Source of the DNA: Franzmannia pantelleriensis | GTDB taxonomy: Bacteria; Pseudomonadota; Gammaproteobacteria; Pseudomonadales; Halomonadaceae | Length of the DNA stretch: 56,785 nt | Reading direction: 5' to 3' | Assembly: GCF_900102875.1 (NCBI RefSeq) | Contig: NZ_FNGH01000001.1 | Location: 95,873-152,657, forward strand | Part shown: positions 1-56,785 of the stretch, piece after piece | How positions within the stretch are numbered: the stretch's first letter is position 1 | How the letters are laid out: every line of letters starts with the position of its first letter | Made by a program: the position numbers and the translations under genes | Notes under the pieces: generated by a model | The model's database searches: none | The model's input: the letters and a program-made list of their open reading frames with translations, nothing else | Told to the model about the DNA's origin: nothing

Positions 1-7
1 GGCGCTG

Positions 8-48
8 TGGGAGCGGTTTCAACCGCGATGCAGTGCGCAGCGCTGCCA
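8..48 (+). repeat. REP-type repeat (partial unit at window edge)
   Basis: One half of the REPIN family that recurs through the window. It has the head hairpin GCGGTT-TC-AACCGC followed by the GC-rich stem ending AGCGCTGCC. The head differs from the common GCGAAT/ATTCGC version but stays fully paired. The rest of the element lies outside the window. Confidence 0.8.
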
Positions 49-160
49 GGCTTTCCTCCAGTACAGTAAGCATATTGCGTGCCAAGTTTACGTGACTGTT
101 TTTTGGGCAGTTTCCGCCATGGTGATGCGTTTTTACATCATTGAGCCGTCAGTTTGATTT

Positions 161-185
161 ATTAATGCATCGATGATGCGTTAAT
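161..185. promoter_or_regulatory. Palindrome upstream of sigma-54 regulator gene (candidate operator)
   Basis: ATTAATGCATC, a 3-nt centre GAT, then GATGCGTTAAT: an 11-bp inverted repeat with one mismatch, ending 29 nt before the likely start codon. A related pair of half sites, TGATG and CATCA, lies at 123-140. The position suits binding by an activator or repressor, possibly autoregulation. Which protein binds is not shown by the sequence. Confidence 0.4.
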
Positions 186-214
186 GTATCGTTTTGAGCC
201 GGGTAACGACGTCC

Positions 215-1633
215 ATGAGCGAGATCGACAGCCAAGTGTTGGCCACTATCGTCGAGACGGCCAGCGACCACTTCTTCATCGTCGACGGCGACGGTCGGGT
301 GCTGGACGTCAGCCCCGGCGCAGCGGCGGTCTACGGCATGAGCCGCGAGGCGCTGTGCCGCACCACGGTGCACGCGCTGGAAGCCCAGGGCGTGCTCAAG
401 CCGTCGGTGAGCCTAGAGGTCATGCGTACCGGCGAGCCGGCCCAGGTGATGCAGCAGACCGCCACCGGACGACGGGTGGTCGCCCAGGCCCACCCGGTCC
501 ATCTCGACGGCGAGCTGGTGCGGGTGGTCAGCCGCTCGATGGACCTCACCGACCTGCAGCTGCTGCAGGACGAGTACGCGCTGCTGCAGCAGCGCTTCAG
601 CGACCACCTCAAGCGCGGCGGCTCGCTGGTCGACGACCTGGAACTCGACAGCCTCGAGGTGCGCAGTGGCGTGATGCGCGAGATCGCCGTGCTGCTCAAG
701 CGCGTGGCGCCCACCGACGCCACCGTGCTGCTGCTCGGCGAGTCGGGGGTCGGCAAGACCGCCTTCGCGCGCCAGCTGCACCGCTGGAGCCAGCGCGGCA
801 ATGGCCCCTTCATCGACGTCAACTGCGCCTCGATTCCCGAGAGCCTGTTCGAATCCGAGATGTTCGGCTACCAGCCCGGCGCCTTCAGCGGCGCCACCCG
901 CCAGGGCCGCGCCGGGCTGCTCGAACAGGCCGACGGTGGCACGCTGTTTCTCGATGAGATCGGCGAGCTGCCGCTGGCCATGCAGACCAAGCTGCTCAAG
1001 GTGATCCAGGACGGCAGCCTGACGCGGCTCGGCGATACCCGGCCGCGGCGGGTCGATTTCCGGCTGGTGGTGGCCACCAACCAGGACCTCGCCGGGCGGG
1101 TGGAGGAGGGGAGCTTTCGTCTCGACCTCTACTACCGCGTCAACGTGATCCCGGTAACGCTGCCGCCGCTGCGCGAACGTCGCGAAGACATTCCGGTGCT
1201 CGCCGAGCTTCAGCTGGCGCGACTCAATCAACGCTATGGCGGCAACAAGCTGCTGCATGCCAGTCTCTGGTCACAGTTGATGACCCGCGACTGGCCGGGT
1301 AACGTACGTGAACTCGAGAATACCCTGGAGCGTGCCTGGCTATCATCGCCCGGCGATCTGATCGAACCCGACGCCGGGCAAGAGAGGTTCGCCGTTGGTC
1401 GGGAACCCGGTATACTGGCTAGTGATAGCTCACCTGATACGCCCGACGCCATGCCACTGCCCGAGGGGCAAACCCTCAAGCAGGCATTATCGGCCGTCGA
1501 GCACGACATTCTCGCATCACTGTGCCGGCACTATTCGAGTACCTATGCCATGGCGCGGCGCTTGGGCATCAGTCAGCCCAGCGTGGTGCGTAAACTTCAG
1601 AAGCATGGTCTGACGATTCATCACGAGAGATAA
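215..1633 (+). CDS. PAS domain-containing sigma-54-dependent transcriptional activator
   Basis: A 472-residue bacterial enhancer-binding protein. A PAS-like sensor (about residues 5-75) is followed by a short linker and an AAA+ domain: Walker A GESGVGKT near 175, the sigma-54 contact loop GAFSGA near 223 (family consensus GAFTGA), and Walker [11 protein letters not shown] near 245. A Fis-type helix-turn-helix ends the protein ([17 protein letters not shown]). It should activate RpoN promoters by ATP hydrolysis in response to a cytoplasmic ligand seen by PAS. I chose the ATG at 215; a TTG 21 nt upstream is also in frame. The Ser in GAFSGA is a mild deviation and need not inactivate it. No target gene is adjacent that would name the signal. 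Confidence 0.9.
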
Positions 1634-1644
1634 GTCACTCACGA

Positions 1645-1932
1645 ATGCGATACGAAAAACGCCAAAAACCCATGGACGAGCGCGAGAAGCTGCGTAAATT
1701 CCGCGAGCTCGACGATGCCTTTGCCGACGCCCTGGCCGCCCTCGACAGCGGTGAAGCGCCCCGCGACATGCCCAGGATGATGAGCGCTGAAGCCCGCCGC
1801 GAAGCTGACCAACTCGATCAGCAGGAGCGCTTTGAGCGCCGCGTCACTGCGCTGATGCAGGAGTACCAGCAGTCCAGTGAATCGGTCAGTCTGCTGATGC
1901 GCACCCTGCAGTCACTCGGCAAGATCGCCTGA
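1645..1932 (+). CDS. Small charged helical protein of unknown function
   Basis: 95 codons, starting 12 nt after the sigma-54 regulator stop codon, so probably cotranscribed with it. An internal ATG at 1672 (MDEREKL) is an equally good start. The product is soluble, rich in Glu, Arg and Asp, and almost wholly predicted helix, with a heptad-like C-terminal half (RVTALMQEYQQSSESVSLLM). There is no signal peptide, membrane segment or cysteine pair. I do not recognise the family. Codon use matches its neighbours, which supports a real gene. Confidence 0.6.
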   Translation: MRYEKRQKPMDEREKLRKFRELDDAFADALAALDSGEAPRDMPRMMSAEARREADQLDQQERFERRVTALMQEYQQSSESVSLLMRTLQSLGKIA

Positions 1933-2034
1933 TCACGCCATACGTCTCGGTTACATAACGACACATTGCCTGGTTCCCAACCCGGGAGTTAACGCGTTAG
2001 AGTTCGTATATAACTGTATTGAAACGGAGATTAT

Positions 2035-2529
2035 ATGACCCTTGTAAAGCGCCTTGCCGCCCCGATGTTTGCCGCCCTGGTGGCCGTGCCGGCTACTGCT
2101 ATCGCTCAGGATATGGGCCAGGGCATGGCACCGCAGCAGGCGGCACCGAGCCCCGAGGAGCAGGTTGCTCAACTGGATGAGATGGTGGGCCTGGATCAGG
2201 CGCAACAGGATCAGATCGTCGGCTACCTCACCGAGCTACAGCAGGGCGTGGGTGAGCGCCAGCAAGAAGTGCAGGCGCTCGAGCAGCAGCTGCTCGAGCA
2301 CTCCGGTCCCAACTACGACGAGAATGCTATTCGCCAGGCGGCTGCTCAGCTGGGCGACGCCACCGCAGAGATCGCGGCCGACAGCGTTATCCTGCAGTCA
2401 CGCATCGAAGCGGCCATGACCCAAGAGCAGCGCGACGCCCTCGATGAAGCCGCGCGCCAGCAGCAAGAGCAGATGCGCCAGATGCAGGAACAGATGCAGC
2501 AACAACAGCAGCAGCAAGCGCCGCAGTAA
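2035..2529 (+). CDS. Spy/CpxP-like periplasmic protein with Gln/Met-rich tail
   Basis: 164 residues with a clear signal peptide (cleavage likely after ATAIA, about residue 24). The mature part is an all-helical domain carrying an LTxxQ-like element (MTQEQRDALDEA), the signature of the Spy/CpxP chaperone and metal-stress family. The last 25 residues are almost only Q, M and E, ending in a run of seven Gln. A good ribosome binding site (ACGGAG) precedes the ATG. By family analogy it would bind unfolded envelope proteins or metal in the periplasm. Family placement rests on weak motif similarity. It is a single-gene unit closed by a strong terminator. Confidence 0.65.
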   Translation: MTLVKRLAAPMFAALVAVPATAIAQDMGQGMAPQQAAPSPEEQVAQLDEMVGLDQAQQDQIVGYLTELQQGVGERQQEVQALEQQLLEHSGPNYDENAIRQAAAQLGDATAEIAADSVILQSRIEAAMTQEQRDALDEAARQQQEQMRQMQEQMQQQQQQQAPQ

Positions 2530-2545
2530 TCGTCGCCATGCTCAC

Positions 2546-2563
2546 GCCGTGAGCGCTCACGGC
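2546..2563. repeat. Perfect 18-bp palindrome after the Spy-like gene
   Basis: GCCGTGAGCGCTCACGGC is fully self-complementary and lies between the stop codon and the terminator hairpin. It could be a second RNA hairpin protecting the 3' end or a protein binding site; nothing decides between these. Confidence 0.5.
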
Positions 2564-2570
2564 AACGCAC

Positions 2571-2603
2571 GCGAGGCGGCTCCCCAGCGGGGAGCCGCCT
2601 CGC
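2571..2603 (+). terminator. Strong hairpin terminator
   Basis: A 15-bp perfect stem (GCGAGGCGGCTCCCC with GGGGAGCCGCCTCGC) around a 3-nt AGC loop, followed by TGTTATA. The stem is very strong but the T-run is poor, so termination may be partly Rho-aided. It separates the Spy-like gene from the nuclease gene. Confidence 0.75.
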
Positions 2604-2693
2604 TGTTATATGGGCAATCGCATCGTGCTGGTGGTGGGCCAGGCCATCGGGTAGGCTGAGCGAAAAAGATAAGCCTGCAAAGGACGTGGGGAT

Positions 2694-4124
2694 ATGGACG
2701 ACTACCCGCAGATCCGTCACCACGGCGGCGACGAAGGGGTAACCGGCAGCTGCCATCGGCTGCAGCTGGCAGAGGATCGCGCGCTGCTCGTCGACTGCGG
2801 GCTGTTCCAGGGCCAGGACGCCGACGCTGACAGCAGCTTCGAACAGCATCAGGTAGCGTTCAGCGTCGACGACGTGCTGGCGCTGCTGGTCACCCACGTG
2901 CACATCGACCACATTGGCCGGCTACCCTACCTGCTGGCGGCGGGCTACCGCGGCCCGATTGTCTGCTCGGTGCCCTCGGCAACGCTGCTGCCGCTGGTCA
3001 TCGAAGACGCGCTGCGCATCGGCTTCACCCGCGACAAGCGTCTGATCGAGCGCTTTCTCGACGAAGTCGACGAGCGACTGGTGGCGCTGGCGTACAACAC
3101 CTGGCACAGCCTAGTCGATGACGACCGCCACCGGCTCAAGGTCCGGCTGCAGCGCGCCGGGCACATTCTCGGCTCGGCCTATATCGAGGTCGACAGCCTC
3201 GACCGCGCCAGCGGCAAGCAGCAGCGTACGCTGTTTTCCGGGGACCTGGGCGCGCCCTACACGCCGCTGCTGCCGGCGCCCAAGCCGCCCTACGGCTGCG
3301 ATGTGCTGGTGCTCGAGTCGACCTACGGCGACAGGACTCACGAACAGCGCCGCACCCGCCGGGCACGCCTCAAAGCCGCCATCGAAGGGGCGCTGGAGAA
3401 CGGCGGCACGGTGATCATTCCCGCCTTCAGCATCGGCCGCACCCAGGAGCTGCTCTACGAACTGGAAGGGCTGACCCACGCCGCCAAGGATAGCCGCTGG
3501 CGCGAACTGGAGATCATCATCGACTCGCCGCTGGCGGCGCGCTTCAACAAGCTCTATCGCGAACTCAAGCCCTACTGGGATGCGGAGGCGCATCGCCTGG
3601 TGCGCGGCGGCCGTCACCCGCTGAGCTTCGACAACCTGACCACGGTGGAAGGCCATGACACCCACGAGCGCACCGTGGCCTACCTCGCCAGCAGCGGCCG
3701 TCCGGCGGTGGTGATCGCCGCCAGCGGCATGGCCAGCGGCGGGCGGGTGGTCAACTACCTCGAACAGATGCTCGGCGACCCGCGCCACGCGGTGCTGTTC
3801 GTCGGCTATCAAGCCCCGGGCACACTGGGCAACGACATCCGTCGCTACGGCCCCCAGGGCGGCTGGGTCGAGATCGGTGGCCGACGCATCGACATCCGCG
3901 CCCGGGTCGAGAGCCTCACCGGCTACTCCGCCCACGCCGACCAGCACGACCTCCTCAACTTCATTCGCCGCATGAGCAAGCCGCCCCGCGAGATCCGCCT
4001 GGTACACGGCGACGCCCACGCCAAAACTGCCCTCAAGGCCGAGATCGACGCCTGGGCGCAGCAGGTGGGGCACCACGTCGAGGTAATCGCCAACGCCGAC
4101 CCGTCTCAAGCCGATCGCGAATGA
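2694..4124 (+). CDS. MBL-fold beta-CASP nuclease (CPSF/Ysh1-like RNase)
   Basis: 476 residues. The metallo-beta-lactamase core has the metal site HVHIDH at 68-73 and the later FSGDLG aspartate. A beta-CASP insertion follows (SIGRTQELLYELE, DSPLA, ASGMASGGR), then the C-terminal GYSAHAD motif that supplies the last metal ligand. Enzymes of this class are zinc-dependent RNA endo/exonucleases acting in the cytoplasm. A purine-rich site (AAAGGACGTGGGG) precedes the ATG. All catalytic motifs appear intact and length is normal for bacterial members. It runs convergently to the AraC-family gene with only 33 bp between stop codons. The natural RNA substrate is not known. Confidence 0.9.
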   Translation: MDDYPQIRHHGGDEGVTGSCHRLQLAEDRALLVDCGLFQGQDADADSSFEQHQVAFSVDDVLALLVTHVHIDHIGRLPYLLAAGYRGPIVCSVPSATLLPLVIEDALRIGFTRDKRLIERFLDEVDERLVALAYNTWHSLVDDDRHRLKVRLQRAGHILGSAYIEVDSLDRASGKQQRTLFSGDLGAPYTPLLPAPKPPYGCDVLVLESTYGDRTHEQRRTRRARLKAAIEGALENGGTVIIPAFSIGRTQELLYELEGLTHAAKDSRWRELEIIIDSPLAARFNKLYRELKPYWDAEAHRLVRGGRHPLSFDNLTTVEGHDTHERTVAYLASSGRPAVVIAASGMASGGRVVNYLEQMLGDPRHAVLFVGYQAPGTLGNDIRRYGPQGGWVEIGGRRIDIRARVESLTGYSAHADQHDLLNFIRRMSKPPREIRLVHGDAHAKTALKAEIDAWAQQVGHHVEVIANADPSQADRE

Positions 4125-4157
4125 GGTCGCCGCTACCTGGGCCGTGGCAGCATGTCG

Positions 4158-5216
4158 TTAGGGGCCTGGGGGGTTGCCGGGGGTTATCTTGGTCCAGTTC
4201 AGCAGGTTCTTCTGGATGTCCGCCAGCGACACATCGGAAGGCAGGGGGTGTTCCACCTGGCGGAGCGCCTCGCTGGGTGTCATGCCGTAGTAACCGCGAA
4301 ACGCACGTTGGAATTGGCGCTCCGATGAAAATCCCCAGCGGTAGGCGGTCTGGCTGATGTTACGGCGGCGCCCGCCGGGCTGCTGCAGGTCACGCATGGC
4401 CGCCTCGAGGCGGCGGCGCTGAATGTAGCGCTGAACGCCGCTGCCGCCGAAGACGCGATAAAGATGAGGTCGCGCCATGCCGAAACGTTCGCACAGGTGC
4501 TGTGGCGACAGCTCCGGCGAGGCCAAGTGCACCTCGATGTAGTCCAATAGCTGCTGGCGCATGCCGGGCCGTGGCCGGGCCACGTCGGGCATCTTGTCGA
4601 AACGGTCGCGCAGCGCCGCCGAGAGCATGGCCGCCGAGGCATCCTGCATGGCGCGCCCCTCCTGCTGGGACATCTCGGGCAGCAGCCTGGCCAGTGTCAG
4701 CAGGTGAGCGCCCAGCGCCTGGCCCATCGGCGTTCGCCGCGACAACACGTTACCCGACAGGCCGTGGCGCATCACCTTGCGGTCCAGGGTGTGGCGTGGA
4801 AGTACCAGCGTCACCGTACTGCCCTCGCTGGTATCGAATTCGAACGGATCGCTGAGATCGAAAATGCAGACATCGCCGCTGCCGGCGCTGAATGCATCGC
4901 CGCTGCGGCCGGCATGCCCGCTGACGCTACCGCTGCGCAGCAGCTGAACGAAGACGTACTCCATCTCGCAGCGGCGTATGTGGCCATCGGTCAAGCGATA
5001 CCCGCGGGCGTTGTACTGAGTGGCGCCTGCCAGGCAATCGCCCATGGCGTAAGACAGGATGGCGCCGTCCAGGCGTCGCTGGCCAGCCTCGCGGGCCAGC
5101 ACCTCGAAGAACGGCATGGCCAGGCTTCGCCATGCGTCGGTGCTATCGTCCGGTGTCAGTCCTTGCGTCGTGAACAGCGCCGCCGACAAGCGGTCGTTCA
5201 ATGTCGCTGGTTTCAT
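4158..5216 (-). CDS. AraC-family transcriptional regulator
   Basis: 352 residues. The N-terminal two thirds match the ligand-binding region of AraC regulators with an AraC-binding-like domain (RCEMEYVFVQLL, GDVCIFDLSDPF). The C-terminal 100 residues form the double helix-turn-helix, with the typical second-helix segment (AYRWGFSSERQFQRAFRGYYG). It should bind DNA as a monomer or dimer and activate or repress in response to a small molecule. No catabolic gene adjoins it; the nearest upstream sequence is a REPIN cluster, so the target is unknown. The start is the ATG facing the repeats. Confidence 0.9.
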   Translation of the reverse strand: MKPATLNDRLSAALFTTQGLTPDDSTDAWRSLAMPFFEVLAREAGQRRLDGAILSYAMGDCLAGATQYNARGYRLTDGHIRRCEMEYVFVQLLRSGSVSGHAGRSGDAFSAGSGDVCIFDLSDPFEFDTSEGSTVTLVLPRHTLDRKVMRHGLSGNVLSRRTPMGQALGAHLLTLARLLPEMSQQEGRAMQDASAAMLSAALRDRFDKMPDVARPRPGMRQQLLDYIEVHLASPELSPQHLCERFGMARPHLYRVFGGSGVQRYIQRRRLEAAMRDLQQPGGRRRNISQTAYRWGFSSERQFQRAFRGYYGMTPSEALRQVEHPLPSDVSLADIQKNLLNWTKITPGNPPGP

Positions 5217-5317
5217 AGGGGCTATGACAGGCTAACGAATCGATGCCCATACTCTACCTGCCGACGGCGTTGACTGCACGTTAGCCCTCTCAGATGCGGC
5301 GTGAGATGCGGCTGGGC

Positions 5318-5519
5318 AACCCCATCGAGACTGAAGTCTCTCCCACATTGGCCGAGGCGCCGCCCCAAGTGTAGGAGCGACTTCAGTCGCGATTGCAGCG
5401 CGCAGCGCTGCTTGGATAGATCCACCCCCATCGAGACTGACGTCTCTCTCACATTGGCCGAGGCGCCGGCCCCCAGTGTGGGAGCGAATTCATTCGCGAT
5501 TGCAGCGCGCAGCGCTGCC
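5318..5519. repeat. REPIN cluster upstream of the RAYT gene
   Basis: Two REPIN-like units. In each, a left arm with head GAGACTGAAGTCTC or a close variant faces a right arm with head GCGACT-TC-AGTCGC or GCGAAT-TC-ATTCGC plus the AGCGCTGC stem. The arms are joined by GGCGCC-centred spacers. Confidence 0.85.
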
Positions 5520-5577
5520 TGCCCTCCATGCAGAAGGCGTCTATGCTCAACTAACAAGGAGAGTAGGGGGCGTTACC

Positions 5578-6039
5578 ATGGAAAAGGATCAGCCGCACAG
5601 CCATGCTCTGCGTCGTGGCCGCATGTCTCTGCATCGCCAGGCTTATCTCATCACGACCTGCACCCATCAGAGATTGCCCTTGCTGGATTCTTGGCCAATC
5701 GCAAGGCATGTGGTAAAGGAAATGCAATCATTGGAGAAAGAAGGCTGGGTCTCGTCGCTCTCCTACGTGATTATGCCAGACCACTTGCACTGGCTGTTTA
5801 TGCTTGATCAGGCTGAACTCGATGCTGTGGTGAAGCGATTGAAAGGCCGCTCGGCGAGAGCTATTAATTCCCACCTCCATCGTCGAGGGTCTGTGTGGCA
5901 ACAGGGTTATCATGATCGCGCTCTGAGGCGCGAGGAAGACCTGCGCAGCGTTGCGCGTTATATAGTCGCCAATCCCTTGAGGGCGGGGCTGGTGGACGAT
6001 ATTGGCAAATACCCGCTTTGGGATGCGATGTGGCTATAA
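5578..6039 (+). CDS. REP-associated tyrosine transposase (RAYT, Y1_Tnp family)
   Basis: 153 residues. The HUH metal motif is in IMPDHLHWLF (residues 65-74), the conserved WQQGYHDRAL follows at 107-116, and Tyr128 in ARYIVANPLRAGLV is the probable nucleophile. RAYTs are single-strand transposases that cut at REP hairpins and are held responsible for REPIN spread. I chose the ATG at 5578 because upstream in-frame codons lie in REP sequence; AGGAGAGTAGGGGG precedes it. REPINs flank it on both sides, the downstream one beginning at the first base after the stop codon. All catalytic residues appear present, so it is probably active or recently so. Its origin of spread cannot be judged from one window. 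Confidence 0.9.
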   Translation: MEKDQPHSHALRRGRMSLHRQAYLITTCTHQRLPLLDSWPIARHVVKEMQSLEKEGWVSSLSYVIMPDHLHWLFMLDQAELDAVVKRLKGRSARAINSHLHRRGSVWQQGYHDRALRREEDLRSVARYIVANPLRAGLVDDIGKYPLWDAMWL

Positions 6040-6172
6040 CCCATCGAGACTAAAGTCTCTCCCACATTTGCCTTGGCGCCGGCTCCCAGTGTTGTAGGTA
6101 ATCCATTCCCACATTGGCCTTGGCCCCCAGTGTGGGAGCGAATTCATTCGCGATGCAGCGCGCAGCGCTGCT
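6040..6172. repeat. REPIN directly after the RAYT stop codon
   Basis: Begins with the GAGACT-AA-AGTCTC head immediately after the stop codon and ends with the GCGAAT/ATTCGC head and AGCGCTGC stem. A short extra half-copy lies in the middle. Confidence 0.85.
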
Positions 6173-6178
6173 GGGGAA

Positions 6179-6472
6179 TTACTGCTCCGGCGGTGTGTCG
6201 TGGCGCATTGCCACGATGTCGGTTTCGCTCAGGCCGGTAGCCTCGGCGATCTGGGCATCGCTGAGCGTGCGGAGAGCAATCAGCCTGCGGGCGATATCAC
6301 GCGAGGTTTCTTGGCGTCCTTCTTGGCGTCCTTCCAGCCGTTCCTTCTTGGCCCAGCTTTCGAGTTTCTCTGCCAGCATATCTTTATCCTCTACCAGACT
6401 GTTGAGTTGCTCCAGGTTGACGCCTGCACCAAGCCACTGCAGGTGGCGCTTTAGCCAGCGGGTAATGATGGC
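6179..6472 (-). pseudogene. Truncated rpn (YhgA-like nuclease) fragment, C-terminal part
   Basis: Nearly identical to the 3' end of the complete rpn gene downstream. It covers the stretch from LKRHLQWLGAGVNLE to the stop codon and then breaks off into REP sequence at about 6472. Catalytic residues are missing. It carries only two copies of the 4-residue EGRQ repeat against five in the complete gene, a 36-bp difference. An open frame of 66 codons (complement 6379 to 6179) remains, starting at MLAEKLES behind AGAGG with an 8-nt spacer, so it may still make the short C-terminal protein. The adjoining REPIN is duplicated with it. Confidence 0.85.
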
Positions 6473-6772
6473 GCCGGCCCCCAGTGTTGTAGGGAATCCA
6501 TTCCCACATTTGCCTTGGCGCCGGCTCCCAGTGTGGGAGCGGTTTCAACCGCGATTGCAGCACGCAGCGCTGCTGGGGTAGGGCAACCCCATCGAGACTA
6601 AAGTCTCTCCCACATTGGCCTTGGCGCCGGCTCCCAGTGTTGTAGTCAATCCATTCCCATATCTGCCTTGGCCTCGGCCCCAGTGTTGTAGGTAATCCAT
6701 TCCCACATTGGCCTTGGCACCACTCCAAGTGTGGGAGCGAATTCATTCGCGATGCAGCGCGCAGCGCTGCTG
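6473..6772. repeat. REPIN cluster between rpn copies
   Basis: Several REP arms in alternating orientation, including a fully paired GCGGTT-TC-AACCGC head, GAGACT-AA-AGTCTC and GCGAAT-TC-ATTCGC, plus degenerate half-copies. Ends a few bases before the complement-strand rpn stop codon. Confidence 0.85.
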
Positions 6773-6777
6773 GGGAA

Positions 6778-7014
6778 TTACTGCTCCGGCGGTGTGTCGT
6801 GGCGCATTGCCACGATGTCGGTTTCGCTCAGGCCGGTAGCCTCGGCGATCTGGGCATCGCTGAGCGTGCGGAGAGCAATCAGCCTGCGGGCGATATCACG
6901 CGAGGTTTCTTGGCGGCCTTCTAGTCGACCTTCTTGGCGTCCTTCTTGGCGTCCTTCTTGGCGTCCTTCCAGCCGTTCCTTCTTGGCCCAGCTTTCGAGT
7001 TTCTCTGCCAGCAT
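6778..7014 (-). CDS. Candidate intragenic short protein (RpnS-like) within rpn
   Basis: An in-frame internal start inside the rpn gene: AGAGG, 8 nt, then ATG (MLAEKLES), giving 78 residues made of the EGRQ repeats and the C-terminal domain. E. coli Rpn loci are known to make such short C-terminal proteins from inside the gene, and these inhibit the long toxic nuclease. The same SD-spacer-ATG is kept in two orphan fragments of the family in this window. Translation itself is inferred, not seen. Confidence 0.5.
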   Translation of the reverse strand: MLAEKLESWAKKERLEGRQEGRQEGRQEGRLEGRQETSRDIARRLIALRTLSDAQIAEATGLSETDIVAMRHDTPPEQ

Positions 7015-7758
7015 ATCTTTATCCTCTACCAGACTGTTGAGCTGCTCCAGGTTGACGCCTGCACCAAGCCACTGCAGGTGGCGCTTGAGCCAGCGGGTAA
7101 TGATGGCGTCGGTGCGCTCCTTGTGGGGATCGTTCTGAATGATCGCCACAATACGGTCGACAGCCCGCTGCAGCGCGTGGCGGTCAGCCGTGGCGTTCTC
7201 GATGCCGAACACACCGCTGAGGGGCGTGTGGCGCTTCAACAGTTCCTCGTCAGTATAGCGTCCTTCGTCGATCAGGTAGTAGCGCAGGTGTGGCTGGTAG
7301 ACTCGCAGGAAGGCGGGCGGTTCCGGCTGCACCATGTCGTAGATGTCCTGCCGGGCCGACCAGCGCTGGCTGCCGTTGTAGAGCACGATGGGCAGTATCG
7401 GCGGCAGCCCCTTGCTCGGGGTTGTGGTCCTCTGCTTGAGCAGGTGATCGTAGAAACAGGCCACGTAGTGCATCAGGCGGATCGGCATGGTGTGATCCAC
7501 CGCCGACTGAAACTCCAACAAAATATACAGGAACACCTGCTGCCTGGCGCCCTGCCAGCTGATATCGACCGACCACACCACGTCCTCGAATTTCTCCTCG
7601 AACAGCGGTGTGATGTAGTTACCGTTGTGACTTTCCAGGGTAGTAAAGTCCATCAGCTCGGCGATCTCGGTGGGGGCAAAGCCTTCGATTAGCTGCTGGA
7701 CGAACTCCGGGTAGCTGAACAGCTCCTTGTAGCCGGTATCGTGGTGGTTGCTGACCAT
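6778..7758 (-). CDS. Rpn-family nuclease / YhgA-like putative transposase
   Basis: 326 residues. N-terminal PD-(D/E)XK nuclease domain: YKELFSYPEFVQQLI near 10-24, probable Asp59 in FEDVVW, and the ExQ motif in LLEFQS (Glu82, Gln84). A middle region resembles the PF04754 family, followed by a repeat of five EGRQ-like tetrapeptides and a small C-terminal helical domain. E. coli Rpn proteins are DNA endonucleases that raise recombination and act in phage defence. The gene stands alone between REPIN clusters. All expected catalytic residues are present. A Met at 249 with its own Shine-Dalgarno could start a short second product (listed separately). Confidence 0.85.
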   Translation of the reverse strand: MVSNHHDTGYKELFSYPEFVQQLIEGFAPTEIAELMDFTTLESHNGNYITPLFEEKFEDVVWSVDISWQGARQQVFLYILLEFQSAVDHTMPIRLMHYVACFYDHLLKQRTTTPSKGLPPILPIVLYNGSQRWSARQDIYDMVQPEPPAFLRVYQPHLRYYLIDEGRYTDEELLKRHTPLSGVFGIENATADRHALQRAVDRIVAIIQNDPHKERTDAIITRWLKRHLQWLGAGVNLEQLNSLVEDKDMLAEKLESWAKKERLEGRQEGRQEGRQEGRLEGRQETSRDIARRLIALRTLSDAQIAEATGLSETDIVAMRHDTPPEQ

Positions 7759-7829
7759 GGGGCACCATCTGCAAGTTACTGGTTAAATATACAGCATATG
7801 CGCGTTGCAGCATAATGCCACTCGACCAA

Positions 7830-7961
7830 CCCATCGAGACTAAAGTCTCTCCCACATTTGCCTTGGCGCCGGCTCCCAGTGTTGTAGTCAATCCATTCCC
7901 ATATCTGCCTTGCCCCAGTGTGGGAGCGAATTCATTCGCGATGCAGCGCGCAGCGCTGCCT
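7830..7961. repeat. REPIN upstream of the first HEPN-MNT pair
   Basis: GAGACT-AA-AGTCTC head facing a GCGAAT-TC-ATTCGC head with the AGCGCTGC stem; a degenerate half-copy lies between. Confidence 0.85.
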
Positions 7962-8012
7962 GCTGAGCCCTATGTTAGGATTAGGCCATAGGAGAGTAGG
8001 GGGAGTGGCGTA

Positions 8013-8420
8013 ATGAGCGAGCAGGATCCCGTCCTGGCCAAGATCGTCGAACTTGGTGCCGCCGATGGCCAGCTCGATGTGGTGTGGTTGTACGGTTCGC
8101 GGGCCAAGGGTGCCCATGCTGAATCCAGCGATTACGACCTGGCGGTGGCATTTCGCGACGCTGTTGAACCGCCGCTGGAGCGCCGCCTGCGCCCCGAACT
8201 GCTGGCACAGCAGTGGGCAGATTCGCTAGGGCTGGCCGACGATATGCTCTCCATCGTCGATATCAATCACGCGCCGCTGCCGCTGGCCATGGCGGTGATT
8301 CGCACTGGCCGCGCGATCTGGGTACGCAGCCCGTTGCGGCTGGCCAGGGAAGAGAACCGCATTACCTCGATGTGGGAACTCGACTATCTATATCACCAGC
8401 GCCATTATGGCGTGTCGTGA
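8013..8420 (+). CDS. MntA-type nucleotidyltransferase antitoxin
   Basis: 135 residues with the minimal nucleotidyltransferase signature: Gly28-Ser29, then Asp40 and Asp42 (GSRAKGAHAESSDYDL), the GS-x10-DxD pattern. In HEPN-MNT toxin-antitoxin systems this enzyme adds AMP to the Tyr of the partner HEPN RNase and so silences it. The partner gene follows with an 8-nt gap. The leader AGGAGAGTAGGGGG is the same 14 nt found before the RAYT gene. The pair is bracketed by REPINs, consistent with an accessory insertion. Confidence 0.85.
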   Translation: MSEQDPVLAKIVELGAADGQLDVVWLYGSRAKGAHAESSDYDLAVAFRDAVEPPLERRLRPELLAQQWADSLGLADDMLSIVDINHAPLPLAMAVIRTGRAIWVRSPLRLAREENRITSMWELDYLYHQRHYGVS

Positions 8421-8428
8421 CACTATGG

Positions 8429-8860
8429 ATGACAGCGATGGAGCCTGAGTACGTTGCATCGATGCGTGAGCACTTGGCTCGCCTGGGTGAAGAGCTTCAA
8501 CAGCTGCACGAACTGCTCGTGGCAGAGCGCGTGTTGTCACCCCTCGTGTATCGTGCCGCGGAGCGTAATCTGCAGCTGCTGACAGAAGCCTGTATAGGCA
8601 TCGCCAAGCAAACGCTCAAGGCCCAAGGCGTTGTCGCGCCCAGCGACGCCCGCCAGGCCTTTGCCAAGTTACGCAGTATGGGGCTGGACGCCACCGAGGC
8701 CGAATGGCCCAAGATCATTGGCCTTCGCAACGCGCTGGTGCATGACTACCTCAATCTCGATGAACGCATCGTGCTCGATATCATCCGTGAACAGCGCTAC
8801 CAGCTACTGCTCGACTTTGCCGATCAGCGCCTCGCTGACCCACAACCCCATCGAGACTAA
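8429..8860 (+). CDS. HepT-type HEPN RNase toxin
   Basis: 143 residues, helical, with the HEPN active-site motif R-x4-H-x-Y: Arg100, His105, Tyr107 (RNALVHDY). HepT proteins are metal-independent RNases kept inactive by AMPylation of that Tyr. ATGs at 8429 and 8438 are both possible; the first is used. The last residues PHRD and the TAA stop lie in the adjoining REPIN, so repeat DNA supplies the C terminus, probably replacing an original end. The catalytic motif is well upstream of that tail and appears intact. Confidence 0.85.
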   Translation: MTAMEPEYVASMREHLARLGEELQQLHELLVAERVLSPLVYRAAERNLQLLTEACIGIAKQTLKAQGVVAPSDARQAFAKLRSMGLDATEAEWPKIIGLRNALVHDYLNLDERIVLDIIREQRYQLLLDFADQRLADPQPHRD

Positions 8861-9043
8861 AGTCTCTCCCACATTGGCTTTGGCGCCACACTCCGTGTAG
8901 GAGCGAATTCATTCGCGATGCAGCGCGCAGCGCTGCTGGGGTAGGGCAACCCCATCGAGACTAAAGTCTCTCCCACATTGGCCTTGGCCTCGGCCCCCAG
9001 TGTGGGAGCGAATTCATTCGCGATTGCAGCGCGTAGCGCTGCC
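8846..9043. repeat. REPIN cluster between hepT and the autotransporter gene
   Basis: Two units with GAGACT-AA-AGTCTC and GCGAAT-TC-ATTCGC heads. The left edge overlaps the 3' end of hepT and provides its stop codon; the right edge ends 7 nt before the complement-strand stop codon of the autotransporter. Confidence 0.85.
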
Positions 9044-9050
9044 GGTTTGG

Positions 9051-10928
9051 TTACCAGCGATAAGCGACGGCTAGGCGTGCGCCGTGTTCGGTTTCGCGGT
9101 CAGCGAACGAGCCTTCGTACTGGCCGCTGATTGCCACGCTGCTGAGGCCCTGGAGTTCGCGCTCCCAGCTCAGGCCGGTGGTCACGTCGGCGCTGTGCAC
9201 GGTGCGGTTGTCCGGGGTGATGACGAAGCTGCCGCCGCCGGTGTCGGCGCTGAGGGCAGCCTGGGTGGCGCCGCCGGACTGGTCGCGCATGCCCCAGGCC
9301 AGGCCGCCGGTGAGGTGGATCGTGGTGTCGTCGTGGCGGCGCATCACGTGGCCGGCATCCACGCCGAGGCTGGTGCGCCAGACGTTCTGGCGCTGCGAGC
9401 CGTAGGCCATGGTCAGCGCCGAGTCGCCCCGTTCGGTGTAGGCGGTCTGGTGCAGCCAGCTGTGCATCAGCCGCGCATTGGGCACCAGCTCCCAGTCGTT
9501 ATCCAGCTCGATGACGTAGCTGGCGCCCAGCGCCAGGGTCACGTCCTCGCTGCGGTTGCTGCCTTCCACCACCTCGGTAGCCACGCCGGCAATCTCGCGG
9601 CGGTGGTCGTTATCGCCGAAGCCGGCCATCAGGGTGGCGTCCAGAATCACCGCATCGCGGCGCCAGGCGGTGTAGGCGCCCACGCTGACGCTGTCGATCT
9701 CGGTACGCGCATTGGCGGCATCGTCGCCCTGCACGCGGCCCTGGCCCACGCCCATGAACAGCCCGGCCAGCCAGGCATCGCTGAGCCAGCGGTCCATGCC
9801 CAGCAGGGCGCCGTAGCTGCGGAAGTCGTAGCCGTCGCCGCTGCCCTTGCTCACATAGCCCTCGGCCCAGCTGCTGAACTGGCCGGGGCTGCTTTGCCCC
9901 TGGTGGGAGAGCTGCGAGGCCATGCCCAGCAGGCCATCCACGGATTCGTGGTCGCCGTAGCGCATGACGCTGGCCTCTCTCGCGCCGCCACCAAACGACG
10001 ACCAGCCCTCCAGCTGCTGCTGTGCCGTGCTGCCGGCCAGGGTACTGGCAAGGTTGAGGCTGGCGCCCATCTGGCCGCCCATGCCGGTGCTGGCGAAGCG
10101 CTTGCCGAGGGTGTTGAGCATGCTGCGGCTAGCGCTAACGCTGGCATCGCGGGTGCCGCTGCGCGACACGTTGGAGCTCATGCTCTCGACGAAGCGGGCG
10201 CGCTGGGTCTCATCCAGGCCGGCCTGCTCGGCCAGGGCCAGCAATACCGGGCTGTCAGCGTCGTTCAAGCGCAGCTCGCTCACCACCCGGTCCAGATAGG
10301 CACCGCCGGGCTGGTTGCGGCTGCCCGCCACCGGTACCTCGAAGAGGCCGTCTTCACCCACGACGACGACGCCGCCCGGTCCAAACACGAAGAATGACAA
10401 GGGATAGCCCAGTGGGGCGCCGGCTGAGAAGGTCGAGACGACTACGGTGTAGCGCTGGCCACCCTCCAGTTCGAGGCTGAGGGCAGGGCATCGCCCGGGG
10501 AGCACAACGTCGTCGGATGAGCAATTGATCGGCGTGAGGCCAAGTGCCTCCAGCTGGTCGCCAATTGCGGTTCGGTAATCGTCGTTACCGGTGATATACC
10601 CCAGGCCGGGCTGTTCAGGGTCGAAGATACCGCGGTAGACCAGCATAGCGGTATCCACCGGCGCCTGGCTCTGGCCCATCAAGTACTCGCCTGAGGTCTG
10701 TACGTCCAGCTCCTGGGCAATGAAGTTGAAGGTCGTTGTGCCGCTGTCGATCGTGCCGCCCTCGAGATTGGTGTTACCCAGGTTGCCCAGGTTCACCGAC
10801 ATCGTCCCATCGAACGGATGCCCCGCTTCCAGGGTGAACTCGGTCAGCACATCGGCATGAGCGGAGAGGGCACCGGCGCAGGCAGTGGCCAGCAGGGCAG
10901 GGCGAAATCGACGGGAGTTGGGCTGCAT
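9051..10928 (-). CDS. Autotransporter (type V secretion) protein
   Basis: 625 residues. A Sec signal peptide ends near residue 25 (GALSAHA). Passenger region about 26-330: the part to 220 resembles a secreted beta-rich domain with a Cys pair (NCSSDD...GRCPAL). The rest, about 350-625, is an autotransporter beta-barrel with alternating hydrophobic strands and a terminal aromatic (VAYRW) recognised by the Bam machinery. The passenger is short compared with typical adhesins. Function of the passenger is unknown; exposure at the cell surface or release is expected. It is a single gene with a REPIN hard against its stop. A broken relative lies at 44.9-46.0 kb. Confidence 0.85.
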   Translation of the reverse strand: MQPNSRRFRPALLATACAGALSAHADVLTEFTLEAGHPFDGTMSVNLGNLGNTNLEGGTIDSGTTTFNFIAQELDVQTSGEYLMGQSQAPVDTAMLVYRGIFDPEQPGLGYITGNDDYRTAIGDQLEALGLTPINCSSDDVVLPGRCPALSLELEGGQRYTVVVSTFSAGAPLGYPLSFFVFGPGGVVVVGEDGLFEVPVAGSRNQPGGAYLDRVVSELRLNDADSPVLLALAEQAGLDETQRARFVESMSSNVSRSGTRDASVSASRSMLNTLGKRFASTGMGGQMGASLNLASTLAGSTAQQQLEGWSSFGGGAREASVMRYGDHESVDGLLGMASQLSHQGQSSPGQFSSWAEGYVSKGSGDGYDFRSYGALLGMDRWLSDAWLAGLFMGVGQGRVQGDDAANARTEIDSVSVGAYTAWRRDAVILDATLMAGFGDNDHRREIAGVATEVVEGSNRSEDVTLALGASYVIELDNDWELVPNARLMHSWLHQTAYTERGDSALTMAYGSQRQNVWRTSLGVDAGHVMRRHDDTTIHLTGGLAWGMRDQSGGATQAALSADTGGGSFVITPDNRTVHSADVTTGLSWERELQGLSSVAISGQYEGSFADRETEHGARLAVAYRW

Positions 10929-11060
10929 GAAAGCTTCCGTTGTTGTGTTTCTGATATAGGACGTTGTCGTGTTATCGGCCTGGCCTCGATGAGCTTTAGT
11001 AAATAAGTTTTATTTGTATTAGTGGTGCACTGCTTCCAGGAGGATAGGACTGTCGCCGGC

Positions 11061-11089
11061 TTGGGGCGCTCGGTGTGATCGGTTACACT
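11061..11089 (+). promoter_or_regulatory. Candidate sigma-70 promoter for the first wzz-like gene
   Basis: TTGGGG and TACACT separated by 17 bp, about 100 nt before the start codon. A small hairpin (AATGCC-GGAA-GGCATT, 11097-11112) and the palindrome ATATGCATAT follow in the leader. Only the spacing and partial hexamer matches support it. Confidence 0.35.
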
Positions 11090-11191
11090 ACGTCAAAATG
11101 CCGGAAGGCATTGATATATGCATATTACATAAAGAAGTAAAACGAATAAGCCGTACGACCGATTCGGCAACGTGACTGCAAGGGAAACTCC

Positions 11192-11938
11192 ATGGCAAAC
11201 CCATCCCCCGACAGCGATGAGATCTCGCTGGTCGATCTCGCTGTAACTGTCGTACGGCACTGGCTGCTGCTGCTTGGCACGTTTCTGATCGTCACCGCGG
11301 CCGCCGTTGGTTATGCCCTGATGCAGACCACCGCCTACCACTACACCTCGCTATTCCAGTTTGCCGAGTACCAGGACGCCGAGGGCGCGCGGCTGCCCCT
11401 GGTTGCGGCCGGCGGCGTGCTGGGGCAGTTCAATGTCCAGCATCTTCCCGCGGCCACCCGAGCCTACCTCGAAGAAACGCAGCGTGAACGGGTGGGGTTT
11501 GATGTCAGCGCCGAGCTGCTTAGTGATACCCGCATCCTGCGCGTGCGCACGACCACAAGCCCGGAGCGAGAAGACGAGGTGGAAGCCCTGCACCTGGCAG
11601 CGCTGACACGGTTGGAAAGCGCCCAGCAGCAACGGCTGGAGCGTTTGGAAGCTAGCCTGCAGCAGCGCCTTGACGCGGCCGAGGCCGGTCTTGCCGATGC
11701 CAGCGGCGAGCGCGCCAGCCAGCTTGCCGCGCGGGTGGCCGAGCTGGAAGCTCAGTTAGCCGGCCTGGTACCGGCCGAGCTGAGCGAGGTGGCCACGCGC
11801 AGCTCCGAGCCCGTGGCGCAGCGTACTGGGCTGATCATCGCACTGGGCGCTATGCTGGGGTTAATGCTGGGCCTGATGGCGGTATTCGTTCGGCAATTCG
11901 CCCACAGCGTTCGTCAAAGTTTACATAAGCGCGCATAA
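11192..11938 (+). CDS. Wzz-type chain-length determinant (short form)
   Basis: 248 residues. N-terminal DEISLVDLA is typical of Wzz/polysaccharide co-polymerases, followed by a first membrane helix (about 24-46), a periplasmic coiled-coil-rich region, and a second helix near the C terminus (about 211-235) with a basic end. Wzz proteins control the length of Wzy-made polymer at the inner membrane. It is shorter than the roughly 320-residue enteric Wzz and lacks a kinase domain. A good ribosome binding site (AAGGGAAA) precedes the ATG. The next gene encodes a paralogue. Confidence 0.75.
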   Translation: MANPSPDSDEISLVDLAVTVVRHWLLLLGTFLIVTAAAVGYALMQTTAYHYTSLFQFAEYQDAEGARLPLVAAGGVLGQFNVQHLPAATRAYLEETQRERVGFDVSAELLSDTRILRVRTTTSPEREDEVEALHLAALTRLESAQQQRLERLEASLQQRLDAAEAGLADASGERASQLAARVAELEAQLAGLVPAELSEVATRSSEPVAQRTGLIIALGAMLGLMLGLMAVFVRQFAHSVRQSLHKRA

Positions 11939-12175
11939 TTGGTCGCTTACGTTCGTGTTCCTGTCGCTTTCCTGCGACAATCGACGAACAAAAACGATAC
12001 GTAGAACAGTAGCTTAGCAAGCGCTGCTCTCATAGAATCGTGACCATCATCCATACAGTGATGCTGTGGTGCCGGCAGGATGCCAGGGGCGCTGGGCCAA
12101 GAACGGCTCCCCATGGTGTTATCCCGCCGGCCCTGCATTCATGGCTCAGGGCCTGAGAATCGCCCGGAACAATCT

Positions 12176-12195
12176 CCGGGCGGTAGCGTGCCCGG
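12176..12195 (+). promoter_or_regulatory. ops element (RfaH recruitment) in a JUMPstart-like leader
   Basis: GGCGGTAGCGTG at 12179-12190 matches the enterobacterial ops pause sequence exactly. It is framed by the 6-bp inverted repeat CCGGGC/GCCCGG, so the loop GGTAGCGT would be presented as in the known ops hairpin. A JUMPstart-like stretch (ATGGCTCAGGG) lies upstream. It ends 46 nt before the second wzz start. RfaH binding here would give processive transcription of long surface-polysaccharide operons. No rfaH gene is in the window. Confidence 0.7.
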
Positions 12196-12236
12196 AAAAC
12201 TCCCATCACTATCTACGCACGACTGGAACCACCACG

Positions 12237-13010
12237 ATGACCCAGGAACCGCGTGAAAACGCTTATCAGGACGATGAAATCTCACTGGTCGATCTTGCCA
12301 AGATATTGATCCAGCGCTGGCTCACGATGGCGGTGATCTTCTGTTTGGTGGTCGCCGGCGCGCTGGCCTACGCGCTCTCGCTACCGCGGCCCTATCAGTA
12401 CGTCTCGCTCTACCAGGCCGCTGAGCAGTCGCCTACCAGCGCGCTCGAATCCACCGGCGCGCTGGTCGCCAGAGCCAACAACCTCTACCTGGGCCCGCTG
12501 ACCCGCGAGATGCTGGCCGAGCACGAGGAGCAAACAAGCCTGCCGTTCAATGTCGACGTCGACTCGCCCAGCGACACCCTACTGATCCGCGTTCGCTCGA
12601 CCGCCGAAACCGAGCACGCCGAGCAGGTCGAGCGCATGCATCGGCAGCTGCTGGAGCGGATGCAGCAGGATCAGCAAGCCATGGTAGAGCGTCGCCAGGA
12701 GACCCTCGAGCGGCGCATCGACAGCAACCAGCAAGCGCTGGAAGCGCTGGATGATTCCACCAGCCCGGCGGCAGGTGAGCTAATTGCCACCTACAGCCAG
12801 CGCGTGGCGGAGCTTGAGAGCGAGCTGGCCGACCTGCAGTCGGGCGAGGTCATCCAGACCGCGGTGCAGAGCACCCAACCCAGCGGCCAAAGCCGCGCCA
12901 TGGTGCTGGCGCTGGGCATCGTGCTCGGCGGCATGCTGGCGCTGATGGGCGCCTTCTTCGCCCACTTCGGCAGCTTGGTACGCGCCAGCCTGCGCGCCGA
13001 GCGCACCTGA
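12237..13010 (+). CDS. Wzz-type chain-length determinant (second, short form)
   Basis: 257 residues, paralogous to the gene before it: N-terminal DEISLVDLA, membrane helix about 29-51, a long Gln/Glu/Arg coiled coil in the periplasmic part (residues about 120-200), and a second membrane helix about 222-244 with a basic tail. It should act with Wzy to set polymer length. The ATG at 12237 is chosen because upstream in-frame codons run through the ops leader. The paralogues may control two different length classes or form mixed rings; that is inference. The gene is followed by a REPIN cluster and a toxin-antitoxin pair before cysQ. Confidence 0.75.
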   Translation: MTQEPRENAYQDDEISLVDLAKILIQRWLTMAVIFCLVVAGALAYALSLPRPYQYVSLYQAAEQSPTSALESTGALVARANNLYLGPLTREMLAEHEEQTSLPFNVDVDSPSDTLLIRVRSTAETEHAEQVERMHRQLLERMQQDQQAMVERRQETLERRIDSNQQALEALDDSTSPAAGELIATYSQRVAELESELADLQSGEVIQTAVQSTQPSGQSRAMVLALGIVLGGMLALMGAFFAHFGSLVRASLRAERT

Positions 13011-13028
13011 TCTAGCCAAGGCGCCATA

Positions 13029-13179
13029 CCCATTGTAGGAGCGGATTCATCCGCGATGCAGCGCGCAGCGCTGCTGGTAAGGCCAACCCCATCGCGAATA
13101 AATTCACTCCCACATTGGCCAGGGGCGCCACACCCAGTGTGGGAGCGAACTCATTCGCGATGCAGCGCAAAGCGCTGCC
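13029..13179. repeat. REPIN cluster after wzz
   Basis: Contains a fully paired GCGGAT-TC-ATCCGC head (a rare variant), a GCGAATAAATTCAC head that is partly decayed, and a GCGAACTCATTCGC head with one mismatch. Confidence 0.8.
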
Positions 13180-13217
13180 ACCACGTAACGCCATGCCAAG
13201 GTAGCCAATATCGCCTT

Positions 13218-13517
13218 ATGCGCCTCACAGATGCCCAGCGCCAGACCATTCTGCAGATCGTTACCGAAGAGCTAGGCCCCAGCGCCAGTGTGCGGCTGTT
13301 CGGCTCACGGTTGGACGACAACGCCCGCGGTGGCGATATCGACCTGCACGTTGAACTCAGCGAGCCTGTGGCGCATCCCGCTCAGCTCTCCGCTCGGCTC
13401 AGCGCACGCATCATGCGTGCCATGCACGGGCGCAAGGTCGATGTGCTCATCAGTGCACCGAACCTCAGCGAGCAAGCAATACACAGGCTGGCCCGAGAGC
13501 AGGGGGCACGGTTATGA
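13218..13517 (+). CDS. MntA-type nucleotidyltransferase antitoxin (second pair)
   Basis: 99 residues with Gly29-Ser30 and Asp40/Asp42 (GSRLDDNARGGDIDL), the minimal nucleotidyltransferase pattern. Shorter than and only distantly similar to the first MntA in the window. The start at 13218 is used because the upstream frame is REP sequence. The stop codon overlaps the next start by 4 nt (ATGA), implying translational coupling with the HEPN partner. Expected role: AMPylation and silencing of that toxin. Confidence 0.85.
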   Translation: MRLTDAQRQTILQIVTEELGPSASVRLFGSRLDDNARGGDIDLHVELSEPVAHPAQLSARLSARIMRAMHGRKVDVLISAPNLSEQAIHRLAREQGARL

Positions 13518-13984
13518 ACGATAACCTTTCCGAACGATTGCGCTTTCTGCGCCGCGTCGTGGAGCGAGAACTTCACCACCTGCGCTACTCGTCGGGCAGC
13601 GTCTTCGGTTCGCCAATGACCCGCGAGCGAGCCGCCAAACTGGGCGAAGATGAAGCGCTGGCAGAGCGAGTGGAAGCCTACACCAGCCGCTTTTGCCGTT
13701 TGCAGGATACGACCGGCGACAAGCTGCTGCCGCTATGGCTGCGTGCCCTGGGTGAGAAAACCGGCGCCGTGGTCGACAACCTGGACCGTGCCGAAAAGCT
13801 GGGCGTTCTGGCATCCGCCGATCAATGGCTCACTATTCGCCAGATCCGCAATCAGATGATTCATGAATACATCGAATCTGCCGAGGTGCTGGCCGATGCA
13901 CTCAATACCGCCCACGACTATGAAGAAACCCTGATCGCCTTTGCCAACGCCATGCTTGCCGACGTACAGCGACGAGGGATCTAG
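13514..13984 (+). CDS. HepT-like HEPN RNase toxin (second pair)
   Basis: 156 residues, helical, with Arg112, His117 and Tyr119 in RNQMIHEY, the HEPN R-x4-H-x-Y active site. It is a different subfamily from the first HepT: little similarity outside the motif and a longer N-terminal part. It would cleave RNA when not AMPylated. The pair lies between two REPIN clusters and splits wzz from cysQ-ugd, so it looks like an insertion into the polysaccharide locus. Confidence 0.8.
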   Translation: MNDNLSERLRFLRRVVERELHHLRYSSGSVFGSPMTRERAAKLGEDEALAERVEAYTSRFCRLQDTTGDKLLPLWLRALGEKTGAVVDNLDRAEKLGVLASADQWLTIRQIRNQMIHEYIESAEVLADALNTAHDYEETLIAFANAMLADVQRRGI

Positions 13985-14003
13985 GCTAGCTCGTATAAGT
14001 ACG

Positions 14004-14123
14004 GTTGCAGCGCGCAGCGCTGCCGAACAACCCATCGCGAATAAATTCACTCCCACATTGGCCAGGGGCGCCATCTATCATTGTGGGAGCGGTTTCAACC
14101 GCGATGCAGCGCGCAGCGCTGCC
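14004..14123. repeat. REPIN after the second HEPN-MNT pair
   Basis: A GC-rich stem, a GCGAATAAATTCAC head (decayed), then a GCGGTT-TC-AACCGC head and AGCGCTGCC stem. Same family as the other clusters. Confidence 0.8.
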
Positions 14124-14167
14124 AAGTTCTGCCCAAGCCCCAATAGAAAAACCGATAAGGACCCGTT

Positions 14168-14998
14168 TTGCCTCATTTCGTGACCAACTCCCTCCGCGCC
14201 CGCTTGATCGAGGGCGTTCACGCCGCCGGGCGCGAGGTGCTGGCGATCTACCAGCGCGGCTTCAGCGTCGAGACCAAGGACGACGACAGCCCGCTCACCG
14301 AGGCCGACATGGCCTCGCACCACGCCCTGGTGGCACTGCTCGAGGACCTCACTCCCGAAGTGCCGGTGCTCTCCGAGGAGTCTGCCGAGGTGCCCTACGC
14401 CACCCGCCAGGCCTGGCAGCGCTACTGGCTGGTCGACCCGCTGGACGGCACCAAGGAGTTCGTCAACAAGAACGGCGAGTTCACCCTCAACGTGGCACTG
14501 ATCGACGACGGCGTACCGGTGTTCGGCATCGTCCACGCGCCCGCGGTTGGTGGCGGGGGCGGAAGCACCTGGGTAGGCCAGGTCGGCGGCGAAGTATTCA
14601 AGATATCGCAGGGCGTCTACGCCAATATTCAGGTGCGTGAGCTCCCCGACCCCGAGGCCGAGCCCTGGAAGGTAGTGGGCAGCCGCCGTCACGGTGCCGA
14701 GGCGTTCGACGCCTTCTGTGCCGCCTTGCCCAACCACGAGTGCGTCTCCATCGGCAGCTCGCTCAAGCTCTGTTGGGTCGCCGAGGGCAAGGCCGACCTC
14801 TACCCGCGGCTGGCCCCCACCAGCGAATGGGACACCGCCGCCGCCCAGGCCGTGGTCACCGCCGCCGGCGGCGAGGTACTCAACGCCGAGACATTAGAGC
14901 CGCTGCGCTGCAACCAGCAGGAGAGCGTGCTCAACCCGTTCTTCATCGTCTGCGGCCAGCGCGACGCGCGATGGGAAAACGCGCTGCGCGCCATCTGA
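14168..14998 (+). CDS. cysQ: 3'(2'),5'-bisphosphate nucleotidase CysQ
   Basis: 276 residues of the inositol-monophosphatase superfamily. The metal-binding signature [10 protein letters not shown] is near 94-103, an acidic site EES lies upstream (LSEESAEVP), and [12 protein letters not shown] is the second metal motif. The enzyme removes the 3' phosphate of PAP/PAPS to recycle the product of sulfate assimilation. A TTG start is chosen because AAGGA lies 7 nt before it; a GTG at 14180 is an alternative. It often neighbours cell-surface sugar genes in this group of bacteria. It is followed closely by ugd. All motifs intact. Confidence 0.88.
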
Positions 14999-15030
14999 TA
15001 TTTACCCTCTTCAACACTAGTGGATGGACA

Positions 15031-16356
15031 ATGAACGTTACCGTTTTCGGCACCGGCTATGTCGGCCTGGTACAGGGCGCCATTCTGGCGGATGTGGGCC
15101 ACCACGTGGTGTGTGTGGATGTGGACGCCGACAAGGTAGAAAGGCTGAAGCAGGGCATCATCCCCATCTACGAGCCTGGCCTGGAGCAGCTGGTGAAGGA
15201 AAACCACGCCGCCGGGCGGCTCGACTTCACCACCGACGCCGAGGCCGGCGTGACCCACGGCCAGGTGCAGTTCATCGCCGTGGGCACCCCGCCGGACGAA
15301 GACGGCAGCGCCGATCTGCAGTACGTGCTCAAGGTGGCCGAGACCATCGCCACCTACATGCAGGGCGAGCAGATCGTCATCGATAAATCCACCGTGCCGG
15401 TGGGCACCGCCGATAAGGTGCGCGCCAAGCTCGCCGAGGTACTCGAGGCGCGGGGGAGGGCGGATCTTAGCTTCGACGTGGTCTCCAACCCCGAGTTTCT
15501 CAAGGAAGGCAGCGCGGTGGCGGACTGCCAAAAGCCCGACCGCATCATCATCGGTACCGAGAACGCCGAGACCGTGGAGGTGATGCGCGAGCTCTACGCG
15601 CCGTTCAACCGCAACCATGACAAGATCATCGTCATGGACGTGCGCAGCGCCGAGCTGACCAAGTACGCCGCCAACTGCATGCTGGCCACCAAGATCAGCT
15701 TCATGAACGAGATCGCCAACCTCGCCGAGCGGCTGGGCGCCGACATCGAGGCGGTGCGCCAGGGTATCGGCTCCGACCCGCGCATCGGCTACCACTTCAT
15801 CTACCCCGGCGTGGGCTACGGCGGCTCGTGCTTCCCCAAGGACGTGCAGGCGCTGATCCGCACCGCCGACGATATCGACTTCGACGCCAAAGTGCTCAAG
15901 GCCGTGGAATCGCGCAACATGGAGCAGAAGACCACCCTGTTCCAGAAGATTCACAAGCACTTCGGCGGCGACCTGGCCGGCAAGACCTTTGCCGTGTGGG
16001 GGCTCGCCTTCAAGCCCAACACCGACGACATGCGCGAAGCCCCCAGCCGCGTACTGATGGAAGCGCTGTGGCAGGCCGGCGCCAAGGTCCAGGCCTATGA
16101 CCCCGAAGCCATGGAAGAGACCCAGCGCCTCTATGGCAGCCGCGACGATCTCAGCCTGTGCGGCACTAAGGAAGCGGCCCTTAAAGGTGCTGACGCCCTG
16201 GCAATAGTGACGGATTGGCAAACCTTCAAGGCGCCTGATTTCGACGCCATCAAGGAACAGCTCAGAGCGCCAACCGTGTTCGACGGCCGCAACCTCTATG
16301 AACCCAAGCGCATGCAGCGTAAAGGCTTCACGTACTACGGCGTCGGCCGCCAATAA
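15031..16356 (+). CDS. ugd: UDP-glucose 6-dehydrogenase
   Basis: 441 residues. NAD-binding GTGYVGL at 7-13, catalytic Cys267 in GGSCFPKD, and the C-terminal domain with [16 protein letters not shown]. It oxidises UDP-glucose to UDP-glucuronate in two NAD-dependent steps in the cytoplasm. GlcA would be an acidic component of the polysaccharide or a precursor of other uronic-type sugars. It starts 32 nt after cysQ and is the last high-GC gene before the AT-rich core of the locus. Symbol by family; wecC further on is a distinct dehydrogenase of the same superfamily. Confidence 0.93.
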
Positions 16357-16619
16357 CGCCACCGCGTGGCACCCCGCGCGCACGCGGCATTAGCTGCGTA
16401 GGGTGTGCAGTTACTAGGGGGGCATTACAGCACTTGCTACTCTGGTCTCAAGCCGGCTGGCATAGAACGTGCTGCTGATGGCGGCTTTGGCATTTCTGGC
16501 CGTCTCCGGGATACTCAGCTCCTGCGAAGTACTAATCGGGTTCACCAACCTGGAAACCCCCTATATATGCGGTGCGATTTACTACACTTCCTTCGAAAGA
16601 ATATGATAGTGATTAACTT

Positions 16620-17915
16620 GTGATTGCTCATGTGAAGCAACTAACGAAAAGTAAGTTCGCTCGAAATGTTGCTATTGTCGCCAGTGGAACGGCCGGCGCT
16701 CAGGCCATTACGATGGCTTTCTCACCAGTCATTACGCGCCTCTATGGTCCTGAGGCATTCGGTGTTCTGGGCACATTCACTGCCATCTTGGCTATCCTCA
16801 CCCCATTGGCTGCGCTGAGCTATCCGATTGCTATTGTGCTACCCAGGCATGATGCAGATGCGCTTGGGCTAGTCAAGCTATCACTTGGCATTGCTGTGGC
16901 CATGTCGTTGCTAGCAGGGCTAATTCTGACGCTCTTTCAGACGCAGATTGTCGATGTTTTTAATCTGCACACTGTTGAGCCGTTCATACTGTTTCTGCCT
17001 CTGGCTATGCTTTTTACTGCGTCCATGTCGGTGATGAATCACTGGGTTGCTCGTAAAAAACTATTCAATATTAAAGCTAGAGTGGCAGTGCTCCAAGCAC
17101 TTTGGCTAAATACAGCTAAGGCTGGTATAGGCCTGGTTGCGCCTTTAGCAACTGTGCTTGTTGTTTTGACCGCTATGAGCAGCGCGCTACACAGCGCAAT
17201 GCTATTTTTCGCCGTTCAAAAGAATGAGAAAAGCCAAGCCTTTAGTGGTGTGCCGGGGAAAGAAAAAAATTGGCAAAAAAAAATAAAAAACTACAGGCAC
17301 CTAGCTTTTTACAGAACGCCCCAGGAGATGCTAAGTGCTTCATCTCAAAGCTTGCCAGTAGTTTTCATTGCGTCTATGTTCGGGCCTGCAGCAGCAGGAT
17401 TTTATGCGCTTGGGAATATGGTACTAATGATGCCATCTAGCCTAGTTGGAAACTCTGTCAAGGAGGTGGTGTACCCTAAAATGGCCGAGAAGATGAATGA
17501 AAATCTTTCGGTGACAGGCCTGCTAGTTAAGGCCACGCTAAGTCTTATGTTAATCGGACTTTTTCCCCTAACAATAATTGTTTTATCAGGGCCCTGGTTG
17601 TTTGGCATCGTGTTTGGTTCTGATTGGACGGTTTCAGGGCAGTATGCGCAATGGATTGCATTGCTAGTTTTTTTTAATTTATCAAACAAGCCTTCGATTG
17701 CATCAATACCAATATTGCACCTCGAAAGAGCTATATTGGTATATAGCGTCGTTGCTACTTTTCTGAGGCTTTCCTCAATTTGGGTTGCCTATTATCTCTG
17801 GGGGAGTGACTTATCAGCGGTCGCATTTTTTAGCATAACTTGTTCGATTTCATACATTGTTCTGCTAGCGATTGTATTTATTGCCAGTGTAAAAAGAGAT
17901 AAAGCGCTCGAGTGA
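16620..17915 (+). CDS. Wzx-type oligosaccharide flippase (MATE-like)
   Basis: 431 residues with about 12 predicted membrane helices and the N-terminal amphipathic segment typical of Wzx/RfbX and LPS biosynthesis flippases. It would move undecaprenyl-linked repeat units across the inner membrane to the Wzy polymerase. A GTG start is used; the GTG at 16632 is an alternative. Base composition falls sharply from here, with many A/T-ending codons unlike ugd upstream, consistent with import of the core of this locus. The 263 bp before it hold no clear gene. Confidence 0.85.
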   Translation: MIAHVKQLTKSKFARNVAIVASGTAGAQAITMAFSPVITRLYGPEAFGVLGTFTAILAILTPLAALSYPIAIVLPRHDADALGLVKLSLGIAVAMSLLAGLILTLFQTQIVDVFNLHTVEPFILFLPLAMLFTASMSVMNHWVARKKLFNIKARVAVLQALWLNTAKAGIGLVAPLATVLVVLTAMSSALHSAMLFFAVQKNEKSQAFSGVPGKEKNWQKKIKNYRHLAFYRTPQEMLSASSQSLPVVFIASMFGPAAAGFYALGNMVLMMPSSLVGNSVKEVVYPKMAEKMNENLSVTGLLVKATLSLMLIGLFPLTIIVLSGPWLFGIVFGSDWTVSGQYAQWIALLVFFNLSNKPSIASIPILHLERAILVYSVVATFLRLSSIWVAYYLWGSDLSAVAFFSITCSISYIVLLAIVFIASVKRDKALE

Positions 17916-17955
17916 AATTTGGCTAAAGGTTTTTAGTTTTAGAGAAGGGGTTAGG

Positions 17956-19341
17956 ATGGAAGTTTTCTCAAGTAAAGTTATTAATGAAGACTTTTGCATA
18001 GGCTGTGGTGTATGTGCATATGTTAATCCGAACAAGTACACAATATCATTCGATGACTATGGCATGCTAAAGGCACGCGCTGGCAGTGCTTCTGCTGTCG
18101 TTGATGATAGCCAATATGAAAAGCTAATTAATAAAGTATGCCCATTTTCTCCTGAAGCACTTGACGAAGACGAAATAGCAATGTCTTTGTATGAAGGCAT
18201 GAATAAAGATAAGTATATTGGGTATTATCAATCTCTATATATTGGCTACGTGAAGTCTGGAGAGTTTAGGGAGGCTGGTAGCTCTGGAGGAGTTGGAAAG
18301 TGGCTGCTATATAGCTTGCTGAGCACTGAGGTGGTAAATAAAGTCATTCAGGTAGCTTACTCAGATAAAAAAGATCTTGCTTACGAGTATCGTATTTTTA
18401 ACGGTCCCGAAGACGTGTTGTTGGGTTCTAAGTCTGCATATTATCCAGTCACGCTGGAGGAAGCATTAAGCTATATTAAAAATAATAAAGGTAGTTATGC
18501 TGTTACTGCGGTTCCTTGTTTTTCAAAAGCAATAAGGAATTTAGCTAAACACGATAATATAATAGCGGAACGAGTTAAAGTGGTGGTTGGCATTGTTTGT
18601 GGCCACCTGAAATCTAAAGGATTTGCTGAATCGTTTGCATGGCAGCAGGGTGTTGCTCCTAAAAATCTTTCTAATATAGATTTTAGGGGAAAAATACCTG
18701 GAAAAAAAGCCAATGATAAAGGGGTTATAGTAACTGACAGGCAAGGTAAAAAAACTAGTGCCAAATCTTCTAAAGAGCTTTTTGGTGGGAACTGGGGACA
18801 TAACCTTTTTAAATACAAAGCCTGCGATTACTGTGATGATGTGTTGGCGGAGACCGCAGATTGTGCTATCGGTGATGCGTGGCTCCCGGAGGTGATGGAA
18901 GATCATCGCGGCAATAATATTGTAGTGGTGCGATCTGAGCTGTTACGAAATGTTATTGAATCTGGAATTTCTTCTGGTGACCTTGAACTTAAAGAAATCA
19001 GCACTGATCAAGTTGTTAAATCTCAGCTTGGTGGAATAAGGCATAGGAAAGAAGGTCTTGCTTGGAGATTGGCTCAAGATGAGTCTGTCGGTCAGTGGTA
19101 CCCTAAAAAAAGGGTTTCACCAAGTGAGAAAATTAATCCTGATAGAGCAAGGATATATGAAGCAAGGGTAGAACTTCGTGAAGCTTCTCATATACATTTT
19201 TTGGAAGCAAAAGAGCGGTCTGATTACAGTTACTTTGTTAAAAAGCTATCTCCACTTATAAAAAAAGTCGAATACAGACCTTTGTGGAGAAGAGCGGCTT
19301 CATATATAAAGCAAAAAGCTCTTAAAGTTTCAGGTAAATAA
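17956..19341 (+). CDS. Coenzyme F420 hydrogenase/dehydrogenase beta-subunit family protein
   Basis: 461 residues. N-terminal ferredoxin-like motif CIGCGVC (about 15-21) with a fourth Cys in NKVCPFS near 62, then the FrhB-type domain (YKACDYCDDVLAETADCAIGD). Such proteins carry Fe-S clusters and FAD. In polysaccharide loci of bacteria without F420 they regularly sit next to polysaccharide pyruvyl transferases, but their reaction there is not established. The stop codon is followed 1 nt later by the pyruvyl transferase start, so the two are coupled. AT-rich like its neighbours. Confidence 0.8.
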   Translation: MEVFSSKVINEDFCIGCGVCAYVNPNKYTISFDDYGMLKARAGSASAVVDDSQYEKLINKVCPFSPEALDEDEIAMSLYEGMNKDKYIGYYQSLYIGYVKSGEFREAGSSGGVGKWLLYSLLSTEVVNKVIQVAYSDKKDLAYEYRIFNGPEDVLLGSKSAYYPVTLEEALSYIKNNKGSYAVTAVPCFSKAIRNLAKHDNIIAERVKVVVGIVCGHLKSKGFAESFAWQQGVAPKNLSNIDFRGKIPGKKANDKGVIVTDRQGKKTSAKSSKELFGGNWGHNLFKYKACDYCDDVLAETADCAIGDAWLPEVMEDHRGNNIVVVRSELLRNVIESGISSGDLELKEISTDQVVKSQLGGIRHRKEGLAWRLAQDESVGQWYPKKRVSPSEKINPDRARIYEARVELREASHIHFLEAKERSDYSYFVKKLSPLIKKVEYRPLWRRAASYIKQKALKVSGK

Positions 19342-19342
19342 T

Positions 19343-20503
19343 ATGATCATAGAGATAAGAAAAGCAGGCTTTGTCAATAAAGGCGCTGAGCTGATGCTTT
19401 ATGCTGTTATGCAGAAAATAAAAGAACGATATCCTGATGCGACCCTTGTTATGGCGCCGACTCATTCGAATGCGAGCCAGCCATTTCACAAGTTTGCGCC
19501 ACTTGGCATATTCCCAAAGGCATCTTTATGGCGCAAAGGAATTCAATTTGGGCGCTTAGCTAATTTTATACCTAAAAACCTGCGCGACATGTACGGTCTA
19601 GTCCTAGATCGTGAAGTTGATGTGGTTCTAGACGCTGCTGGTTTTTCATATAGCGATCAATGGGGCGTGAGTCGTTGTAGGGAACTCGCAAGCTCAAGCA
19701 AAAAATGGAAAAGGAATGGGACTAAAGTTATCCTTTTGCCTCAAGCATTAGGCCCTTTTAAAGATCCCAAAATTCAAGGCTTTGTAAAAGAATGGGCTTC
19801 GAATGTTGACCTGATTTTTGCTCGTGAGGAAGATTCTTATCGCTATCTAACCGATATTACGGGCGAGAAAAATAAGATTAGTATTTATCCCGACTTCACC
19901 AACTTGATAAAAGGCGAGTTACCTGTTGAATATGATTCAGCCGATAAGAGAGTGGCGCTTGTACCCAATTACAGGATGATAGATAGGACAAGTAAAGAGG
20001 AAAGTGAAGCATACCTTCCATTTATGATTCAATGCGCAAAATACTTAGTTGAAAAAAAATCTCAACCTTTCGTCTTGGTACATGAAGGGGAAAATGATGG
20101 CATGTTGGCTCGGAAAATTTCTGAGGCAGTGGGTGGGATACCCATTGTAACCGAAACCAACCCCCTAAAGATTAAAGGAATCCTTGGTAGCTGTGAGGCA
20201 ACAGTTGGCAGCCGTTTTCATGGTCTTGTAAGCACACTCTCGCAGGGAGTTCCATCGCTCGCAACTGGATGGAGCCATAAATATAGACGTCTTTTCGATG
20301 ATTATGGCTTTAGTGAAGGTATTATTTCAGTTTTAGACTCTGAAGAGGAGGTAAGGAAGAAAATTGACTTGATCACGAAAGACGAAAACCTTGATTCATT
20401 AAAGAAGCAGCTTATAGAGAGGTCTCAAGTTTTGAAAAGTAAGTCTGAAGAAATGTGGGCGCATGTGTTCTACCATATCGATCAGAAAAATAATAAAAAA
20501 TGA
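19343..20503 (+). CDS. Polysaccharide pyruvyl transferase family protein (WcaK/CsaB-like)
   Basis: 386 residues of the PF04230 family: N-terminal NKGAELMLYAVMQ and the C-terminal GSRFHGLVSTLSQGVPSLATGW that forms the catalytic/PEP-binding region. These enzymes transfer pyruvate from PEP to a sugar as a ketal, adding a negative charge to the polymer. Tight coupling with the FrhB-like gene suggests joint action on the same sugar. AT-rich. An alternative role as a GT-like transferase cannot be excluded. Confidence 0.82.
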   Translation: MIIEIRKAGFVNKGAELMLYAVMQKIKERYPDATLVMAPTHSNASQPFHKFAPLGIFPKASLWRKGIQFGRLANFIPKNLRDMYGLVLDREVDVVLDAAGFSYSDQWGVSRCRELASSSKKWKRNGTKVILLPQALGPFKDPKIQGFVKEWASNVDLIFAREEDSYRYLTDITGEKNKISIYPDFTNLIKGELPVEYDSADKRVALVPNYRMIDRTSKEESEAYLPFMIQCAKYLVEKKSQPFVLVHEGENDGMLARKISEAVGGIPIVTETNPLKIKGILGSCEATVGSRFHGLVSTLSQGVPSLATGWSHKYRRLFDDYGFSEGIISVLDSEEEVRKKIDLITKDENLDSLKKQLIERSQVLKSKSEEMWAHVFYHIDQKNNKK

Positions 20504-21246
20504 TTTTTTACATTCTAGGTGTTCAACTTTCACAGAGTTCTGTGGGCCTTTATGTTACGCTATACTATAAATACGTATTTAATCAGGGCTAAAAATACAA
20601 TTGTTGTTAGAGCTGAGTGTGTTTATTATTAAATAATGATTGTTTGCGTTAGTGCTACTGTGTTACGAATGTGTATCTAGATAAACAGTAACCATCTAAC
20701 ACGTGCCCCCTAGAGTTTATATGGTCAATCAGTGTTTTCTCCCGTTTTTCCGATCTCCTTCGTCGCCGTTTTGGTGAGCCTTTTCTTGACAGGGGAAACG
20801 TATTAGAAACTGCGCTCTAAAAAGGGCTTTGCAACGCTTCACCAGCTGGAGCTAATGTGATGTATAACACCGTCGGTGACTGTCAACATCTATGATGCCT
20901 GAATCGGGGTTGTTCTTTAAAAGCCTGCTGATTTCGGCACTGATTCCTGCTCGGGATTCAGATGCACGTTTTTTTTGGTAAGCCCAAATGTCTTAACGAG
21001 AAAGCCAAAGTTTCGGGCAAGATCAGGCCTCAACCGATGTTATGAGATTGTTTCACGAATCGTAACAGGATCATTTATGACATAGTATTGCTAAAGATTG
21101 GGTATATGTGAGTGGTAAGTATATACCCAAGACTCACAAACAGCGACATGCATCCGCATTGGTGTCTAAAATTATGTGATGTGCTGTTTGTCTCAAGAAA
21201 TTATTATGCGCCACTCTGGCGTTAAGTGTCTATTTACGGCGATCAG
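20504..21246. other. AT-rich non-coding stretch in polysaccharide locus
   Basis: About 740 bp without a supported gene. It contains short hairpins, for example CTGATTCC / GGGATTCAG followed by a run of eight T near 20970, but no domain I can recognise in any frame. It may be the remains of an insertion element or a deleted gene. Confidence 0.5.
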
Positions 21247-21278
21247 TTGATAATTTAATGAGTGTCGTCGTGTATAAT
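21247..21278 (+). promoter_or_regulatory. Candidate promoter for the GT2 gene
   Basis: A perfect -10 hexamer TATAAT at 21273-21278 lies 24 nt before the likely ATG. TTGATA upstream is 20 bp away, longer than ideal, so the -35 assignment is doubtful. Confidence 0.3.
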
Positions 21279-21301
21279 TCTTTTCTTTAGTGAGAAAGAG
21301 C

Positions 21302-22237
21302 ATGCGTTATTCACTTATCATCCCCCACTTTGATGATGTGGAAAGGCTTGAGCGTTTACTTTCCACAGTGCCTGTCAACCGTAGTGACTTAGAAGTCATT
21401 GTAATTGACGATTGTAGTTCCGATCAGTACAAGCTAGAAAGTATTAAGTTGCGTTGGCCTATGGTTAATTGGCTAACGACTGAACGAAACGCCGGAGGGG
21501 GGGCGGCGCGAAATATTGGACTTAAAGAAGCTAAAGGTGATCACTTAGTTTTTGCTGACTCAGATGATGAATTTCTGCCTGAGGCTTTTACTTATTTTGA
21601 TACACATGTTGATGATAATGATGACTTGGTCTATTTCCTTGCCGAGGCATTACAGGAAGCTGATGGCTCGTCATCGAATCGTGCTGATAGTTTGAACGAA
21701 TTATGCGTCTCCTATACGTATAGGCCTTCTAGTCAAGCACTCAAGAAAGTTCAGTTTGGCCACGTTGTACCATGGGCGAAGGTGTACTCTCGACGGTTTG
21801 TTGAGTCATCTGGTATCAAGTTCGAAGAGACGTCTGTGAGCAACGATGTTGCCTTCAACGTGTTGTTGGCTATTCAGGCTCGGAATGTGCGAGTTGTACC
21901 AGTGAAGGTGTATCGAATTCATCGCCGAGCAAAAAGTTTGACAGCCGACACTAGTCCTGAAGCATTCCTTGAGCGTGTCTCCGTTAAAGCCCGGCTTGCA
22001 GATTCACTGAAAAAATTAGGGGTCCAAGAACTACCATCAGCAACGGGGTGGATGTTGGCATCGTTCGCTTATGGCCCCCGAACCGTTTATAGAACTTGGC
22101 GCATGTGCTTGGCTTCAGAATTGCAGATTGATTTATTTCGCGCACTCGACCCATTTAGGTGGAAGCGCTTTATGGCTAAGAGCCGCGCGGATCGTTCGGA
22201 AAAAAGTGCAGCTGAATCATCTCGCGGGCAACGATGA
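21302..22237 (+). CDS. Glycosyltransferase family 2
   Basis: 311 residues. N-terminal GT-A fold with YSLIIPHFDD, VIVIDDCSSD and the metal-binding HLVFADSDDEFLP, the DxD-like site near residue 84-88. It transfers a sugar from a nucleotide donor at the cytoplasmic face of the inner membrane during repeat-unit assembly. I prefer the ATG at 21302 over the GTG 12 nt upstream because the fold begins at once. No clear C-terminal membrane segment. Donor and acceptor cannot be told from sequence. Confidence 0.85.
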   Translation: MRYSLIIPHFDDVERLERLLSTVPVNRSDLEVIVIDDCSSDQYKLESIKLRWPMVNWLTTERNAGGGAARNIGLKEAKGDHLVFADSDDEFLPEAFTYFDTHVDDNDDLVYFLAEALQEADGSSSNRADSLNELCVSYTYRPSSQALKKVQFGHVVPWAKVYSRRFVESSGIKFEETSVSNDVAFNVLLAIQARNVRVVPVKVYRIHRRAKSLTADTSPEAFLERVSVKARLADSLKKLGVQELPSATGWMLASFAYGPRTVYRTWRMCLASELQIDLFRALDPFRWKRFMAKSRADRSEKSAAESSRGQR

Positions 22238-22632
22238 TAAGATAATTGCATATGAGGGATAGAGATAGAAGAGAAGTGCTCACAGCATCGAGTTAAAATC
22301 AAGTAGCGTAGATTTTGATGAGCTTTATAACATCGTTTATACGGCGGTTTTAATCACCAAGTTAAATTTTTATATCGATGACATTTAAATTTTGAATCAT
22401 GTATGTTGTAACTTAAAATAATCAAAACCTATTACAACCTCTGAGTTGGCCGGAGTGTCTAGAAAAAAATTACAGACCGCAGCATGTAAGTCCCCTCCTT
22501 CTGGCTGATATCGCTAGCTAGAAAGGGCCTAAAACACACGTGAAGAGTATGTAGTTGCCTGTAGCTATCTATCTTACCTGTCGGCATCTTAACAGGAAGT
22601 AATAAGAGGCTTTTCAGGTCTACCATGAGATC
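22238..22632. other. Non-coding AT-rich stretch
   Basis: 395 bp between the GT2 and polymerase genes. No open frame with plausible codon use and no recognised motif; probably leader plus decayed sequence. Confidence 0.5.
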
Positions 22633-23895
22633 ATGACAGAACATTCAGTTTTCTTTTCCAGAAAAAAAGTCTGGAAACTAATTTTTCACTTTATTTTAAT
22701 TGTTGTCTTGGTTCTTCCTAACTTCCCGATGTTTCTCGGTAGCGAGGTTTACATAAATTTTGGTATTCTATATATTTTTGTTTTGTTGCTGATTTTTCGC
22801 CGTTCCTCTCTCTCTAGAGAAGAAGTTGCTATAATGATTTTTTATTCACTTCTCCAGCTTCTTCTTGTTTTATCTTGGGTGAATGAAGTTTCTCTAGGGA
22901 GTGCCTCAATTTCAGATATTCCAAGCTTGTTACGGCCTGTTTTTTTATTCATCCTCGTGCTGGGGTTTGTTCTTTTATATTCGCTTGTAAATGTCCATCC
23001 AGTAGTGATACTTGATTGTTTTGTAAAAGCTTCTTTTTCTATTTTAGTGTTTTACTATGTCCTTGAAACATTTGGTATGGTCGAATTTATTAAGCACCAT
23101 CTTTGGGTTAGGCCTAGGCTTTCACAACACAACTATTTTACTTCATTTTTTGTGACCACTTATTTTGCTGCATATTTTTATACAATATGCTTTGGCTATT
23201 CGGTGGTTAGGCTTCTCTATCGTCCCTCTTTTTCTTGGTTTGCTATTTCTATTGGATTTCTATATTTTGTTGTTATTGCCGAAAGCAAAAGTTTTTATGT
23301 TTTTTCGTTTATCTTTGCTTTTTTATGCATATATATTGCCTTCAATAAAGTGTTTAAGATTTTTGCCCTCACGATAGCGTTTTCGCTTGCTGTTGTGGCC
23401 GCATATTCTTTCCACCATATACTTGAGTTGATCGTCAGTACTGACCTTAGATCATTTCGATCTATTTATACATTGCTATCAAATCCCGAAGAGTCTATTA
23501 CGTTACAAACTCGTTACTCACAGATTGTTATTGCTGTCAGTGGTTCTTTTGAAAGAGGCGGATTGGGTGTTGGGCTTGGTAGAAGCATTTCTTTGGAATC
23601 ATATATCGCTTCTTTTGTTTATCGCTATGGTCTTATCGGCTTCTCGATGTACACTCTCTATTTCCTTTCTATTTCTTGTTGGGCTTATAGGTCTTATAGT
23701 GCTTCGAAAAATTATGATGATAAAACTATATTTCTTTTTGTTAGTATTTGGTTTGCATTGCTTCCTTTAGGTTTGATGAGTAGTCCCATGTATGAGATGG
23801 GTAAAAACTCAATATTTTCTGCATTCATAGTTTCTTCTTTTATATGGGCTAAAAAGTATTATGTTGAAAAACCTAGATGCCTATCGAATGCTTGA
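22633..23895 (+). CDS. Wzy-like O-antigen/capsule polymerase
   Basis: 420 residues, very hydrophobic, with about 11-12 predicted membrane helices and one larger periplasmic loop around residues 270-320 (RYSQIVIAVSGSFERGGLG), the layout of Wzy polymerases. Primary sequence is poorly conserved in this family, so the call rests on topology and on the flanking wzx, wzz and glycosyltransferase genes. It would join repeat units on undecaprenyl diphosphate in the periplasm. AT-rich, single copy, with non-coding DNA on both sides. Confidence 0.7.
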   Translation: MTEHSVFFSRKKVWKLIFHFILIVVLVLPNFPMFLGSEVYINFGILYIFVLLLIFRRSSLSREEVAIMIFYSLLQLLLVLSWVNEVSLGSASISDIPSLLRPVFLFILVLGFVLLYSLVNVHPVVILDCFVKASFSILVFYYVLETFGMVEFIKHHLWVRPRLSQHNYFTSFFVTTYFAAYFYTICFGYSVVRLLYRPSFSWFAISIGFLYFVVIAESKSFYVFSFIFAFLCIYIAFNKVFKIFALTIAFSLAVVAAYSFHHILELIVSTDLRSFRSIYTLLSNPEESITLQTRYSQIVIAVSGSFERGGLGVGLGRSISLESYIASFVYRYGLIGFSMYTLYFLSISCWAYRSYSASKNYDDKTIFLFVSIWFALLPLGLMSSPMYEMGKNSIFSAFIVSSFIWAKKYYVEKPRCLSNA

Positions 23896-24165
23896 GGAAT
23901 AAGTATAGAATCTGATTTGGTTTCCGGAAATTAATGCGCTGTTATGCTTTCATGGCATTTAAGATAACTTTCATGGATAAGAGCGTAATAGCAATTAATT
24001 ATAAATTACCTGGCATGGAAGATTACCCCCCCCGGTCGCGATCATGTTTGACTACTGCCGTCTTTTCATTGTTGATCTTACCTAGCATTGGTAGACACTG
24101 ACCTAAGCGATCATTCGGGCATCGGAGGCCTCCGGCTCTGCAACCTGGGCATTACACCATCGTAA
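23896..24165. other. Non-coding stretch before a dead transposase
   Basis: 270 bp with no supported gene. It shows a switch from AT-rich to GC-rich near 24030, probably the junction with the inserted IS remnant. Confidence 0.45.
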
Positions 24166-24515
24166 AGCCGGCCTCGGTTTAGCTATGACAACGCCCACTC
24201 GGAATCGGTGTTCAAGACATTGAAGTTCCGGCCGGACTTTCCGACGACGCGCTTTGCTCCGCTGGCAGACGCCCGAGACTGGGTGCAGTCATCAGCCACT
24301 GGTACTACCATGAGCACCGCCACAGCGGCCTGCGCCACGTCACGATGGCCCAGTGCCATTCCGATGAGGCGGAGAAGATCCTGCGACAACTGCGCGGTGT
24401 TTTTGAAGCGCGCCATCCATAACGCTGGCCCAAAGGCATCCGCAATTGAATTTGCCAAAAAACCGTGCATCTTCATCCCGAACGGAAGTCAATGTTGAAA
24501 GCAGTAGAGTTTTAA
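24166..24515 (+). pseudogene. IS3-family transposase OrfB remnant (C-terminal)
   Basis: Translation gives a typical rve-domain end: SYDNAHSESVFKTLKFRPDF, then after a frameshift near 24285 the segment HWYYHEHRHSGLRHVT, then the usual C-terminal region ending near PERKS. Two further in-frame stops (24420 and about 24459) confirm decay. The N-terminal DDE region and OrfA are absent. High GC compared with the surrounding island, so it is a foreign element inside already foreign DNA. It marks a likely recombination point in the locus. Confidence 0.8.
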
Positions 24516-24579
24516 AGAGCGAACCCTGTTCAGGTGTCATCTATATTTACAGACACCGTGGATTAGTTGTGAGAAAACC

Positions 24580-25632
24580 ATGAATGGAAAGCTATTTATT
24601 TTATTCGAGTTTGGTATACCGCATTATAGGGGGTTCTTGCTTGAAAAGCTTAATGCTTCTTTTCAAGAAATTGTGGCCTATCATGCCGATGATAAGTTTA
24701 GTGGAACGTTTGAAAATCATTCGTCGAAGTGCAAGTGTTTTGGAAGTGGTGAGAACAAGTTATGTATATTTAATGTATTTTCCTTGCTATCAGCTAGCGC
24801 TATTGTTACGACCCTAAATTTAAGGCGGCCCCATACATGGGTGCCTATGCTTCTTTTACCTTGGAAAAAATGGATAATCTGGGGTAGTGGAGTCGGCGAA
24901 AATAGCTCGCTTATAGTGCGTTTTCTTAGAAGAATTCTATTATTTATTAGTGACGGTTTCGTAGTCTATACAGAAAATGGACGAAAAAAATTAATTGAAT
25001 TTGGCTATTCAGATGAAAAGATCACAGTTGCATATAATACACTGAAAATTGAGAATTCTTGTCTGACTAGCGGAGAAAAGTATTTTCTATATGTAGGGAG
25101 GGTTCAGAAAAGAAAAGAGTTAGATGCATGTTTTCATGCCATCAAGAAGCTTCAGAAAAAACTCTTAGTCGTAGGTGGCGATTACAATGACGAAATTTCG
25201 AGGCTTAAGGTGCTTGCAGATGAGGAGGGCTGCAGTGACTTAGTAGAGTTTCGTTCGCCTATTTATGATGACGCCGCCTTGAAAGATGTGTTTTCAAATG
25301 CCATTGCCTACGTCTCACCTGGCCATGTTGGCTTGGGTGTTGTGCATGCTTTTGGTTATGGTGTTCCTGTTGTGACATTTATGGAACGAAACCATGCCCC
25401 AGAATTTGAATATTGTAATAAACATAATTCATATTTAGTGTTAAGTGACAATATTTCAGATGCGCTTTATGAGTGTCTGAATAAGCCAGTGGAGCATTTT
25501 AAGAGGCGCGAGTCTGCATATTGTTTTTATAAAGAAAATCTTTCTGTCAAGAATGTGTATAATGCTTTTTTTTGCCAGTTTGAAAGACTGGGTATTTCGA
25601 CTGATAAAACTGATGTGCAGGATATTCCATGA
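24580..25632 (+). CDS. Glycosyltransferase family 4
   Basis: 350 residues with the GT-B fold. The C-terminal half has YFLYVGRVQKRKELD (start of the second Rossmann domain) and HVGLGVVHAFGYGVPVV, the region that holds the donor-binding EX7E-like site, here with the first acidic residue replaced. It probably adds a sugar to the growing repeat unit. AT-rich in its 5' part. The stop codon overlaps the next start (ATGA), so it is translationally coupled to the oxidoreductase gene. Confidence 0.82.
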   Translation: MNGKLFILFEFGIPHYRGFLLEKLNASFQEIVAYHADDKFSGTFENHSSKCKCFGSGENKLCIFNVFSLLSASAIVTTLNLRRPHTWVPMLLLPWKKWIIWGSGVGENSSLIVRFLRRILLFISDGFVVYTENGRKKLIEFGYSDEKITVAYNTLKIENSCLTSGEKYFLYVGRVQKRKELDACFHAIKKLQKKLLVVGGDYNDEISRLKVLADEEGCSDLVEFRSPIYDDAALKDVFSNAIAYVSPGHVGLGVVHAFGYGVPVVTFMERNHAPEFEYCNKHNSYLVLSDNISDALYECLNKPVEHFKRRESAYCFYKENLSVKNVYNAFFCQFERLGISTDKTDVQDIP

Positions 25633-27767
25633 AACAAGTTTTACAAGACCTTTCCAAAGGCATTACCACTTTAACAGAATCGCCTTCTCCTAGCCTTAGT
25701 AAGGGTACCCTGCTTGTAGCTACGACAAAGAGCCTTGTTTCAGTGGGCACAGAGCGGATGCTGGTGGATTTTGGGCGCGCCTCCTACTTGCAAAAAGCTC
25801 GACAGCAGCCTGAGAAAGTCAAGATGGTGCTTGAGAAGGTCCAGACAGATGGCCTGATGACCACGGTGGAGGCAGTTCGCTCTAAGCTGGCCCAGCCGTT
25901 GCCACTGGGGTATTGCAACGTTGGTGTTGTGAGTGAGGTAGGTAAAGGAGTCGCCGGCTTTCAGCCTGGTGACCGCGTGGCCTCGAACGGGCCTCATGCG
26001 GATATCGTTAAAGTGCCGCAGAATCTCTGTGCTCGAATTCCTGATGATGTTTCCGACGAGCAGGCGGCTTTCACCGTTGTGGGCAGTATCGGCCTGCAAG
26101 GCATACGCCTGGCTCAGCCTACTCTCGGAGAGGCATTCGTGGTCACCGGAGTAGGCTTGATTGGCTTGCTGACCGTGCAGCTTTTGCGCGCTCACGGCTG
26201 CCGGGTGCTTGCTATTGATTTCGATGCCGCCAAGCTGGCCTTAGCCGAGCAGTTCGGCGCTGAAACATGTAATCCCGCCCAGGGTGAAGACCCAGTGGCA
26301 GCGGGCCTCGCCTTCAGCCGCGGGAACGGTGTGGATGGGGTAATCATCACCGCTTCAACAAAATCCAATGACCCAGTCACACAAGCGGCGCGTATGAGTC
26401 GTCAGCGCGGTCGTATCATACTTGTCGGGGTAACTGGCCTTGAGCTCAATCGCGCCGATTTCTATGAGAAGGAGCTTAGCTTCCAAGTATCCTGTTCCTA
26501 TGGCCCAGGCCGCTATGACCCAAGCTACGAGGAGCAGGGCCACGATTACCCGCTGGGCTTCGTCCGCTGGACCGAGCAGCGCAATTTCGAGGCGGTGCTG
26601 GATATGCTCGCTAGTGGGCAACTTAACGTCGAGCCGCTGATCACTCACCGATTTGATTTCAGTGATGCCCCGGAGGCCTATCGGGTGCTAACCGGTGATC
26701 GTGCTGCCCTGGGCATCCTGCTTGAGTACGATGCCCCGCTTGAGCAGCGCACGGTCTCTTCCGTCACGCTTAACCACGAAGCGCACTTCGATGCCACTAA
26801 GCCGGTATTGGGGATGGTCGGCGCCGGCAACTACGCTTCTCGGGTGCTGATACCCGCCTTCAAGGCCGCTGGAGCCCAGCTGCATACTCTGGTCACCGCC
26901 GGGGGTATCAACGGTGTGATCCACGGCGAGAAGGCCGGCTTCGCTGAGGCCTCCACGGATATGACGAAGCTACTGGCCAACGATACCGTCAACACCCTGG
27001 CTATCGTCACGCGCCACGATACTCATGCTAACTTCGTTGCTCAGTCCCTGGTGGCAGGTAAGCATGTATTCGTCGAGAAGCCACTCGCGATTACCGCAGA
27101 GGGGCTGATAGAAGTGGAAGGGGCTTATCGCTCGGCCCTCAATAATGGCAAACCCCTCCATCTCATGGTCGGTTTCAACCGACGCTTTGCTCCCCAAGTC
27201 CAGAAGATGAAGGTGTTGCTCAGCGCGATCAAAGAGCCCAAAAGCTTTATCATGACCATGAACGCTGGCGCCATTCCCCCCGAGCACTGGACTCAGGACC
27301 CTACCATAGGTGGCGGACGCATCATCGGCGAGGCCTGCCACTTCATCGACTTGATGCGCTACCTTGCCGGGAGCGAGATCGTCTCGGTTCAGGTACGACG
27401 CATGAGCGACAACCCCGGCATGGCCATCACCGAGGACAAAGCGGCTATTACTCTGGGCTTCGCCGACGGCTCCTTTGGCACCATTCATTACCTGGCCAAC
27501 GGCGCGGCAAGTTTTTCCAAGGAGCGCGTCGAGGTGTTTACCGCCGGCCGCGTGTTGCAGCTCGACAACTTCCGCAAGCTCAAGGGGTTCGGCTGGCCTG
27601 GGTTCCGCAAGATGAATCTTTGGAAGCAGGACAAGGGCCAGCAGGCCTGCACGGCTGCATTCTTGTCTGCTATTTCTCAGGGGCAGCCTACGCCAATCCC
27701 TGCTGATGAGACCTTTGAAGTCGCCCGGGTGAGCATTGAGGCGGCCGAAGCGCTTCGGGCTCAGTAG
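25629..27767 (+). CDS. Bi-domain oxidoreductase (MDR plus GFO/IDH/MocA)
   Basis: 712 residues. The N-terminal half is a zinc-type alcohol dehydrogenase/MDR domain with the Rossmann motif GVGLIGLLTVQLL near 173. The C-terminal half (from about 390) is a GFO/IDH/MocA dehydrogenase: GMVGAGNYASRVLIPAF and the catalytic-type EKPLAIT. Such fusions occur in exopolysaccharide clusters, often beside a heparinase-like gene as here, and are thought to oxidise or epimerise a sugar, but the reaction is not established. Base composition changes from AT-rich to GC-rich within its first few hundred bases, placing the island border inside the gene. Confidence 0.85.
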   Translation: MKQVLQDLSKGITTLTESPSPSLSKGTLLVATTKSLVSVGTERMLVDFGRASYLQKARQQPEKVKMVLEKVQTDGLMTTVEAVRSKLAQPLPLGYCNVGVVSEVGKGVAGFQPGDRVASNGPHADIVKVPQNLCARIPDDVSDEQAAFTVVGSIGLQGIRLAQPTLGEAFVVTGVGLIGLLTVQLLRAHGCRVLAIDFDAAKLALAEQFGAETCNPAQGEDPVAAGLAFSRGNGVDGVIITASTKSNDPVTQAARMSRQRGRIILVGVTGLELNRADFYEKELSFQVSCSYGPGRYDPSYEEQGHDYPLGFVRWTEQRNFEAVLDMLASGQLNVEPLITHRFDFSDAPEAYRVLTGDRAALGILLEYDAPLEQRTVSSVTLNHEAHFDATKPVLGMVGAGNYASRVLIPAFKAAGAQLHTLVTAGGINGVIHGEKAGFAEASTDMTKLLANDTVNTLAIVTRHDTHANFVAQSLVAGKHVFVEKPLAITAEGLIEVEGAYRSALNNGKPLHLMVGFNRRFAPQVQKMKVLLSAIKEPKSFIMTMNAGAIPPEHWTQDPTIGGGRIIGEACHFIDLMRYLAGSEIVSVQVRRMSDNPGMAITEDKAAITLGFADGSFGTIHYLANGAASFSKERVEVFTAGRVLQLDNFRKLKGFGWPGFRKMNLWKQDKGQQACTAAFLSAISQGQPTPIPADETFEVARVSIEAAEALRAQ

Positions 27768-27840
27768 TCACTTGCGTCAGCTAAGTCCGCCATGGTCTGA
27801 CCGGCTCAATTCACGCAATTATGATGATGGATGACAGTGC

Positions 27841-28995
27841 ATGATCTCACTGCGACCTTTGCGCTCGCTTTGCGTTTTTGGCACCCGCCCCGAAGCGATC
27901 AAGATGGCCCCGCTGGCTCTGGCCTTGCAGGCCGACCCTCGCTTCGAGGCCCACGTGTGTGTGACTGGCCAGCATCGGGAGATGCTGGATCAGGTGTTGG
28001 AGCTGTTCGAGCTTGTACCGGATCATGATTTGGCGATCATGCGGCCTGGGCAAGACCTTACCGACGTTACCACCGCCATTCTTCAGGGCATGAAACAGGT
28101 ATTGCGTACATGGCGGCCCGATGTGGTGCTGGTGCATGGCGATACCGCCACCACCTTCGCTGCCACTCTCGCTGCTTACTATGAGCAGATACCCGTTGCC
28201 CATGTGGAGGCGGGGCTGCGTACCGGCAATCTCTACTCCCCTTGGCCGGAAGAGGCTAACCGCAAGCTGACGGGAGCCTTAGCCACTTGGCACTTTGCGC
28301 CAACTGAGCGCTCGAGGCTCAATTTGCTAGAAGAGGGCGTCAAGCCGGATGCTGTGCAGGTGACCGGTAATACTGTGGTAGATGCACTGCTGGAGGTTGT
28401 CAGGAAGCTTGAAGCGACGACGGCGCTCCAAGTGAAATTTCGTGATCAGCTCTCCTTTCTGGATGATGCCCGGCGGATGGTGTTGGTTACGGGCCACCGC
28501 CGTGAAAGCTTTGGCGGCGGTTTCGAGCGTATCTGCCAGGCGTTGCGGATTACGGCACAACGCCACCCCAACGTACAGATCGTCTACCCGGTCCATTTGA
28601 ACCCTCAGGTGCAGGAGCCCGTCAACCGGCTGCTGGCAGATATCGATAACGTCCATCTGATCGAGCCGTTGGATTATCTGCCTTTCGTGTATCTGATGAA
28701 CCGTGCCCACCTGATTCTCACTGACTCTGGTGGCATTCAGGAGGAGGCACCATCGCTGGGCAAGCCGGTGCTGGTGATGCGAGATACCACGGAACGACCG
28801 GAGGCGGTCGAAGCGGGTACCGTCAAGCTGGTTGGCACCGATGTTGCCGCCATTACCTCCGAACTCGATCTTCTGCTACGCGATGCCGAAGCCTACCGAC
28901 GCATGAGTCGCGCCCATAATCCCTATGGGGATGGCAAGGCCTGTTTGCGGATTCTCGATCATCTGGCTAATGTCGCCGACCGCCTGGAGCATTGA
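27841..28995 (+). CDS. wecB: UDP-N-acetylglucosamine 2-epimerase (non-hydrolysing)
   Basis: 384 residues with [31 protein letters not shown] and [19 protein letters not shown], all family signatures. It interconverts UDP-GlcNAc and UDP-ManNAc in the cytoplasm. The next gene oxidises UDP-ManNAc, and the two nearly overlap, so they form a UDP-ManNAcA pathway unit. The ATG at 27841 is the only one before the Rossmann start. Confidence 0.93.
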
Positions 28996-29000
28996 ACGAC

Positions 29001-30317
29001 ATGGAATTCACGACCATTTCCGTGGTTGGCCTGGGGTATATCGGGCTGCCGACCGCCGCTGTCATCGCTTCGCGCCGCAAGCGGGTGATCGGTGTGGATA
29101 TCAGCCAGCAGGCGGTTGATACCATTAATCGTGGCGATATTCATATTGTCGAGCCCGAGCTCGACATGCTCGTGCATGCGGCGGTGAAGGAGGGCTATTT
29201 AGAAGCAACTACCTCACCTGAGCCGGCGGATGCTTTTCTGATCGCGGTACCCACGCCCTTCAAGCGTGAGGAGGGCAAGGAGCATGTGCCGGACCTGAGC
29301 TACATCCGTGCAGCAAGCCTGTCGATTGCGCCGGTCTTGAAGCAGGGAGATCTGGTGATCCTCGAGTCTACGTCACCGGTGGGGGCCACCGAGCAGATGG
29401 AGGCCTGGCTGGCTGAGGCACGACCGGATCTGAGCTTTCCCAGCCAGGAAGGCGAGGCCTCTGATATTCGCGTAGCGCACTGCCCCGAGCGGGTGCTGCC
29501 CGGCCATGTGGTACGCGAGTTGGTGGAGAATGACCGGGTCATTGGCGGCATGACGTCACGCTGCTCAGAAGCCGCTTGTGCACTCTATGAGCTGTTCGTG
29601 CACGGGGAGTGCATTACCACTACGGCGCGCACCGCCGAGATGGCCAAGCTGACGGAGAATAGCTTCCGCGATGTGAACATCGCTTTCGCCAATGAGCTTT
29701 CGATCATCTGCGACAAGCTCGATATCAACGTCTGGGAACTGATCCGCTTGGCCAATCGCCACCCGCGGGTCAATATCCTGCAGCCAGGGCCCGGGGTGGG
29801 GGGGCACTGTATTGCCGTAGATCCTTGGTTCATCGTTAGCGAGACCCCCGACCAGGCTCGCTTGATTCGCACTGCCCGCGACGTCAATGACGGCAAGCCG
29901 GAGTGGGTGATCGATAAGGTCAATCAGGCGGTGGGGGAGTTTCTGGCCCAGCACCCTGAGAAAACCGCCGGGGAGGTTAGCGTGGCCTGCCTGGGGCTGG
30001 CCTTCAAGCCTGATATCGATGATCTGCGCGAAAGCCCGGCGTTGGCCATCACCCAAGCGCTCAAGGCTAGGCTGCCAGGCAAGCTATTGGTGGTTGAACC
30101 CAATATCGAGAGCCTACCGTCGAGCCTGGAAGGCGCCTGTCTTGCTGGGATCGATGAGGCGCTAGCCGAGGCCGACATTATTGTGCTGCTGGTAGACCAC
30201 AAGGCGTTCAAGAAGGTTGGCCACGAGCGTTTAGCCGGTCGCCATCTGGTGGATACCCGCGGGGTATGGACTGGCCAAGTACGGCGCCGAAGCGATTTTC
30301 AGGTTCCTAGAGGGTAA
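29001..30317 (+). CDS. wecC: UDP-N-acetyl-D-mannosamine dehydrogenase
   Basis: 438 residues. NAD-binding GLGYIGLPTA, the catalytic Cys270 in GGHCIAVDP, and the C-terminal LAFKPDIDDLRESPA. It oxidises UDP-ManNAc to UDP-ManNAcA. The ATG at 29001 follows the wecB stop by 5 nt with GGAG 11 nt upstream; a TTG at 28992 overlapping wecB is an alternative. ManNAcA would give the polymer a negative charge alongside GlcA from ugd. Confidence 0.92.
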   Translation: MEFTTISVVGLGYIGLPTAAVIASRRKRVIGVDISQQAVDTINRGDIHIVEPELDMLVHAAVKEGYLEATTSPEPADAFLIAVPTPFKREEGKEHVPDLSYIRAASLSIAPVLKQGDLVILESTSPVGATEQMEAWLAEARPDLSFPSQEGEASDIRVAHCPERVLPGHVVRELVENDRVIGGMTSRCSEAACALYELFVHGECITTTARTAEMAKLTENSFRDVNIAFANELSIICDKLDINVWELIRLANRHPRVNILQPGPGVGGHCIAVDPWFIVSETPDQARLIRTARDVNDGKPEWVIDKVNQAVGEFLAQHPEKTAGEVSVACLGLAFKPDIDDLRESPALAITQALKARLPGKLLVVEPNIESLPSSLEGACLAGIDEALAEADIIVLLVDHKAFKKVGHERLAGRHLVDTRGVWTGQVRRRSDFQVPRG

Positions 30318-30701
30318 GGGCACGTCACTGGCGCCTAACAGTAGATCTTGGATCGTTTTACCTGACGCAGTACTGAAAAGAGTTGCATCATGGGGCATTG
30401 CTAACAGTGCGGTTCCCACGATATATAGCGATATACCGAAGTGGAACCAGTAACGTACAGAGGGATTGAGTTAAAGGGCCGGTGGACTTTTTAGGTTTGT
30501 GGCGAATATGGCAGGGAATTTATCGATACTGACCAGATTCGACATAATGGTGCCTCAGTCCGTGATGCGCAGCGTGCCCACGACCCGCTATTCCCCCTGT
30601 TAAAACCAGTAGCTTGAAAGGCGCTTGAAGCGCAATTTCAGGATCGGCCATCGCTGAAGTTAAGGGGGTTATGTCGAGCCTGTTGGCTTTCACCGGTGGT
30701 C
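30318..30701. other. Intergenic stretch before heparinase-like gene
   Basis: About 380 bp. I see no credible gene or terminator. The composition is mixed, and the short open frames lack codon bias or motifs. Confidence 0.5.
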
Positions 30702-32438
30702 ATGAATATGGATGTTCTAATGTCGCTGTCTCGTCACTCACGCCTGTTTCACACTGTTCGCCACCTCAAGCCTGGGCAGATTGCATGGCGGCTCTATTAC
30801 CGCTTGCTGCGTCAACATGTATACCGAAAGGCCATGGCAGCGCTCGGACGAGTAGAACGGCGTCAGTGGGCCAATTCGTGGTCGGCGCCTTCCTGGATGC
30901 CATCTACTCTGGTCGGCGGAATGAGCGCGGGCGAATATGAGTTCGAGTTTCTCGGTGAGCGGGGAGTGTTAGCCAACAAGGATGACTGGAACCACACTGA
31001 AAGGAGCAAGCTCTGGCTCTACAACCTGCACTATCTGGATGACTTATGTGCATGGGCGGCTGAAGACCGCGTAGTTCAGCACCGTGTGCTTTTTACGCGT
31101 TGGATAGAAGAGAACCCCCCCCTGGCGGGCAACGGGTGGGAGCCCTATACCCTCTCGCTTCGTTTGGTGAATCTGGTCAAGTGGCTTGGGCATGGGCTTT
31201 GCCTGAACAGTCAGCCGATACCTAATCACTGGTTGCAAAGCTTGGCGCGCCAAGCCCAGGCGTTATCCGCCCAGCGTGAGTTTCATATTCTTGCCAATCA
31301 TCTGTTTGCCAATGGCAAGGCGCTAACATTCGCCGGTGCCTTTCTGGACGGACAGGATGCCGAACGCTGGCTGAGTCAAGGGCTGGTGATTCTCGATGCT
31401 GAGATTCCCGAGCAGTTCCTGGGCGACGGTGGACATTTCGAACGGTCGCCCATGTATCACGCCACCCTGCTTTGGGATCTGGCCGATCTGATTCACTTGG
31501 CCGAGTGCTCAGGGCTTAACGCACTGCGCGAGCGCACCCCGACCTGGCGCCAAGTTCTGGCCAAAGGGCTGGCATGGCTGGAAATGATGAGCCATCCCGA
31601 TGGGGATATCAGCTTCTTCAATGACGCAGCGTTCGGTATTGCTCCCACGTTGGCCGGCTTGCAAGATTACGCTGAGCTATTATCCGTCCGTTTGCCGAAG
31701 GGCGTAGATAGGCCGTTGGTGGTAAAGCATTCGGGGTCGGTGCTACATGTCGAACATGCTGTCTCCAGTGGTTATATAGCACTCAACTGGGGCGACGGGG
31801 ACAAGGCCATCCTCGATTTGGCCCCGGTGGGGCCGGATTACCAGCCTGGGCATGCGCATGCCGATACGTTGAGCATGGAGCTGAGTCTTTCTGGCCAACG
31901 AGTGTTGGTCAACTCTGGAACTTCTTGTTACGGGAACGACAATCAGCGGCAGTGGCAGCGCAGTACTGCTGCGCACAATACCGTGACGGTGGACGGGGCG
32001 GATTCCTCAGAGGTGTGGGCCGGGTTTCGAGTTGCCCGGCGTGCATATCCCAAACTGGACCGGCATGAGGCCGACGATCGCCAGATATTGATTGAGGCGC
32101 ACCACTCAGGCTTTGAGCGCTTGCAGGGTCGGAATTGTCATGCTCGAACCTGGAAGGCTAAGGAACGCTCTCTTGAAGTGCATGATGCCGTTACAGGCCG
32201 CCACGGTCATGCGGTGGCACGTTGGTACTTTCACCCAGAAGTAGAGTGCCAGTGGCAGGAAGACGCCTTAGTGATACGCCTGCCGACGGGGCAGACGGTC
32301 GGGATGCGGATTGACGGAGCTGAACAGCAGCGCCTTGAAGCATCCACGTGGCACCCTGCTTTTGGCAGCAAACGATCTAACTACTGCCTTGCGGTGACGT
32401 TCACCGGAGGGAGTTTGACCACGATGATCACTTGGTGA
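30702..32438 (+). CDS. Heparinase II/III-like protein
   Basis: 578 residues. An N-terminal alpha/alpha toroid (LKPGQIAWRLYYRLL, KLWLYNLHYLDDL, GNGWEPYTLSLRLVNLVKW) and a C-terminal beta-sandwich with the signature HAHADTLSMELS. Family members are polysaccharide lyases; copies inside polysaccharide assembly loci are thought to trim or modify uronate-containing polymer, which fits the GlcA/ManNAcA pathways here. No signal peptide is visible, unusual for a lyase acting on exported polymer. Several starts are possible (GTG 30696, ATG 30702, 30708, 30720). Followed closely by a glycosyltransferase. Confidence 0.85.
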   Translation: MNMDVLMSLSRHSRLFHTVRHLKPGQIAWRLYYRLLRQHVYRKAMAALGRVERRQWANSWSAPSWMPSTLVGGMSAGEYEFEFLGERGVLANKDDWNHTERSKLWLYNLHYLDDLCAWAAEDRVVQHRVLFTRWIEENPPLAGNGWEPYTLSLRLVNLVKWLGHGLCLNSQPIPNHWLQSLARQAQALSAQREFHILANHLFANGKALTFAGAFLDGQDAERWLSQGLVILDAEIPEQFLGDGGHFERSPMYHATLLWDLADLIHLAECSGLNALRERTPTWRQVLAKGLAWLEMMSHPDGDISFFNDAAFGIAPTLAGLQDYAELLSVRLPKGVDRPLVVKHSGSVLHVEHAVSSGYIALNWGDGDKAILDLAPVGPDYQPGHAHADTLSMELSLSGQRVLVNSGTSCYGNDNQRQWQRSTAAHNTVTVDGADSSEVWAGFRVARRAYPKLDRHEADDRQILIEAHHSGFERLQGRNCHARTWKAKERSLEVHDAVTGRHGHAVARWYFHPEVECQWQEDALVIRLPTGQTVGMRIDGAEQQRLEASTWHPAFGSKRSNYCLAVTFTGGSLTTMITW

Positions 32439-32445
32439 GGTTTTT

Positions 32446-33645
32446 TTGCGAATTCTGTTTCTGAGTTTCTACTATCCGCCAGACTTGTCGGCGGGGTCTT
32501 TTCGCGCATCCTCCTTGGTCAAAGCGTTACTTGAACGATTGCCCGAGACAGCGCATATTGAAGTGATTACCACTTCCCCTAACCGCTATCTTTCGTTCAG
32601 TCAGGCTGCCAAGGACGGTGTTCCGGCCTATGAGCAACATCCAGGCTTGACTATTCACCGAGTCGCGTTGCCCGAGCATCAGAGCGGTATGCGAGACCAG
32701 TCACGTGCATTTTACGCTTACGCCAGGGAGGCTCTGCGGATAAGCCGTGGACATTCCTACGATATGGTCTATGCAACGTCTTCTCGATTGATGACTGCTA
32801 GCTTGGGCGCCTGGCTGTCACGTCGCTTGAAGGCACCGTTATACTTGGATATTCGAGATATTTTTGTCGACACCTTAAAGGATGTACTGCCGTCGAGGGT
32901 TAGCTGGCTAGCTAAACCTATATTTGGCCGTATAGAGAAGTGGACCTTGCGGCAAGCCAAAGGCGTCAACTTGGTGTCGGAGGGCTTTCTGGAATATTTC
33001 GAGCCCCGCTATCCTGGGCGCCGTTTTTCACTGTATACGAATGGTATTGATGAAGAGTTCCTCCGTGCTGCTCCGATAACGACATCCTGTAGAGAACAGA
33101 AACCACTTAGTGTCGTCTATGCAGGCAATATGGGGGAAGGGCAGGGGCTTCATGAAATCGTCCCTGAATTAGCCAAGCGCTTGGAGGGCAGGGCTCATTT
33201 TATCCTAATCGGTGATGGAGGTCGTCGTCCTCACTTGGAGGCGGCGTTAGCCAAGGCGCACTGCACCAACGTAGAAGTGCGGGATCCCGTGCCCCGGGAT
33301 CAACTGATCAAGCTGTATCAGCAAGCGGACGTGCTGTTCTTGCATCTCAATGATTATCCGGCTTTCCGCAAAGTGTTGCCTTCTAAGCTTTTCGAGTACG
33401 GTGCGCTGGGCAAGCCTATCTTGGCCGGGGTATCCGGATATGCTGCCCGTTTTATCGAGAAGCACTTGGACAATGCTCAAGTGTTTCCGCCATGCGATGT
33501 GGACCGAGGTGAAAGCGCTTTTACTGCCCTGAGCCCCGAGACGGCTCCACGCGAAACCTTCACCCGCTCGTTCGCCCGCCACAATATTATGCTGGAAATG
33601 GCGCAGGATGTGCTGGCGGTCAAGACTAGGGAGAAGGTGTCATGA
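32446..33645 (+). CDS. Glycosyltransferase family 4 (WbuB-like)
   Basis: 399 residues, GT-B fold. N-terminal ILFLSFYYPPDLSAGSFRAS and C-terminal VVYAGNMGEGQGLHEI plus PSKLFEYGALGKPILAGVSG resemble WbuB-type aminosugar transferases. It probably transfers FucNAc/QuiNAc-type sugar made by the following genes. TTG start; GTGAGG lies just upstream, overlapping the heparinase stop region. The stop overlaps the next ATG. Confidence 0.83.
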   Translation: MRILFLSFYYPPDLSAGSFRASSLVKALLERLPETAHIEVITTSPNRYLSFSQAAKDGVPAYEQHPGLTIHRVALPEHQSGMRDQSRAFYAYAREALRISRGHSYDMVYATSSRLMTASLGAWLSRRLKAPLYLDIRDIFVDTLKDVLPSRVSWLAKPIFGRIEKWTLRQAKGVNLVSEGFLEYFEPRYPGRRFSLYTNGIDEEFLRAAPITTSCREQKPLSVVYAGNMGEGQGLHEIVPELAKRLEGRAHFILIGDGGRRPHLEAALAKAHCTNVEVRDPVPRDQLIKLYQQADVLFLHLNDYPAFRKVLPSKLFEYGALGKPILAGVSGYAARFIEKHLDNAQVFPPCDVDRGESAFTALSPETAPRETFTRSFARHNIMLEMAQDVLAVKTREKVS

Positions 33646-34622
33646 AGGTGTTGGTTACTGGGGCTAGTGGATTTATAGGCAGTGCCCTGATTGGGCGGCT
33701 TGCCACGACGTCAGCTTGGGAGCCCAGGCTAGCTCTACGCCGAAAGCTGGCGACCGCTTCCGATTATGCCGGGTTTGCAGTGGGTAATCTGTCTCCTGAC
33801 AACGATTGGAGCGAGGCCCTTCAGGGGTGCGATGCGGTTGTGCACTGCGCTGCACGCGTTCATGTCATGGATGACCCTGAAGCTGATCCGCTTGCCGCAT
33901 TTCGCCAAGCTAATGTCCAAGGTACTCTCAATTTGGCTCGCCAGGCGGCAGCGTCAGGTGTGTCTCGCTTCGCATTCATCAGCTCCATCAAGGTCAACGG
34001 AGAGCAGACACCAACTGATCGAGCATTTCAAGAAGACGATACGCCAGCCCCGAGCGACCCTTATGGCATATCCAAACACGAGGCTGAGCAGGGCCTACTC
34101 CAACTTGCTAAAGAGACCGGCATGGAAGTGGTGATCATCCGCCCTCCGCTGGTCTATGGCCCCGGGGTAAAGGCCAACTTTGCCACCATGATGAAGTGGC
34201 TCGAAAAGGGTGTGCCTTTGCCACTAGGGGCGATCCATAACCTGCGCAGCTTGGTGGCTCGTGATAATCTGGTTGACCTGATCATGACCTGCCTCGATCA
34301 TCCCGCTGCAGCTAACCAGGTGTTTCTCGCTGGGGACGGTGAGGATCTTTCGACGACTGAGCTGCTACGGCGTCTTGGGCGTGCGCTTGGCAAACATGCC
34401 AGGCTGCTTCCGGTGCCTGCTGGCGTTCTCGAAGGCGGCGCTGCCTTACTGGGCAAGCGTGCTGTCGCCCAGCGGCTGTGCGGCAACCTCCAGGTGGATA
34501 TCAGTAAGGCCAGGGAGCTGCTGGGCTGGAACCCGCCTGTCTCCGTTGATGATGCCCTCCAAGAAACCGCCAATGCCTATCTAACGGCCCGTCAAACTTC
34601 TTCTCGGGATGGTGACTCGTGA
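33642..34622 (+). CDS. NAD-dependent epimerase/reductase (WbpV-like SDR)
   Basis: 326 residues, extended SDR: GASGFIGSAL at 7-16, SSIK near 114, catalytic Tyr141 and Lys145 (YGISK). The arrangement next to an initiating transferase and a WbpM-like dehydratase mirrors the 3' end of Pseudomonas O-antigen loci, where WbpV-type enzymes reduce the 4-keto sugar to UDP-QuiNAc or UDP-FucNAc. That assignment is by context and family. Overlaps both neighbours (ATGA upstream; GTGA downstream). Confidence 0.85.
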   Translation: MKVLVTGASGFIGSALIGRLATTSAWEPRLALRRKLATASDYAGFAVGNLSPDNDWSEALQGCDAVVHCAARVHVMDDPEADPLAAFRQANVQGTLNLARQAAASGVSRFAFISSIKVNGEQTPTDRAFQEDDTPAPSDPYGISKHEAEQGLLQLAKETGMEVVIIRPPLVYGPGVKANFATMMKWLEKGVPLPLGAIHNLRSLVARDNLVDLIMTCLDHPAAANQVFLAGDGEDLSTTELLRRLGRALGKHARLLPVPAGVLEGGAALLGKRAVAQRLCGNLQVDISKARELLGWNPPVSVDDALQETANAYLTARQTSSRDGDS

Positions 34623-35173
34623 CTCGACTGCTCGATATTCTCTTTTCTGCCGTTGGCCTTGTGCTGGGGTTCCCGGTACTACTTGCGCTGTTGGTGGTTG
34701 GCTACTTCGATACCGGCTCGCCGCTGTTTCGCCAACGCAGGGTAGGGCGCCATCAGAAGCCTTTTACCTTGGTGAAGTTTCGCACCATGAAGCCGGATAC
34801 CGCCTCGGTGGCCTCGCACTTAGCCGATGCTAGTTCGATCACGCCTTTTGGTCGTTTTTTGCGTCGTACCAAGCTGGATGAGCTGCCGCAGCTGTGGAAC
34901 GTGCTCAAGGGCGAGATGAGCCTGGTCGGACCAAGGCCCTGCCTGTTTAACCAGCAGGAGCTGATCGATGCCCGCGAGCAGCGCGGCGTGCATCTGTCGC
35001 GACCGGGCATTACCGGGTTGGCACAGGTCAACGATATCGATATGTCCACGCCTGAACTGCTGGCAGAGACCGATGCCAAGATGCTTGCCAGCCTTACGCT
35101 GGGGGCCTACTTTCGCTATATCGTATTGACGGCGCTGGGCAAGGGCACGGGTGACCGCGTCAGAACCCCGTGA
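34619..35173 (+). CDS. Initiating sugar-phosphate transferase (PglC-like)
   Basis: 184 residues, the small monotopic phosphoglycosyl transferase form. One N-terminal re-entrant membrane helix (about 3-27), then KFRTMKPDT, the catalytic Asp-Glu pair in [23 protein letters not shown], and PGITGLAQV. It moves a HexNAc-type phosphosugar from UDP to undecaprenyl phosphate, starting repeat-unit assembly. Start GTG overlapping the preceding stop. It lacks the extra N-terminal domains of WcaJ/WbaP. Confidence 0.9.
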
Positions 35174-35222
35174 CAGGCTTGCCTGGTGGCATGGATAACG
35201 CGGCTAACACTGGATGTTGCGA

Positions 35223-37187
35223 ATGATTCGACGAGGAAGGTGGCACCGCCAAGTGGCTGAGCTCAGCCGCACCAAGAAGCGCTTTATCATGATCGCGGCG
35301 GACCTTGTGGCGCTGCCGTTGGCGCTGTGGTCGGCCTATGCGCTGCGCTTTGCCGAGTGGTGGCCCGACCGCTATATCGATCCCTACTGGTGGCTGTTCT
35401 TCGTGACGCCGGTGGTGGGGGTGTACGTGTTTGCGCGGCTGGGGCTGTACCGTGCGGTGGTACGCTTCATGGGCCCCCAGGCGCTGTGGGCGGTGGTCAA
35501 GGGCTCCTGCCTGCTGGCGGTGCTGATGTGGGCAGCGGCCTACTTTTACCAGTGGCAGAACTTTCCGCGCTCGATCCCGGTCAATTTCGCCCTGGTCACG
35601 CTGGTCTATGTCGGTGGCACCCGGCTATTGGTGCGCACCTACTACCAGTGGCTGGTGCGCCACTACACCGAGAAGCAGGCGGTGGCGATCTACGGTGCCG
35701 GTGGCGCCGGGGCACAGCTGGCCCTGGCGCTCTCCAGCGGCCGCGAGTTCTATGTCGCGGCCTTCCTGGACGACGACCCGGCGCTGTGGGGCAGCACCAT
35801 CAAGGGCATCAAGGTCTACAACCCGGCCGAGTTCGACCCGCTGGTCGAGTCGCTCAAGATCGAGCGGGTGCTGCTGGCCATGCCCTCCGCCACCAAGGCG
35901 CAGCGCAAGCACGCCCTGGATCAACTCGCCGATGCCCCGGTGCATGTGCAAACCGTGCCCTCGATGCCGGAGATCGTTTCCGGCGAGGCCAGCCTCGACC
36001 AACTCCGCGAGGTCGACCTCGAAGACCTGTTGGGGCGCGACCCGGTACCGCCGAGAGAGGAGCTGCTGGACGCCAGCATTCGCCACAAGGTGGTGATGGT
36101 GACCGGGGCGGGTGGCTCCATCGGCAGCGAGCTGTGCCGCCAGATCATGCGCGGTGGGCCCAAGGCACTGGTGCTGTTCGAGCTCAGCGAGTTCAGCCTC
36201 TATAGCATCGACCAGGAGCTGGAACAGCTGAAGCAGGAGATGGGCGAAGACTTCACCATCTACCCCATGCTCGGTAGCGTGTGCCATCGCGAGCGCATCG
36301 AGGCGGTGATCCAGCACTACGGTGTACAGACGCTCTACCACGCCGCGGCCTATAAGCATGTGCCGCTGGTTGAACACAATATTCTCGAGGGCATACGCAA
36401 TAACGTGGTGGGCACCCAAGTGGTGGCCGAGAGTGCGGCCAGGCTGGGCGTTGAGCGCTGCATCCTGATCTCCACCGACAAGGCGGTGCGCCCCACCAAT
36501 GTGATGGGGGCCAGCAAGCGCATGGCCGAGCTGGTGCTGCAGGGCCTCGCGGAAACCACCAGCAGCACGGTGTTCTCGATGGTGCGCTTCGGTAACGTGC
36601 TGGGCTCGAGCGGCTCGGTGGTGCCGCTGTTCCGCCAGCAGATCCAGGCGGGCGGCCCGGTCACCGTGACCCATGCCGAGATCACCCGCTACTTCATGAC
36701 CATCCCCGAAGCCGCGCTGCTGGTGATCCAGGCCGGCTCAATGGCCGAGGGCGGTGACGTGTTCGTGCTCGACATGGGCGATGCGGTGAAGATCGTCGAC
36801 CTGGCGCGGCGCATGATCAAGCTCTCGGGGCTGGACGTGAAGGACGACAAGCACCCCGAAGGGGATATCGAGGTGGTGTTCAGCGGGCTGCGGCCGGGCG
36901 AGAAGCTCTACGAGGAACTGCTGATTGGCGATAACGTGGTGGGTACCGCTCACCCCAAGATCATGCGCGCTCAGGAGGAAAAGCTTACGCCCACCCAGCT
37001 GACCGGTTTGCTGGAGGAGATCGAAGAGGCCCAGCGGCAGATGAACTGCCACCAGGCCTGCGAGATTCTCAAGCGCGCGGTGAAGGGCTTCCAGTACGGC
37101 AACCCCGAGGTGGACCTGCTGTTGCCGGCCACCAAGCCCAAGGTGGCGCGCGCCGTGGCCGCGGAAAAGCCAGGGTCATTGCATTGA
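35223..37187 (+). CDS. UDP-GlcNAc 4,6-dehydratase, membrane type (WbpM/PglF-like)
   Basis: 654 residues. Four N-terminal membrane helices (to about 140), a first CoA-binding-like Rossmann domain (YGAGGAGAQLALAL), then the SDR dehydratase with TGAGGSIGSELCRQI near 294. The active-site region STDKAVRPTNVMGASKRMAE has Met in place of the usual Tyr, as in WbpM-type enzymes. It makes the UDP-4-keto-6-deoxy-HexNAc used by the WbpV-like enzyme. ATG at 35223 chosen over the TTG at 35214. Ends the main operon before a hairpin. Confidence 0.92.
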   Translation: MIRRGRWHRQVAELSRTKKRFIMIAADLVALPLALWSAYALRFAEWWPDRYIDPYWWLFFVTPVVGVYVFARLGLYRAVVRFMGPQALWAVVKGSCLLAVLMWAAAYFYQWQNFPRSIPVNFALVTLVYVGGTRLLVRTYYQWLVRHYTEKQAVAIYGAGGAGAQLALALSSGREFYVAAFLDDDPALWGSTIKGIKVYNPAEFDPLVESLKIERVLLAMPSATKAQRKHALDQLADAPVHVQTVPSMPEIVSGEASLDQLREVDLEDLLGRDPVPPREELLDASIRHKVVMVTGAGGSIGSELCRQIMRGGPKALVLFELSEFSLYSIDQELEQLKQEMGEDFTIYPMLGSVCHRERIEAVIQHYGVQTLYHAAAYKHVPLVEHNILEGIRNNVVGTQVVAESAARLGVERCILISTDKAVRPTNVMGASKRMAELVLQGLAETTSSTVFSMVRFGNVLGSSGSVVPLFRQQIQAGGPVTVTHAEITRYFMTIPEAALLVIQAGSMAEGGDVFVLDMGDAVKIVDLARRMIKLSGLDVKDDKHPEGDIEVVFSGLRPGEKLYEELLIGDNVVGTAHPKIMRAQEEKLTPTQLTGLLEEIEEAQRQMNCHQACEILKRAVKGFQYGNPEVDLLLPATKPKVARAVAAEKPGSLH

Positions 37188-37232
37188 TGGGTCCACGTTA
37201 AGCAGAAGTTTGATATCATTCTGCACGATCAA

Positions 37233-37255
37233 GCGGGCGCCCCTTGGGCGCCCGC
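37233..37255 (+). terminator. Hairpin after the WbpM-like gene
   Basis: GCGGGCGCCC and GGGCGCCCGC form a perfect 10-bp stem with a 3-nt loop, followed by TGCCGTTTG. With a weak T-run it may be only a partial terminator. It lies 27 nt before the GTG start of the ligase-like gene. Confidence 0.6.
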
Positions 37256-37281
37256 TGCCGTTTGTGAGGTAGAGTCCGGAC

Positions 37282-38592
37282 GTGGTAACCAAGTATATAC
37301 CCCAGGTGGCGCTGGGTGGCCCAAACCGCTGGGTGGGCTGGATAGCCATCCTCTGCTATGCCTTTTTCTGGCTGCTGAACCTGGATGTATCGCGCTCGGC
37401 GGAAGTCGTGGTGATGCTATGTTTCCTGGTGGCAGCATGGCGCGATCGCCCGTTGCTGCCTGAACAGCGCTGGCTGCTGTGGCTGTTGCTGGCGTTCGTT
37501 TTGCTGCAGCTAGTAGCCGCTTGGCGCGGCACGGCGCTGTTTCCGGAAACTGCCGACCATCAGTGGGACTTCAGCCGCTACTACCTGAAGCTGTTCCTTT
37601 GCATTGCCGTTGCCTGGTGGATCAAGGGGTCACTGCGTGCCGCCTTGGTGGTATGGGGCGTGACCCTGGCCGGCCTGCTGATAGCGCTGCTGTGGCATTC
37701 CGATGTGGCGCAGTGGAGCCGCGCACTGCAGGGGCGCCGGGTCGATTTTGGTTTCATGAATGCCCAGCACACCGCGATTTATTATGCGCTGCTGCTGATC
37801 GCTGCCGTGGCGCTCTGCATGTATTTCGCCTTTGCAGGCAAGCGGCGCTGGTGGGTATCGCTGCTGGTGCTGCCAGTAGTGCTGTTTGGCCTGGCCGGGA
37901 CGCTGGTTACCCAGACCCGCGGCGTGTGGGGCGGGTTGGTCCTCGCCACACTGACCGTGCTGCTGTATTGGCTGGTGGCCGAGATGAGGCGCGCGGGTAG
38001 CTGGCGAGGCCGGTGGGCGAGACTTGGAGGAGCTGGTGCGCTGCTGCTGGTAGTGGTCATTGCTCTGAGCCAGGCGTGGCCGACCGTGGAAAAGCGCATT
38101 GGCGCCGAGCAGCAGGAGATCCAGGCGTTCTTGCAGGGCAATCTGGATGCCATGGAAATGCGGAGCGTCGGAGTCCGAGCGCACACCTGGGTCTATGCCG
38201 TGGAACAGATTACCGAGCGGCCGCTGGTGGGCTGGGGGCCGGCCAGCCGTATTCCACTGATCGAGGAAGGCCCCTTTCCTGAAAACGTACAAACCCGTTT
38301 TGGGCACTTTCACAACAGCTACCTTGAAGTGCTACTGGCGTATGGGCTACTGGGTCTTGGCATGCTTGGGGTGCTGCTGGTTGCTGTTATCAAGGGGCTG
38401 CGGCAGTTGGCACGGCGTGGCCGCGAGGGGCTGTACCTTTCCGGGTCGTTGGCGGCATCCTTCCTGATGATGGCGGTGGCGAATCTTTTCGAGTCGTACC
38501 TGGTCTTCCGCACGGGGATCTATTTCTTCGTGCTGGCTGGCGGGGTCGGGTTGTCGTTCTTCATGTATCGCGATAACAAGCGGGCGGTTTGA
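37282..38592 (+). CDS. O-antigen ligase-like membrane protein (Wzy_C/WaaL family)
   Basis: 436 residues, about 10-12 membrane helices, and a large periplasmic loop near 280-350 containing FGHFHNSYLEVLLAYG, the His-bearing motif of the PF04932 O-antigen ligase family. It may attach polymer to lipid A-core or be a second polymerase. Start GTG. The stop overlaps the next ATG (TGATG), tying it to the GT8 gene, which favours an LPS-core role. Confidence 0.82.
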   Translation: MVTKYIPQVALGGPNRWVGWIAILCYAFFWLLNLDVSRSAEVVVMLCFLVAAWRDRPLLPEQRWLLWLLLAFVLLQLVAAWRGTALFPETADHQWDFSRYYLKLFLCIAVAWWIKGSLRAALVVWGVTLAGLLIALLWHSDVAQWSRALQGRRVDFGFMNAQHTAIYYALLLIAAVALCMYFAFAGKRRWWVSLLVLPVVLFGLAGTLVTQTRGVWGGLVLATLTVLLYWLVAEMRRAGSWRGRWARLGGAGALLLVVVIALSQAWPTVEKRIGAEQQEIQAFLQGNLDAMEMRSVGVRAHTWVYAVEQITERPLVGWGPASRIPLIEEGPFPENVQTRFGHFHNSYLEVLLAYGLLGLGMLGVLLVAVIKGLRQLARRGREGLYLSGSLAASFLMMAVANLFESYLVFRTGIYFFVLAGGVGLSFFMYRDNKRAV

Positions 38593-39500
38593 TGGTCGAT
38601 ATCGTTCTCTGCGCCGATGAGGCCTATATTCCCTATGCCGCCGTGGTCATGGCCTCGGCGGTGCAGGCGAGTGCTACTCCGCAGGCGCTGCGTTTTCATC
38701 TGTTGACCACGGGGATCTCCGAGGAGAGCGAGCGGCGACTACACGGCATGCTGGCGCCAAGCGGTGCGCAGCTCAATGTCGTGCCGGTGCAGGCGGATTT
38801 TGCTGCAGGCTTGGCGCTCGGCCGCTTCGGGGCGGCATCGCTGCTGCGCTTGATGATGCCGCGCTTCCTGCCCGAGGGGTGCCGGCGTGCGATCTACCTC
38901 GATTGCGACGTGATGGTGGTAGACGATCTGGCGACCCTGTGGGAGACCGACCTGGAGGGCCATGCGGTGGGGGCAGTGATGGACCTGTGCGGCCCCACGG
39001 TGGCTGAGTGGAAGCACGATTTTGCCAGCTACTTCAATTCCGGTGTGCTGCTGGTGGATCTGGAGCGCTGGCAGCGTGACGAGATAGAAGAGCAGGCCCT
39101 GGCGTTTTTGCGCCACCAACAGCAGCCGCTTGACTGCCCAGATCAGGATGCCTTGAACGACGCTATAGGCGATGCATGGGCACGACTGCATCCGCGCTGG
39201 AATTTTCAACCCACGGCGTACCCTTCGGTGGAGAAGCCATACCCGCACATGGGCGAGTTCAACCCCGGCTTGCGCGAGGCCATCGCCTCGCCGGCGGTGA
39301 TCCACTTCATCGGCCCGGTGAAGCCGTGGCATGCCATGAGCCCGCATCCGCTCAAGCATCTGTTTACCGATTGCTCACTGCTAACGCCCTGGCCCATCGA
39401 CGCCCGGGCCTTGCATCAGGCCTTGCCGCTCAAGAAGCGGCTGCGGCTCAAGGCCAAAGCCCATAAGCTGCGGAGAAGACGACAGATGTCTCGTATTTAA
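38592..39500 (+). CDS. Glycosyltransferase family 8
   Basis: 302 residues. GT-A retaining transferase with VDIVLCADEAYIPYAAVV at the N terminus and the metal-binding DxD in YLDCDVMVVDD near 99; the C-terminal HFIGPVKPW is the family's second metal site. GT8 members in Gram-negatives are LPS core galactosyl/glucosyltransferases. Placed with the ligase-like gene, it suggests core or polymer end modification. A very basic tail (KKRLRLKAKAHKLRRRRQ) may bind the membrane. Its stop codon overlaps that of the convergent gene. Confidence 0.88.
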   Translation: MVDIVLCADEAYIPYAAVVMASAVQASATPQALRFHLLTTGISEESERRLHGMLAPSGAQLNVVPVQADFAAGLALGRFGAASLLRLMMPRFLPEGCRRAIYLDCDVMVVDDLATLWETDLEGHAVGAVMDLCGPTVAEWKHDFASYFNSGVLLVDLERWQRDEIEEQALAFLRHQQQPLDCPDQDALNDAIGDAWARLHPRWNFQPTAYPSVEKPYPHMGEFNPGLREAIASPAVIHFIGPVKPWHAMSPHPLKHLFTDCSLLTPWPIDARALHQALPLKKRLRLKAKAHKLRRRRQMSRI

Positions 39501-40687
39501 GCGGCATTCGGCTCTATCAGCCTGAGGAAACGCGGGACCACGGCGTCTTCACTGAAGCGCTCGGCCCACTGGGGACGCACTGTCACCGGTTGGTCGAGCG
39601 CTTCTTGCATTTTGGCCGCGAGGTCTTGCGCATTAGGGGCTGCGATCAGGCGCGCCTGATCGTCGACCAGGACCTCGCGGATGCCGCCGGGAACGTCGGT
39701 GGCGATGCACTGGGTACCGAGGGCGAGGGACTCGATCAGTACCAGGCCGAGCCCTTCGAAGTTGGAGCTGAGCACCAGGGCGCTGGCCTTGGCCATCCAT
39801 GGGTAGGGGTTGGCCTTGCGGCCGAGAAACTGCACACGTTCCTCGAGGCCGAGGCGTTTGACCAGGGCATCCAGCTTGGCCTGTTCCGAGCCTTCGCCGA
39901 TGATCAGCAACGGGGTGTCCAGGCCATCTTCGACGGCCTTGTGGTATGCCTCGATCAGCAGGGTGGGGTTCTTCTCCGGGACCAGGCGCGCCACATGCAG
40001 TAGGAAGGGCGTGTCGGGTATGGGCTCATCGGCCTGTTCGCTCAGCGTGCGGACGCGCTCGAGGGGCACGGCGTTGTGGATGACCTCGCACCGCTCCAGC
40101 GCGATGTCGCGTGCTGCCAGGTGTTCCGACAGGCCATCGGCCAGGCCCTGCGATACGCAGATAACGCGCTTGGCATCGAAGAGCTTCCTGATCAGCCAGC
40201 GGGGTTGAGTCTGGCGACCTTCGTAGTCGCCCACCACGGCTTCTACCATCTGCCAGCAGCGTTTGTCATCGAACGGCCAGAGCAGTTCGAAGGCGCCTTG
40301 GCCGCGGATCAGGATCATGTCGAACGCGCCGTGGGCGGCTTCCTGTTCGGCCAAGAAGCGTTCGAACAGCGGCGTGACGGCAAGGCCCTGCCACACGAAC
40401 CCGGAGCCGGGTAGCACGGCCTTGAGCAGGGTGCGACCGACGAGGTGGAGCGCCAGGCCCTTGGGGGTCTTGCGCGCTTGCCGCTCGAATGGCTGGCAGT
40501 GCACCGTGACGCCGGGCGCGGGCGACTGTTGTGGCGTGTCCTTGAGCACCAGCAGGTGCACATCATGGTCGGCGTGATGCAGTGCATTGGCGAGCGTGAT
40601 GGTAGCCTGCTCGATACCGCCGAGTCCCAGGCGTCGGATGACGAGGAGAATTCGCTTACTGTCACTTGGCACGGGATGACGACTCAC
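39497..40687 (-). CDS. Glycosyltransferase family 4
   Basis: 396 residues, GT-B fold: RRLGLGGIEQATITLANAL, FLLHVARLVPEKNPTLLIEA and the donor site SNFEGLGLVLIESLALG with both acidic residues of EX7E (Glu...Glu). Similar to WaaG/RfaG-like and capsule transferases. GTG start; no in-frame ATG near the N terminus. It is transcribed towards the rest of the locus, alone, with the REPIN array behind its promoter region. Confidence 0.87.
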   Translation of the reverse strand: MSRHPVPSDSKRILLVIRRLGLGGIEQATITLANALHHADHDVHLLVLKDTPQQSPAPGVTVHCQPFERQARKTPKGLALHLVGRTLLKAVLPGSGFVWQGLAVTPLFERFLAEQEAAHGAFDMILIRGQGAFELLWPFDDKRCWQMVEAVVGDYEGRQTQPRWLIRKLFDAKRVICVSQGLADGLSEHLAARDIALERCEVIHNAVPLERVRTLSEQADEPIPDTPFLLHVARLVPEKNPTLLIEAYHKAVEDGLDTPLLIIGEGSEQAKLDALVKRLGLEERVQFLGRKANPYPWMAKASALVLSSNFEGLGLVLIESLALGTQCIATDVPGGIREVLVDDQARLIAAPNAQDLAAKMQEALDQPVTVRPQWAERFSEDAVVPRFLRLIEPNAA

Positions 40688-40890
40688 TGACGGCTACTGA
40701 AAACGCCGTGAATGATACCCGCCAGCCCTTAGTGAGTATATTGTTGTCGATCGATACACCTTCGACTGGGGGGGCGGTGTCAGTCATCGCGAGAATTCGC
40801 GTTGTGCATCCATTTGCTGTCGTACAAGCGCCAGGCCGGTGAGGGGGTAGCCCGCAACGGGATACGGTGAGGGCTTGGTGCTGAAGGTTA

Positions 40891-41298
40891 GGCAGCGCTG
40901 CGCGCTGCAATCGCGAGTGAAGTCGCTCCCACACTGGGAGCGGCGCCAAGGCCAATGTAGGAGAGACGTCAGTCTCGATGGGGTTGGGTTGTCTTGGCCT
41001 GGCAGCGCTGCGCGCTGCAATCGCGAATGAGGTCGCTCCCACACTGGGAGCGGCGCCAAGGCCAATGTAGGAGAGACGTTAGTCTCGATGGGGTTGGGTT
41101 GTCTTGGCCTGGCAGCGCTGCGCGCTGCAATCGCGAATGAGGTCGCTCCCACACTGGGAGCGGCGCCAAGGCCAATGTAGGAGAGACGTCAGTCTCGATG
41201 GGGTTGGGTTGTCTTGGCCTGGCAGCGCTGCGCGCTGCAATCGCGAATGAATTCGCTCCCACACTGGGCCGGCGCCAAGGCCAATGTAGGAGAGAGGG
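40891..41298. repeat. 110-bp tandem REPIN array A
   Basis: Four copies starting at 40891, 41001, 41111 and 41221, exactly 110 bp apart, the last cut short. Each copy holds an AGCGCTGCGCGCTGC stem, a GCGAATGAGGTCGC-type head, a GGCGCC centre, a GAGACGTCAGTCTC-type head and the linker GGTTGGGTTGTCTTGGCCT. Copies differ at only a few positions, indicating recent tandem duplication. Confidence 0.9.
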
Positions 41299-41304
41299 GC
41301 GCTA

Positions 41305-41360
41305 GGCTCAAGCGCCACCTGCAGTGGCTTGGCGCAGGCGTAAACTTGGAGCGGCTCAAC
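41305..41360 (+). pseudogene. rpn fragment left of the ccdAB insertion
   Basis: 56 bp matching the rpn coding sequence for LKRHLQWLGAGVNLE and the next few codons, ending in CTCAAC. It is cut by REP sequence on the left and by the ccdAB module on the right. The continuing sequence reappears at 41996. Confidence 0.8.
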
Positions 41361-41374
41361 GTTGAATCCTCTTG

Positions 41375-41394
41375 AATGCGCACGGTAATGCGCA
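41375..41394. promoter_or_regulatory. Direct repeats upstream of ccdA (candidate CcdAB operator)
   Basis: AATGCGCA occurs twice, 12 bp apart, each containing the palindrome TGCGCA. They lie 41 nt before the ccdA start, where CcdA-CcdB complexes usually bind to repress their own promoter. Binding is inferred. Confidence 0.4.
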
Positions 41395-41434
41395 TAAGCT
41401 GGAAAATGCATGTACCAGCCTATCGGAGGCTGCA

Positions 41435-41680
41435 ATGGCCGAACTCTACAACACAGCCGCACCCAAAAAAGCAGCAAACTTGTCAGTTAACAGTGACCTG
41501 CTTAGCAAAACCCGGGATCTGAACATTAACCTGTCAGCAACCCTGGAGCGAGCTCTGAAAGAAGAGCTTTGCAAACGCGAAGCGGCTCAATGGGTCGAAG
41601 AGAATCGCGCTGCAATCAGAAGCTACAATGAGTTTGTCGAGCAACATGGATGCTTCGGTGACGAATTCAGGGAGTTTTGA
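41435..41680 (+). CDS. ccdA: CcdA-type antitoxin
   Basis: 81 residues. N-terminal ribbon-helix-helix DNA-binding part (AANLSVNSDLLSKTRDLNIN) and an unstructured acidic C-terminal tail (NEFVEQHGCFGDEFREF) that wraps the toxin, as in F-plasmid CcdA. GGAGG with a 6-nt spacer supports this ATG. The stop overlaps the ccdB start (TGATG). It would neutralise CcdB and repress the operon. Confidence 0.9.
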   Translation: MAELYNTAAPKKAANLSVNSDLLSKTRDLNINLSATLERALKEELCKREAAQWVEENRAAIRSYNEFVEQHGCFGDEFREF

Positions 41681-41997
41681 TGGCGCAGTTCGATGTTTAC
41701 CCCAACCCAAGCAAAACCAGCAAAACTCAATATCCCTACCTCGTCGATATTCAAAGTGGCCTCCTGACAGATTTGGCAACTCGTATCGTTATTCCTCTGG
41801 GCAAATATGCAGCATTTGGGAGCCAGTCGATGCGAGGCCTCACGCCTGAGATATCGTTCGGCGAACAGCAACTGCTGTTAGTGACTCCTCAAATTTCATC
41901 GGTGCCAGAAAAACACCTTAAAAATCCCGTCGGCTCCCTTTCACATTTTAGGGATCAGATTGTTGCGGCACTGGATCTCGCGGTCACTGGCATTTAA
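41680..41997 (+). CDS. ccdB: CcdB-type gyrase-poison toxin
   Basis: 105 residues: AQFDVYPNPSKTSKTQYPYLVDIQS at the start, then RIVIPL and a C-terminal helix ending in VTGI, matching CcdB throughout. CcdB traps DNA gyrase on cut DNA. The final Gly-Ile of F-plasmid CcdB is kept, but the Trp before it is Thr here. Its TAA stop codon uses two bases of the rpn sequence that follows, so the module ends exactly at the insertion junction. Confidence 0.88.
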   Translation: MAQFDVYPNPSKTSKTQYPYLVDIQSGLLTDLATRIVIPLGKYAAFGSQSMRGLTPEISFGEQQLLLVTPQISSVPEKHLKNPVGSLSHFRDQIVAALDLAVTGI

Positions 41998-42202
41998 CAG
42001 TCTGGTAGAGGATAAAGATATGCTGGCAGAGAAACTCGAAAGCTGGGCGAAGAAGGAACGACTGGAAGGGCGCCAAGAAGGTCGTCAGGAGACGGCCCGC
42101 AACTTGATCGCCCGCACCGAGATGGACGATCAGATGATTGCCGAGATTTCCGGCCTACCGCGCGAGGTTATCGCCACACTGCGCGCCGAGAGCCAGCGCT
42201 GA
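41996..42202 (+). pseudogene. rpn fragment right of ccdAB, with intact short C-terminal frame
   Basis: Continues the broken rpn gene with AACAGTCTGGTAGAGGAT. From the ATG at 42020 (MLAEKLES), preceded by AGAGG and 8 nt, a frame of 60 codons runs to a natural stop. It keeps two EGRQ repeats; the end (TEMDDQMIAEISGLPREVIA) differs from the complete rpn gene, so it derives from another family member rather than a recent copy. The nuclease domain is gone. It may make an orphan RpnS-like protein. Confidence 0.75.
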
Positions 42203-42212
42203 GGCGTTAATC

Positions 42213-42670
42213 GGCAGCGCTGCGCACTGCAATCGCGAATGAATTCGCTCCCACACTGGGAGTGGCGCCACTGGCTAGTGTAGGAGCGACTTCAGTCGCG
42301 ATGGGGTTGACCAACAGTGCTGCGCGCTGCAATCGCGAATGGATTCGCTCCCACACTGGGAGTGGCGCCACTGGCTAATGTAGGAGCGACGTCAGTCGCG
42401 ATGGGGTTGGGTTGTCTTGGCCTGGCAGCGCTGCGCGCTGCAATCGCGAATGAATTCGCTCCTACACTGGGAGTGGCGCCAAGGCCAATGTAGGAGAGAC
42501 GTCAGTCGCGATGGGGTTGGGTTGTCTTGGCCTGGCAGCGCTACGCGCTGCATCGCGAATGAATTCGCTCCCACACTGGGAGTGGCGCCAAGGCCAATGT
42601 AGGAGAGACGTCAGTCTCGATGGGGTTGGGTTGTCTTGGCCTGGGCAGCGCTGCGCGCTGCATCGCATAT
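42213..42670. repeat. 110-bp tandem REPIN array B
   Basis: Five copies beginning near 42213, 42314, 42424, 42534 and 42643, with the same unit and linker as array A. Heads include GCGAAT/ATTCGC, GCGACT/AGTCGC and GAGACGTCAGTCTC. With array A it flanks the rpn-ccdAB segment on both sides. Confidence 0.9.
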
Positions 42671-42936
42671 GAATTCGCTCTTATACATTCTGAGTCTGGC
42701 TTGCTTGGCATGCTGACGTCGCTATCCGATAGGTCTGGGCGGGGTGGATTCACCATAATCTTGATGCTGATCAAGAAGTGGGTGGCAGCGCTCGGTTAGC
42801 CTCACGGGCACGAGGATAGCGCGTCGCCATGATCGCGGATCCTGGCCACCCATCCAGGCGGCACATAACAATATGGGCATGGCGTCGGGCGATTGCCCCT
42901 GCGCAGGGACATACCCCATCTTCCGAGATTGCCAGC

Positions 42937-43419
42937 ATGACCAATATCCAGACGCTTACCTTGCTTCCCCAGGACCAGTTAGCGCTGCTCAATAGCATTG
43001 AGGTCCAGGCTGTCCTGCGCTACCGCCGGCTTGCCCTGCGCTTCATCACGTTTAGCACCGTACTAAGCCGTCAAATGGCAGAGTATGGCATCGCCTGTGA
43101 ACAACGTATCACCTCACTGCGGGATGCTGCCGAGAGCCTGGGCCTCGGCGCCTGCGTGGGCGTGCTCGATGTACGCCGGCTCCAGGAGCCTGCTCAGGAG
43201 CCGAAGGACAGGTTCTTCATTATCGATCAGGCAATCGTTGACCAGGAGCTGCAGAGGGCACTGGCCACTGCCTTTGAAACGCACAGTGTTGCGAGACAGC
43301 TGCTGGGCGCCAACGGCACACCAGAGCTGGAGCGGCCGCTGTGGGAATACGCGCAGCACAAGCAGTTCGAAGTGAATGCGCTGATGCACTGCTGCACGAG
43401 GCAGTTGCAGCACGCTTGA
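42937..43419 (+). CDS. Helical protein of unknown function
   Basis: 160 residues from the ATG at 42937; upstream codons lack bias. The protein is predicted all-helical with two or three long amphipathic helices (LLNSIEVQAVLRYRRLALRF, FFIIDQAIVDQELQRALATA, WEYAQHKQFEVNALMHCC). A ferritin-like four-helix bundle is possible from the spaced Glu and His residues but not established. No signal peptide. A decayed, internally deleted copy lies about 1.7 kb downstream, so the gene has been duplicated. Neighbours give no functional clue. Confidence 0.6.
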   Translation: MTNIQTLTLLPQDQLALLNSIEVQAVLRYRRLALRFITFSTVLSRQMAEYGIACEQRITSLRDAAESLGLGACVGVLDVRRLQEPAQEPKDRFFIIDQAIVDQELQRALATAFETHSVARQLLGANGTPELERPLWEYAQHKQFEVNALMHCCTRQLQHA

Positions 43420-43422
43420 GAT

Positions 43423-43485
43423 AATCGCGACTGACGTTGCTCCCACAGGGGAGGTGGCGCCCTGCAAACGTAGGGGCGCCACGAT
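43423..43485. repeat. Decayed REPIN unit
   Basis: ATCGCGACTGACGTTGCTCCCACA followed by a GGCGCC centre and a CGTAGGGGCGCC arm: recognisable but with unpaired head positions, i.e. an old copy. Confidence 0.5.
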
Positions 43486-43537
43486 CAGGTCTCGACCTAT
43501 CTTCCTCTACTGGGTGGTCCAACGTGCTGCGGTTACG

Positions 43538-44557
43538 CTATGGATCTAGGGGAGAGATATTGTCTCCAACAACGCGGTTGCGCCCAGCCCGCTTGGCGGC
43601 GTACATGGCGCGATCGGCGCGCTCGATCAGGCTGTCGCGGCCGTCTTCAGCGCGATAGCTGGCTACGCCGGCACTGAAGGTCACCTGATGCTCAACGCTG
43701 AAGGCGTGTGATGCGATGAGCTTGCGCAGGCTATCGGCTAACGCGAGAGCGTCGCGGTGCGGCGTGTCGGGGCAGATCATTAAAAATTCCTCGCCACCCC
43801 AGCGACTCAGGCAGTCGGTGATACGTTTACGCTGTTGAAATAGTCGGGCGATATCCACCAGCACCTCGTCTCCCTTGCGGTGGCCGTAGTCATCGTTGAT
43901 GCGCTTGAAGTGGTCGATGTCGATCAGGATCAGCGAGAGTGGCATCGGCGTGCGTGTTTGCCGGAGTAATTCCTCCTCGAGCACTTCATCGGTCTTGATG
44001 CGGTTGAATAGCCCGGTGAGCGGGTCCGTGATGGCCACCTGATGCAACTGGCGATGGGCGTTTTCGAGTTCGTGGGTGCGCTGCTTGACCAGCCGTTCGA
44101 GCACCACAGCGCGGGCTTCGAGCTGCTTGAGGGGGTAGGGTTCATCGTCGCCGTGGGCCAATGAGGGCTGTGAAAGGTGTTTGTGCTCGACCTTCCAGCC
44201 ACTGGCAGTCAACCGCATCAGGAGCGTGAAGCGCACATTATGCATGGTGACGGCCTGCTGGTGAATGGTCAGGTGCCAGTCGCATTCGCCCATTACCAGC
44301 CCTAGCGTTTCACCCAGCACAATGGCCTTGCGGCGTTTTAGCGTGTAGTGAACGGGGTTGGGCATCGCCTCGATGTCGCGCTGATAGAGATGCAGGGCGA
44401 AGTCGATGTCGTAGACGCTCTCATCGGCGCCGGTGCCGAAGCCGGTGATGTCGTCGGTGGCCAGCGCGGCGGCCCCGGCAGCATCACGCTGCACGAAGAA
44501 GACGTGGAAGTAGTGCTCACAGGCGTCCAGCAGGGCCTGCTGCTGTGGGCTTGACAT
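43538..44557 (-). CDS. Diguanylate cyclase with N-terminal NTF2/SnoaL-like domain
   Basis: 339 residues. Residues 5-130 look like an NTF2/SnoaL-type cone fold (FFVQRDAAGAAALATDDITGFGTG), followed by a coiled-coil linker and a GGDEF domain. The active site is GGEEF near 252, and RITD lies exactly five residues before it, matching the product-inhibition I-site RxxD. It makes c-di-GMP from GTP in the cytoplasm, probably tuned by a ligand of the NTF2-like domain. I chose the Met of MSSPQQQ with AGGAG upstream rather than the ATG 63 nt earlier. Confidence 0.88.
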   Translation of the reverse strand: MSSPQQQALLDACEHYFHVFFVQRDAAGAAALATDDITGFGTGADESVYDIDFALHLYQRDIEAMPNPVHYTLKRRKAIVLGETLGLVMGECDWHLTIHQQAVTMHNVRFTLLMRLTASGWKVEHKHLSQPSLAHGDDEPYPLKQLEARAVVLERLVKQRTHELENAHRQLHQVAITDPLTGLFNRIKTDEVLEEELLRQTRTPMPLSLILIDIDHFKRINDDYGHRKGDEVLVDIARLFQQRKRITDCLSRWGGEEFLMICPDTPHRDALALADSLRKLIASHAFSVEHQVTFSAGVASYRAEDGRDSLIERADRAMYAAKRAGRNRVVGDNISPLDP

Positions 44558-44640
44558 GCTCTTGTCGCTCTCCTGATGCAGTGTCGCTGTGTGGTGACAG
44601 TATGCCAGCCCGGCGAGCATTTCTCTCGGTCTTCCATCGG

Positions 44641-44772
44641 CATCTTGAGATTGCCAGTATAGCCAACATCCAGGCGCTTATTCTGCTTCCTCAAGACAAT
44701 CCATGAGGTATCACCTCCTTGCGGCATGTTGCCGAGGGGCTTGGTCTAGGCGCCTGCATGGGCGCTTTCGAT
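44641..44772 (+). pseudogene. Decayed partial copy of the 42937 gene
   Basis: Two blocks resemble the helical-protein gene: GAGATTGCCAGTATAGCCAA (its start, with ATG lost) and GGTATCACCTCCTTGCGGCA through GGCGCCTGCATGGGCG (its middle). The sequence between is deleted and a TGA interrupts the frame. It runs directly into a decayed REP. Confidence 0.7.
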
Positions 44773-44883
44773 AGGCGCTGCAATCGTCACTGAAGTCGCT
44801 TCCATAGGCTGGTAAGGTTTTGCTTGCAGGGTAAGACACTTCAGTCAGGCACAACGCCAAGTTGCAGCGCGCAGGGAGGCGGG

Positions 44884-46001
44884 GTGAGGGCGAATTATGC
44901 CTTTATCGATCCGTCTCTGGCCTATGACGATACACGGGTCTTTCTGACGCTGGCGCTCAAGGAAGATGGGGCTGATCCAGCTCCCGGCCCTGAGCTGACA
45001 CAGTTGCAGGCGCTGGCCCGGCTCTATCAAGCTAATGCCAACCAGGGTGAGCTTGTCGGGATCCTCGATAGCCTGGAGACGAGCGATCCGCGATATCCTG
45101 AGTTTTTCAATACCTTCGTTGGGTTGAGCGATGATCAGGTGACAGAGGTGCTGGAGGAAATGAGCGGCAGCCGCGGGGCAGGGGCCATGGCGCTGTCGAT
45201 CCCGGTGGCCTCGGGCCTGATGGATTTCGTCAATGTGGCCGATGGCTTCGGTGGCTTCATGGGTATCGGTGGTCAGGCGGCGGCCCTGATGTCTTCAGGC
45301 ACCCAGCAGTTCGCTAGTACCAGCGGCATGTCACAGCACGGCTGGGATTCATTAGCCAAGTCGGCTGCAACGATTGGTGTTTCTGGTGGGCCGGCCTCCT
45401 GGGTGCGGGTCGTCGAGCAGACCGGGCGTCAGGGTAGCAGCAGCGGCATGCCGGGGAGCGATACCCGCTCGTCCGGCCTTCAGGCCGGGGTCGAAATGCC
45501 GTTCACAGACGCGATCTCGGCTGGCGTGGCGCTTGGTTATCAAGAGGGGCGGATAACGTCTGGCGACCTGACGCGTATTGATAACGAGGTTGACAGCGGA
45601 GTGGTGTATGGGCGCTATCGCATCGAGGACGTTCGCCTGTCTGGCGCCCTTGGCTACTCACACATCGACAACGACAGTAGTCGCAGGATCCCCCAATTCG
45701 CTCATCAGACAGCGGAATATGGCGCCGACGTCTGGATGGCCGATGCCCAGGTCGCTCGCGACTGGCAAACCGGCGTTGAGCGTCTCACCCTGTCGCCCTT
45801 TGTTGGATTGCGCTATGCCGCTCTAGATCAAGACAGCTACGTTGAGGAGGGGCCGGCGGGCCGCGTGACTTGGCCGACGTGGGTGTGGGAGTGAGCGCCG
45901 ACATCACCGAGCGCGTTAGCCTGCATGCCACCTATGACGGTAGCCTGGCCGATGACTTTGCTGACCACCGCGGCCAAGCTGGTGTCACCTTCACGTGGTA
46001 G
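44884..46001 (+). pseudogene. Autotransporter gene, 5'-truncated and frameshifted
   Basis: Encodes the end of a passenger (YAFIDPSLAYDDTRVFLTL, typical of autotransporter junction regions) and a beta-barrel (QAGVEMPFTDAISAGVALGY). It has no signal peptide: the coding sequence begins abruptly after REP debris. Near 45870 the frame shifts; the open frame ends at 45894, while the true barrel end (LADVGVGVSADITERVSL to GVTFTW) continues in another frame to 46001. Without export signal and barrel closure it should be dead. Related to, but not a recent copy of, the intact autotransporter at 9-11 kb. Confidence 0.8.
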
Positions 46002-46085
46002 CAGATAGAAAACAACGCCGTGGACCTGCGCGTCTCAAGCCATTCTTCCATCGCCCATCGCGATAAGGGGCTGCCACGATAAATC

Positions 46086-46122
46086 ACGACGTTGCGTCGC
46101 GAATGTATTCGCTCCGCCAAGG
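46086..46122. repeat. Decayed REP unit
   Basis: GTCGCGAATGTATTCGCTCC keeps a fully paired GCGAAT-GT-ATTCGC head with a changed loop; the second stem is lost. Confidence 0.55.
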
Positions 46123-46210
46123 GGGAGGAGTGTCTGGTCAGTGCAAGCCCTCGTGCTAGACTCGTCGGTAATAAAAAATGACTGATGGACTCATGCAGGG
46201 GATACCTTCC

Positions 46211-46705
46211 ATGCCAACATTCGGTGTGTTTAGCCGTCGTTCGCTCGTGCCTATCCGCTCCGCGCTGCTTGCTGCTGCGCTGTGTCCAGCGGGTGTTGCG
46301 CTGGCCGGTCCCGAAGTGCTGGTACTACAGCACGGCGAGCAGGCAACGCAACTGGCGGTAGCGGAGCTGCGCGAGCAGGCCGACGTGCACTTTACCTTCT
46401 TCGATCCCTATCTGGCCGATGAGGTGGAGGTGTCAGGGCTGGTGTTCCGCGAGCTGCTCGTCGAGCAATTCGGTGCGGTGCCCGAGCAGCTGACCTTCAG
46501 CGCCTGGGATGACTATGAGGTAACGCTGAGCGGCTGGGACGATCCCAATTGGATACTCGTTACCCACCATGACGGTGAGCCGCTGAGCCTGCGTGAGCGG
46601 GGGCCGGTGCGGCTTGTGGAGCGCGACTATGGCGATCGCGATCCGGATAACCTGCGCAACTTCAATGACTGGGTGTGGATGATTCGCAGCATCGAGGCAC
46701 ACTAG
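46211..46705 (+). CDS. Periplasmic oxidoreductase-like (molybdopterin-type fold) protein
   Basis: 164 residues with a signal peptide cleaved near AGVALA. The mature part (EVSGLVFRELLVEQFGAVPEQLTFSAWDDYEVTLSGWD) resembles the small molybdopterin-binding-fold proteins found just upstream of membrane diguanylate cyclases. Cofactor binding is uncertain. ATG at 46211 is chosen because it places the signal peptide at the N terminus; earlier ATGs at 46178 and 46193 are in frame. The stop overlaps the next start by 1 nt. Likely a periplasmic sensor for the following cyclase. Confidence 0.65.
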   Translation: MPTFGVFSRRSLVPIRSALLAAALCPAGVALAGPEVLVLQHGEQATQLAVAELREQADVHFTFFDPYLADEVEVSGLVFRELLVEQFGAVPEQLTFSAWDDYEVTLSGWDDPNWILVTHHDGEPLSLRERGPVRLVERDYGDRDPDNLRNFNDWVWMIRSIEAH

Positions 46706-47829
46706 TGAACCCCGTTCCTCGTCGACGGCGCACCCCTGGATGGCTGTGGCTCGGCCTGATGAGCTTCACGGCGCTGATGCTGTTGATTGCCTATGAAACG
46801 CGCTGGGTTCATCCCGACATTCACGCCTACTTCAGCCAGTCCGGCAACCTGACGGGCCAGCAGCTGGCGACCCGTTCGCGCCGCTACCTGGAGGAGAGCC
46901 TGGGCACTCTCCTGGAGGACGATGCGCCCGACGCGGTAGAGCGCGCTCGCTTCCAAATCGAGCTGGGTTATAGCCTGTTCGATATCGGCCTCTATCGAAA
47001 TGAGTATGCCTGCACGCTGCCGAGCCTGCGGCGACTGGATGGTCTGTATGACACGCTTGGCCGCGATGTCGTGCCGTCGCCGGCCCTGCTCAGCCAGGAC
47101 CTACTGCAGCCGATTCGCTGCCTGACCGAGATCGAGATGAACCAGCTAGACCGGCGCAGCGAGGTGACCAATCGTTTCGTCGAGGAAACCCGTCGCCACC
47201 AGACCCTGGTGCTGGCGGGCAGCCTGGTGATCTACCTGCTGGGGCTGCTGTTCTGGGGCATGCATGTGTACAAGCACCGCATGGCGGACCGTGCTACCCG
47301 TGAGAGTCTGCGCTGGATGGCCCAGGCGCTGCGCGACCCGCTGACCGGGATTGGCAATCGCAGCGCGCTGCATGACGATGTGCTCACTGAGCCGGGCCGT
47401 TCTCTGGGGCTGCTGCTGATCGATATCGACTACTTCAAGCAGTACAACGATGCCTTGGGCCACCCGGATGGTGACCGCCTACTGCGCGAGCTGGTGGCGC
47501 TAATCGACCGAGCCCTTGGCGGCAGTGCGCGGCTCTATCGCATGGGCGGCGACGAGTTTGCCGCGTTGCTGCATTGCGACGGCACCCAGCCCCTGGAGCA
47601 GGGCTGCGCCGCTGTGGTGGAGGCGGTGCGTGGCGCCGCACTGCCGCATCCGGGACATCCCGCCGGCGCTCATGTCACCCTGAGCGTTGGCGGGGTCCAG
47701 TTTATTGCCCGGCGCGACGCCTTTGCCGCTGCCTATAGTGCCGCCGACCAGGCGCTGTATCGGGTCAAGGCCGAAGGGCGTGACGGCTGGCAGGTAGCGA
47801 GTGGCATTACGCTGCCGGCGTCGCTATAG
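46705..47829 (+). CDS. Membrane diguanylate cyclase with periplasmic sensor region
   Basis: 374 residues. Membrane helices about 10-30 and 163-185 enclose a periplasmic domain of about 130 residues; the cytoplasmic GGDEF domain has an intact GGDEF near 281. No RxxD inhibition site precedes it. It should produce c-di-GMP in response to a periplasmic signal, probably relayed by the protein encoded just upstream. GTG start overlapping the upstream stop. c-di-GMP commonly controls biofilm and exopolysaccharide, which fits the window, but no direct link is shown. Confidence 0.88.
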   Translation: MNPVPRRRRTPGWLWLGLMSFTALMLLIAYETRWVHPDIHAYFSQSGNLTGQQLATRSRRYLEESLGTLLEDDAPDAVERARFQIELGYSLFDIGLYRNEYACTLPSLRRLDGLYDTLGRDVVPSPALLSQDLLQPIRCLTEIEMNQLDRRSEVTNRFVEETRRHQTLVLAGSLVIYLLGLLFWGMHVYKHRMADRATRESLRWMAQALRDPLTGIGNRSALHDDVLTEPGRSLGLLLIDIDYFKQYNDALGHPDGDRLLRELVALIDRALGGSARLYRMGGDEFAALLHCDGTQPLEQGCAAVVEAVRGAALPHPGHPAGAHVTLSVGGVQFIARRDAFAAAYSAADQALYRVKAEGRDGWQVASGITLPASL

Positions 47830-47844
47830 CTGCTATTAAGCAAT

Positions 47845-48478
47845 GGCGCTGAGGCCAATGTAGGAGCGACTTTAGTCGCGATGGGGGGGCTGCCTCCTCT
47901 GGCAGCGCTGCGCGCTGCAATCGCGAATGAATTCGCTCCCACAAAAGTAATGGCGCCAAGGCCAATGTAGGAGCGACTTTAGTCGCGATGGGGGCTGCCT
48001 CCTCTGGCAGCGCTGCGCGCTGCAATCGCGAATGAATTCGCTCCCACAGCAATCGCGAATGAATTCGCTCCCACAAAAGTAATGGCGCCAAAGCCAATGT
48101 GGGAGAGACTTTAGTCTCGATGGGGTTGGCTGCCTCCTCTGGCAGCGCTGCGCGCTGCATCGCGAATGAATTCGCTCCCACAGTAATCGCGCATGAATGC
48201 GCTCCCACAAAAGTAATGGCGCCAAAGCCAATGTAGGAGCGACTTTAGTCGCGATGGGGTTGGCTGCCTCCTCTGGCAGCGCTGCGCGCTGCAATCGCGA
48301 ATGAATTCGCTCCCACACGGAGTGTGGCGCCAAAGCCAATGTGGGAGAGACTTTAGTCTCGATGGGGTTGCCCTGCCCCAGCAGCGCTGCGCGCTGCAAT
48401 CGCGAATGAATTCGCTCCCACAGCAATCGCGAATGAATTCGCTCCCACAGCAATAGCGCATGAATGCGCGCCCACATT
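47845..48478. repeat. REPIN array C
   Basis: About five REPIN units with linker TGCCTCCTCT, plus tandem short copies of the half unit CAATCGCGAATGAATTCGCT. Heads include GCGACT-TT-AGTCGC, GAGACT-TT-AGTCTC, GCGAAT/ATTCGC and GCGCAT/ATGCGC, all paired. It ends 1 nt before the complement-strand amidase stop codon. Confidence 0.9.
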
Positions 48479-48479
48479 G

Positions 48480-49883
48480 TTAACCGACGGTTGGTACCTC
48501 GCCGAGCACGTCGAGGCCGTTGCCAAGCTTGGCTTCGATGGCTTGGCCGATGGCGAGCAGTCGGGCGTCCTGCCAGGGGCCGGCCATGACTTGTAGCCCG
48601 ACGGGCATGTTGGCGGCGTCGCGGCCTACCGGCAGGGTAAGCGCGCAGAGTCCCATGAAGTTGGCAATGACGGTATTGCGCAGTGCCTTCATGTTGGCCT
48701 TGGGGTAGGCGCCTTCGGGCGCGAGGCTTTCCAGCGTCGGCGGGGTGATGGCGACGGTCGGGGTTAGCACGGCATCCACTTGCGTGAGTCGTTCGCTGGC
48801 AGCGCGAGTCAGTTCGTCGATGACCTGGCGGCGACGCACGTATTCCCAGCCGGGCATGCCGTCGGCGGCGGCGATGCGCGCGGCGACGTTGGGGTCGAGT
48901 TCTTCGATGGCGTCGGGCAGCGTGGTGTGCAAGAAGGCGGCGAGCTCGGCGGCGGCCAGGCCACCCTGCTGGAACAGCGTGAAGGCGTCGTCCATCTTGG
49001 GCAGTTCCAGGGTGACGATCCGCGCACCGGCGGCTTCGAGCTGCTTGATGGCGTCCTGTACCGCTTCTGCGATGCCGGGGCTGCAGTCGTCCCAGAAGAA
49101 CTGCTCTGGCACGCCGAAGGTCAGGTCGGCCAGGTCGGGCGTGGTGGGCACGGCGCCGGGAGCGGGACTCAGGCCGGGGTCGAGGGCGTCGAAGGCAAAC
49201 GCCAGGTCGTCCACGCGGCGGGCCAGCAGCCCGGGGGTGTCGAGCGTGGTCGACAGCGGCACGATCTGGGCGGTAGACCAGCGCCCCACGGTGGTCTTGA
49301 GGCCGGCCACGCCGGTCATGCTGGCGGGTACGCGTACCGAGCCGGCGGTGTCGGTGCCGAAGGCCAGGCCCGCGGTGCCGCTGGCCAGCGAGACGCCGGC
49401 GCCGGAGCTGGAGCCGCCCGGGGTGCGGTGGGCGAGCGTATCCCAGGGATTGCGTGGTGCGCCGTGGTGGGCGTTGGTGCCGAGGCCCCCAAAGGCGAAC
49501 TCGACGGTGTGGGTCTTGCCCATGACGACGGGGAGCTGGTTGAGCAGGGCGCTGACCACCGGCCCGGGCGTTTCCCACTCGGCAGGCAGGCGCCGCGATG
49601 AGCCGGCATAGGTCGGCAGCCCGGGCACGGCGTAGATATCCTTGATCGAGACGGGCAGGCCCATCAACGCGCCAGCGTCGCCGCCCTGCTGCAGGAGGGC
49701 GTCGGTGGCCTTGGCGAAGGCCAGGGCGGCGTCGCCGTTCCAGGTCATGTAGGCGTGGTCGTGCTGGCCGCGGGTGCGATAGGCCTGAGACGCGCTGTCG
49801 GCGAGCTCAACGGCGCTCACGCTGCCGTCGCGCAATGCCTGGTGCAGGGCGCGCAGCGGTTGTTGGAGCGGGGGTGTCGTCAT
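48480..49883 (-). CDS. Amidase signature family hydrolase
   Basis: 467 residues. The Ser-cisSer-Lys triad is complete with standard spacing: Lys81 (PVSIKDIY), Ser158 (GGSSSG), Ser182 (GTDTAGSVRVPAS). It hydrolyses an amide or ureide to acid plus ammonia in the cytoplasm. Last gene of the leftward catabolic operon, 17 nt after the RidA-like gene. The family includes allophanate hydrolase and other amidases; substrate is undefined here but should fit the carbamoylase and asparaginase in the same operon. Confidence 0.9.
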   Translation of the reverse strand: MTTPPLQQPLRALHQALRDGSVSAVELADSASQAYRTRGQHDHAYMTWNGDAALAFAKATDALLQQGGDAGALMGLPVSIKDIYAVPGLPTYAGSSRRLPAEWETPGPVVSALLNQLPVVMGKTHTVEFAFGGLGTNAHHGAPRNPWDTLAHRTPGGSSSGAGVSLASGTAGLAFGTDTAGSVRVPASMTGVAGLKTTVGRWSTAQIVPLSTTLDTPGLLARRVDDLAFAFDALDPGLSPAPGAVPTTPDLADLTFGVPEQFFWDDCSPGIAEAVQDAIKQLEAAGARIVTLELPKMDDAFTLFQQGGLAAAELAAFLHTTLPDAIEELDPNVAARIAAADGMPGWEYVRRRQVIDELTRAASERLTQVDAVLTPTVAITPPTLESLAPEGAYPKANMKALRNTVIANFMGLCALTLPVGRDAANMPVGLQVMAGPWQDARLLAIGQAIEAKLGNGLDVLGEVPTVG

Positions 49884-49900
49884 GGTGGGGCTCCTGGCGA

Positions 49901-50362
49901 TTAGCGAATTTCGAAGATCGATTCTACTTCGACGGCGGCGTTCCCCGGCAGGGTGGCCACGCCGATGGCGGTGCGCGCATGGCGGCTGGCGTCGCCGAAC
50001 AGGTCGATGAACAGCTCCGAGGCGCCGTTGATCACCAGCGGCACGTCGTGAAACCCCGGCGCGACATTGACGAAGCCGTTCATCCTGACACAGCGCACGA
50101 CACGGCTCATGTCACCCTCTACGGCGTCGTTCAGCGCGGCGAGCAGGTTGAGCGCGCAGGCCTGGGCGGCGAGCTTGCCGGTGTCCAGGTCGAACTCGGC
50201 GCCTACCTTGCCGGGGTAGAGTACCTTGCCGTCTCGCTCGCAGATCTGCCCGGCGAGGAACAGCTGGTTGCCGAGTCTGGACCAGGGCAGAAAGGTACCA
50301 CGGGGTTCGGGGATGGCGGGGAGGGTAAGGCCGCGTTTGGCCAGGGCATCGGCGAGGGACAT
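49901..50362 (-). CDS. RidA/YjgF-like protein
   Basis: 153 residues of the YjgF/YER057c/UK114 family, longer type with an N-terminal extension. Conserved GNQLFLAGQI and the C-terminal ARTAIGVATLPGNAAVEVE with the active-site Arg are visible. RidA proteins hydrolyse reactive enamine/imine intermediates to keto acids; operon-encoded relatives act as aminoacrylate or carbamate deaminases. It lies between the M20 hydrolase and amidase genes, suggesting an imine or aminoacrylate step in this pathway. Confidence 0.88.
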   Translation of the reverse strand: MSLADALAKRGLTLPAIPEPRGTFLPWSRLGNQLFLAGQICERDGKVLYPGKVGAEFDLDTGKLAAQACALNLLAALNDAVEGDMSRVVRCVRMNGFVNVAPGFHDVPLVINGASELFIDLFGDASRHARTAIGVATLPGNAAVEVESIFEIR

Positions 50363-50390
50363 GGAGTTCTCCTGAGGGTAGTGAAAAGTG

Positions 50391-51647
50391 TCAACGGGCT
50401 AGCAGGGTGCCGACGGTGTCGGCCAGGGCGCGCACGGCGATGTCGGCATCGTCGCGCTCGATATGCTCGTCGGGATGATGGCTGATCCCGTCACGGCATG
50501 GCATGAACAGCATGGCGGTGGGGCAGCGGTGGGCGAGGTGAATGGCATCGTGGAAGGCGCCGGATACCAGCTGCGGAGCATCAGGGGCATACGCCTTGAC
50601 GCTGGCGTCGAGCATCGCGACGAGCTGGTCGTCGAATGCCACCGGCGGCACCCGCGCGCTTGCCGCCAGTTCGACCGTGCAACCGGACCACGACTGGCCG
50701 GCGAGACGCTGGAAGCTGGCATCCAGTGCAGCCAGTACCGCGGCGCTGGGATGGCGCAGGTCGATACTGAAGGCGGCTTGCTGCGGGATGGTGTTGGTGG
50801 CGTTGGGTGCCAGGGCAAACTTGCCGATGGTGAAGCGCACCTGATCGCCGTGTTCGGCGACCGCTTCGCGCAGCGCGCTGATCAGGGCGTGGGCGCCGGT
50901 GAAGGCATCACGCCGTGCGTGTTCAGGTGTGGTGCCGGCGTGGTTGGCCTGGCCCTGCAGCGTAACGTTGTACCAGTTGACGCCCTGGATGCCTTGCACC
51001 GCGCAGGCGGGTATCCCGAGGGATTCGAGTACTGGCCCCTGTTCGATATGCAGCTCGAGAAAGGCGAACGGGGTGAACGCGTCGGGGCGGTAGCTGACGC
51101 CGTGGGCGTCGAGCCGTGCCAGGCAGTCGGCCAGGGCATCGGCGAAGCGCACGCCATCGTCGTCTTCGGCTTCCAGAATGCTGGTGGCCTGGCGCTGGCC
51201 GGCGAACCACGACGACCCGGAGGCGCCGGGGGCAAAGCGCGCGCCCTCCTCGTTGGTCCAGGAGACCACCTCGACCGGCCTACGATGTGCGATGCCGCCA
51301 TCGTGCAGCGCCCGCAGCACGGCCAGGCCGGCCACCACGCCGAGGGTGCCGTCGTAGCTGCCGGCGCTGGGCTGGCTGTCGAGATGGCTGCCGATCAGCA
51401 GCGGCGGCAGGTCAGGATCCTGGCCCTCGCGGCGCAGAAAGACGTTGCCCATGGCGTCGTAAAACGTCTCGCAACCCAGCGCGCGGCCGCGGTCGACCAG
51501 CCAGCAGCGGGCGTGGTTGTCGTTGTCGTCCAGGGCCAGGCGGCGCAGGCCGCGGGGCGACAGGGCTCCGATCCTGGCCTGGTCGAGCATGTCGTCCCAG
51601 AAGCGCTGGCCGTCGACGCTTTCGGCAAGTGATGTGGGCGTGTTCAT
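50391..51647 (-). CDS. M20 Zn-dependent hydrolase (N-carbamoyl amino acid / allantoate type)
   Basis: 418 residues. Metal-binding His88 in GSHLDSQPSAGSYDG, bridging Asp99, catalytic Glu133/Glu134 (SWTNEEGARF), and the C-terminal domain DGISHHPDEH. This subgroup of M20 enzymes (HyuC/AllC) releases ammonia and CO2 from N-carbamoyl or ureido compounds. The presence beside RidA and an amidase suggests a carbamoyl or hydantoin-derived substrate. 28 nt upstream of the RidA gene. Confidence 0.88.
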   Translation of the reverse strand: MNTPTSLAESVDGQRFWDDMLDQARIGALSPRGLRRLALDDNDNHARCWLVDRGRALGCETFYDAMGNVFLRREGQDPDLPPLLIGSHLDSQPSAGSYDGTLGVVAGLAVLRALHDGGIAHRRPVEVVSWTNEEGARFAPGASGSSWFAGQRQATSILEAEDDDGVRFADALADCLARLDAHGVSYRPDAFTPFAFLELHIEQGPVLESLGIPACAVQGIQGVNWYNVTLQGQANHAGTTPEHARRDAFTGAHALISALREAVAEHGDQVRFTIGKFALAPNATNTIPQQAAFSIDLRHPSAAVLAALDASFQRLAGQSWSGCTVELAASARVPPVAFDDQLVAMLDASVKAYAPDAPQLVSGAFHDAIHLAHRCPTAMLFMPCRDGISHHPDEHIERDDADIAVRALADTVGTLLAR

Positions 51648-51672
51648 GGTCTGCTTCTCCTCGAAAACCCGT

Positions 51673-52947
51673 TCAGTAGATCAGCGACGGCAGCCAGGTG
51701 CTGAGGAATGGCACATAGGTAAGGATGATCAGGGCGATGAACATCATCACGATCAGCGGCAGGCAGGCCTTGAACACCTCGACCAGCGACATCCGCGAGA
51801 TTGCCATGGCCACGAACAGGTTGAGACCCACCGGGGGCGTGATCATGCCCACCGAGAAGTTGACCAGGGTGATGACGCCGAAGTGCACGGAGTCGACCCC
51901 GACACGGCCGGCGATCGGCTCGAGCAGCGGCGAGAGCACGATGATCGCCGAGGCGCTGTCGAGGAAGAACCCGGCCACGATCATGACCACGTTGAACAGT
52001 GCCATGACCTGTATCGGGTCGTCGGTGAGCGACAGCACCTGATTGGCCAACTGCGTGGGGGTGCCGGTGATCGCCAGCAGCCAGGAGAAGGCCGAGGCGC
52101 CGGCGGTGATCAGCAGCAGGGTGGCCGAGGTCAGTCCCGAGCTGCGCAGCGTGCCGAGCAGGTCGCGCCAGCCGATGGTGCGGTAGATCGCCATGCCCAC
52201 GAACAGGCCGTACATGCAGGCCACGGCGGCCGACTCGGTGGGGGTAAAGATGCCGCTGTAGATGCCGCCGAGGAGGATGAAGGGCAGCCCCAGGCCCCAA
52301 GCCGCCGAGCGGAAGGCGGTGGTGACTTCCTTGAGCGTGGGGAAGGGCGCCCGGGGGTAGCCCTTGAACGAGGCGTAGATGATGCAGTAGGCGATCAGCA
52401 GCGAGGCGATCAGGATGGCGGGGATCAGCCCCGCGGCAAACAGCCGGCCCACCGAGGTGCCGGTGACCGAGCCATAGATGATCAGCGCGATGCTTGGCGG
52501 CACGATGGGGCCGAGGGTGCCGGCGGTGGCGATCAGGCCGATGGCGAAGCGCTTGTCGTAGCCGGCGGCCACCAGCGCGGGGAACATGATCGAGCCGATC
52601 GCCACCACCGTGGCCGGGCTGGAGCCGGAAATGGCCCCGAACAGCAGGCACGAGAGCACGGTGGCCGCCGCCAGGCCGCCAGGGACCCAGCCGACCAGCG
52701 CCTTGGCCAGCTCGATGAGCCTGCCGGAGAGGCCACCGATGCGCATCAGCTCGGCGGCCAGGATGAAGAACGGGATCGCCATCAGCGAGAAGTTGTTCAT
52801 CCCGGTGAACATGCGCATGGGCACGATGACCGGGTCGGTGGTGCCGAAGAACTGAATGGCGAGAAAGACGGCGAAGGCCAGGGCGGCGAAGATCGGCAGC
52901 CCCAGTAGCAGCACCGCAAAGAAGATGGGCAGAAGTGCCGTGATCAT
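51673..52947 (-). CDS. dctM: TRAP transporter large permease (DctM)
   Basis: 424 residues with about 12 membrane helices. Typical DctM features include LPIFAALAFAVFLAIQFFGT, AAATVLSCLLFGAISGSSPATVVAIGSIMFP and the PPSIALIIYG loop. It forms the Na+-coupled channel of the TRAP system in the inner membrane. It lies 15 nt after dctQ. The generic symbol is by family, not by substrate. Confidence 0.93.
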   Translation of the reverse strand: MITALLPIFFAVLLLGLPIFAALAFAVFLAIQFFGTTDPVIVPMRMFTGMNNFSLMAIPFFILAAELMRIGGLSGRLIELAKALVGWVPGGLAAATVLSCLLFGAISGSSPATVVAIGSIMFPALVAAGYDKRFAIGLIATAGTLGPIVPPSIALIIYGSVTGTSVGRLFAAGLIPAILIASLLIAYCIIYASFKGYPRAPFPTLKEVTTAFRSAAWGLGLPFILLGGIYSGIFTPTESAAVACMYGLFVGMAIYRTIGWRDLLGTLRSSGLTSATLLLITAGASAFSWLLAITGTPTQLANQVLSLTDDPIQVMALFNVVMIVAGFFLDSASAIIVLSPLLEPIAGRVGVDSVHFGVITLVNFSVGMITPPVGLNLFVAMAISRMSLVEVFKACLPLIVMMFIALIILTYVPFLSTWLPSLIY

Positions 52948-52962
52948 AACGAACTCCAGTCG

Positions 52963-53484
52963 TCAGACGAGCTTGTCTTTTTCGGCGGCAAGCTCTTCAG
53001 CGAGGCTGACCGGCGGTTTGGTCCAGGCGTGATGAATGACCCATAGGTAGCGAACCAACAGCAGCAGCCCGGAAATGGCGATCGGCAGGTAGAACCATGC
53101 CATTGGAAGGCGCAGCGCGGCGGTTCTCTGGCCTCTTCCCAGGGTGTTGAAGAACAGCTGGAACCCGTAGTAGGCCAGGAAGCAGGCGAAGACAATGCCG
53201 AGCACGGCGGCGATGATATGCAGCCAGCGATTGACGGCGGGCGGCACGAAGGCGTTGAGCACGTCGACGGAGATATGCACGCCGTTTCGCACGCCCATGC
53301 TGGCGCCGACAAAGCTCATGCAGATGATGGAGTAGATGACGACTTCTTCGACCCAGAAAAGCGAGCTGTTGAAGCCGTAGCGGTAGATTACCTGGAGGGC
53401 GGTGAGCACGGTGGCAATGGACATGAACACGACCATTGCTACACTTTCCAGATGATCGAGGATCCTGTTGAGCGTTGCGAACAT
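52963..53484 (-). CDS. dctQ: TRAP transporter small permease (DctQ)
   Basis: 173 residues with four membrane helices and the conserved core RNGVHISVDVL of the DctQ family. It pairs with DctM in the inner membrane. An intercistronic hairpin separates it from dctP upstream. Confidence 0.9.
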   Translation of the reverse strand: MFATLNRILDHLESVAMVVFMSIATVLTALQVIYRYGFNSSLFWVEEVVIYSIICMSFVGASMGVRNGVHISVDVLNAFVPPAVNRWLHIIAAVLGIVFACFLAYYGFQLFFNTLGRGQRTAALRLPMAWFYLPIAISGLLLLVRYLWVIHHAWTKPPVSLAEELAAEKDKLV

Positions 53485-53520
53485 GGTTAGGCCACTTCGT
53501 GGAAAAACCCGTGATGGGAT

Positions 53521-53543
53521 GCGGGCGCCGCGAGGGCGCCCGC
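53521..53543 (-). promoter_or_regulatory. Intercistronic hairpin between dctP and dctQ
   Basis: GCGGGCGCC and GGCGCCCGC form a perfect 9-bp stem with a 5-nt loop directly after the dctP stop; GGGTTTTTCC follows about 12 nt later on the transcribed strand. Such hairpins in binding-protein operons often give partial termination or RNA protection so that the periplasmic protein is made in excess. Confidence 0.65.
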
Positions 53544-53549
53544 GGCGTC

Positions 53550-54551
53550 TCAGTACTCGATGCCGACGACGTCGTAGACCTTGTGGAGCAGGTCGGTGGT
53601 GACGACGTCCTCATACTCCTCGTGCACCGGCAGGCTGGCCTGGACGAAGGCTTCACGGGCCTCGGCGGAGATCTCATTGATCTCGATCTCGCCTTCCAGC
53701 GAGGCCATGATCTGCTCTTCGTCCTCGAGGGTCAGTTGGCGAGAGGCGGTACGGCCGTTGTCGAAGGCGTCGCGCATGACCTCCTGGAGGTCCTCGGGGA
53801 GCGAGTTCCAGGAATCGGTGTTAATTACCGCGGCATACGCGTGATAGGCGTGGTTGGTCAGGGAGAGGTAGTCCTGCACCTCGTGGAAGCGCATGGTGTA
53901 GATATTGGCCAGCGGGTTTTCCTGACCGGACACGACCCCTTGCTGCAGGCCGTTGTAGACCTCGGTGAAGGCCATGGCGGTGGCGTTGGCATCGAAGTTT
54001 TCGTAGGTAGAGATGATGATCGGGGCCTGCATGGTGCGCATGCGGATGGCCTCGAGATCCTCCGGGGTGTGGATGGGGCGGTCGTTGTTGGTCATGTGGC
54101 GGAAACCGGCGCCCCAGAAGTTCACGCCGTACATGTTGTGATCGTTCAGGGTGTCGAGAATCTCGCGGCCTACCTCGCCGTCAAGCAGCTCGACCATGGT
54201 GTCATAGTCGGGAATCAGGAACGGCAGGTCGAGAATCTGCAAGCGCTCTTCAAAGTTGCCGAGCGTGGCAGACGGCGGAATGCCGATATCCACGAGGCCC
54301 ATCTGGATCTGCTCGATGATCTCGACATCCCCCCCCACCTGGGCGGCGGGCAGTACGTCGATCTGGATGCGGCCATCGGAGTTCGCTTCGACCTCCTCCT
54401 TGAAACGCAGGGCGGCCTTTCCGTTGGGGGTGTCCTCGATCAGTACGTGGGCGAAGGTAAAGGTGTATTCGGCGGCGTTGGCCTTGCTGATACCGAAGGT
54501 GGCCGCTGCTACCGCAGCCACCAAGGATGTCTTGATGATCTTATTGTTCAT
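53550..54551 (-). CDS. dctP: TRAP transporter substrate-binding protein (DctP)
   Basis: 333 residues with a signal peptide ending near SKANA (residue 26). Conserved features of the DctP family: ILDLPFLIPDYDTM, IRMRTMQAP with the Arg that clamps the substrate carboxylate, FTEVYNGLQQGVVSGQENP. It captures an organic acid, probably a carboxylated amide here, in the periplasm. 64 nt after the asparaginase gene. Confidence 0.92.
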   Translation of the reverse strand: MNNKIIKTSLVAAVAAATFGISKANAAEYTFTFAHVLIEDTPNGKAALRFKEEVEANSDGRIQIDVLPAAQVGGDVEIIEQIQMGLVDIGIPPSATLGNFEERLQILDLPFLIPDYDTMVELLDGEVGREILDTLNDHNMYGVNFWGAGFRHMTNNDRPIHTPEDLEAIRMRTMQAPIIISTYENFDANATAMAFTEVYNGLQQGVVSGQENPLANIYTMRFHEVQDYLSLTNHAYHAYAAVINTDSWNSLPEDLQEVMRDAFDNGRTASRQLTLEDEEQIMASLEGEIEINEISAEAREAFVQASLPVHEEYEDVVTTDLLHKVYDVVGIEY

Positions 54552-54615
54552 GATGTTACCTCTGCGGGTCGTTGGGTTTGTTCATCTGGTTGGGGCCGAT
54601 GGTCCTGATCGGTCG

Positions 54616-55623
54616 TCACGCGGCGCTGGCGGACGTCAGGGTTTTCAAGCTCGCCTCGAGCGGCCCCGCTGTCGGTGAGGCGAGCAAGACGGAGAGTGCC
54701 AGCCGAGCCTTGCGGGCACTGAGATCCTGTAACGGGATGGCGCCGGCGGCGACCAGGTCGCAGAGGCTGCCGTCAAATTCGTAGACGGCCTCTATCGGGC
54801 CGCGGTGGCAGCTGCTGACGATGACGATAGGCGTGCCGTTGGCGACCGCCTTGGCAACGTGCTTGGGCCATGTTGGTGGCACATGGCCGCGACCCAGAGC
54901 CTCGATGATCAGGCCTTGGCTACCGCGTTCGATGGCCGCATCGATCATGTCGGGGGCGGCTCCCAGATAGGCCGGCAGTATGTCCACGCGTGGGAGAGTG
55001 TCGGCGAGGGGGGCGCTGATCGGACGGGCCCGTATGGGCTTGGCGGCCAAGTGGACGCGCGTCCCATCGATATAGCCTAGGGGCCCGGTTTCCGGCGCGG
55101 CGAACCCTTCCAGCTGGAAGGTGTTGACCTTGCGCACCTGGCGGGCGGCAAACAGCGTCTGATTGAACAGCACCAGGGTGCCGAGTCCGCGCGCCTGGGG
55201 TGAGGCCGCCAGCTGAATGGCATCGGCGATGTTGCGGAAGGCATCGGTGCCGGGCTCGTGGGGGGCGCGCTGCGACCCGGTAATCACCACGGGGATGTCG
55301 CCGGGCAGGGTGATGTCCAGGAAGTAGGCGGTTTCTTCGAGGGTGTCGGTACCGTGGGTAATCACGATGCCCACTACCTCCGGCGACTCGGCGAGGGCCA
55401 GGCAGTGTTTGCGCAGCAGCAGCAGGTCATCGAGCGTGATGGCATTGCTGGGCTTCTGCAGGACTGAGCGAACGTCGATGTGCGGTGTCAGTCCGTCCGG
55501 CAGTTGGACCTCCGACAATAGCGACTCGCCCTGGAGGGCACCGGAGCGGTGACGTCCCGATTCAGCCTGGCTACTGGCGATGGTGCCGCCGGTGGTTAGC
55601 ACCACGAGCTTGGATGTTGTCAT
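54616..55623 (-). CDS. Asparaginase family protein
   Basis: 335 residues of the type I/II asparaginase family: TGGTIASS at 11-18 with nucleophile Thr, and HGTDTLEETA at 90-99 holding the second Thr-Asp pair. No signal peptide, so cytoplasmic. It deamidates Asn or a related amide. First gene of the operon, divergent from the GntR-type regulator. As the TRAP operon follows, the substrate may be imported rather than free asparagine. Confidence 0.9.
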   Translation of the reverse strand: MTTSKLVVLTTGGTIASSQAESGRHRSGALQGESLLSEVQLPDGLTPHIDVRSVLQKPSNAITLDDLLLLRKHCLALAESPEVVGIVITHGTDTLEETAYFLDITLPGDIPVVITGSQRAPHEPGTDAFRNIADAIQLAASPQARGLGTLVLFNQTLFAARQVRKVNTFQLEGFAAPETGPLGYIDGTRVHLAAKPIRARPISAPLADTLPRVDILPAYLGAAPDMIDAAIERGSQGLIIEALGRGHVPPTWPKHVAKAVANGTPIVIVSSCHRGPIEAVYEFDGSLCDLVAAGAIPLQDLSARKARLALSVLLASPTAGPLEASLKTLTSASAA

Positions 55624-55648
55624 TATGATCTTCCATGGCTTTACATGG

Positions 55649-55665
55649 CAGACATCTGATGTCTG
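55649..55665. promoter_or_regulatory. Perfect palindrome between asparaginase operon and regulator (candidate operator)
   Basis: CAGACATC-T-GATGTCTG: 8-bp perfect arms around one base, 26 nt before the operon start. Further part-symmetrical repeats (ACATG, CATGT) flank it. A TATACT hexamer (55679-55684) for the regulator and TATAAA on the other strand overlap beside it, so one bound regulator could control both promoters. Confidence 0.6.
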
Positions 55666-55777
55666 ATGTCATGTGGTTTATACTAGTCAGGGATTCGACA
55701 TCCTTGCAAGCCAGGCTTGGCAACGTCCTAATGTCGATTTGGTAACATGCGCTCTGGCGCTAACAGTGAGATATCCC

Positions 55778-56509
55778 ATGAGTCTGAATCCTCGGCTTGC
55801 TTCACGCCCTCTCTCGAGCGACTCCTTCGGTGGCTCCATCGAGCGCAGCTCGGTTGCCATGCAGATCCTCGAGCGGATCAAGACCGCCTTGATCCGCGGT
55901 GAGCTTCAGCCAGGCGACTATCTTCCCTCGGAGAGCGAGCTGACCCACAGTCTGGGCATCGGCAAGTCGAGCGTGCGCGAGGCGATCAAGATGCTGCAGG
56001 CGATCGGGGTGGTGGAAGTGCGCCGCGGGCAGGGCACGGTGATTCGCCGCGAGCCGGGGGATCCGCTGGTCGATCCCATGGCCTTCGGGATGATCCTGGC
56101 CCGGGGCATGACCCGCGATGTGATGGAGTTTCGCCTGATGTTCGAGCCGGCCTACACCCTCCAGGCCATGCATAACGCCACGCCGGCGGATCATGTGCGG
56201 ATTCGTCAGGCGATCGACGATATGGAAGCCGCCATCAACAATGGTGAACAGACCGCCCATCACGATGTGGCATTTCACCGGGGTATCCTCTACGCGACTC
56301 ATAATCCGATGACCATCCGCGTAGGGGAAACCCTTATCCAGCTGATCGAAGCCGCGTTGGAGACGTCGATGCAGACGCTGCCCGAGGTGGCCTTGAAGGA
56401 CCACAAGGCGATCTATGCTGCCTTCCAGGCAGGCGACGCGGCGGGGGTGCAGGCCGCTATTGAGGTCAGCAGCGAGAGCTGGGAGACCAACCTGACCTAT
56501 GTGGATTAG
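55778..56509 (+). CDS. GntR/FadR-family transcriptional regulator (FCD domain)
   Basis: 243 residues. N-terminal winged helix (QILERIKTALIRGELQPGDYLPSESEL, SSVREAIKMLQAIGVVEVRRGQGTVI) and C-terminal FCD ligand domain with metal-type residues (DVAFHRGILYATHN). Regulators of this class repress catabolic operons until an organic-acid ligand binds. It is divergent from the asparaginase-TRAP operon across the palindrome, so it most likely controls it. The ATG at 55778 is used; the track frame extends upstream but without plausible domain sequence. Confidence 0.92.
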   Translation: MSLNPRLASRPLSSDSFGGSIERSSVAMQILERIKTALIRGELQPGDYLPSESELTHSLGIGKSSVREAIKMLQAIGVVEVRRGQGTVIRREPGDPLVDPMAFGMILARGMTRDVMEFRLMFEPAYTLQAMHNATPADHVRIRQAIDDMEAAINNGEQTAHHDVAFHRGILYATHNPMTIRVGETLIQLIEAALETSMQTLPEVALKDHKAIYAAFQAGDAAGVQAAIEVSSESWETNLTYVD

Positions 56510-56673
56510 CGCGTGGGTGGCAATGCGTCAGTAAGCCAGCGTGCAGAAGAGGTAGTGTGAAGACCCGTCATCTGCTACTGGGCAATCACATGCCGAAAGT
56601 GATTGGGACCTTAAGCGCACCTGGCAGGACATGGAACACTGGGAGTTGGAGAAGCGCTATGCGCCTAAGGTTG
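56510..56673. other. Intergenic stretch after the regulator
   Basis: About 160 bp. One frame reads AESDWDLKRTWQDMEHWELE without a start codon, possibly a gene scrap. Otherwise nothing is recognisable before the REPIN. Confidence 0.35.
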
Positions 56674-56785
56674 ATTGTGAATGAATTCTCTCCCATAGGG
56701 GAGTGGCGCCGTTGGCAAAAGTGGGAGTGACTTCAGTCACGATGGGGTTGGGTTATTCTGGCAGCGCTGCGCGCTGCAATCGCGA
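56674..56785. repeat. REPIN at window end
   Basis: A partly decayed GTGAATGAATTCTC head, a GGCGCC centre, a fully paired GTGACT-TC-AGTCAC head and the start of another unit (AGCGCTGCGCGCTGC, ATCGCGA) running off the window edge. Confidence 0.8.

Follow-up and report, generated by a model that had tools for sequence, protein, structure and literature searches.

E. coli rpn genes encode a full-length protein that is a toxic DNase and, from an internal start in the same frame, a tail that binds and blocks it (PMC10327210). The RpnA complex consists of two long and two short chains. The short form, RpnS, is a three-helix bundle with variable four-residue repeats in its first helix (PMC10327210). 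RpnS expression was also reported for a cloned C. difficile gene, and plasmid-encoded RpnP2 protects against some phages (PMC10327210). The stretch of Franzmannia pantelleriensis DNA analyzed here (56,785 nt, hereafter the window) contains an rpn gene with an internal in-frame ATG preceded by a Shine-Dalgarno (SD) motif. Does this gene, too, encode its own antitoxin? An earlier reading of the letters (the original prediction) proposed that it does, pointing to E. coli, where short same-frame proteins block the toxic long form. This account of E. coli agrees with PMC10327210.

A predicted Rpn-family nuclease gene

The 326-residue product of rpn (RpnL) was matched by profile search to PF04754 over residues 4–214 (E = 1.1e-28) and to TIGR01784 (E = 5.2e-18). 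Residues D59, E82 and Q84 were invariant in all 75 full-length homologs; we take this D59/E82-x-Q84 arrangement to be the active site of RpnL, with a catalytic role. By its sequence, rpn is an Rpn-family nuclease gene with an RpnL-type domain. It was the sole gene with a PF04754 match at E ≤ 0.001 among the matches listed for the 4.4-Mb host genome. Halomonas salipaludis and H. socia are the closest named relatives by RpnL protein among the best 80 of 131 loci. PADLOC returned no match. An AlphaFold2 model of RpnL, based on 17 sequences, was of middling quality (mean pLDDT 74.7). A Foldseek search of the PDB with this model revealed no solved fold at E ≤ 0.001, and restriction enzymes MspJI and AspBHI appeared among the weak matches only. 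The features of the locus and of the related loci in the window are collected in Table 1.

Table 1. Positions of rpn, its predicted antitoxin and the tail copies, numbered from the first letter of the window
Feature	Positions	Strand	Basis
rpn, predicted full-length nuclease RpnL, 326 aa, ATG at 7758	6778..7758	-	PF04754, TIGR01784 matches; D59, E82, Q84 in 75/75 homologs
rpnS, predicted intragenic antitoxin, 78 aa, internal ATG at 7014	6778..7014	-	ATG in 75/75 homologs, SD conserved; AlphaFold2 helices
Internal SD AGAGG, 8 nt 5′ of the ATG; GAG is the E245 codon	7023..7027	-	GAG conserved in relatives
Tandem 12-nt (4-aa EGRQ/EGRL) repeats, 5 units	6907..6969	-	Translation; alignment with the 2-unit copy
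Direct duplicate of the tail of rpn, lacking 36 nt, with REP-like repeats on both sides	6126..6477	-	Sequence comparison
Solitary rpnS copy 1, 66 aa; the same SD-ATG is the sole in-frame ATG/GTG/TTG start	6179..6379	-	ORF analysis
Remnant of a third copy of the rpn tail, left side (residues ~224–241)	41307..41360	+	Sequence comparison
ccdA antitoxin gene, inside the split tail copy	41435..41680	+	PF07362, 7.5e-30
ccdB toxin gene; its TAA abuts the rpnS leader	41680..41997	+	PF01845, 4.2e-32
Solitary rpnS copy 2, 60 aa, 22 nt past ccdB, SD and ATG intact, other C-terminal type	42020..42202	+	ORF, start check

A second toxin-antitoxin pair adjoins rpn. It consists of an MntA-like nucleotidyltransferase (PF18765, 8.1e-14) and a HepT-like RNase (PF01934, 6.2e-22) encoded at 8013–8860 on the plus strand, and among the loci compared it is present only in the host's own genome.

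Candidate internal start and tail of the rpn gene

The layout given in the original prediction was confirmed. The in-frame ATG (M249, positions 7014–7012, opening the tail MLAEKLES...) is separated by an 8-nt spacer from AGAGG at 7027–7023, and the tail of 78 residues ends at 6778. Since it falls outside the PF04754 match, the short form would be free of the nuclease domain. The word "ideal" used for this start was, however, too strong: the anti-SD duplex has an energy of −5.8 kcal/mol here, compared to −9.3 in most of the 75 relatives, where the motif is GGAGG.

Internal in-frame ATGs with an equally strong SD are not rare in the window: 22 of 228 were found in 30 other long ORFs, selected by hand from its ORF list. 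When the synonymous codons of rpn were redrawn, an equal or stronger internal site was obtained with P = 0.53. Taken singly, the internal start signal of this gene is unremarkable and within chance. The case for the internal start therefore rests on relatives.

In the AlphaFold2 model the tail forms one long helix (247–296) and two short ones (301–308 and 312–321), with pLDDT of 57–82 in these blocks. The long helix is predicted to begin at residue 247, which would place the M249 start at the beginning of the tail domain. The four-residue repeats start about 15 residues past M249, and the tails of near relatives (70, 74 and 78 residues) differ in steps of four-residue units. A profile of the tail had no match to PDB entry 7TH0 (RpnAS) at E ≤ 5. 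For E. coli rpn genes, internal transcription starts were reported (PMC10327210); a crude scan of the coding strand in 6050–8000 detected no σ70-like promoter inside rpn.

Conservation of the internal start among homologs

To compare the start across relatives we aligned 75 full-length ORFs from the window and the best 80 of 131 loci found in one scan of species genomes, leaving out copies in these loci that were incomplete, frameshifted or truncated at a contig end. The codon in the M249 column is ATG in 75/75 homologs. The E245 codon, which supplies the core of the SD, is GAG in every one of the 75, while 41.4 are expected from the genes' own usage. Sixteen Glu columns were testable and E245 was the only invariant one, the runner-up having 56/70. 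Divergence did not change this picture: GAG was found in all 51 genes with less than 85% nucleotide identity and in all 18 with less than 70%. Because one of the six peptide patterns used in the 80-locus scan, EDKDMLAE, contains the Met, the ATG count is in part a product of the search; no such bias affects the GAG count, since peptide patterns are degenerate in codons. Loci found without patterns (L093–L119) contained 18 full-length genes, all with ATG and all with GAG, and nine N-terminally incomplete matches with ATG in 9/9 and GAG in 8/9; these loci probably share many species with the 80-locus set and are thus a check on the finding method and not a set of independent genes. The one GAA belongs to a gene with an internal TAG stop (L097).

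The signal extends beyond the Glu codon. The base preceding the E245 GAG is G in 57/75 genes (41.4 expected), over Val, Met, Thr, Leu and Ala codons. In the 18 distant genes (less than 70% nucleotide identity) the mean SD energy was −8.0, whereas 2000 synonymous redraws averaged −5.2 ± 0.6 and never reached this strength. An SD of −5.5 or better preceded all 51 internal starts but just 34 of the 302 other internal ATGs of the same genes. RNA folding in the 40 nt at the internal start was weak (−4.3 versus −7.7 kcal/mol at random codon positions of the same genes). When the start codon closest upstream of D7 was used as the RpnL start, the SD of RpnS was stronger than that of RpnL in 38 of the 51 genes and weaker in 13; the values for the gene in the window are −5.8 and −3.5.

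We also looked at 20 genes of another Halomonadaceae subfamily, 34–41% identical to the query and hand-chosen from a family scan. There the block before the Met reads xEVxxM, versus VEDKDM in the main family. GAG stood at the same offset in 20/20 genes and the SD was −6.9 or better in 20/20, while an SD of −5.5 or better preceded 9 of 117 other internal ATGs; since a pattern served to choose the Met in this subfamily, only GAG and the SD are informative. Overall, 303 of 682 Glu codons in these genes are GAG. Glu codons located before Val elsewhere are GAG in 13/18 cases, a modest contrast to the 20/20 at the start.

Chance is a fair explanation for the gene of the window taken singly; as the whole explanation it is ruled out by these comparative data. 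Another reading is that the two residues (Met and Glu) and the codons for them are kept only for a hinge before the long helix of the full-length protein and that no separate RpnS is made. The block on both sides of the Met is indeed also conserved as protein, but the subfamily with different residues has GAGG at the same offset, and in the main family a G tends to precede GAG whichever residue it belongs to. Synonymous fixation comparable to that of E245, which ranks 14th of 155 columns for synonymous excess, is seen in other columns: those above it include columns near the start (A251, S242 and L250) and columns far away (T169, S85 and S63). Yet GAG is invariant in full-length genes, whereas Glu codons elsewhere vary, also before Asp, where GAG accounts for 34 of 78 in the 51 genes; for the main family this rules out that the invariant GAG stems from a Glu-Asp codon-context bias. 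Fisher combination of the per-gene redraw P values for the 51 genes was not significant (0.27), though this combination is blunt, because the V-E-D residues by themselves yield a fair SD. The weak RNA folding at the start and the nuclease-less copies described below, which mostly retain both SD and ATG, also speak against a hinge, and we regard it as a very unlikely sole cause. Judged from these alignments, the nucleotides of the internal start are kept more strictly than the protein sequence demands.

Strong synonymous conservation distant from the start was observed at T169, S85, S63 and R94 (at T169, ACT in 55/65 with 6.7 expected). It might reflect another signal in rpn, for example an internal promoter.

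Proposed mechanism and comparison with known systems

The original identification of the gene as rpn, and of its tail as an intragenic antitoxin, is supported by the PF04754 nuclease match, the variable four-residue repeats and a start conserved beyond the needs of the protein. Sequence comparison and analogy with E. coli indicate that rpn is very probably an Rpn toxin gene with an intragenic antitoxin, RpnS. The full gene would encode RpnL, a DNA-cutting toxin with the PF04754 nuclease domain. A second ribosome start at ATG 7014, with its own SD, would yield RpnS, the helical tail of 78 residues. As in E. coli, RpnS may pair with RpnL through its repeat-bearing first helix and could keep the nuclease inactive until it is released, conceivably during phage infection, with a possible role in phage defense. 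Two stand-alone tail copies reuse the same start and could yield free RpnS of other lengths.

The locus shares with E. coli RpnL/RpnS systems (RpnA–E, RpnP2) the PF04754 nuclease, an internal start that opens the tail in frame and is preceded by its own SD, and four-residue repeats of variable number soon after the start (defined as 8–20 residues past the Met; about 15 here). A long first helix followed by two short ones, here by prediction, and solitary copies elsewhere are also common to both. Unlike the E. coli systems, it has a different tail sequence and an SD core, GAGG, that is fixed in the VEDKDM or xEVxxM block, and it is known from its sequence alone. An intragenic antitoxin, four-residue repeats and solitary downstream copies are all already published for E. 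coli (PMC10327210). In the open-licence literature, the supplements of PMC10327210 excluded, we found no account of a Halomonas RpnS or of an rpnS behind ccdAB. Intragenic antitoxins, reported from E. coli and C. difficile, are extended by the present data to a halophile family, with nucleotide-level evidence for the start in two subfamilies.

Solitary copies of the tail

Two solitary rpnS copies in the window had gone unmentioned in the original prediction. The first lies in a direct duplicate (6126–6477) that covers the rpn tail and its downstream flank. The 36 nt missing from the duplicate correspond to three of the five repeat units, and there is no substitution inside the copy-1 ORF. The second belongs to a third tail copy (41307–42202), which a ccdAB pair interrupts between N241 and S242. 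The pair (41435–41997) resembles type II CcdA/CcdB toxin-antitoxin systems in its matches to PF07362 and PF01845. It is unlike the usual ones in having a third ORF, rpnS, 22 nt after it. Such an rpnS start was found near one of 29 CcdB loci, the one described here, within the flanks compared; the loci came from 26 of 151 Halomonadaceae genomes. A widespread three-gene ccdAB-rpnS unit is thus ruled out for the genomes sampled.

Arrays of repeats that we label REP-like surround both rpn loci (5400–9045 and 40900–42680). A gene for a REP-associated tyrosine transposase (5476–6039; NF047646, 4.3e-41) is located next to copy 1.

Among relatives, a match to some part of RpnL was found in 61 of 151 family genomes. 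From 45 tail-bearing frames, the main gene included, we picked by hand 20 without the nuclease domain or most of it. The start block is present in 17 of these and missing in L048, L074 and L084. Within the 17, ATG is retained in 16 (L054 has ATA) and the SD in all; in five no other in-frame start is available upstream. An N-terminal stub is retained by, or lies next to, three of the 17 frames (one in L009 and two in L031). The L091 copy is cut to 23 residues and the L032 copy has an altered end. A second set, which contributed further copies, consisted of 40 fragments, some of them tails on other proteins and two without any match. Losses in this set include a copy without SD (L140), one without SD and ATG (L146) and a degenerate one (L131).

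In three loci (L023, L032 and L143) the copy starts directly behind the stop of the preceding rpn, with likeness extending, as judged by eye, from about 24 nt before the ATG. E. coli K-12 ypaA (the second RpnES copy) has the same layout: this copy of the tail has an SD of its own and immediately follows rpnE. It is a pseudogene in the RefSeq annotation, and a tagging experiment revealed the second small copy of RpnE (PMC10327210). Helix 1 of ypaA is one four-residue unit longer than that of the rpnE tail, and copy 1 of the window is three units shorter than the rpn tail. Unlike ypaA, copy 1 is located about 400 nt downstream of rpn and is flanked by REP-like repeats, and copy 2 follows ccdAB.

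Tail copies also occur directly after a two-gene pair of no named family (L038, L080, L130, L132 (= L104) and L146, the last one decayed). In L130 (115–861) the second ORF of the pair, HTH-like by weak Pfam matches only, continues in frame into an RpnS tail, so that the fused protein has 248 residues. Pfam and NCBIfam gave no support for a HicA-like identity of the first gene in the L038 pair. The orthologous locus of H. salipaludis (L009), recognized by its autotransporter neighbor, has lost residues ~11–161 of rpn in frame and kept the tail with its start. The orthologous locus of H. socia (L014) contains two full-length rpn genes in tandem. RpnS-like tails were also seen on other, apparently unrelated long proteins (L039, L066 and L092).

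Repeat number and the role of solitary copies

One added repeat abolished recognition in the case of E. coli RpnC (PMC10327210). By this rule most solitary copies should not inhibit the neighboring toxin. We compared 15 co-resident parent/solitary pairs, 14 from the present set and one from E. coli; several are from strains related to one another, and in L016 and L066 the parent gene is itself interrupted. In 14 pairs the two helices 1 are of unequal length, in 12 of them by a multiple of four residues. The single equal-length pair has unlike C-domains. Among these 15, the pairs with C-domains at least 80% identical differ in length in 8/8 cases, each time by a multiple of four residues. At the same level of C-domain identity (at least 80%), equal length was found in 2/21 same-genome pairs and 21/82 different-genome pairs; these are raw counts only, from the 70 tails out of 93 that had an anchor, the other 23 being dropped. 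With 2/21 versus 21/82, it is not established that equal repeat lengths are specially avoided inside one genome. Repeat length changes fast in general, and selection for mismatch is therefore unproven.

What are the solitary copies for? There is about an even chance that those of the window are functionless, decaying debris of duplication between REP-like repeats, the main gene still making RpnS. The absence of any substitution in the copy-1 ORF leaves selection impossible to judge there, and some relatives' copies have lost the ATG, the SD or their length (L054, L091; L131, L140, L146). On the other hand, copies with the block have kept ATG in 16/17 and SD in 17/17, the copies of L023, L032 and L143 are arranged behind rpn as ypaA is behind rpnE, and the second small copy of RpnE does give a tagged product (PMC10327210). 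The length mismatch can be read both ways. By the published repeat rule (PMC10327210), mismatched copies would not inhibit the resident toxin, as expected of debris. The same mismatch would suit solitary RpnS proteins that are kept as antitoxins against non-resident Rpn alleles, incoming or formerly resident, with the number of four-residue repeats setting specificity. We consider such retention possible but improbable. It is consistent with the difference in 14/15 co-resident pairs, 12 by a multiple of four, with the 8/8 pairs whose C-domains are at least 80% identical, with the effect of an added repeat on RpnC (PMC10327210) and with the tail and start that H. salipaludis retains despite the loss of residues ~11–161. 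General hypervariability may, however, suffice for the 2/21 and 21/82 counts; the only equal-length pair has a different C-domain, and the pairs from related strains and the interrupted parents weaken the series. In its fullest form, which is more doubtful still, the idea is that solitary rpnS genes, the one in third place behind ccdAB among them, make up a repertoire of length-coded antitoxins. The number of four-residue repeats would be the allele code, each antitoxin would spare the resident toxin and neutralize Rpn proteins of other length, and the genes would have been recruited behind unrelated toxin-antitoxin pairs.

Length-mismatched stand-alone copies recur among relatives, and this makes the purpose of the rapid change in repeat number directly testable. 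Full-length Rpn proteins have tails of at least two dissimilar C-terminal types, which looks as though tails had been swapped within the repeats.
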